This document shows, one piece after another, positions 1 to 34,138 of a stretch of DNA of 34,138 nt. Source of the DNA: Alphaproteobacteria bacterium (GTDB taxonomy: Bacteria > Pseudomonadota > Alphaproteobacteria > Rs-D84); NCBI GenBank assembly GCA_017616975.1, contig JAFZXC010000029.1:1-34138 (forward strand). Direction: 5' to 3'. Position 1 is the stretch's first letter. Every line of letters starts with the position of its first letter. The position numbers and the translations under genes were made by a program. A model generated the notes under the pieces. It was not told where the DNA came from. It did not search any database and was given only the letters and a program-made list of their open reading frames with translations.

Positions 1-1703
1 AAAAAGTCAAATTTAATCAAGCCGGTTGCTTCCAAATAATGCCCATCGTATTGGCTTGATGGTAATTGGTTTGCAGGATCACGATAAACCGGTGCAATTT
101 TTGTTGTTGGACGATCGCCAATAACAACACCACACGCATGTTGCCCAAGGTTTCTGTATGAACCTTCTAATTCTTCGGCAATTTCAACAACCTTTTTCAT
201 GTCGGTATCGTTGTCTAAGATACCCTGGATTTCTGTCGAAGAATCAACCGCACTTTTTAACGTCTTGGCATCGTCCGGAATAAGTTTTGTAAATCTGTCG
301 GTTTTAGAATATGGTAATCCATACACACGACCAACGTCACGGATTGCACCCTTGGCCTTTAATCCGCCAAATGTAATAATACGGCATACTGATTCTGCGC
401 CATATTTATCACACACGTGGTTTAACACTGTTTCAATGCCTTCAGGTTCAAAGTCAACGTCGAAATCGGGCATTGAAATACGATCTGGGTTCAAGAAACG
501 TTCGAAAAGCAAACCATATTTTAACGGATTAACATGTGTGATACCCAATGCCCATGCGATAATCGAACCCGCCCCAGAACCACGTCCAGGTCCAGTTAAA
601 ATATCGTTGTTGCGACACCAATTTATATATTCTGCAACAATCAAGAAATATCCCGGGAAACCCATACCAATAATAACACCCAATTCAAATTCCGCCTGGT
701 CATAGTATGGTTTTGTATCTTTTATTTTGTGTTCTTTTAAACGACGTGCCAATCCCGCCATGGTATCGTTGCGCAGCATTTGACATTCGGCTTCAAAGTT
801 TTCACCAAATCGTGGCAACAATGGTTTTTCATGAACGTTCACCATAAATCCACAACGATTTGCAATCACAACAGTGTTGTCGATTGCTTCGGGCAAATCA
901 GAAAACAAATCAACCATTTCCTCAGCAGACTTAAAGTACTGTTCTGCAGATTTACGTGGACGTTTTGGGTCAATCACTTTTGTTTGCCCAAGAATACAAG
1001 ACAACGCATCTGCAGCTTCGTAATCGTCGGGCGTTGCAAAGCAAACATCGTTTGTCGCAACAATTGGTATATTCATGTCTTGTGCAATTTGTAAAAATTC
1101 TGGCTCTGTGGCGATTTCATCTTTTAAGCCGTGACGTTGAATTTCGATATAAAAACGATCACCAAAAATTGACACAAATTTTTTTGCATATGTGTGTGCC
1201 AGTTCATTTTGCTTGTTTAAAATCGCCATACCCATGGGGCCCGTGTGTGCGCCAGACAAACAAATAACCCCCGCACTGTGAGATTCCAATTCATCAAAAG
1301 TTATATACGGCCCCAAATGATGATTTTCCGCCCGCATATACATAATACGAGACAGTTCGCACAGGTTTAAATATCCATCATGATTTTGTGCCAATAAAAC
1401 AATTTTGCTTAAACTGGATTGACGAAGAATTTTTGGATCTGCTTTGTGTTGATTAAACGACAGTTCTACACCGATAATAGGCTGCAAATGTTTTGATGGC
1501 AACACATCAGAAAATTCTGCACACGCCGACATCAAATTTGTATCGGTTATTGCACACGCCGTCATTCCATATGCGGCACACATAGCAGGGATTGTTTTTG
1601 CAACAATTTCTGCGGGGGCTTTTTTTGGTGGGGCGACCAACAGTGTCGATTCACCGATCGACAAACGTGTATGCGTACGAAGATGTACAAATTGTCCCGC
1701 CAT
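1..1703 (-). CDS. dnaE: DNA polymerase III alpha subunit, 5' part (runs off the window)
   Basis: Catalytic subunit of the replicative DNA polymerase (C-family). The visible 567 codons give the N-terminal PHP domain, opening MAGQFVHLRTHTRLS, followed by the start of the polymerase core. A glycine-rich GRGSGAGS lies near residue 370 and the catalytic motif PDFDVDF at about residues 412-418, carrying the two metal-binding aspartates. A stretch reading GQHACGVVIGDRPT near the window edge also fits DnaE. No stop occurs before base 1, so the C-terminal half lies outside. The start is the ATG 22 bases after the secA stop, so it is probably cotranscribed with secA. No strong Shine-Dalgarno precedes it. 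Identity is certain from motifs; whether the gene is intact beyond the edge cannot be seen. Confidence 0.95.
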   Translation of the reverse strand, partial: MAGQFVHLRTHTRLSIGESTLLVAPPKKAPAEIVAKTIPAMCAAYGMTACAITDTNLMSACAEFSDVLPSKHLQPIIGVELSFNQHKADPKILRQSSLSKIVLLAQNHDGYLNLCELSRIMYMRAENHHLGPYITFDELESHSAGVICLSGAHTGPMGMAILNKQNELAHTYAKKFVSIFGDRFYIEIQRHGLKDEIATEPEFLQIAQDMNIPIVATNDVCFATPDDYEAADALSCILGQTKVIDPKRPRKSAEQYFKSAEEMVDLFSDLPEAIDNTVVIANRCGFMVNVHEKPLLPRFGENFEAECQMLRNDTMAGLARRLKEHKIKDTKPYYDQAEFELGVIIGMGFPGYFLIVAEYINWCRNNDILTGPGRGSGAGSIIAWALGITHVNPLKYGLLFERFLNPDRISMPDFDVDFEPEGIETVLNHVCDKYGAESVCRIITFGGLKAKGAIRDVGRVYGLPYSKTDRFTKLIPDDAKTLKSAVDSSTEIQGILDNDTDMKKVVEIAEELEGSYRNLGQHACGVVIGDRPTTKIAPVYRDPANQLPSSQYDGHYLEATGLIKFDF

Positions 1704-1725
1704 TGTTTTTTATCGTTTACAAAAC

Positions 1726-4332
1726 TTAACTTAACTTGCCATGACAATGTTTGTATTTAAGTCCCGAACCGCACGGGCAGGGCGCATTACGACGAGCCTC
1801 GGTTGATTGGTTCATATCGGCGTCGTGTTTAGCGTGTTCTGCAGCCGCCGCATTAACATTTTCACGTGTTAATTCCATACGACATATATATGCCACAGAC
1901 ATCATTTTGAAATTGTTGATAGTATTTTTAAATAATCCCAACGCTTCACGTTTGTATTCATAAAGCGGATTTTTCTGGGCGTATCCACGCAGACCAATTG
2001 CCGTCTGTAAATAATCCATTTGTTGCAAATGCCGTTTCCACACCGTATCCAATGCACCCAACATCATTTGGCGTGATGCCATCTGCATCAATTCGGTACC
2101 ATATTTTTCGGTCTGTTGTTCATACCGACGCAACGCCAAATTGTTCAGCACTTCATATGCTTTGCGTTCTGTAATTTCTTCGTCGTTTTTCCATTTTTCG
2201 ATGTCGGTAATATCCAATGCAAATGTGCGCAACATTGCATCGTGAATGCCCGATATGTTCCAGTCTGCTGGCATCGCTTTTTCTGGCATATTGTTTTCGC
2301 AAATCATTTCGACAACGTCGCCAATCATTTCACGTGCAAGTCCACTTAAATCATTTGACGTCATTAAATCGTCACGCTGTTTATAGACCACGCCACGCTG
2401 TTCATTCATAACGTCGTCGTATTTAAGCAACTCTTTACGCATTTCGAAATAACGTGCTTCGACACGCTTTTGCGCTTTTTCCAACGCCTTGGTTATCCAT
2501 GGGTGCGTAATCGCTTCACCTGGTTTTAACCCAAGTGTTGTTAACATACCGTTCAAACGTGCCGCACCAAAGATGCGCATTAAATCGTCGTCCAACGCCA
2601 AAAAGAATTTAGAATCACCTGGGTCGCCTTGACGCCCAGAACGTCCACGCAACTGGTTATCAATACGACGTGATTCATGACGTTCGGTGCCAATTACATA
2701 CAAACCACCGGCATCCAAAACAAGTTTCTTGTTTGCTTCAATTTGTTCATATATCTCTTTCTTTTTAGCTTCAAATTTTTTGTCGTCTTTGTCTAACGCT
2801 GCAATCAATTCTTCGGCATTACCACCCAATTTAATATCGGTTCCACGTCCCGCCATATTGGTTGCGATTGTGACGGCACCGGGGGCACCGGCCTGGGCAA
2901 CAATTTTTGCTTCGGATTCGTGATGCTTTGCATTTAACACCGCCGGATTAATACCCAATTCTTTACGCACCAATGCAGCCAACTCTTCGGACTTTTCAAT
3001 TGATACCGTTCCAACCAAAACGGGCTGTTTACGATTGATACAATCTTTGATTTGTGCCAAAATCGCCGCATATTTTTCATCTTTGTTGCGATAGATTTCG
3101 TCGTGATGATCCACACGTGCAACTGGACGATTTGTTGGAATTGAAACCACACGCAACTTATAAATTTCTTCAAATTCTGCGGCTTCGGTCATAGCGGTTC
3201 CGGTCATACCCGCCAATTTTTCATACAAACGGAAAAGATTCTGGTATGAAATACTGGACACTGTTTGATTTTCTGGCTGAACGGTCACGTGTTCTTTGGC
3301 TTCGATTGCCTGGTGCAAACCTTTACCAAAACGACGGCCCGTCATAACACGACCGGTAAATTCATCAACAATTAACACTTCGTCATTACGTACAACATAG
3401 TTCACGTTCTTTTGATACAAGTGGTGCGCCAATAACGATTGTTGCACATGCATAACTAACGCTGCGTTTTCCGCCGCATATAAATTATCGCCCACCAACA
3501 AGCCCGCATCTTTTAAAAGTCTTGTCACATTATCAACACCACTTTCTGTTAATGTGACATGGCGATCTTTTTCATCTTTTTTGAAATCATTTTCAGTTAA
3601 TTGCACAACGACATCATCAACCTTGGCATATAATTCGCTTATATCTTCCGCCGGTCCAGAAATAATAAGCGGAGTGCGTGCTTCGTCGATTAAAATACTG
3701 TCGACTTCGTCAACGATACCAAAGAACAATGGGCGTAAAACCTGTTGATCTTTTGAAAACTTCATATTATCACGCAGATAATCAAATCCCAATTCAGAAT
3801 TTGTGACGTATGTAATATCGCAGTTATATGCGGCACGACGTTCTTCGTCCGTCATATCATGTTGAATTACACCAACGGTCAACCCCAAGAAACGATAAAT
3901 TTCGCCCATCCAGTTTGCGTCACGTGATGCCAAATAATCATTAACGGTTATAAGGTGGGCGCCACGTCCATGCAACGCTTTTAAATACAAAGCCAATGTT
4001 GCGACCAATGTTTTACCTTCACCGGTTTTCATTTCAGCGATTTGACCATCGTTTAACACCATACCGCCAATCAATTGCACATTAAAATCACGCATACCGA
4101 CGGTTCGAATTGATGCCTCGCGCACCAACGCAAACGCATCGGGCAAAATGTCTTTTTCTTTTTCGCCCGCCGCCAGCCGTCCACGCAAAACGTCCGTCTG
4201 CGCACGCAATTCATCATCACTCATTGCGTGATATTTAGGTTCCAGATCATTAATAATTGAAACAACTTTGTCGTACGATTTAATAAGTCTGTCGTTAGCC
4301 GACCCCAATAATTTGGTTAATAATTTGAACAT
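1726..4332 (-). CDS. secA: Preprotein translocase ATPase SecA
   Basis: Motor ATPase that drives unfolded preproteins through SecYEG; cytoplasmic and membrane-peripheral. The protein is 868 aa, a normal length. Visible motifs in order: MKTGEGKT (Walker A, about 101-108), VDEVDSILIDEART (DEAD-box/Walker B, about 207-220), AGMTGTAMTE, AGRGTDIKLGG and GRSGRQGDPG (helicase motifs V and VI). The extreme C-terminus has the SecB/zinc-binding motif CPCGSGLKYKHCHG. An in-frame ATG exists further upstream, at 4431, but the start used here (MFKLLTKLLG) has a good Shine-Dalgarno (AAGGAA) and lies downstream of a near-consensus promoter that the longer frame would span. The giant exported protein of this window would be a natural Sec substrate. 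dnaE follows after 22 bases. Confidence 0.97.
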   Translation of the reverse strand: MFKLLTKLLGSANDRLIKSYDKVVSIINDLEPKYHAMSDDELRAQTDVLRGRLAAGEKEKDILPDAFALVREASIRTVGMRDFNVQLIGGMVLNDGQIAEMKTGEGKTLVATLALYLKALHGRGAHLITVNDYLASRDANWMGEIYRFLGLTVGVIQHDMTDEERRAAYNCDITYVTNSELGFDYLRDNMKFSKDQQVLRPLFFGIVDEVDSILIDEARTPLIISGPAEDISELYAKVDDVVVQLTENDFKKDEKDRHVTLTESGVDNVTRLLKDAGLLVGDNLYAAENAALVMHVQQSLLAHHLYQKNVNYVVRNDEVLIVDEFTGRVMTGRRFGKGLHQAIEAKEHVTVQPENQTVSSISYQNLFRLYEKLAGMTGTAMTEAAEFEEIYKLRVVSIPTNRPVARVDHHDEIYRNKDEKYAAILAQIKDCINRKQPVLVGTVSIEKSEELAALVRKELGINPAVLNAKHHESEAKIVAQAGAPGAVTIATNMAGRGTDIKLGGNAEELIAALDKDDKKFEAKKKEIYEQIEANKKLVLDAGGLYVIGTERHESRRIDNQLRGRSGRQGDPGDSKFFLALDDDLMRIFGAARLNGMLTTLGLKPGEAITHPWITKALEKAQKRVEARYFEMRKELLKYDDVMNEQRGVVYKQRDDLMTSNDLSGLAREMIGDVVEMICENNMPEKAMPADWNISGIHDAMLRTFALDITDIEKWKNDEEITERKAYEVLNNLALRRYEQQTEKYGTELMQMASRQMMLGALDTVWKRHLQQMDYLQTAIGLRGYAQKNPLYEYKREALGLFKNTINNFKMMSVAYICRMELTRENVNAAAAEHAKHDADMNQSTEARRNAPCPCGSGLKYKHCHGKLS

Positions 4333-4360
4333 TTCGATTTCCTTGTCTTTTAACACAGAA

Positions 4361-4389
4361 TATATAGCAATTTTACCCCCAACGGTCAA
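4361..4389 (-). promoter_or_regulatory. sigma70-like promoter of secA
   Basis: On the minus strand TTGACC (4384-4389) and TATATA (4361-4366) are separated by exactly 17 bases. The position, about 30 bases upstream of the secA ATG at 4332, supports that start codon over the longer reading frame. Confidence 0.7.
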
Positions 4390-4436
4390 GCCACTTGTGA
4401 TAAATTTTTTAGGAAATTTGGTGCAAATCAAAAAAT

Positions 4437-4465
4437 TTGGAAAAAGGACAAAAATGTGATATATT
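4437..4465 (+). promoter_or_regulatory. sigma70-like promoter of the 69-aa gene
   Basis: TTGGAA (4437-4442), a 17-base spacer and TATATT (4460-4465) lie just upstream of the small gene that starts at 4495, divergent from the secA promoter. Confidence 0.55.
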
Positions 4466-4494
4466 ATGGGTGAAAAAAGGATAGGGGGAAAATC

Positions 4495-4704
4495 ATGCGC
4501 AACAATGTTACCGAATTAAAAACAAGCGATATAACAAGCACCGTTTACACTATTTCCCCGACCCAGGTTGAATATATTGCGCGTATTTTTGGCGACAGTG
4601 TGGCAAACGCAATGAACATGCGTGCCTTTGCGGGCAAATTCCGCGAGATTGCGACCAAATCATTACACAGCGCACTTTCCGCCGCCAAACACATGGGCGA
4701 ATAG
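4495..4704 (+). CDS. Small protein of unknown function (69 aa)
   Basis: I do not recognise this protein. It starts MRNNVTELKTSDITSTVYTI and is mostly amphipathic, with an Ala-rich, probably helical C-terminal half ending SAAKHMGE. There is no signal peptide or membrane segment. Support for a real gene: a purine-rich Shine-Dalgarno (AGGGGGA) at proper distance from the ATG, a plausible promoter directly upstream, and isolation from any overlapping gene. It is divergent from secA and is followed immediately by palindromic repeats and then the DGR. It might be an ordinary small cytosolic protein; nothing in the sequence ties it to the DGR. Confidence 0.6.
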   Translation: MRNNVTELKTSDITSTVYTISPTQVEYIARIFGDSVANAMNMRAFAGKFREIATKSLHSALSAAKHMGE

Positions 4705-4710
4705 GGGTTT

Positions 4711-4900
4711 GTCATTGCGAGCATAGCGAAGCAATCCAGTCATTATAGATTGCCACGGTCACTGCGTTCCCTCGCAATGACAATGGTTGTTTTGTCATTG
4801 CGAGCATAGCGAAGCAATCCAGTCCATTTTGTCATTGCGAGCCTGCGAAGCAATCCAGTCATTATGGATTGCCACGGTCACTGCGTTCCCTCGCAATGAC
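4711..4900. repeat. Cluster of GTCATTGCGAG palindromic repeats, left of the DGR
   Basis: Full copies lie at 4711-4781 and 4831-4900, with a half copy at 4794-4824. Each full copy begins GTCATTGCGAGC, has GAAGCAATCCAGTC and ATTGCCACGGTCACTGCG inside, and ends CTCGCAATGAC, so the two ends are inverted repeats able to form a long stem. This belongs to the widespread non-coding palindromic family whose chance translations read like LRAQRSNP or HCERSEAIQS. Adjacent copies show recent local duplication. Confidence 0.9.
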
Positions 4901-4925
4901 AATGGGACTGCAATAACGAAAACAC

Positions 4926-4953
4926 AAAAAAAGCGCCGATGGGGCGCTTTTTT
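4926..4953 (+). terminator. Rho-independent terminator upstream of the TR
   Basis: An A-run, GCGCC (4933-4937), a short loop, GGCGC (4943-4947) and six T. It is symmetric and would work in both directions. It separates the small gene and repeat cluster from the DGR cassette that starts downstream. Confidence 0.8.
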
Positions 4954-5016
4954 ACTAACCACTAATTTTCTAACCACTCACTCCACTAATTCTCTGTGCT
5001 GTGGTTTTTTTACGAT

Positions 5017-5022
5017 TATACT
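5017..5022 (+). promoter_or_regulatory. Possible -10 element for the DGR template RNA
   Basis: TATACT lies 60 bases upstream of the TR and downstream of the terminator at 4926-4953. The hexamer 17 bases upstream (CTGTGC) is a poor -35, so this is a suggestion only. A small hairpin, CCGCC-ttg-GGCGG (5031-5043), lies between it and the TR. Confidence 0.35.
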
Positions 5023-5081
5023 AATGTCTGCCGCCTTGGGCGGTGGGTTATGTTGCTGTATCAGTCGTTCGCATTTGGGGG

Positions 5082-5219
5082 ACTTCCTCGGTTGCGTCCT
5101 GGGTGTTCAACAACACGAACTCCTCGGCTTCCGATTGTGCGTCAAACTGTGCCAACAACTGCGGTAACAACGTCCGTAACAACGCCGACTTCCGGCTGGG
5201 CGTGTTTTCGGCTCTCGGC
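5082..5219 (+). repeat. DGR template repeat (TR)
   Basis: 138 bp that match the 3' end of the giant gene (7170-7307, minus) end to end without gaps. I count 16 mismatches; 15 fall on adenines of the TR (25 A in total) and one on a C. The TR carries ten AAC codons in the phase of the target, five of them changed to TAC-type tyrosine among the first seven and all ten changed overall. AAC codons mutated at A never give stop codons, which is characteristic of DGR templates. The last 30 bases contain no A and are identical in TR and VR, as expected for the initiation-of-homing region. The frame across it (5043-5366) is not a gene. Confidence 0.96.
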
Positions 5220-5423
5220 TCCTTTTGGTACAAAGTTTTGCCAACCTGTGGGACAGAGCGTATATCGCTTTTTATCCTTGGATGTATCACAAGGCGGGGC
5301 GACATAACCCGTTTGGGTGGCAACGCCCTTACGAACACAAAGCACAGGGGTCGTCTGGGCCAGTAGCATATGCCAACGTCCAGACGACAGAATAAACAAC
5401 AAAAAAGACACCAGGAGAACAAC
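5220..5423 (+). ncRNA. Structured spacer of the DGR template RNA, between TR and accessory gene
   Basis: 204 bases without a convincing gene. It holds two hairpins: a nested one at 5297-5328 (GGGCG/CGCCC enclosing ACCC-gttt-GGGT), and a perfect 9-bp stem GTCGTCTGG (5350-5358) with CCAGACGAC (5380-5388). In the Bordetella phage DGR the RNA just 3' of the TR folds and is needed for cDNA priming. The position and fold here suggest the same role; this is inference. Its 3' end contains the Shine-Dalgarno of the next gene. Confidence 0.5.
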
Positions 5424-5750
5424 ATGACACTTGATGAAATAAAAAACTTAACGATTGACACATGTCCACAATTTGCATCTTTTGCACGTGACAAATTACC
5501 GATGCCCGGCACGAAACGCCGTCTGGACGAGATATTAAACCACGAAATTCTGGTGACAGATTTTCGTATAACCAAGTCCAAGAAAAACACAGACGGTGAT
5601 TGTTTACAGTTGCAATTTGTTATGGACGATGCGGTATTTATTGTTTTTACGGGAAGTGCGGTCTTGATTGACCAAATTCAGTCTGCCGCTGAAAACATAC
5701 CTTTCCGCAGCACAATTGTGAAAATAGATAAATACTATTCGTTTTCATAG
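5424..5750 (+). CDS. DGR-cassette protein, possible accessory factor (108 aa), not Avd-like
   Basis: Located between TR and reverse transcriptase, where DGRs usually carry their accessory gene. The sequence, from MTLDEIKNLTIDTCPQF to IVKIDKYYSFS, has a short helical start, then alternating hydrophobic strands (EILVTDFRI, CLQLQFVM, AVFIVFTGSAVLIDQI) and an aromatic end. This looks like a small mainly-beta protein, perhaps an OB-like nucleic-acid-binding fold. It does not look like Avd, which is an all-helical bundle of about 125 aa. I recall similar short proteins in phages, but cannot name a family. The start was chosen at 5424 because AGGAGA precedes it by 6-7 bases; the longer frame from 5370 has no such site. 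No signal peptide. Role in template binding or cDNA handling is a hypothesis. Confidence 0.75.
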   Translation: MTLDEIKNLTIDTCPQFASFARDKLPMPGTKRRLDEILNHEILVTDFRITKSKKNTDGDCLQLQFVMDDAVFIVFTGSAVLIDQIQSAAENIPFRSTIVKIDKYYSFS

Positions 5751-5763
5751 TGGGTCAACCCTT

Positions 5764-5837
5764 GTCATTGCGAGGAAACGCAGTGACCGTGGCAATCTAT
5801 AATGTGGACTGGATTGCTTCGCTGCGCTCGCAATGAC
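5764..5837. repeat. GTCATTGCGAG palindromic repeat between accessory gene and RT
   Basis: One full copy, inverted relative to the left cluster: it starts GTCATTGCGAGGAAACGCAG and ends GCTTCGCTGCGCTCGCAATGAC. It occupies most of the 117-base gap between the two DGR genes, so the RT mRNA carries a large hairpin just upstream of its start. Confidence 0.9.
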
Positions 5838-5867
5838 AAAAGAAAGGCAAACACAAAAGAAACTATC

Positions 5868-6902
5868 ATGAAACGGCATAATCATTTATGGAAAGAATTT
5901 ATATCCCCAGAAAATCTGGAACTGGCTGCGAATAATGCTGTCAAAAGCAAGCGTGGCAAGACTCAAACACGTCATTTTCTTAAACACCGCAGCGAATACA
6001 TGCAAAAACTGCAAGATGATTTAGAACACAATCGTTTTCGCACATCACCATACAAAATTTTCACAATTTTTGAACCTAAAAAGCGTCAAATATATGAATT
6101 GCCACTTTATCCCGATCACATTGTTCACCATGCACTGATAAATGTTTTGGGCCCAATATGGATTCGTATGTTTATACGTGATTCATTTGCGTGTATTCCC
6201 GGCCGTGGTCTGCATTCAGCAAGTCAACGCACCATGCATTTCATGCGAAAACACAAATATGTTTTACAATGCGACATACGCAAATTTTACCCAAGCCTTG
6301 ATCACAACGTAATGATAGGCATATTAAAACACAAGATAAGCGACCGTCGCATTCTTGATTTGTTAATTGGTATTATTCGTTCTGGAGGCGACGGCAAAAA
6401 CATACCGATTGGCAATTTAACAAGTCAATGGTTGGGGAATGTATATCTTAACGAACTGGATTATTTTATAAAACAAAAATTACATTGGAAATCTTATCTT
6501 CGCTATTGTGACGATTTTTGTTTATTTGGCGACGATAAATTGGAACTTCATCGCATTCGTCAAACGATAGAACACTATCTTTTAACAGAATTGAAATTGA
6601 CATTTTCACGATGTGCGCTGCGACCGACACGTTGCGGTATAAATTTTATTGGCTATCGATTTTTCCCACATTTTATTTTGATGCGCCAGCGTTCAACGAA
6701 ACGATTATCACGTCGCATAATGAATATCGCACGCAATGACGATGTATCGATGCATTCAATGGGGCAACTGGCAGCGGCACATGGATGGCTTAAATGGGCG
6801 TGCAGTTATAATTTTCGGCGACATCTGTGGGCACGAATATGTCAAACGAAAACGACCCCATACGTGCGTAAGTTCATACGAAAACATTTGTTTAAAAGAT
6901 AG
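5868..6902 (+). CDS. DGR-type reverse transcriptase (344 aa)
   Basis: RNA-directed DNA polymerase that would copy the TR RNA into adenine-mutated cDNA. RT motifs in order: ELPLYPDHIVHHAL (motif 1/2 region), LQCDIRKFYPSLDH (motif A, catalytic Asp), IPIGNLTSQWLGNVYLNELD (motif B), YLRYCDDFCLFGDD (motif C, YxDD) and GINFIGYRFF (motif D/E). The GxxxSQ form of motif B is typical of DGR RTs, where retroviral and many group II RTs have QGxxxSP. The length of 344 aa, without maturase, endonuclease or protease domains, also fits DGR RTs. The start was set at 5868 (MKRHNHLWKEF); the longer frame begins inside the palindromic repeat. The Shine-Dalgarno is weak. It is followed by another repeat cluster and converges on the target gene. 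Confidence 0.95.
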   Translation: MKRHNHLWKEFISPENLELAANNAVKSKRGKTQTRHFLKHRSEYMQKLQDDLEHNRFRTSPYKIFTIFEPKKRQIYELPLYPDHIVHHALINVLGPIWIRMFIRDSFACIPGRGLHSASQRTMHFMRKHKYVLQCDIRKFYPSLDHNVMIGILKHKISDRRILDLLIGIIRSGGDGKNIPIGNLTSQWLGNVYLNELDYFIKQKLHWKSYLRYCDDFCLFGDDKLELHRIRQTIEHYLLTELKLTFSRCALRPTRCGINFIGYRFFPHFILMRQRSTKRLSRRIMNIARNDDVSMHSMGQLAAAHGWLKWACSYNFRRHLWARICQTKTTPYVRKFIRKHLFKR

Positions 6903-6905
6903 GGT

Positions 6906-7056
6906 GGATTGCTTCGCTGCGCTCGCAACGACAAAAGAACCATTGTCATTGCGAGGGAGTGTAACGACCGTGGCAATCCATAATAATGACTGGATTGCTT
7001 CGCTGCGCTCGCAATGACAAAGTGGGACTGGATTGCTTCGCTGCGCTCGCAATGAC
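6906..7056. repeat. Cluster of GTCATTGCGAG palindromic repeats, right of the RT
   Basis: A half copy at 6906-6932, a full copy at 6945-7018 and a half copy at 7030-7056. The orientation matches the copy at 5764. Together with the left cluster they bracket TR, accessory gene and RT. The 261 bases between the RT stop and the giant-gene stop hold only these repeats and the hairpin at 7084-7106. Confidence 0.9.
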
Positions 7057-7083
7057 AAAAAGAATTGCAATGACAAAACAAAT

Positions 7084-7106
7084 GTGGGGCGGGGTCGCCG
7101 CCCCAC
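7084..7106 (-). terminator. GC-rich hairpin downstream of the VR (terminator and/or DGR target hairpin)
   Basis: GTGGGGCGG (7084-7092) pairs perfectly with CCGCCCCAC (7098-7106) around a 5-base loop. It lies 63 bases beyond the VR in the sense of the target gene. Known DGRs have a short GC-rich hairpin or cruciform just downstream of the VR that promotes homing. The following bases on the minus strand (ATTTGTTTTG) are only a weak U-tract, so a terminator function is possible but not clean. Confidence 0.6.
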
Positions 7107-7163
7107 ACCCCACCCATTTACGTTTTACGTTATTGTTGGTTGGTGCGGACGTTTTCCGCTGTA

Positions 7164-10100
7164 TCAGTCGCCGAGAGCCGAAAACACGCCCAGCCGGAAG
7201 GCGGCGTAGGAACGGACGTAGTAACCGCAGTCGTCGGCACAGTACGACGCACAACCGGAAGCCGAAGAGTACGTGTAGCCGAACACCCAGGACGCAACCG
7301 AGGAAGTATCAATTCCGGCAACGCTTGTCAACTTGCACCAGCATTTTGTTCCGCCGGTATTTTCCTGGGCCACGCTGGATGCGGTTGCCCATGAACCGTT
7401 ATTGCTGTTGCATGCGGCGACACCATATGCCTTGCCCCAACTGAACGTTGTGTTCCACGTCATCTGTGATGCATTGTATGTGTATGTTGAACCGTTGGTG
7501 TTGATGTCAAAGCCCGCCGCATCCCATGGATAGCCACGATTCTTTTTCGCCATATCGTCATAGACATAGTATGTTGTATTGCCGTTTTTAACCTTTAACG
7601 CCTTGGTTGAATCTGCGGTTGTCATGTGTTCCGTCGTTGACATGTTACCATAATACGTTGTTTCGCCAATTTTCACATTGAACGCCGGGTCGGTCTTTTT
7701 CACACTGCGCAGGCGAACCGTCGTATCGTCGGTGTGCAATATACGGCCACAGTCGCCGGCTTCGTCTGCACCATAGCCGGAACCGGTTGTTGTTGTGCCC
7801 GCCGGGCATGCGGTGCGGGTTCCCGCATTGTTATAATACACATTTTGTTTCGCCGCCCAGTATCCCGTTCCAACATCGGTGCATGTTGTGTCGGTTTTGT
7901 TCGCCATGTATGAACCGCCCATGCATGAACGATAGCATGAATTGATGGATGTAATTGCCCAGTTACCCGATGGGTGCGTTGCCGGACATGTCTTGCATGA
8001 ACTTTGCCCGGTTTCATCCTGGTATTTACCGGCATAGCATGCGTCTTGTGATGTCTTGCCGCTGCCGGATACATAGTAACCCTTACTTGCGGCGGTGCAT
8101 TGTGTCATGCCCGCACTTGCCGCATAGTATCCCGGTGTGCACTGGCTGCATGCACTGGTTGAGCCATAGTTCACAGTGTGTGTCGCCCGCGCCGAACCCT
8201 TGGCACACGTGCCCCAGTTTGTGCTGTTTTGGCCCGCACTGCCGATATAGTGACCACCGGTCACGCTTATTACGCATTCGGTATCCGCCACTTTGCCCGC
8301 AGTCGTATCATAATCATATCCCGATGGACAGTTGTTTTGGACACCGTTCACACAATATGTCGCACCATCGCACTGTGATTGACCCGTGCATGCATCATTG
8401 CCCGTGCAACCCGTGGTGTAATAACCCGTGTCAACCGTCGAACATTCTGATGCGCCGGTATCACTGTATTGTGTGCGTCCGGTACAGTTGCTGCATGTGT
8501 ATTCGGTGCCATAGTATGCCTTGTGTTCCGCCTTGTACGTTCCAGCGGCGCACTGGGTCAATGTTGTGCCGGTTGTGCCACTGCGCACGTTTCCGCCAGA
8601 TACCGTCAAATAACAACTTGTGTTCACGCTGTTTGTGGCACCGTCGTTGGTATAGCCCGTGCCATATGTCGTGCATGCCGTGCGAGCACCGTTCTTGCAG
8701 AAATAGCCGGAGCCACAGTTTTGCAACGCACTGTTGCCATTCTTGTATTTACCGTCGTCCACAGATTTGCATGTTGTTGCGGTTGTGCCGTCTTGCCATT
8801 CGTTTGTGCCGGAACATGCCGTTGGTGCCGTTGCGCCCGCTGGACACTTATTACCCGCACCGCATTGTGAACAGGTCAGGGTGTTCGACGTGATGGACGA
8901 ACCATTGTTTGCGTGATAATAACCGTTTGTACATGTATGTGTATATTTACATGTGTTGCTTGATACTGCGTCTTGTGAACATGTTGCGTTTGTATCCGTG
9001 CCACAACCGCATGATGACCATACCGCATACAACGCCGTCACCGAAGATGCGCTGCCACCCAATGCAACCGACGTTCCGGAACCGTTCGCCGCCGTGTTCC
9101 AACCGGTCAATATCTTGCCACTGTTGCTGATTGCACAGGTACTGCTGTTCCAACTTGGTGCGTTGCATGTGCCGCCATAAGAACATGTCATACTGCCGCC
9201 GGCACAGGTGCCCGAACCGCCATTACTGCTGATTGTAATGGTTCTGTTCGATGCAGATGCACTGTATGTTGCGTTGCTGGCATTGTAATTAGTTGTTGCG
9301 CCACAGTTCGCAGTGATTGTTGCCGAACCGGCTTTCTTGTATGTGATGGTGACCGTTGTGCCACTGACCGATACGGTTGCAACCGACGTATCGCTGGACG
9401 AAGCCGTCACAGCACCGCTTTCCGAACAAGTCACCGTGAACGAACCCGATGTTGTTGGGTATGTGACACTGCCACTTGTTGCGCTTAATGTCGTCGTTCC
9501 GTTCTTTTTCGCCATTGTACAGCTGTATGTGCCGGTCTTTTCGTTATAGTTCGTCGCCCCAGAAATCTTATAGCATATTGTCTTTGGCGATTCGCTGACG
9601 CTTGTCATTTGCGGTTTCGTACTGCTGTATGTTCCACATGTGCCATTTGTTTGGGTTGCATATGTCACCGTTCCACCAACACCGGACGTCACCGTTCCGC
9701 AGTTCTGGGCCGAACCGTTATATGTCAACGCATTACCCGATATTGTCACCTGGCTATCTGGGATAGTTGCGTTGGACACCGTACAGTTAAAGCTGCCTGT
9801 CTGCGTCGCATAGTTTTCTGCGGTCACCTGATAGTATATGGTCTTGCTGTCTGCGACATTGGTTATCGTCGGTGCATTATCCAGGTTATATGTCCCGCTT
9901 GTTGTGCCGTATTTCACAGTGTATGTGCCCGGTCCCGACACAGTCACGTTGCCGTTACATGTCAATGCACTGCCGTCATAGGTCTTGCTGTTATCGCTCT
10001 TCGTCACCTTGATCATCGTGCAAAGATAACTGCCACTCGCTTCGTTATAGTTCGTCGCATTCACCTTATAGTATACCGTCTGGCTGCCCGCATTCGTCAT

Positions 10101-13100
10101 CGTTATACTGCTGCTGTATGTGCCGTTTTGAGTGGTAGAATAGGTCACTGTCGCTCCACTCGCCGGTGCCGTCACAGATACATTAGCACAGCTCTGCGCA
10201 CTGCCACTCCAGGTCAATTTCTTGGTTGCCGCACTGTGTGTTATCGTTGCATTGTTAACTGTACAATCATATGTTCCCGTTTCATCATTATAGTTCGGGT
10301 TCGTAATCTTGTAATACACCGTTGTTGTTCCGGCATTGGTGCGGCTTGGAATTGTAGATGTGTAGTTGTTGCTGCCATCGGTGTTATATGTCGTAGTTGA
10401 ACCACTTGGCACCCCAGTCCATATTCCACCATCGCAACTCAATGCACTACCATCATAGGTCTTGCTGTTGCCACTGGCACCCACACTCGTAGCGCCCGCA
10501 CCACCAGAGCCCATTGTTGCCTTGGTTATCGTGCATGAATAACTGCCGGTCTTGGTAGTAAAGTTATCCCCACTTATCTGATAGTACACTGTCTTGGTAT
10601 CGGCAACGTTCGTCACTTTCGGTACCGTTCCGCTGTATGTGTTGCTACCATCGGTATTATATTTGATAGTTGCGTCTGATGGTGCTGTTACACTTGTAAT
10701 ACCACAACTATGTGAACTGCCATCATATGTCCAACTCTTTGCGCCACAGCCAGCCACACTGTCCGCACAACTTACCGCTTTCGCGTTCATTGTACATGTG
10801 TAACTTGCCGCCGTGGTTGTAGTATAGTTCGTCTTAGACACTTTATACCATACCGTCGTACTGCCAACTGTCGTCAATGTCGGCGCTGTGCTGCTGTATG
10901 TTCCGTTCTGTGACGTACTATATGTCACACTTGCCCCACTTGGTGTGGTCACAGTAACATTTGCACAACTTTGTGCTGTTCCGTTACTCGTGCTCGTTCC
11001 ATTATACGTTAACGCCTTATCTGACGCACTTGCTGTTATGGTTGCTGGCGTTATTGTACAAGTATAGCTGCCCGTCTTGGTCGTATAGTTAGATGCAGTT
11101 ATCTGATAATATACGGTCTTTGTATCGGCAACATTTGTTACTGCTGGCACAGTCGCGGTGTATGTGTTGCTGCCATCCGTATTATACTTTATCGTTGCAC
11201 CATCTGGTGTGACACCACTTGTTATACCACAACTGTGTTCGCTGCCGTTATATGTCCAGCTGCGGTTCTTACATGCACTGGTGCTGGTGGTATCACATGT
11301 TATTGTTCCGGCGTTCACGGTCAATGTATATGTCGCATTGCTGGTGCTGTAATTATCATTTGGTGCCGTCGCCGTGACAGTCACGCTCTGGGTTCCGGTC
11401 TTCTTTGGCGTCATTGTGACGGTGCCACTGCTGATTGCGGCGGTTGCAACCACGTCGCCACTGGTTGGACTTACACTCAACGAACATGCAGCGTTTGTGG
11501 TCGCATAGAACGTCTTGGTTGACGGGAAATCCGTGCTACCGCTGGATGTTGCAGACCCGTTCGATGCCGTCTTTATTGTCACGCCGCACGCCAGTTTATC
11601 CATATAGCATGTATAACTGCCCGTCTTGATATTACTGTCGGACGTTGTCACCTTGTAATAGACCGTCGTTGAACCCGCATTTGTGATGGTGCGTGGTGTA
11701 TCACTGCCATATGTACTGCCATCAGTCCCATATTTGACGGTATTGCCAGACGCTGGTGTTGTGACAGTTATGCCCGGGCATGTTTGTGCCGAACCAGAAT
11801 AGGTCAAATGGTTGCTTGGTGTTGTCACAACAATCGCCGAACAGCTCGCATTATATTTGCCATTGTTAGAAATGTTATAGTACCCATTATTACAACTTGT
11901 TGTATATGTGCAGACGCCCAATGGTGCCGTCAATGTACAGGTCGCACCAGTATTGCCACTGCACGCCGTACAGTCGGTCCACACCGCATACAAGTTCACC
12001 GTGTCACCATTGGTCGTGGTCAGGTTACTTACACTTTGACCGTTCGTATAGGTCGCACTGGTTGCGGTGCTGCTTGTTGACCACCCAAGGAACTTCTTAG
12101 TGCCATTAGTGAACGCATTGCTCGTTAATGCCTTGGACACATCATATGTATGACTGCTGTTGGACATTGACCCGGTCGCACCAGTCGCATTCGCATTATA
12201 TTTAACAGAGTAGGTGTTCGCTGTACAACTTGCATTGTATTTACCACTGTTCGCAAGTGTATTATAACCCGTCTTACAACTTGTTGCATACGTACATACA
12301 TTGTTCACAACACTTAAATTACATGTTGCGCCGGTATTACCACTGCATGCTGTGCACTGACTCCATTGTGCATACAATGTTTGTGCACCAGTCTTGTTCC
12401 ATGTCTTTGCACTGCTGATGGTGGTGCCACTGACACTATAATATTTCGTTCCATTTGTGCGTGCATCAAAGTACCCAGTGAATGTATATCCATCGCGTGT
12501 CGGCACGGTCAGGTTTGCATTGCTTGTATCCTTGGTCGGCATAGCACTGTCGTATGTCGCCGTCACCGTTGCAACAGTCGTCGCATCGGAACCGCTGGTG
12601 TTCTTGTTCAACGTGACTGTCGATGTTTGGGCATTACATGCGGTATTGCCACTGTTCGCAGCATATCCAGTATTACATGTCCATTTGGCATAGAATGTCT
12701 TGTTGCCGGTTGTGGTTGCAGACACACTTTGCGTTGTGGAACATGTTGTCAGTCCGGAATCTGTGCACCAACCACCAAACGTACTGTGTGCACGTGTTGG
12801 GGTGCCGGCGGCAACCGTTGCGCCAACGCCATATGTATATGTTGCCGGCAATGTGCCAACGTCAGATCCCGCTGTTACCGTACCAGAACCTGATTTTGTC
12901 TTAAACTCACCCGTCACCGTATCATACAAACCGAGCACACCATCGCTCCGACGCGCTGGGACATAATTATGTGTAACATTTCCACTTTCTGTAATAATCA
13001 AACTGTACACTTTTGCTGACGCACCATATGATGTATTTCCACCATTGGTTGTATTTATATCAAACACATACAACGATTTGTTTGTCATAGTAGTAGAAGA

Positions 13101-16100
13101 ACCCAAGGCAATTGTTGTGCCATTAACAGACGCCTTTCCATCATTCATATAATTCAATGTCAGGGTATATGCCGTATTTGCCGCAGGGGTCATTGATACT
13201 ATGTTCCGTGCATAATCAGAAGTTGTTCCACCATGTGGAAACCATACGCCATTATTACTGGTACCACCGTACACATTGATAGAGAATGGATTCCCTCCTG
13301 CATATGCACTTGCACTTGTTGCACCTAACACGATGTTATCTGCATTTTTCACCGTAGTAAGCGCAACTTTCATACTTGCACCAGTGTTCAATGTTGGAAC
13401 AATTCCTGTATCAATATAAACATTTCCGTCGGACTGCAGATATTCAACCTGGGTATATGCCGCAGTTCCACCGTTAAGGTTGTTGGTGATTGTATATGTC
13501 CGTGGCAAGCACACGCATGTTGAACCCGTGCATGTCGCCGTTGACGTCGTGTCGGTTCCACCCGCCTTGCTGTATCCGGTTGCGCATGTTCCGCTGTATG
13601 TACATGTATTATTGCTTATTGTTGGTGAACAACTTGATACACCAGTTCCATTGGTGCAACTGTTACATGTCGCAACGGTGCAAAGGTTCGATACACTGTT
13701 TGCAGACCACGATGGTGTTGCCCATGTTGCAAGGTTTGTGATTGATGAACATGTCTCGCTGCATGCCGTGTTTGGTGTTGCGTTATAATTCGTGCCGGTG
13801 CCGGACGTCGTTCTGCCACCCGGACATGCGGTACATGTGCTGCTGGCACTTGATGCGGTGCTGTATGACCCCTTGGCGCACGCAGTTTGGCTTGTTGCGC
13901 CAGCCGCCGCATAGTATCCATTAGATGCTGCAGAACAAGATACAGACACACTGGTGTCACCCGCAGAACCCGTCTGGGTCGCCGAACAATAGTATCCTGC
14001 CTTGCTGCTGCGGTTACATACCGGGGCGTTGCCAGAAACACTGTTCAAACTTGTTGATGCAACACTTGTTGTATTTCCGTTACAGGTTGGTTCAACCCAC
14101 ACCGCATAATATGTTGTATTGCCCGTTGGACATGTTGATGGTGCGTTTGCAGTGGTTGCACTGTCTGTCGTTGCCCAGCCCTTGAACACACGTTTTGTCT
14201 TGTAAAGGCTTGTTGTGGATGTGGAATCTGTTGCACTCCATGTCGGCAAGGTCATGCTGGAATCTGTCGTGCAAGTAAATGTCACCGCACCAGATGTCAT
14301 AGCAGTATTCTTTATCTTGCCACCTGTCGCACCGTTGCCATTAAGCGTTATCGTGTTCGTGTTCGCGGTACAATTAATTGTCTTACCACTGGCGGTTGCG
14401 TTGCTGTACCCCGTTGAACATGTACCGGTATAATTACATGTATTGCCCGTTGTGTTATATGTACACGATGCCGCACCGGTTCCCTTTACACAGGTATTAC
14501 ATGTCGCAACGGTGCACAGATTGCTTACCGTGTTATTCGATGAATTCCATGTCTGTGTGTTCCATGTCGCAAGATTCGTAATCGAAGAACATGATGTAGA
14601 GCAGGTTGTATCTGCATTTGTATTGAACGCAGTGCCGGTTCCCGACGTTGTCTTACCCGCCGGGCATGCCGTACAGGTTGCAGAACCCGCAGAACTGTAT
14701 GAACCAGTCGCACACTTGGTTTGCGTGGTTGCCCCCGCCGGTGAATAGTAACCGGCGGTTGTGGATGTGCAAACCTTGGTCTTCATACAATCAACACCAT
14801 TACACTGAGCATATCCACTGCCGTCACTAACCCACTGACTTGTTGATTGAATTGTATTGTAAGTACCAGCAGCACACGATGTTGGTTGACGTGTCTGGCA
14901 ATAGCTGTTTGCACCACCATAACCGCCATCACTCACGCTATACATACACCATATAATATACTTTGTGTCACTGTCAGTTTCAGAATCATTGAAATTAGCT
15001 GCGCAGCCACCAATAGCATTATGTATATTGTTCGACCACCAACCACCATAGCTCACAAAACGTCCGGACATTGCACTTTGAACCTCTGGACAGACAGAAC
15101 AACTGCCTGCATCAGCATAGGAATACGTCTGGCGACCGGTTGTAGAATCACTTGTGCACTTGCCACATGACGCACTGGTCGCACTGTCGCTTGTGCCACT
15201 TGGAGTTGCCGTCTTACCACCGCCGGCACAGAAATAACCCGCCGTGATATTGCCCGTCACACCCTGGGCAGTATTGGCATTGTATGTGTATGCCGTGCCA
15301 CCAGAACAGTATTTACCCGCCGGACATGCGCTGCACGCCAATGCACCCGCCGCCACGTGATAACCCGCATCACATGTCATTGTCCATTGTGCATATAATG
15401 TCTGGGCACCGGTCTTGTTCCAGTTCTTGGCACTGGCTAGCGCACTGGTGTAATACTGGGTACCACCCGTGCGTGCATCATAATAGCCATTAAATGCGTA
15501 TGTTGTGTTATTCGCCTTGTTGCGTGTTGGCGCCGTTAGGGTATTATTGCTGGTATCCTTGGTCGGCATCGCAGAATCATATGTCGCCGTCACCGTCGCA
15601 ACAGTCGTTGTATCAGAACTGCTGGTGTTCTTGTTCAATGTCACCGTTGATGTCTGCGCCGTCCATTTTGCAAAAAGGGTTGTGCCACCAACAACATTAC
15701 TAAACAACGAATTTTGGGTTTCACCATTCGCATTGATGTATTGCGTGCCCGAAGCGCCGGTCTTGTTCGTATAATAACCACCAAATGTATAGCCAGTCAG
15801 GGTAGGTTTAGTGATAACCCAACCTTGCGATTGAACCGACTGATTTAAACACTTTGATGAATCGTTCGCAATCGTACTGTTTGTGACTTCGGTGTTATAG
15901 TACCAACAAGCCTGACCAGTTGATGGTTGTTGTTTGTACACATACCAGTATTCTACTGTTCCGTTGCTGGTTGCCGCACTGCCGGTTGTATCGCCTGTTG
16001 ATGTATAGCGTTTTGGATCCAACGTCACCTTGTACGTGCGTGGCGAACAAGACGATGTCACCGTCGAAACACCCGCAGAACCCGTCGCATTGAACGATGT

Positions 16101-19100
16101 TGTTGTGTTAGTGTATCCGCTTTGGCTATATCCACTGGTACATGTCACCGCACATGTCGGGGTGTTCGAACTGACACTGGATGTTCCAGAACCATTTGAT
16201 ATGCTGCAGGTCACACTTTCCCATTTCGCATACAGCGTTTCGCTCTTGCTTGGGGTATATGTCCCACCAGCAGAACAACGTTTCGTAGTATAGTTCGTGT
16301 CTGTATACCAGCCAACCAATACCTTTTGACTCGTCCCACTCCCGTTCGTAGCTGTCGCACATGTCACCGTCCCACTCGCATTCGATTCAAACTGCGCATA
16401 CCATGTCTGGTTGCTGGTGTATCCTTTACCAGCACTTAAACCGTCACTTGTTATATATCCATTCGCATTAATGTATTGCGTCGTTCCACTTGCACTGTTG
16501 TAATACCCCTTGAAGTTTACACTCTTGCTTGCTGACGATGCACTAAGGTTAGAACCGCCGTTCACATTAAATGTGACTGTATAACTCTTGCTCGGTTTCG
16601 TCACCGCATTTGCAGATGTACCCATCGCATTCGCACGAGCACTGTCTTTATACACATTGGTATTATATGTCGTGTATATAGTTCCAGACCCCCCAGAACC
16701 ACCATTCGTGCTGTCGTTCAATGTAATCGAATATCCATTCGGTGTCCCGGTCGGGTTATATGTTCCACTGCCTGCCGTTAATGTGTATCCATCCTTTGCA
16801 CTCGTAGTATATGTACATGTACCATCACTGTTTACCGCTAATGAACAGTTCATGCCAGTCCCAGCAGAACAATCTTTACACCACGCCGCATGCATAGTCG
16901 CATTTGCTGTAAACGTCGTGTTCGATGGTAAGTTATTACTATCCGTTGGTATCCGTATGTTCGCATTGTCAGAACCACCAGTCGCAGTCAAATCATCGAG
17001 TTGTGCGAAGTAGAACCCACGGAACGTATAACCACTTCTTGTCGGCAGATTTATCCCAGATAACTCCTGTGTCGCACTACTGTCGCCGTACCATCCCGTC
17101 GCATACTTTTCATAGATAGTCCCATCCGCACCGCCGTTATGGGCACTTAACGTTATCGCAAATGTGTCTGGAACACAGCTTGTTCCACTGGCTTTATATC
17201 CTGTATTACAGCTGAACTTTGCATACCATGTCTGGTTGCTAGTGTATCCTTTACCTGCTGTTAAACCAGCACTTGTGATATAGCCATTCGCATTAATGTA
17301 TTGCGTCGATCCACTTGCACTGTCATAGTACCCAAGGAATGTTGCGTTCCCCTTCGTCGGTTTCGTTACTGGTTTCACTATGGTAGTCATACTCTCTGAA
17401 CGAGCACTGTCTCTATATACACCAGTATTATATGTCGTGTATATAGTCGATGACCCACCAGATCCACCATTCGTGCTGTCGTTCAATGTGATGCTCTGTT
17501 GATTGTTCGTGCATGTACCAGCGATGTCTGTCCCAGATTGTGTATAACCAGTGCTACAATTATAATGTGCATATATCGTTGATGCACCAGTCACCTTCCA
17601 ACTCGTGCTCAACACACTTGGACTTGCACTGCTACCAACATTCGTGGTCGTGTTATCTGCCGCTGTATAATACCCAGTAAATGCCGCATTACTCTTGCTT
17701 GGTGCTGCAGTCGTCGTCACTTCCGTAGCACACGTCACATCGTCCGTCTTAGAACTGTACCACTTTGTGTCATTAGTATATTTATACAACGTTGTGTTTG
17801 ACGTACTGCCACCACGTGTCGTGTTGTTCACAGTAACCGCATTACATTTTGCAGTACAAGCATAACTGACGGATGTTTCATAATAGTCACTACATATTTC
17901 ATCCCCACCACCACTGTACCCAGTGTTACACGTGATATCTGCACAAACTCGATTGCCTTCCGAATATACTGAATATGCTGAACCGTTGGTTACTGATGCC
18001 GATGGTGCAGTCCATGCAGCATAACGGTCTATACTGTTATCAAAGTTCATTTCTGATGCCGGTATTTCCCATACAGGCCCAATATTCGAACACCCACTGG
18101 AAGAGCAGTGCGTAAACGGAAGCCAACCCATCATTACTTTGTTAGAATAATTAGTACCGGAATCACCACAACCAAGATTCGCATAGTCATATGTCTGACT
18201 GGTTGGTGGATATGGACGTGGCAGGTAACAAGTCTGCCCGTTCGTACATTCTGTATAGCCATAATCACCACTGCTGTTTATGTTCCGTGCACCACTGTAA
18301 TATGACGAAATAACACCAGTGTCCCCACTTGTGCATTGCACGTTGTTCGGACGCAAATAGACAGTAACTTTTCCAGGTTGACATGACGAACCACTGGGGT
18401 CGCTCGTACTGTATTCATAACCACTGCCATGATTGTCTGTGTTAGCACCATTAATTCTGTATCCGGCTTTACATGTGCAATATGCAGACCCAGTGCTGGT
18501 CGCCTGGGCATTCGTTGAACAAGAACCACCACTATATGTTGCACCACAGTCCGCAGCCGTTCCAACCGCACCAGTCGCACTGGTCCCGCAACCCGTATTA
18601 TAGTATCCCGCATTTATCGATGAACAACTTGATGCCCCCGCAGAACTATACTTACCAGCCGGACAGGGTGCACATTCGTTTGCTCGTACGGTTCCGTCCG
18701 TAGGATGATATGTCCCAGCCGGACATTGTTCCCATACCGCAGTCAAGGTTTCTGGTGATGTAAATGTCGCACTGCCACCAAGCGCAATCGTCGTACCGCT
18801 GCGTGACCAACCGACCAGTTTATATCCACCCTTACCATAAGTTTTTGATCTACCATTATCCAATGAACAAGAAGAATTATAATTACAATAGTCATAGCCA
18901 CCCGAACCAAAAGTACCACTGCCCAAACTATATGTCAAAATTGGCGATGGTTTCTTTTTACCGGTACAATGATATCCTGACGGGCACGAACAGCATTTAT
19001 TACCCGCCTGGGGCGTGTTATTATAATATCCAATGCCACAGGTCTGGCCACTGACCATATAATATCCAGACTTACAACTGGTATACGTAGTAGTGTTGCT

Positions 19101-19253
19101 GGCACTACAATTATCGTACTGGTACGTACAATATGAACAAGTAGTAGCAAAGGAATTTGTTGGAGAAAATGCGCCAAATAACAGCACAACGCCAAAAAGC
19201 GCACACGTCGCACGACAAGCAGCCAACCTTAGTTTTTCAAAGAAATCAGCCAT
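7164..19253 (-). CDS. Giant secreted modular protein, DGR target (4029 aa)
   Basis: An uninterrupted 12-kb gene. A signal peptide (hydrophobic ALFGVVLLFGAF, cleavage likely after NSFA near residue 37) sends it through Sec. Modules by residue: Cys-rich GYY/CPAG units (about 38-300, repeated near 1370-1900 and 3340-3800); InlB B-repeat-like units ending YAQW, YAKF or YAVW (about 460-1350, 2130-2480); a LamG/concanavalin-like domain (about 1925-2130, IDTGI to GLYDTVTGEF); eight tandem MBG-like repeats (about 2480-3250); one Big-like Ig domain (about 3254-3340). The last ~200 residues contain CWCKLTSVAG and then the VR. Rich in Thr, Ser, Gly, Asn and Cys, so disulfide-bonded and extracytoplasmic. 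The C-terminal variable fold may be C-type-lectin-like as in other DGR targets, but I could not confirm that. GGAG precedes the ATG at a long spacing. No membrane anchor or sorting motif is visible at the C-terminus. Confidence 0.93.
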   Translation of the reverse strand: MADFFEKLRLAACRATCALFGVVLLFGAFSPTNSFATTCSYCTYQYDNCSASNTTTYTSCKSGYYMVSGQTCGIGYYNNTPQAGNKCCSCPSGYHCTGKKKPSPILTYSLGSGTFGSGGYDYCNYNSSCSLDNGRSKTYGKGGYKLVGWSRSGTTIALGGSATFTSPETLTAVWEQCPAGTYHPTDGTVRANECAPCPAGKYSSAGASSCSSINAGYYNTGCGTSATGAVGTAADCGATYSGGSCSTNAQATSTGSAYCTCKAGYRINGANTDNHGSGYEYSTSDPSGSSCQPGKVTVYLRPNNVQCTSGDTGVISSYYSGARNINSSGDYGYTECTNGQTCYLPRPYPPTSQTYDYANLGCGDSGTNYSNKVMMGWLPFTHCSSSGCSNIGPVWEIPASEMNFDNSIDRYAAWTAPSASVTNGSAYSVYSEGNRVCADITCNTGYSGGGDEICSDYYETSVSYACTAKCNAVTVNNTTRGGSTSNTTLYKYTNDTKWYSSKTDDVTCATEVTTTAAPSKSNAAFTGYYTAADNTTTNVGSSASPSVLSTSWKVTGASTIYAHYNCSTGYTQSGTDIAGTCTNNQQSITLNDSTNGGSGGSSTIYTTYNTGVYRDSARSESMTTIVKPVTKPTKGNATFLGYYDSASGSTQYINANGYITSAGLTAGKGYTSNQTWYAKFSCNTGYKASGTSCVPDTFAITLSAHNGGADGTIYEKYATGWYGDSSATQELSGINLPTRSGYTFRGFYFAQLDDLTATGGSDNANIRIPTDSNNLPSNTTFTANATMHAAWCKDCSAGTGMNCSLAVNSDGTCTYTTSAKDGYTLTAGSGTYNPTGTPNGYSITLNDSTNGGSGGSGTIYTTYNTNVYKDSARANAMGTSANAVTKPSKSYTVTFNVNGGSNLSASSASKSVNFKGYYNSASGTTQYINANGYITSDGLSAGKGYTSNQTWYAQFESNASGTVTCATATNGSGTSQKVLVGWYTDTNYTTKRCSAGGTYTPSKSETLYAKWESVTCSISNGSGTSSVSSNTPTCAVTCTSGYSQSGYTNTTTSFNATGSAGVSTVTSSCSPRTYKVTLDPKRYTSTGDTTGSAATSNGTVEYWYVYKQQPSTGQACWYYNTEVTNSTIANDSSKCLNQSVQSQGWVITKPTLTGYTFGGYYTNKTGASGTQYINANGETQNSLFSNVVGGTTLFAKWTAQTSTVTLNKNTSSSDTTTVATVTATYDSAMPTKDTSNNTLTAPTRNKANNTTYAFNGYYDARTGGTQYYTSALASAKNWNKTGAQTLYAQWTMTCDAGYHVAAGALACSACPAGKYCSGGTAYTYNANTAQGVTGNITAGYFCAGGGKTATPSGTSDSATSASCGKCTSDSTTGRQTYSYADAGSCSVCPEVQSAMSGRFVSYGGWWSNNIHNAIGGCAANFNDSETDSDTKYIIWCMYSVSDGGYGGANSYCQTRQPTSCAAGTYNTIQSTSQWVSDGSGYAQCNGVDCMKTKVCTSTTAGYYSPAGATTQTKCATGSYSSAGSATCTACPAGKTTSGTGTAFNTNADTTCSTSCSSITNLATWNTQTWNSSNNTVSNLCTVATCNTCVKGTGAASCTYNTTGNTCNYTGTCSTGYSNATASGKTINCTANTNTITLNGNGATGGKIKNTAMTSGAVTFTCTTDSSMTLPTWSATDSTSTTSLYKTKRVFKGWATTDSATTANAPSTCPTGNTTYYAVWVEPTCNGNTTSVASTSLNSVSGNAPVCNRSSKAGYYCSATQTGSAGDTSVSVSCSAASNGYYAAAGATSQTACAKGSYSTASSASSTCTACPGGRTTSGTGTNYNATPNTACSETCSSITNLATWATPSWSANSVSNLCTVATCNSCTNGTGVSSCSPTISNNTCTYSGTCATGYSKAGGTDTTSTATCTGSTCVCLPRTYTITNNLNGGTAAYTQVEYLQSDGNVYIDTGIVPTLNTGASMKVALTTVKNADNIVLGATSASAYAGGNPFSINVYGGTSNNGVWFPHGGTTSDYARNIVSMTPAANTAYTLTLNYMNDGKASVNGTTIALGSSTTMTNKSLYVFDINTTNGGNTSYGASAKVYSLIITESGNVTHNYVPARRSDGVLGLYDTVTGEFKTKSGSGTVTAGSDVGTLPATYTYGVGATVAAGTPTRAHSTFGGWCTDSGLTTCSTTQSVSATTTGNKTFYAKWTCNTGYAANSGNTACNAQTSTVTLNKNTSGSDATTVATVTATYDSAMPTKDTSNANLTVPTRDGYTFTGYFDARTNGTKYYSVSGTTISSAKTWNKTGAQTLYAQWSQCTACSGNTGATCNLSVVNNVCTYATSCKTGYNTLANSGKYNASCTANTYSVKYNANATGATGSMSNSSHTYDVSKALTSNAFTNGTKKFLGWSTSSTATSATYTNGQSVSNLTTTNGDTVNLYAVWTDCTACSGNTGATCTLTAPLGVCTYTTSCNNGYYNISNNGKYNASCSAIVVTTPSNHLTYSGSAQTCPGITVTTPASGNTVKYGTDGSTYGSDTPRTITNAGSTTVYYKVTTSDSNIKTGSYTCYMDKLACGVTIKTASNGSATSSGSTDFPSTKTFYATTNAACSLSVSPTSGDVVATAAISSGTVTMTPKKTGTQSVTVTATAPNDNYSTSNATYTLTVNAGTITCDTTSTSACKNRSWTYNGSEHSCGITSGVTPDGATIKYNTDGSNTYTATVPAVTNVADTKTVYYQITASNYTTKTGSYTCTITPATITASASDKALTYNGTSTSNGTAQSCANVTVTTPSGASVTYSTSQNGTYSSTAPTLTTVGSTTVWYKVSKTNYTTTTAASYTCTMNAKAVSCADSVAGCGAKSWTYDGSSHSCGITSVTAPSDATIKYNTDGSNTYSGTVPKVTNVADTKTVYYQISGDNFTTKTGSYSCTITKATMGSGGAGATSVGASGNSKTYDGSALSCDGGIWTGVPSGSTTTYNTDGSNNYTSTIPSRTNAGTTTVYYKITNPNYNDETGTYDCTVNNATITHSAATKKLTWSGSAQSCANVSVTAPASGATVTYSTTQNGTYSSSITMTNAGSQTVYYKVNATNYNEASGSYLCTMIKVTKSDNSKTYDGSALTCNGNVTVSGPGTYTVKYGTTSGTYNLDNAPTITNVADSKTIYYQVTAENYATQTGSFNCTVSNATIPDSQVTISGNALTYNGSAQNCGTVTSGVGGTVTYATQTNGTCGTYSSTKPQMTSVSESPKTICYKISGATNYNEKTGTYSCTMAKKNGTTTLSATSGSVTYPTTSGSFTVTCSESGAVTASSSDTSVATVSVSGTTVTITYKKAGSATITANCGATTNYNASNATYSASASNRTITISSNGGSGTCAGGSMTCSYGGTCNAPSWNSSTCAISNSGKILTGWNTAANGSGTSVALGGSASSVTALYAVWSSCGCGTDTNATCSQDAVSSNTCKYTHTCTNGYYHANNGSSITSNTLTCSQCGAGNKCPAGATAPTACSGTNEWQDGTTATTCKSVDDGKYKNGNSALQNCGSGYFCKNGARTACTTYGTGYTNDGATNSVNTSCYLTVSGGNVRSGTTGTTLTQCAAGTYKAEHKAYYGTEYTCSNCTGRTQYSDTGASECSTVDTGYYTTGCTGNDACTGQSQCDGATYCVNGVQNNCPSGYDYDTTAGKVADTECVISVTGGHYIGSAGQNSTNWGTCAKGSARATHTVNYGSTSACSQCTPGYYAASAGMTQCTAASKGYYVSGSGKTSQDACYAGKYQDETGQSSCKTCPATHPSGNWAITSINSCYRSCMGGSYMANKTDTTCTDVGTGYWAAKQNVYYNNAGTRTACPAGTTTTGSGYGADEAGDCGRILHTDDTTVRLRSVKKTDPAFNVKIGETTYYGNMSTTEHMTTADSTKALKVKNGNTTYYVYDDMAKKNRGYPWDAAGFDINTNGSTYTYNASQMTWNTTFSWGKAYGVAACNSNNGSWATASSVAQENTGGTKCWCKLTSVAGIDTSSVASWVFGYTYSSASGCASYCADDCGYYVRSYAAFRLGVFSALGD
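7170..7307 (-). repeat. DGR variable repeat (VR) at the 3' end of the giant gene
   Basis: 138 bp in the final 47 codons, ending 3 bases before the TGA. Codons that read AAC in the TR read here GGC, TAC, TAC, TAC, GAC, GAC, TAC, TAC, TCC and TAC; further A changes are GAT to GGT, TCA to TCG and GAC to GCC. The single non-A difference is TCC to TCT. The Cys codons TGT, TGT and TGC are shared and contain no A, so the cysteine framework cannot be hit. The VR is inverted relative to the TR and about 2 kb away. Confidence 0.96.
9515..11830 (-). repeat. Eight tandem MBG-like repeats inside the giant gene
   Basis: Units of about 75-110 residues share the pattern LTYNGSAQSC...TVTY...NGTYSS...TNAGSTTVYYKV...NYxxxTGSYTCTM. 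Each has a conserved Cys pair. The first unit is separated from the others by a short divergent segment. Identity varies between units, so they are old duplications rather than recent slippage. Confidence 0.75.
16396..16498 (-). repeat. Near-identical 103-bp duplication in the giant gene (copy 1)
   Basis: Matches 17221-17323 with about 9 differences over 103 bases and no gaps. It encodes the InlB-like segment around INANGYIT and GKGYTSNQTWYA. The neighbouring segments also match: 16661-16720 resembles 17420-17490, so a larger unit was duplicated. Confidence 0.8.
17221..17323 (-). repeat. Near-identical 103-bp duplication in the giant gene (copy 2)
   Basis: Partner of 16396-16498. A second, more diverged pair in the same gene is 12361-12620 with 15390-15660 (segments STVTLNKNTS and YDSAMPTKDTS in both). 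Confidence 0.8.
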
Positions 19254-19397
19254 TTTTTTACTCTTTCTCCATAGAACTTTCCACTTTCTGATAACCAGTG
19301 TAGAAAATTTTTATGGGGTCGCACAAGCAAAAAATCACATATTTTTAGTTGACAAGAAAATAAAAATCGTCGTTTTTTCTTTTAAACGATAAAAAAC

Positions 19398-19425
19398 TTG
19401 AAAAACCGCCCATTTACACTAATAT
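19398..19425 (+). promoter_or_regulatory. Promoter of rnpB
   Basis: TTGAAA (19398-19403), a 16-base spacer and TAATAT (19420-19425), placed so that transcription would begin near 19432, just before the P1 helix. The intergenic 19254-19397 also must hold the promoter of the giant gene on the minus strand, where I see no convincing pair of hexamers. Confidence 0.6.
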
Positions 19426-19431
19426 ATATTA

Positions 19432-19760
19432 ATGTCAGATGCACAGGACATAGCCGCCATATAAAATGGAGGAGGAAAGTCCGGACTGCGTGGGACAGCA
19501 CACTGGTTAACGACCAGGCGGGGCGACCCGACGATTAGAGGAACAGTAACGTAAGCGATTAAATTCGTTTGAAACGGCCAATCTCTGTGTGCAGCAACTT
19601 CAAATAGGCTTCCGATAAACCGTCCCAGTTTGGAAGCGGGTAGAGGGCTTGATGCCCAGTGGTAACATTGGGTACAGATTAATTATGTCCGCCACCCCAT
19701 TGTTGTTGGAAACAACTGCGGTGGGGCAGCACAGAATCCGGCTTATCGTGTATCTGGTAA
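19432..19760 (+). ncRNA. rnpB: RNase P RNA (bacterial type)
   Basis: Ribozyme component that matures tRNA 5' ends. The conserved core is visible: GGAGGAAAGTCCGGACT near 19471, AGAGGAACAGTAACG near 19537, and ACAGAATCCGGCTTAT near 19731, the 3' half of the P4/J region. P1 forms between CAGATGCAC (19436-19444) and GTGTATCTG (19748-19756), with one G-U pair, which sets both ends. Its length of about 330 nt is normal. A promoter precedes it and a terminator follows. Apparent reading frames across this region are shadows. Confidence 0.96.
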
Positions 19761-19796
19761 AAAAATCGCACCGTAATGGTGCGACTTTTTTTATTT
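19761..19796. terminator. Bidirectional terminator shared by rnpB and the DUF2817 gene
   Basis: An A-run, TCGCACC (19766-19772), loop gtaat, GGTGCGA (19778-19784) and a T-run. It ends rnpB on the plus strand. Read on the minus strand it gives the same hairpin with a U-tract directly after the stop of the convergent gene. Confidence 0.9.
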
Positions 19797-20921
19797 TATC
19801 TTGCCGTTGCGCATGTTGGTCAACAAAGACACAAATACACTTCGTGTTTTCATCAGCGCATTTGCACGCCAGCCCGCATCCGATGGATACCAACTTTCCG
19901 TCAAATGTTCCCGTGTTATCGGGTTGATTTCACCATAGTGCAACAAATCATAACGTGCATCGCCCATATCCATACGCTTGTATATCGGCGACATTTTTGG
20001 AAATTCACCCGTACCGATTTCAAAGTCTGCTGTACGAATCGGTATGTTGCGATTTTTATAACGGTTTTCCAGACAATCTACTAAATCACCCAACAATGTT
20101 GGTTTATAAACCGCCTTGTCATCAAAGTCGACTGGAATATCTGTGCCACCCAATAATGAATAAAAGAATTGTGTGTTTGCATGTGCAAATGGGTGCGATA
20201 CCAACATTTGACCCGTCACACGCCCGGCCTTGCGCCAAAAACGGCCAAGCCCCGTATGCAAACCAATTGATGTAAGAGATTTCGAATCGGGTGTCATGAT
20301 GTCGTCATATATATTCATTGTCATTTTGTTTTCAGTCATTGGCACACAACCACCATAGAACAACCCATATGGATATTTATATTGACCGTGACTTATTGCC
20401 GCCCAAACACCATCTTTTATATGAGCATCACGAAATTGCCGAATCGCATTTTTCTTGTTTTGTTCATCAGGCTTGGACAACAGCAAATCATGCGATAAAT
20501 CATATTTTGGATTTGTTGGCAATTTATCAGGGTGCGTAAAATCAACACCAAAATTGCGATTTAAATCAACCAAGGCACCACCGTGTGCAAAATCACGCAC
20601 TTCACGCATGCGGTTCTGCATTCCCCAACCATTTATAACGTGAATCAACACAATCGTATAATTTTCCAGCAACATTTCATCACGATTTGGCACAAATTCA
20701 TTTAAAAACATATTTTGTGCCGCACTGCCGAAATAGCCTTCGATACCATGAACACCAGAATTAATAACAACCTTGTGTGGACCGTTGCCGATTAAAACAT
20801 ATGGAATATCATATTCTGTTTTGTCAGACACACACCAACGCACATCGCCGACCTTGGAAGCGTTTGCATAAAATTTGGCTGTTGCCTCGTACCAATTTTC
20901 AGAATAATACTTGTCTTGCAT
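19791..20921 (-). CDS. DUF2817 family, M14 carboxypeptidase-like protein (376 aa)
   Basis: Features of DUF2817, a group related to zinc carboxypeptidases (M14): VVINSGVHGIEGYFGSAAQ supplies the first His/Glu ligand pair, LVDLNRNFGVDF the substrate-binding Arg region, GQYKYPYGLFYGG is the signature that marks this family, and SIGLHTGLGRFW carries the later His ligand (family members have DLHTGLG; here the Asp is Gly). No signal peptide is visible, so it is probably cytoplasmic; the natural substrate is unknown. The start was taken as ATG 20921 because AAGGTG lies 6 bases upstream; a GTG 9 bases earlier would overlap that site. It is the last gene of the tol operon, 37 bases after tolA, in the place where tolB would be expected. 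Confidence 0.85.
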   Translation of the reverse strand: MQDKYYSENWYEATAKFYANASKVGDVRWCVSDKTEYDIPYVLIGNGPHKVVINSGVHGIEGYFGSAAQNMFLNEFVPNRDEMLLENYTIVLIHVINGWGMQNRMREVRDFAHGGALVDLNRNFGVDFTHPDKLPTNPKYDLSHDLLLSKPDEQNKKNAIRQFRDAHIKDGVWAAISHGQYKYPYGLFYGGCVPMTENKMTMNIYDDIMTPDSKSLTSIGLHTGLGRFWRKAGRVTGQMLVSHPFAHANTQFFYSLLGGTDIPVDFDDKAVYKPTLLGDLVDCLENRYKNRNIPIRTADFEIGTGEFPKMSPIYKRMDMGDARYDLLHYGEINPITREHLTESWYPSDAGWRANALMKTRSVFVSLLTNMRNGKIK

Positions 20922-20958
20922 TGGGGTCACCTTTTGCTTTTACTTTTTCCCCCATACA

Positions 20959-21702
20959 CTACATAACTTTGCCACTTGTAGGATAAAAGGTCAACTGAAT
21001 CTTTTCCCAGTTTGAAAAATCATTTACCGGCAACATGCGCAATGGTTGACAGGTATTTATTGCCGCACGAATTGTTTCCAGCACATATGCAAACGCCGGA
21101 TCAGATTCTGCACGTGCAGCCGATTCGAACCACATATCACGCACCGTTCCATTACGCCGCATTGTTAAATGCGCAACCGCACGAATATCTGCGATATCTG
21201 GACGATTCTTGTCAATTACCCAACACCGTGTCATTGCCACACGCAACGCATCCACAACCGATACATTTAACGTACGATTTAACGATACACTTTCACGATT
21301 AACACGTATCACAGTCTTTTTCTTTGGGGCAACTTGTTCCGGTTTGTCTTTATCAGTATTATGCTTTGAATCGTTTTTGTCCGGTTTGTCTTCCAGCATA
21401 GACGGTGTTTCAATTGGCTTGTCCGCATTGTCCGGTGCGACATCGTTTGGTTTAGTTTGTTCTTTGGGCTGGTCGGCACCACTGTCGTGGGGCGTATCGG
21501 TATTACGCAACTTTGTTTCGTCACGGGACACCGTCACAGCATCTAAATCAATTTCCGTAATTTCGATACGATCAGGCGCAACCAGCATCGCACGATGCAC
21601 CAAAACCGCAAAAGATGTCACCATAATCGCAATCAAAAGCAAATGTCCAATGACGGACATCAACAGGTTTTCAAATGAAAAAGTCTTGCTGTCAAAGTTC
21701 AT
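20959..21702 (-). CDS. tolA: Tol system protein TolA
   Basis: Periplasm-spanning link of the Tol-Pal machine, which couples inner-membrane energy to outer-membrane constriction. 247 aa: a single N-terminal membrane segment (about 14-38, VIGHLLLIAIMVTSFAVLV), then a hydrophilic Asp/Lys/Pro/Thr-rich linker (about 55-130), then a compact C-terminal domain (about 135-247) ending LTFYPTSGKVM. The C-domain has the TonB/TolA-like features ALRVAMTRCW and VAHLTMRRNGTVRD. The linker is short and not the Ala-rich helix of E. coli, as is common in Alphaproteobacteria. Its start overlaps the tolR stop by 4 bases, so the two are translationally coupled. Confidence 0.88.
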   Translation of the reverse strand: MNFDSKTFSFENLLMSVIGHLLLIAIMVTSFAVLVHRAMLVAPDRIEITEIDLDAVTVSRDETKLRNTDTPHDSGADQPKEQTKPNDVAPDNADKPIETPSMLEDKPDKNDSKHNTDKDKPEQVAPKKKTVIRVNRESVSLNRTLNVSVVDALRVAMTRCWVIDKNRPDIADIRAVAHLTMRRNGTVRDMWFESAARAESDPAFAYVLETIRAAINTCQPLRMLPVNDFSNWEKIQLTFYPTSGKVM

Positions 21703-22100
21703 TTTTCAGTTCTAGTTCGCAGGCCAACACGTTGAAACCCAGAATCTTTTAATTTACCCATAACAGCCATCACTGCGCCATAGTCTGCATGTCGATCGCC
21801 GTTTATCATAATCGACAACTGTGGATTTTCGCCACGCATCGCAATTGCACGCTTTACCACATCATCTACATTTAACTTCATTTCGTTCAAATAGTATTCG
21901 CCGTTTTTATCAACACTTATTTGAATTGCATGATCGGTTCCGTTCAACACCGAATTCCCAGCATTTGGCAAATCAAGGCTTATGCCATTTGTCATCATTG
22001 GCGTCGTCACCATAAACACCGCCAACAGCACCGTCATGACATCAATCATCGGCGTCAATTGCATAAGTGCATCAATCTTTCTGTGTCTTAATCTGGACAT
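21699..22100 (-). CDS. tolR: Tol system proton channel subunit TolR (ExbD family)
   Basis: Forms the proton-conducting stator with TolQ. 133 aa with one membrane segment (about 16-37) that contains Asp20 in LTPMIDVMTVLL, the protonatable residue of the family. The periplasmic domain follows with NGISLDLPNA, ISVDKNGEYYLNE and the ending GFQRVGLRTRTEK typical of TolR. Normal length. It is 4 bases after tolQ and overlaps tolA by 4. Confidence 0.93.
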   Translation of the reverse strand: MSRLRHRKIDALMQLTPMIDVMTVLLAVFMVTTPMMTNGISLDLPNAGNSVLNGTDHAIQISVDKNGEYYLNEMKLNVDDVVKRAIAMRGENPQLSIMINGDRHADYGAVMAVMGKLKDSGFQRVGLRTRTEK

Positions 22101-22104
22101 TGCA

Positions 22105-22545
22105 TTATTTCCCGTTCAAAGAATCATATAAATCATCGGCTTTTTTGGTAAACACTTGGTACCCAATGGCCGCAGGTATTGCGGCAATAAGTCCCAGTGC
22201 AGTCGTTCCCAGTGCGGTCGCCAACCCCGGCGCAATAACACCAATGCTGACCGATTGATTAAGTCCAATCGCAGCAAAAGAATCCATCACACCCCACACG
22301 GTTCCAAACAAACCAATGAACGGGGCAACCCCAGAAACCATCGCCAAAAACCATAAATTTTTATCATATGGCGCAATTACTTTATCGGCATCACCCGATG
22401 GCTTGTTTCGCTTTGCAATACGAAACAGGCGTATTTTTTCAATCATTACCGCCCATGATAAAACGCTGAATACAATCAAAACAATTGACGCCAGTGCCGT
22501 CACAAAATCGCTGGTAAACAGCGACCACATAGAAAAACTGTTCAT
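22105..22545 (-). CDS. tolQ: Tol system proton channel subunit TolQ, unusually short
   Basis: Three membrane segments (about 12-36, 64-87, 101-130). The conserved TolQ/ExbB core APFIGLFGTVWGVMDSFAAIG and the TM3 motif GLATALGTTALGLIAAIPA are intact. It has 146 aa against about 230 in E. coli. The loss is in the cytoplasmic loop between TM1 and TM2, here about 28 residues instead of about 100, and in the C-terminal tail. The reading frame is clean and has a good Shine-Dalgarno (AAGGAAGG), so it looks like a genuine compact form, not a broken gene. It lies between ybgC and tolR. Confidence 0.9.
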   Translation of the reverse strand: MNSFSMWSLFTSDFVTALASIVLIVFSVLSWAVMIEKIRLFRIAKRNKPSGDADKVIAPYDKNLWFLAMVSGVAPFIGLFGTVWGVMDSFAAIGLNQSVSIGVIAPGLATALGTTALGLIAAIPAAIGYQVFTKKADDLYDSLNGK

Positions 22546-22567
22546 TTTGAAAACCTTCCTTATGCTG

Positions 22568-22945
22568 TTATGAATCCAAATGGTTCAATACGAAATCTGG
22601 AATACGTGTGGCACGCATATCAGTTCCAATAAAGACCACTTTGACGTTCATTATAGCACAAATCACGTCATCATGCACGAACTTTTGTTGCAAGTCCATT
22701 GATGCACCGCCAACATTTGTTATTTCTGTATCAACAACAATGTCATCGCCAAGATGCAGCGGATGCATGTATTTAATCGAAATCTCACGCACAACAAAGC
22801 CACCAACGTTGGATAACACATCGATGCCACGCATCATGTCCATCCGGGCACGTTCAGCAATTTCGATATATCGTCCATGATACACAATGCCCCCAGCATC
22901 TGTATCCGCATAGGCAATCGAAAAAGGAAATTTAAAGTTTTTCAT
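22568..22945 (-). CDS. ybgC: Acyl-CoA thioesterase of the Tol-Pal locus, YbgC family
   Basis: Hotdog-fold thioesterase (4HBT) that accompanies tol genes in most proteobacteria and hydrolyses acyl-CoA or acyl-ACP in the cytoplasm. 125 aa. The active-site region reads YADTDAGGIVYHGRYIE near residue 12, with Asp16 and His23 in the catalytic positions. The remaining fold follows (ISIKYMHPLHLGDDIVV, VKVVFIGTD). Normal length. It starts 1 base after the HD gene stop. Confidence 0.92.
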   Translation of the reverse strand: MKNFKFPFSIAYADTDAGGIVYHGRYIEIAERARMDMMRGIDVLSNVGGFVVREISIKYMHPLHLGDDIVVDTEITNVGGASMDLQQKFVHDDVICAIMNVKVVFIGTDMRATRIPDFVLNHLDS

Positions 22946-22946
22946 T

Positions 22947-23570
22947 TTATTCCGTTGTGTATAACGCTTCGGCGTCTATTCCCAATTCTTGTTTCAAGCG
23001 GGTTGCGACACGCTGTCGAATTTCGTCATAAACATCACGCAAAATCGGTTCATAATTAAATGCGTCTGCAAAAGATTTTGAAAAAAACAATTTCCAATAA
23101 AAATTGTCACGAAATGTGCCGACATATGTCAAATCTTTACAGCACATATGTTGGATTCCCGTATCCAATATGTCTAACAATTTTACCAATCTGGATTCTG
23201 GGGACTTTCGCAATTCGTATTCATTAAACCGATCAATAATATGTTCGTCTTGCAACAAACCATTAATGGAATCAATCGCCTTTTGTTCACAGATATGTTT
23301 TTGCGCCTTGATTTCATCGGTCTGTTGGTGCAGGGGAACATCATGAGCAATTGCTTCGGGCAAATCGTGAATTGCACACAATTCCATAACGCTTTCCATA
23401 TTTACCGGGTTTTTAAGATATGGGCGCAAGGCAATCGCCATCATAATCATATTCCACGAATGCGATGCAACGGCCTGCATATTGCCGTCCGACATACGTG
23501 TAAGGCGCAATTCACATTCCAATCGTTCAGATATCGTGAAAAAGTCTGTTAATTTTTTGGCAACCGTCAT
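22947..23570 (-). CDS. HD-domain phosphohydrolase, YfbR/HDDC2-like 5'-deoxynucleotidase
   Basis: 207 aa with HD metal ligands spaced as in E. coli YfbR: His37 (ASHSWN), His68-Asp69 ([12 protein letters not shown]), Glu72 and Asp77 in the same block, and Asp133 (KLLDILDTG). YfbR-type enzymes dephosphorylate deoxynucleoside 5'-monophosphates in the cytoplasm. The similarity outside the ligands was not measurable here, so substrate is inferred. It overlaps ruvB by 4 bases and abuts ybgC; I do not know it as a usual member of the ruv-tol cluster. Confidence 0.8.
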
Positions 23571-24565
23571 TTTTTCAGTCCCAAATGTTCATAACCCAAT
23601 TCCGTCACAATACGACCACGGGGAGTCCGCTGGACAAACCCAAGTTGCATAAGATACGGTTCAATAACATCTTCAATCGTATCCGCAGGTTCCGATAATG
23701 CCGCCGCCAAATTATCAATTCCAACCGGTCCACCGGCATAATGCCGAACGATAACCTGCATGTATTCACGATCAATTTCATCCAAACCACGTGCGTCAAC
23801 ATGTAACTGGAAAAGGGCGGTTTTTACGGTATTTCCACTGATTATTTGTGCATTTGTTGCCGCCGCAAAATCACGTGCCCGTTTAAGCAATCTGTTCGCA
23901 ATACGGGGGGTTCCACGAGAGCTTTGTGCCAACATTAATGCCGCATCGTTTTCGATATCGATACCCAAAATACCCGCACTGCGTTTAATAATTTTTGCCA
24001 AATCTTCGGCCGAATAAAACGACAGACGCAAATCAATTCCAAAACGATCACGCAATGGATTTGACAACAAACCTGTACGAGTTGTCGCCCCCACCAGTGT
24101 AAACGGGGGCAGGTCAATACGCACACTTTTCGCAGACGGACCTTCGCCCAACATGATGTCCAATTTAAAATCTTCCATCGCAGAATATAACACTTCTTCG
24201 ATTGCCGTCGGCAAGCGATGGATTTCATCAATAAACAAAACATCCATTGGTTCAAGCGTCGTTAAAATCGCCGCCAAATCGCCTTGCTTGGTCAACATTG
24301 GTGCCGCAGTCGTACGGAAATTTGTTCCCAATTCATTTGCAATAATGTGTGCCAATGTTGTTTTACCCAACCCCGGAGGTCCATAAAGCAACACGTGATC
24401 CATCGCTTCGCCACGCGATTTAGCACCCGAAATAAACACCGACAGATTTTGTTTCAAACCATCGTGACCAATAAAGTCAGCCAACGTCTTGGGGCGAATA
24501 GTCGCCGCCATGTCGTCTGGAATTGTCGGGTCAAGAAATCTTTCGTTTTGATTCAATTTATTCAC
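23567..24565 (-). CDS. ruvB: Holliday junction branch migration ATPase RuvB
   Basis: Hexameric motor that moves Holliday junctions together with RuvA. 332 aa, normal length. Walker A GPPGLGKT (62-69), Walker [12 protein letters not shown] (about 108-118), the DNA/RuvA contact hairpin region [26 protein letters not shown], sensor 2 [17 protein letters not shown] and the C-terminal winged helix ending [14 protein letters not shown]. ruvA and ruvC are not adjacent, although alphaproteobacteria often have ruvC-ruvA-ruvB-ybgC-tol. It begins 3 bases after the upstream hydrolase gene. Confidence 0.97.
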
Positions 24566-24568
24566 CTT

Positions 24569-25228
24569 TTACAACAACTTGTCTTCGGCGTTTTCACGGC
24601 CAACATACGCCTTTAAATCATTATACATTTGGCGCAAATCAGCGGGTTGCGAGTATTCAGCATCGGCATTTTTCACCCGAATTGTTTCCAATTTTATTTG
24701 GGCCTGTTTCTTCAACACCTGGGTAAGATGCGTTGAAAAATCTTTGGCATCATCAGGTTCATTTGCCCCCTGGAGCAACAATCCACGATTAGGACGTGGC
24801 GACAAAAACGCAAAATCAGAAATCGAAGAATCTGGGGACACAAGTGCAAACCCAGAAACCTCTGGCCGACGCATCATCGCCTGGAGCACGTACCACGCCC
24901 CCAAACCATGTCCCGCAAGCCAAATTTTATCACTGTCTTCGTTTTTGTTTTGAATCCAATCAATCACCGTTGCGATATCCAGCATGTTTTCCGCCGTTGT
25001 CCCAAGTGAACCTTCGGAATCATTAACGCCACGATAATTAAAACGCACAACCGAAAAACCAATGTCCATAAATGCACGGAACATCGCATACGACACACGG
25101 TCGTTCATGTGATGCTTTTGTCTTGGGTTTCCAGACAGCACAACCGCCAATGGCGCCGCCGGAGTTTCTGATTTGTGATACACAGCATGCAATTTGCCCG
25201 CTTCACCAGTAATTATAATATCAACCAT
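24569..25228 (-). CDS. COG2945-like alpha/beta hydrolase with replaced nucleophile (219 aa)
   Basis: First gene of the ruvB-tol operon. The fold of this small hydrolase group is clear: an opening strand and PLAVVLSGNPRQ, then FSVVRFNYRGVNDSEG, WLAGHGLGAWYVLQAMMRRPE, and GFALVSPDSSISDFAFLSPRPNRGLLLQG. The nucleophile elbow that should be GxSxG reads G106-H-G108-L-G110, so the catalytic Ser is Gly (codon GGT, one base from AGT). It may lack hydrolase activity or act differently. The start has a strong Shine-Dalgarno (GGAAGGTG). No signal peptide, so cytoplasmic. Confidence 0.82.
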   Translation of the reverse strand: MVDIIITGEAGKLHAVYHKSETPAAPLAVVLSGNPRQKHHMNDRVSYAMFRAFMDIGFSVVRFNYRGVNDSEGSLGTTAENMLDIATVIDWIQNKNEDSDKIWLAGHGLGAWYVLQAMMRRPEVSGFALVSPDSSISDFAFLSPRPNRGLLLQGANEPDDAKDFSTHLTQVLKKQAQIKLETIRVKNADAEYSQPADLRQMYNDLKAYVGRENAEDKLL

Positions 25229-25305
25229 TTTACACCTTCCAAATATGTGTTGTTAACCAATTTATAGAACAATCTTGATACAATTTTCAATAAAAAATTT
25301 TTGTT

Positions 25306-25335
25306 TTGACATACACATGCGAATTGTTCTAAGAT
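25306..25335 (+). promoter_or_regulatory. Promoter of the exported-protein gene
   Basis: TTGACA (25306-25311), 18-base spacer and TAAGAT (25330-25335), followed by a leader of about 20 bases and the Shine-Dalgarno AAGGG. It is divergent from the ruvB-tol operon. Confidence 0.75.
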
Positions 25336-25361
25336 TTGTTCGAGAGATAAAAGGGTTTGCC

Positions 25362-26285
25362 ATGTTCAAACTACATTTTTTAGCGGTTTTAACGGCTTTT
25401 TGCGCATTAAATGCGCATGCTGCGGAAACGCAAGTTTATGAAAATTTTCAAACGGTTTACACCGAAACGCCGGTTCAATCGTACTATGCATATCCAAATG
25501 ACCCGAATTTTATTCCGGAAACTGAATTTATGCAACGTGCCGACAGCTTGAATTACGACCAGAATATAATTGATGCTCGTAATGCCGAAGCAAACGCTCA
25601 TCCGGGGGTCACATTTGCTGACCGTCCAATGATTATTTGCCGTAATTTTGGCTGTACAAAACTGAACGACCGCATTACACGCACGTTTTTATTCAACAGT
25701 TTGGCAAACATGTTCATGATGAACGCACATTCACGTGTCTATATCTGTGAAGCAGATCCATTTTCACGTGATTGTCTGCAATCGGGCATTTCTTTCCCGG
25801 TACGCAGTGGCATCGCAAATGCGTTGGTAAAAATACCAAAGGCAACCATTTCCCAGGTTAACGTTTCAACCGGATTGTCCAAGGCAATGGTGGGCATGAC
25901 CTATGAATTTTTGGTAAATGGTGTTGCAAGAACATGCGAACCGACGGTTATGGACATCGTCGTGCCAATTAATTCCCAGGCAACACTGTCAAATCGTGAA
26001 TTTTCATGCAATATGACCAGTGACGGTCGCAGCAATGTATCATTATTGGTCAGCATTGATTACATTGACCTTGATTATGGCATTTTGGGTGGCTATTATT
26101 CATTAGGCATGCAGGGTCCAACAACGGGTGGTGGCACCGGATACGCACTGTTCAAAGCAGAATTCCCAATCGACGGTATGCAATTCCGCACGGTATCGGG
26201 CGACATGGACGAAATGGGCGGCGCAAACAATGCAATGCGCACAATCCAGCCGGGCGAATATGCCGTTGAACCACTGCAAAAATAA
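25362..26285 (+). CDS. Exported protein of unknown function (307 aa)
   Basis: I do not recognise a family. It starts MFKLHFLAVLTAFCALNAHA followed by AETQVYENF, a clear Sec signal peptide with cleavage after AHA. The mature part has Cys residues in ICRNFGCTKLND and VYICEADPFSRDC, which could form disulfides in the periplasm, and a Gly-rich stretch GPTTGGGTGYALF near the end. No lipobox and no further membrane segments. The start was taken at 25362, where AAGGG sits 7 bases upstream and the promoter lies just before; the longer frame has no signal. The two-component pair follows after 62 bases and might be cotranscribed. Confidence 0.85.
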   Translation: MFKLHFLAVLTAFCALNAHAAETQVYENFQTVYTETPVQSYYAYPNDPNFIPETEFMQRADSLNYDQNIIDARNAEANAHPGVTFADRPMIICRNFGCTKLNDRITRTFLFNSLANMFMMNAHSRVYICEADPFSRDCLQSGISFPVRSGIANALVKIPKATISQVNVSTGLSKAMVGMTYEFLVNGVARTCEPTVMDIVVPINSQATLSNREFSCNMTSDGRSNVSLLVSIDYIDLDYGILGGYYSLGMQGPTTGGGTGYALFKAEFPIDGMQFRTVSGDMDEMGGANNAMRTIQPGEYAVEPLQK

Positions 26286-26347
26286 TCGTGGTCGCGATAG
26301 TGGCGAATAGACACAAATCGTGCCACCACAAAGCAAGACCATAATAA

Positions 26348-26986
26348 ATGAACAACACTATTCTTGTTATTGATGATGACGAAGTATTGAACCGAGCGAT
26401 TGCACGTGGTTTACGTGGTGAAGGGTTCAATGTCATTTCAGCAACATCTGCCGAAGATGCAACCCAGGTTCTGGCCCGGATTCGTGTTGACGGAATAATT
26501 CTGGATCGCATGATGTCCGGCATTGACGGGCTGACATTTTTACAAGATTTACGCACCAGTGGCAACACAACCCCAATTTTAATGCTTACCGCTATGACTG
26601 GCGCAGAAAATTCCATAGCAGGTCTTGCCGCCGGTGCAAACGATTATCTGGGCAAACCGTTTCAATTACGCGAATTGGTATTGCGGTTAAAAAACATGCT
26701 TAAAAACATACAATCATCCATGACAATGCCGAACGGTCTTATATATGCCGACGACGAATTTTTTGTTGGAAGCACGCCTGAAAACGCACGCATTTTCATG
26801 CTGTCTGGCGAAGAAAAGAAGTTTCTGCAATTACTGACGTCGCCGATTGGCAACATTGCGCCTGCATCCCCGATGGTTGCAAAACGCTTGCGCATGAAAT
26901 TAAATAGTGTATTATCCAATCTGGACATAATAACAGTTCGTGGCCAGGGCTATAAACTTATAGACCAGACAACGTGCAAAAAATAA
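26348..26986 (+). CDS. OmpR-type response regulator with a shortened DNA-binding domain
   Basis: Receiver domain (1-120): acidic pair Asp10-Asp11, phosphoacceptor Asp53 (IILDRMMSGIDG), Thr81 and Lys103 (YLGKPF). The C-terminal part resembles an OmpR winged helix: it begins MLSGEEKKFLQLL and closes with IITVRGQGYKL. The stretch between is about 15 residues shorter than in OmpR, lacking much of the helix 2/loop region. It is 212 aa against about 230-240. The gene ends where the kinase begins, so the two form an operon and a cognate pair. The target genes are unknown. Confidence 0.9.
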   Translation: MNNTILVIDDDEVLNRAIARGLRGEGFNVISATSAEDATQVLARIRVDGIILDRMMSGIDGLTFLQDLRTSGNTTPILMLTAMTGAENSIAGLAAGANDYLGKPFQLRELVLRLKNMLKNIQSSMTMPNGLIYADDEFFVGSTPENARIFMLSGEEKKFLQLLTSPIGNIAPASPMVAKRLRMKLNSVLSNLDIITVRGQGYKLIDQTTCKK

Positions 26987-26998
26987 ATGGTGAAAATA

Positions 26999-28279
26999 AT
27001 GAAGATAATGCCCAAAAGTTTTCTTGTTCGCACAATTTTGCTGATATTGATACCGCTGATTATATCGCTGACGATTGTGGCAAGCGTGTTTTTCGACAAT
27101 CACTGGGATCGTGTGCATGCTACACTTGCACGATCTTTGGCGGGCGAAATTGACACAATGATGAAATTCATTGATGACGGCGATGCCGACGTTGCTAAAA
27201 CCGTGGCCCAAGGTACAGGCGTCAACATTTCAATTAATGATTCACTTAACCGCCCAAAGCAAAATAACAATCACGCAATGGAAGCAGGGCCATTGGCAAA
27301 ACAATTACAGGCCCGATTGGATCGCCGTGCAAACATATATATCGACCGTGGCAAACGATTGGTGTTTATCGATATTCCAACAAAAGACGGAAAAATTGCA
27401 ACGTTTGGCACATCCATGCATCGCATTTATTCCACCAGCACCGAAGTGTTTTTGGTTTGGTTGATTGGTTCGCTGTTGATTGTCGGCATTTTGGTCACAC
27501 CGTTTATAATTGCGCACACACGCAGTATTCGTCGTATTGCCAAGGCCGCCAATCGTTTTGGACGTGGACTTGATGCGCCGGGCTTCAAACCATCTGGATC
27601 ACGTGAAATTCGTGATGCTGCTGCCGCTATGATTACAATGAAGGAACGTCTTGATCGTTATAATCGCACACGTACAGACATGTTAAATGCGGTCAGTCAT
27701 GACTTGAAATCGCCGCTTGCCCGGATGCGTATTGCCGTTGAATCTGGGGATGCGAAACCCGAAGATTTGTTGCGTGATATTGATCGTATGACCGAAATGG
27801 TAAATGGGTATTTGGCTTTTGCACGTGGTGAAATGCCGGAAATAGAGCAAGCAACCGAATTACCCCCAATGTTAATGCGTATTGCTCGTGATGCCGCCCC
27901 GGACAAAGAAATCGTGACTGAATTTCCGGCCGAACCGGTTCAATTCTATGCACGACCAATGGCTTTGGCACGGGCGTTTGCAAACATTATTGAAAATGCG
28001 GCACGATATGCGAATAAAACAATAAAAATAACCGAACACGATGCCGAAGACCAAACAGAAATCATTATCGAAGATGATGGTCCCGGTATTCCAGATAATA
28101 AAAAGGCTGACGCAATGCGTCCATTTGTGCGTTTGGATGATGCACGTGGCACAGATACGGGCGGCACTGGACTTGGGTTATCAATTGCGCAAACCGCTAT
28201 TGAAAATCATGGTGGCCAGATATTCCTGGAAGACAGCGAACTGGGCGGATTGCGTGTTCGTATAGTTTTACCGATTTAA
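26999..28279 (+). CDS. Membrane sensor histidine kinase, EnvZ-like
   Basis: Partner of the preceding regulator. TM1 near residues 10-32 and TM2 near 148-172 flank a periplasmic sensor region of about 110 residues. HAMP-like linker follows, then the H-box AVSHDLKSPLARMRIAVE with phosphoacceptor His234, the N-box FANIIENAARYA, the G1 box EDDGPGIPD and the G2 box GGTGLGLSIA. Arrangement and H-box are EnvZ-like. The start is uncertain: ATG at 26987 directly follows the regulator stop and lacks a Shine-Dalgarno. ATG 26999 has GGTGA 5 bases upstream and was chosen. The signal sensed is unknown. Confidence 0.93.
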   Translation: MKIMPKSFLVRTILLILIPLIISLTIVASVFFDNHWDRVHATLARSLAGEIDTMMKFIDDGDADVAKTVAQGTGVNISINDSLNRPKQNNNHAMEAGPLAKQLQARLDRRANIYIDRGKRLVFIDIPTKDGKIATFGTSMHRIYSTSTEVFLVWLIGSLLIVGILVTPFIIAHTRSIRRIAKAANRFGRGLDAPGFKPSGSREIRDAAAAMITMKERLDRYNRTRTDMLNAVSHDLKSPLARMRIAVESGDAKPEDLLRDIDRMTEMVNGYLAFARGEMPEIEQATELPPMLMRIARDAAPDKEIVTEFPAEPVQFYARPMALARAFANIIENAARYANKTIKITEHDAEDQTEIIIEDDGPGIPDNKKADAMRPFVRLDDARGTDTGGTGLGLSIAQTAIENHGGQIFLEDSELGGLRVRIVLPI

Positions 28280-28295
28280 CATCAAGGTATTAAAA

Positions 28296-30011
28296 ATGAA
28301 TTTGTATAAGTATGTATCAGACAAAATAAATGAAAAACTTGGGTTCGAAGTTAACCTTGAATCGCCACGCAATCGTGAATTTGGCGACTTTGCAACAAAC
28401 GCCGCCATGGTCATGGCAAAAAAGGCGGGCAAAAATCCATGCGAACTGGCGGGCGACATTGTCGATAAATTACGTGAATTAGACTTTGTGGCCGACGCAT
28501 CTATTGCCGGCCCAGGCTTTATCAACATTAAAATCAACGATGATTTTATATGGAAAAACGCTATTGCGCCCACACCAATCAAAAACGAAAAGCCACAAAT
28601 AATTGATTTAGACTATGGCGCATATAACGTTGCCAAATCGTTGCACATTGGGCATTTGCGCACGTCTATTGTCGGCGACACATTTAATCGTATTGCACGC
28701 TTTTTGGGACACAAGACGATATCGTATAACCATATGGGCGATTGGGGACGTTCGATGGGTATTGTTATTGCCTGGATAAAGCGTCTGCATCCAGATTGGC
28801 CGTTTTTCAGCGACAACTTTGACCCAAATGCCGATTATTCATCATATGCCATGCCGGTTGAAGAATTGGACACATACTATCCAGCGGGTGCCGCACTGGC
28901 AAAATCAGACCCAGAATTTATGGAATTGGCACAAAAGATAACCGCAGATTTACAAAAGGGTCATCCGGGCTATAACGCACTTTACAATGTATTTATGCCG
29001 ATTTCGTTGGCATCGATGGACAACACCATCAAACAATTAAACATATTGCCGTTTGACAGAAACCTTGGTGAAAAAAATGCGGCATTGTATGAAGAACCGG
29101 TGGAAAAAATTCTGCGCGACAGAAATTTATTACAAGAATCTGATGGTGCCGAAATTGTCGTTGTAAAAAAAGACACCGACAATGCACCAATGCCACCAGT
29201 GATGTTCCACAAGTCTCGGGGGGCGACACCATATGACGCCACAGATATCATGGCGCTTTATTACCGCAAAATTACCGACAATCCCGACAAAGTCGTTTAT
29301 TTCACGGACAGCCGTCAAAAATTGCATTTTGAACAATTGTTCCGTGTTGCTGAATTAATCGATTTGTTCCCAATTGAAAACTTGGAACACATTGGATATG
29401 GAACAATTAATGGCGCAGACGGCAAACCGTTCAAAACACGTGATGGTAATGCTGCGGGATTAAACGACATCATTGACATGGTTCGTGATGCGGCACGTGC
29501 ACGTGTTCAAGAATCTGGCAAAACATTGGACGATGAAACCATTGATGAAATCGCATTGGCTGCATTAAAATTTAATGATTTGATGCATGATTTGCGTTCT
29601 GATTATGTATTTGAACCGAATTCCGTCACCAGTTTCGAAGGACGCACCGGACCATACATACTTTATACCGCCGTTCGTTTGAACAGTATTTTAAACAAAG
29701 TCAATGACGTCGATATCAAAGCAGAAACAGAATACAATATGGATGTTGACGAACGTAATTTGTTGGTTCAAATCATGGACTTTGAACGAACCATCATGAC
29801 GGCTTTTGACAAGCGTGCCACAGACATAATTGCGAACTATGCGTATGATTTGTGCCAGCTGATTAACACGTTCTATCACAACTGTCCAATTATGCGTGAT
29901 GATGTCGATGATACGACAAGGGCGGGGCGCTTGCACATTGTGCAAATTGCACGTGACACACTGGCATGTGCAATCGATTTAATGGGCTTAAAGATTCCAA
30001 GCGAAATGTAA
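28296..30011 (+). CDS. argS: Arginyl-tRNA synthetase
   Basis: Class I synthetase that charges tRNA-Arg. 571 aa, normal length. N-terminal Add-1 type domain (1-100, with NREFGDFATNAAMVMAK), then the ATP site LHIGHLRTSIVGDTFNR with HIGH at 117-120, followed by YNHMGDWG. The region of the second signature reads KPFKTRDGN, the degenerate form usual in ArgS where KMSKS is not conserved. The anticodon-binding helical domain closes the protein, ending LMGLKIPSEM. AAGGT precedes the ATG. It lies 16 bases after the kinase gene and ends at a terminator. Confidence 0.97.
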   Translation: MNLYKYVSDKINEKLGFEVNLESPRNREFGDFATNAAMVMAKKAGKNPCELAGDIVDKLRELDFVADASIAGPGFINIKINDDFIWKNAIAPTPIKNEKPQIIDLDYGAYNVAKSLHIGHLRTSIVGDTFNRIARFLGHKTISYNHMGDWGRSMGIVIAWIKRLHPDWPFFSDNFDPNADYSSYAMPVEELDTYYPAGAALAKSDPEFMELAQKITADLQKGHPGYNALYNVFMPISLASMDNTIKQLNILPFDRNLGEKNAALYEEPVEKILRDRNLLQESDGAEIVVVKKDTDNAPMPPVMFHKSRGATPYDATDIMALYYRKITDNPDKVVYFTDSRQKLHFEQLFRVAELIDLFPIENLEHIGYGTINGADGKPFKTRDGNAAGLNDIIDMVRDAARARVQESGKTLDDETIDEIALAALKFNDLMHDLRSDYVFEPNSVTSFEGRTGPYILYTAVRLNSILNKVNDVDIKAETEYNMDVDERNLLVQIMDFERTIMTAFDKRATDIIANYAYDLCQLINTFYHNCPIMRDDVDDTTRAGRLHIVQIARDTLACAIDLMGLKIPSEM

Positions 30012-30016
30012 ATAAA

Positions 30017-30044
30017 AAACGCCGCCACATTGGCGGTGTTTTTG
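30017..30044 (+). terminator. Terminator after argS
   Basis: ACGCCGCCA (30019-30027), loop cat and TGGCGGTGT (30031-30039), one G-U pair, followed by a T-run. Confidence 0.85.
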
Positions 30045-30084
30045 TTATCTTTATTGCGGTATAATAATACCATATTGATTTTTC

Positions 30085-30113
30085 TTGACATTTCGGCATC
30101 TCTCATACATAAT
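30085..30113 (+). promoter_or_regulatory. Promoter of rplM-rpsI
   Basis: TTGACA (30085-30090), 17-base spacer and CATAAT (30108-30113), about 30 bases before the rplM start. Confidence 0.75.
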
Positions 30114-30145
30114 ATGGCGGCAAAAACATAAAAAAGGGCTGAAAA

Positions 30146-30619
30146 ATGGCAACGACAAAATCGTTAAAAAAGTGCGAATTAGATGCCAAATGGTATTTGA
30201 TTGACGCAACTGATTGCACGTTGGGACGTTTGGCGGTATTTGCTGCTAATATCTTGCGTGGCAAAAACAAACCAACATGGACACCAAACATGGATTGCGG
30301 TGATCATGTTATCATTATTAATGCAGACAAGGTTGCAATGTCTGGTAAGAAAGCCGAAAAAACAAAATTCTTTTGGCATTCTTTGTGGACTGGTTCAACC
30401 AAAGAACGCACATTGGGTCAAATGCGTGAAGAAAAGCCTGTGAAACTGATTACAAATGCGGTTAAACGCATGATGGGTCGTCGCACAACAGTTGCTTTGG
30501 CGAACAAACGTTTGACAAAACTTCACGTCTATGCAGGCGCAGAACACAAACACGCTGCACAAAATCCAATCGTTATCGATTTTGCTTCACTGAATCGTAA
30601 AAATAAAAGGGGTGAATAA
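30146..30619 (+). CDS. rplM: 50S ribosomal protein L13
   Basis: Early-assembling large-subunit protein. 157 aa. Conserved elements: [50 protein letters not shown] in place of the usual KxYYxHSGYPGG region, and [10 protein letters not shown] purine-rich AGGG precedes the ATG. Its stop overlaps the rpsI ATG by one base (TAATG), the usual L13-S9 coupling. Confidence 0.97.
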
Positions 30620-31161
30620 TGGCAGAAGAAAAGAAAGCCGCAACAACGGCTAAAAAAGCAACAGCGGCAAAAAAGCCGGCTGCACCAAAAGTAGCAGCGA
30701 CCAAGGCCGTTAAAAAAGAAGCCCCTGCAAAGAAAACAGTGGCATCCAAAGAAACAACAGCAACTGCAAAATTGTCTGGCGCAACATATGCGACTGGAAA
30801 ACGTAAAGATTCCATCGCACGTGTATATTTGATCCCAGGTCGTGGTAACATCACTGTTAATGGCACGGAAATGGTTAAATACTTCCGTCGTCCAGTGTTG
30901 CAGATGATTATTGCCCAACCATTTAACATCACTAAACGTGAAACGGCATATGATGCTGTTTGCATGGTGATGGGTGGCGGTTTATCTGGTCAAGCAGGCG
31001 CTGTGAAACACGGTATTTCCAAAGCATTGGAAAAGACCGAACCAGATTTACGCAAAGTCTTGAAAGCCGCCGGCTTCTTGACCCGCGACAGCCGTGTCGT
31101 TGAACGTAAACACTATGGTGTTCGCAAGGCACGTCGTTCGACTCAGTTCTCGAAACGTTAA
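30619..31161 (+). CDS. rpsI: 30S ribosomal protein S9 with Lys/Ala-rich N-terminal extension
   Basis: S9 whose C-terminal tail reaches the P-site tRNA. The conserved domain starts near residue 56 ([18 protein letters not shown]) and ends with the tail [11 protein letters not shown]. 180 aa against about 130 usual: the first ~52 residues are a low-complexity run of Ala, Lys and Thr. Such extensions occur in other alphaproteobacterial S9 proteins; here it is long. The core is intact, including [19 protein letters not shown]. Confidence 0.97.
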
Positions 31162-31174
31162 TCGATTTGGGGAC

Positions 31175-31200
31175 AAAAACCGCCGTTTTGGCGGTTTTTT
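31175..31200 (+). terminator. Terminator after rpsI
   Basis: AACCGCC and GGCGGTT around a short T-rich loop, followed by a run of T. Confidence 0.88.
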
Positions 31201-31204
31201 CTTG

Positions 31205-31232
31205 TTGAATTTTTTTTAAAACCTTGTATAGT
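31205..31232 (+). promoter_or_regulatory. Promoter of tig
   Basis: TTGAAT (31205-31210), 16-base spacer and TATAGT (31227-31232), upstream of the tig start at 31265. Confidence 0.65.
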
Positions 31233-31264
31233 TGCGGGGCAATTGTATAAAAAAGGTACCCAAT

Positions 31265-32563
31265 ATGTTTAAAAAAGAAAAAATCAAAGATTTACATTAT
31301 TCTGTTAATGGCGTTATTCCTGCGGATACTATCCAAGCAGCAGCCGATGAAATTTTAACCGAATATGGCAAAAAGACAAAAATGCCGGGATTTCGTCCGG
31401 GGCACGTTCCATTGTCTGTATTGCGTCAAAAATTCAACGCATCTGCAATGAGTGAAGCAATTGATAAATTGATGAATGCTGATTTAGAAGCATATGTTGC
31501 CGATAAAAAAATCCGCCTTGCTGGCGCACCAAAGGCTGACTTGGCTGGTTGGGAAATTGGCAAAGATGCCGAATATACATTGGACTTTGATATTTTGCCA
31601 ACATTACCTGAAATCGATTTGGAAAAGATTACTGTTACCAAAAAGGTCACAAAACTTGACGAAGCCGAAGTTGAAAAATCATTGGAAAACATTCGCAAAT
31701 CACGCAGCATTGCCGAAAAGCAAGACGAAAAGTACAAGGCAAAAAATGGCGATACTGCTGTTATTGATTTCAAGGGCTTTATTGGTGACGATGCGTTTGA
31801 CGGCGGCGCCGCTGAAAAGCATCATCTTGTATTGGGTTCTGGGGCATTTATCCCGGGATTCGAAGACCAAGTTATCGGTCACAAGGCTGGCGATAAATTT
31901 GATGTGAACGTTAAATTCCCAGCAGACTATCATGCAGAAAACTTGGCCGGCAAAGATGCCCGTTTCGAAGTTTTGGTTCACGAAGTTCGCAAACACGTTT
32001 TGCCAGAATTAAATGATGAATTGGCAAAAACAATCGGCCATGAATCTGTTGAAAAATTGCGCGAACACATTCGTAAATTGTTGAACGAACAATATGACGA
32101 AGCATCTAAACGTGATATGCGCAACGAATTGCTGGACGTTTTGGCAGACAAAGTTAAATTAGATTTGCCAGAAACCTTGGTTGACCAAGAATTAAATATG
32201 GCTCGTTCTGAACACGAACACCACAATGCAGAACACGGTCACGATCACAAGTGGGACGAAAAAGCCGAACGCAAAGATGCCGAACGCCGTGTCAAATTAG
32301 GTTTGATTTTGGCGGAATGGGGCACCAATAACAAGGTCGAAGTCACTCGTGATGACCTGCAACAGGCCGTTTGGGCGGAAGCAGCACGCTATCCAAACCC
32401 ACAACAAGTGTTTGAATTCTATAACAAGAACCAAAACGCATTGGCAATGTTGCGTGGTATGATTTTTGAACGCAAGGCTTTGGACGCTATGTTGGAACAC
32501 GTCAAAACAAAAGAAAAATCGGTAAAAGCCGAAGAATTGTTTGAACAAGCCAACGTAAAATAA
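31265..32563 (+). CDS. tig: Trigger factor (ribosome-bound chaperone / prolyl isomerase)
   Basis: Binds nascent chains at the exit tunnel. 432 aa, normal length. Ribosome-binding domain with the signature GFRPGHVP (42-49), then an FKBP-type isomerase domain (about 155-240, NGDTAVIDFKGFIGDDAF to FEVLVHEV), then the helical chaperone arms. Within the arms there is a His-rich stretch, SEHEHHNAEHGHDHKW (about 318-333), not usual for the family. The start was chosen at 31265 (AAGGT 8 bases upstream, promoter before it) rather than the longer frame from 31232, which begins inside the promoter. Confidence 0.96.
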   Translation: MFKKEKIKDLHYSVNGVIPADTIQAAADEILTEYGKKTKMPGFRPGHVPLSVLRQKFNASAMSEAIDKLMNADLEAYVADKKIRLAGAPKADLAGWEIGKDAEYTLDFDILPTLPEIDLEKITVTKKVTKLDEAEVEKSLENIRKSRSIAEKQDEKYKAKNGDTAVIDFKGFIGDDAFDGGAAEKHHLVLGSGAFIPGFEDQVIGHKAGDKFDVNVKFPADYHAENLAGKDARFEVLVHEVRKHVLPELNDELAKTIGHESVEKLREHIRKLLNEQYDEASKRDMRNELLDVLADKVKLDLPETLVDQELNMARSEHEHHNAEHGHDHKWDEKAERKDAERRVKLGLILAEWGTNNKVEVTRDDLQQAVWAEAARYPNPQQVFEFYNKNQNALAMLRGMIFERKALDAMLEHVKTKEKSVKAEELFEQANVK

Positions 32564-32566
32564 AAC

Positions 32567-32592
32567 AAAACCGCCGTTCAGGCGGTTTTTTG
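32567..32592 (+). terminator. Terminator after tig
   Basis: AAAACCGCC, loop gttca, GGCGG and a T-run. Confidence 0.88.
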
Positions 32593-32593
32593 T

Positions 32594-32622
32594 TTGACAC
32601 GTTCGGCAAGTTTTGCTAAAAA
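32594..32622 (+). promoter_or_regulatory. Likely promoter of thyA
   Basis: TTGACA (32594-32599) directly after the tig terminator, 17-base spacer, then TAAAAA (32617-32622) as a weak -10. Confidence 0.5.
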
Positions 32623-32669
32623 AATTCACAAGGACAGGGAATGTAGATAAAACATGAAAGGAAGAAATC

Positions 32670-33626
32670 ATGATACAATACCTGGACATTCTTGAATACT
32701 GTATTACCAACGGCACACTGTCTGATAATCGCACTGGGACACCTACTATTCGCATTCCATGGGGTGCAACGTTCATGCACGACATGAAAAACGGCTTTCC
32801 ATTAATAACTACGAAAAAGATGCCGCCTAAGACTATTTTCACAGAATTGGAATTCTTTATCAAAGGCAATACCGACAAACAGTGGTTACAAGATCGAAAA
32901 TGTCACATTTGGGACGAATGGGGAAATATCGATTCATGGATGCCCGAATTTGAAAAAAAACAAGATGCATTACGTGCCAAACAGGGCAAAGAACTCACCT
33001 CAGAGCAAATACAAGAATGCAAAGAACAAGCTATGAACGAATGTCGTGATTTGGGACCTGTTTATGGTTGGCAATGGCGCCATTGGAACGGCACATACCA
33101 ATTTGACCCCCAAGACCCGTTCAACAATTTTAACCCACAAAATCCGGGCATTGACCAATTGCAAAATGTCATTAATACAGCCAAAACAAATCCAAACGAC
33201 AGACGATTGATAGTTAATGCATGGAATCCCACATATGCAAGACGCATGGCGTTGCCACCATGCCATTATTCGTATCAAATATTAATTCACAACAACAAAG
33301 TCAACCTTATATGGAACCAACGTTCATGCGACATGTTCTTGGGTGTACCATTTAATATCGCTTCGTATGCAATGTTGTTATTGTTGTTTGCCAAAGAATT
33401 AGGATACGAACCAGGCATATTACGTGGCAATCTGGGTGACGTTCATATTTATACCAACCACATCCCCCAGGTCAAAGAACAATTATTACGCAAACCATAT
33501 AAATTGCCAACGATTGAAATTCCTGATGAAAACTGGCAAGGCTTACTGAATTGGCAGGCCCAAGATGGCTTTAAATTAAAAGATTACGTTTCCCACGGCA
33601 AATTAAGTGGGGACGTGGCACGTTAA
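32670..33626 (+). CDS. thyA: Thymidylate synthase (folate-dependent)
   Basis: Methylates dUMP to dTMP using methylene-tetrahydrofolate. 318 aa: the long form, like the Lactobacillus casei enzyme, with an insertion of about 50 residues (around 88-125) relative to E. coli. The catalytic Cys198 is in LPPCHYSYQ. The phosphate and substrate sites read NRTGTPTIRIPWG, DRRLIVNAWNP and RSCDMFLGVPFNIASYAML, and GDVHIYTNHIPQVKEQL follows. A strong Shine-Dalgarno (AAGGAAG) precedes the ATG. No dihydrofolate reductase gene follows; rpsA is next, behind a terminator. Confidence 0.97.
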   Translation: MIQYLDILEYCITNGTLSDNRTGTPTIRIPWGATFMHDMKNGFPLITTKKMPPKTIFTELEFFIKGNTDKQWLQDRKCHIWDEWGNIDSWMPEFEKKQDALRAKQGKELTSEQIQECKEQAMNECRDLGPVYGWQWRHWNGTYQFDPQDPFNNFNPQNPGIDQLQNVINTAKTNPNDRRLIVNAWNPTYARRMALPPCHYSYQILIHNNKVNLIWNQRSCDMFLGVPFNIASYAMLLLLFAKELGYEPGILRGNLGDVHIYTNHIPQVKEQLLRKPYKLPTIEIPDENWQGLLNWQAQDGFKLKDYVSHGKLSGDVAR

Positions 33627-33630
33627 ACGA

Positions 33631-33657
33631 ACCCGGGGCAACCCGGGTGTTTTTTTA
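33631..33657 (+). terminator. Terminator after thyA
   Basis: ACCCGGG (33631-33637), tetraloop gcaa, CCCGGGT (33642-33648) and seven T. Confidence 0.88.
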
Positions 33658-33668
33658 TTGTTATTTGC

Positions 33669-33697
33669 TTGATTTTTCAATTTTTTCAATGTAACAT
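33669..33697 (+). promoter_or_regulatory. Promoter of rpsA
   Basis: TTGATT (33669-33674), 17-base spacer and TAACAT (33692-33697); transcription would start near 33704, leaving a leader of about 95 bases. Confidence 0.55.
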
Positions 33698-33703
33698 ACG
33701 TCT

Positions 33704-33799
33704 GCTTTTGCGGGTGGGCGCAAAGGTAGTCCGATTAACCCCACAAGACCTTTGCCTTTTCTAGAGTTCGGCAAATGGCAAGCTTTGTTGATTTTTCAT
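33704..33799 (+). promoter_or_regulatory. Structured leader of rpsA
   Basis: GCAAAGGT (33720-33727) pairs exactly with ACCTTTGC (33748-33755) and is followed by CTTTT. Inside and beside it GGGTGGG and CCCCAC could compete as an alternative pairing. The rpsA ATG has no clear Shine-Dalgarno, so control at this leader, perhaps by S1 itself, is plausible but unproven. Confidence 0.45.
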
Positions 33800-34138
33800 A
33801 TGAAAGATTTATCCAAAGATTTATTTAATCCAATCGCAAACGAAGACTTTGTCCAGATGTTTGATAAAAACTATGGTACCCAGGAAACCTTGCAGGGCTA
33901 TGCTACCAAGGGAACAGTAAAAGATATTCGTGGCGATTTCGCAATGGTTGATGTTGGCCTTAAATCCGAAGGTCGCATTCCATTAAAAGAATTTGGCGCA
34001 TCTGTCCCAAGCGTTGGTGACATTATTGACGTTTTTGTTGAACGTTATGAATCTCGCGAAGGAACGGCTGTATTGTCTTATGCCAAAGCTCGTGCTGAAA
34101 AAGCATGGAAAGATTTGGAAAAGACTGTTGCCGAAGGT
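33800..34138 (+). CDS. rpsA: 30S ribosomal protein S1, 5' part (runs off the window)
   Basis: Helps mRNA bind the 30S subunit. 113 codons are visible: MKDLSKDLFNPIANEDFVQM, then the first S1/OB domain with GTVKDIRGDFAMVDVGLKSEG, IPLKEF and DVFVERYESREGTAVLSYAKA. The frame is open to the end of the window. The ATG at 33800 is the only in-frame start near the domain; an overlapping ATG at 33775 is out of frame. No good Shine-Dalgarno, as in several rpsA genes. Confidence 0.93.
   Translation, partial: MKDLSKDLFNPIANEDFVQMFDKNYGTQETLQGYATKGTVKDIRGDFAMVDVGLKSEGRIPLKEFGASVPSVGDIIDVFVERYESREGTAVLSYAKARAEKAWKDLEKTVAEG

Follow-up and report, generated by a model that had tools for sequence, protein, structure and literature searches.

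The window analysed here, a 34,138-nucleotide stretch of an alphaproteobacterial contig, contains a repeat pair (TR and VR), a gene encoding a 344-aa reverse transcriptase (RT), a gene encoding a 108-aa protein, and a gene encoding a 4029-aa protein that ends in the VR. The features of this cassette and its borders were as follows.

4708-4905, minus strand: dispersed palindromic repeats at the cassette border upstream of the TR
5082-5219, plus strand: TR, 138 bp, with 10 AAC codons
5189-5219, plus strand: candidate IMH*, the A-free 3' end of the TR, identical to the 3' end of the VR
5220-5423, plus strand: conserved structured RNA spacer 3' of the TR
5334-5365, plus strand: spacer core motif AAYAC...YHRGTA, present in most congener and viral spacers of diversity-generating retroelements (DGRs)
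5424-5750, plus strand: 108-aa DGR-linked accessory gene, present instead of avd; fold predicted as OB-like
5757-5844, plus strand: dispersed repeat copy between the accessory gene and the RT gene
5868-6902, plus strand: DGR reverse transcriptase, 344 aa, with IGNLTSQ (motif 4) and YCDD (motif 5)
6905-7063, plus strand: dispersed repeat copies between the RT gene and the target gene
7145-7159, minus strand: weak hairpin immediately after the VR and stop codon, GCGGA-AAACG-TCCGC, 5-bp stem
7164-19253, minus strand: target gene, 4029-aa protein with the VR at its extreme C-terminus, a signal-peptide-like N-terminus and one Pfam Flg_new repeat
7170-7200, minus strand: candidate IMH segment, the 3' end of the VR
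7170-7307, minus strand: VR, 46 codons, followed in the target gene only by an Asp codon and the stop

Template and variable repeats

Alignment of the TR with the reverse complement of 7170-7307 gave 138 ungapped columns, as an earlier sequence-only reading had claimed, and identity ended at both borders of this alignment. The hand count in that reading was also reproduced: 15 of the 16 mismatches were located at TR adenines, which corresponds to changes at 15 of 25 adenines and at 1 of 113 other bases (Fisher exact p = 1.1e-12). The sole difference at another base was a C to T change at TR position 42. Codon comparison showed that all ten AAC codons were changed in the VR, again as claimed; overall, the VR differed from the TR by 12 amino-acid changes and contained no stops. 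The VR ends 3 nt ahead of the stop codon of the 7164-19253 open reading frame, and the TR is located outside that gene. The 3' terminal 31 bases were identical in the TR and VR and free of adenine; judged by its sequence, this segment is where an IMH would be expected. No further copies of the TR or VR were found in the 725-kb assembly (41 contigs, approximately 80% complete).

Reverse transcriptase

The presence of a DGR-type RT near the TR was borne out, the ATG of the gene at 5868 being 648 bp from the TR end (650 in the sequence-only reading). The best PDB match was the DGR RT (bRT) of BPP-1 (8ub7, E = 8.6e-44), far ahead of group II RTs, and the protein also matched PHROG 1423 (E = 8.8e-94). 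Retron, DRT and group II identities were rejected, as the corresponding profile matches were weaker or under the cut-off. The gene was the single RVT_1 match in the whole assembly. RT matches were found in 28 of the 99 relatives searched, and about a quarter of the sampled congeners had the same DGR cassette. In a tree constructed from DGR RTs only, the RT was placed among these sequences, and 18 congener RTs, including that of the window, formed one clade with 100/100 support.

An accessory gene instead of avd

Avd is often called an essential DGR component. The sequence-only reading had described the element as complete; this description stands for the TR, the VR, the RT, the target and a cassette that is shared with congeners, but not for avd, which was absent and was replaced by an unrelated conserved gene located between the TR and the RT gene. 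No PF05635 (Avd) match was found in the genome that carries the window, BLASTP gave no alignment between BPP-1 Avd and the 108-aa protein, and tblastn with the BPP-1 Avd query gave no match in the loci searched. An Avd hidden in the locus was rejected, since both the genome search and the tblastn search were empty. The 108-aa protein is not a member of the Avd family. Searches of Pfam, NCBIfam and PADLOC assigned it to no family; 19 of 32 members of the accessory family matched PHROG 19665, whose function is unknown.

Of the 22 RT loci in the genus and order, 20 had the accessory gene; one of the other two was at a contig edge, and the second involved a distant RT. The gene also abutted the RT gene in one genome of another alphaproteobacterial family. 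Viral contigs, phage records and genus genomes were searched with the accessory family as the only query, so that the RT played no part in the selection of matches. All 38 viral loci (about nine of which were duplicates or near-duplicates) were DGR cassettes: an RT was no more than about 1.5 kb away in 37, and the remaining one had an A-specific TR/VR pair. Among 50,697 phage records, only ANMV-1 virus and vir525 gave a match, which in both directly adjoined a DGR RT. The family was present in 37 of 141 genus genomes, and 20 further genus regions comprised 17 with an adjoining RT (of which L116 repeats the genome of L045), one with a TR/VR pair and the RT elsewhere, one with an RT fragment and one (G027) with nothing.

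Two of these regions were unusual. L098 (G027:C3 21000-32000) had an intact accessory gene (71% identity); its genome, which is 96% complete, had no DGR RT, and this copy is an orphan or a relict. In L108 (G500:C11) the accessory gene and an A-specific TR/VR pair were present without a local RT, the sole RT being located at G500:C19:137780-138799, a possible in-trans DGR.

The AlphaFold2 (AF2) model of the 108-aa protein (pLDDT 88, pTM 0.70) consisted of three strands, a helix and two strands; it was chiefly beta and had no helical bundle of the kind found in Avd. The closest chain was RuvB-like 2 domain II (Z 7.4; 2.9 A over 69 residues), a match below the aligner's trust level. Weaker matches were obtained to bacterial and mitochondrial SSBs (Z 6.0-6.3) and to PriB (Z 5.7), and most of the top rows were OB proteins. 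Since none of these Z values reaches that level, the predicted OB-like fold is likely rather than settled.

Linkage, fusion and predicted fold suggest that the 108-aa protein probably has an Avd-like chaperone role. The alternative that survives best is that the locus is a plain DGR of the known kind in which the 108-aa gene is only a passenger whose product does something else, such as controlling transcription, and the partner of the RT is unseen or is supplied by the host. The retention of the gene in G027 without any RT is consistent with a passenger, as is its variable position, since across loci it was found before the RT, after the RT or inverted. In the RT tree, the loci labelled with the accessory gene were clustered but did not form one clade. 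A passenger would not, however, be expected to show near-exclusive DGR linkage in blind searches of both bacteria and archaeal viruses, nor to be under strong sequence constraint, nor to be fused to the RT, as it was in three viral loci (L081-L083), where the RT and the accessory domain formed an in-frame fusion within a 520-aa ORF. We therefore consider the passenger explanation unlikely. The fusion ORF had the catalytic motif LADD instead of YxDD.

The DGR itself is of a kind that is already known; an accessory family unrelated to Avd is the new part. Literature searches, which did not reach Wu et al. 2018, found no description of this family. In the portion of PMC10053308 that cites Wu et al. 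2018, the accessory proteins listed are HRDC, MSL and one without Pfam or CDD attribution, and the family found here may have been named already in that earlier study.

Spacer RNA

The 204-nt spacer was conserved in sequence and had a closing helix with some covariation; it matched no Rfam entry. RNAalifold analysis of a MAFFT alignment of the spacers yielded 13 pairs only, a count that is low because loop lengths vary. The core (AAYAC, about 25 nt, YHRGTA) was present in 15 of 16 genus spacers and 23 of 25 viral spacers, compared to shuffled means of 1.5 and 1.4, respectively, although this excess is somewhat flattered because the pattern was derived from the same sequences. The idea that the motif marks out DGRs with the accessory gene was rejected, as parts of it were present in crAss-type and BPP-1 spacers; it is a property of a wider range of DGR RNAs.

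Target gene, hairpin and dispersed repeats

The 4029-aa target protein has a start that resembles a signal peptide, as judged by eye, and Flg_new was its single Pfam match. Its gene lies on the strand opposite to that of the RT. Such a giant opposite-strand target was found only in the window and in L023, which represent two sister species; most congener targets were about 140-500 aa. In L023 the accessory gene was likewise inverted and was placed between the RT and the VR. In L030, two VRs (5891-6021 and 7268-7400) were located inside one 677-aa ORF, with one TR for both. A bacterial class A RNase P RNA was identified at 19435-19761 of the window.

The genus targets have a common Cys-rich C-terminal domain that gave no Pfam, NCBIfam or PDB sequence match. 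Variable positions recurred with a period of about 90-95 degrees around an invariant C-x3-C-x3-C and were located on a helix in the AF2 model of the target end. This model was weak (pLDDT 57 overall; three sequences used) and gave no fold match; because of this weakness a C-type lectin variant is still conceivable. Roux et al. (PMC8144416) reported that annotated VR regions were consistently linked to C-Lec folds.

A hairpin 3' of the VR was found at 11 of the 18 VRs of the set, compared to a shuffled mean of 0.54. Many congeners have stems of 8-12 bp after the VR, whereas the window has only a 5-bp stem there. The palindromic repeat (GTCATTGCGAGC...GCTCGCAATGAC) had 35 matches in the assembly and, within the window, was restricted to the DGR cassette and its borders. 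These repeats are recent companions and do not belong to the DGR proper; they could have been the agents of the inversion of the target relative to the RT.

These features bear on a second alternative, namely that the locus is a relict, in which the VR was diversified formerly and the cassette is now dead in the window strain. The insertion of repeats between the accessory gene, the RT and the target, the inverted target (elsewhere seen only in L023) and the weak hairpin 3' of the VR would all be compatible with decay. They have to be set against the open reading frames of the RT, the accessory gene and the 4029-aa target, and against the identity of the VR and TR at 112 of 113 non-A sites, which suggests fairly recent homing. 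A dead cassette is, in our judgement, improbable, and slightly more so than a passenger gene.

Adenine-specific variation across the genus

Eighteen TR/VR pairs from 17 genomes, including that of the window, were pooled. Template adenines were changed at 256 of 451 positions and other bases at 14 of 1910 (p = 4e-196), and the substitution spectrum comprised 100 A>G, 106 A>T and 50 A>C changes. In 16 of the 18 pairs, 385 of 389 template adenines were in codon position 1 or 2; because the TR adenines are almost confined to these positions, about a dozen residues can change without the introduction of stops.

The sequence-only reading had proposed that metagenome or population reads with VR variants concentrated at template adenines, and an invariant TR, would support the DGR. 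The closest substitute for that test was a comparison across species rather than strains, with the outcome that had been foreseen: the VRs varied at template adenines, and the TRs and the non-A positions of the VRs held. Loci L025 and L112 have identical TRs, and their VRs differed at 19 of 31 A sites and 1 of 117 non-A sites. Similarly, the VRs of the window and L023 differed at 16 of 22 A sites and 1 of 98 other sites. At the 12 non-A sites that separate the TRs of these two loci, each VR had the base of its own TR (24/24), which on these alignments is as TR-to-VR homing would predict.

A bias that arose from deamination of adenine in RNA or DNA, or from ordinary selection acting on a gene end that had been duplicated, would agree with changes that fall at A and are nearly all nonsynonymous, but is negligible as an explanation, since adenosine deamination is excluded by predicting A>G changes only, selection alone would neither spare 1896 of 1910 non-A sites nor maintain a TR outside the target gene, and an RT of the DGR type is linked to the repeats.

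The locus is thus very probably a chromosomal DGR. A prophage origin was rejected, as the other genes of the window look like ordinary chromosomal ones when their translations are read (SecA, RuvB, ArgRS, ribosomal proteins L13/S9) and the RNase P RNA is located in the window. A scan of viral contigs with the window RT detected no relative.

Comparison with known systems

The BPP-1 element (mtd / TR / brt / avd) encodes a homologous RT (8ub7; 32% identity over 92%) and, like the window, has an A-specific VR at the 3' end of the target gene and a spacer after the TR, which in BPP-1 occupies 144 nt before the RT. In contrast to the window, which has an unrelated gene after the TR, BPP-1 has the four-helix-bundle protein Avd encoded before the TR. 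The BPP-1 target is a tail fibre, whereas the window target is a chromosomally encoded giant secreted protein on the strand opposite to the RT.

In the ANMV-1 archaeal virus and Caudoviricetes sp. vir525, an accessory homologue (44% and 40% identity, respectively) adjoins the RT, and the DGRs have the same spacer motif as the window. Unlike the window, these elements are viral, have the order VR-TR-RT-accessory and have phage-type targets. An Avd ORF is labelled in ANMV-1 in PMC4372165, and this label may or may not refer to the accessory homologue, which is annotated only as hypothetical.

Further close systems were alphaproteobacterial DGRs from the rumen and gut (L023 and L043, roe-deer rumen; L044, buffalo rumen; L045), which have an RT of the same clade as that of the window (100/100), the accessory gene and the spacer. 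L023 and L045 also have the VR domain of the window; the target of L044 is off its contig.

Proposed mechanism and significance

On the preferred reading, that of a DGR served by a protein other than Avd, the TR and the structured downstream spacer would be transcribed as one RNA. The 344-aa RT would copy the TR to cDNA with near-random bases opposite template adenines, a step visible here as the A-to-N pattern, and the same pattern suggests that the cDNA would replace the VR at the 3' end of the gene for the 4029-aa secreted protein. This replacement would be anchored by the identical A-free 3' segment. The 108-aa protein would take the job of Avd, assisting the RT as a nucleic-acid chaperone with an OB fold, and may bind the TR-spacer RNA or the nascent cDNA. 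Points that weigh against this reading are the G027 gene without an RT, the separation of the accessory gene and the RT on different contigs in G500, the repeat copy between the two genes in the window, the weak hairpin and the low Z values of the OB matches. The product would be a population of cells with differing tips on a giant adhesin-like protein.

More tentatively, and with rather less than even confidence, the data may define a large DGR branch, shared by alphaproteobacteria with small genomes and by viruses, archaeal ones among them, that uses an OB-fold, SSB-like substitute for Avd, sometimes fused to the RT, and that in bacteria displays its variable residues on one face of a Cys-rich amphipathic helix and not on a C-type lectin.

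If the reading is correct, a DGR-specific family unrelated to Avd occurs in bacteria and archaeal viruses, outside the curated libraries that were searched, and the RT can work with a partner of a different structure, most probably a protein that binds single-stranded nucleic acid. Such a partner would provide a comparison for the duties of accessory factors (RNA binding, priming and cDNA handling), and the family could be used as a marker gene for DGR discovery.

The host

The close relatives of the host are rumen MAGs, and most genomes of the genus measure 0.7-1.1 Mb; the host is a small-genome alphaproteobacterium. Alphaproteobacteria of the order Rs-D84, to which this host may belong, have been described from farm-animal guts as partner-dependent organisms with reduced genomes (PMC12306168), and this host probably depends on a partner as well. 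In a genome of less than about 1.1 Mb, 12 kb is devoted to one hypervariable surface protein, and a giant hypervariable secreted protein would fit attachment to partner cells.
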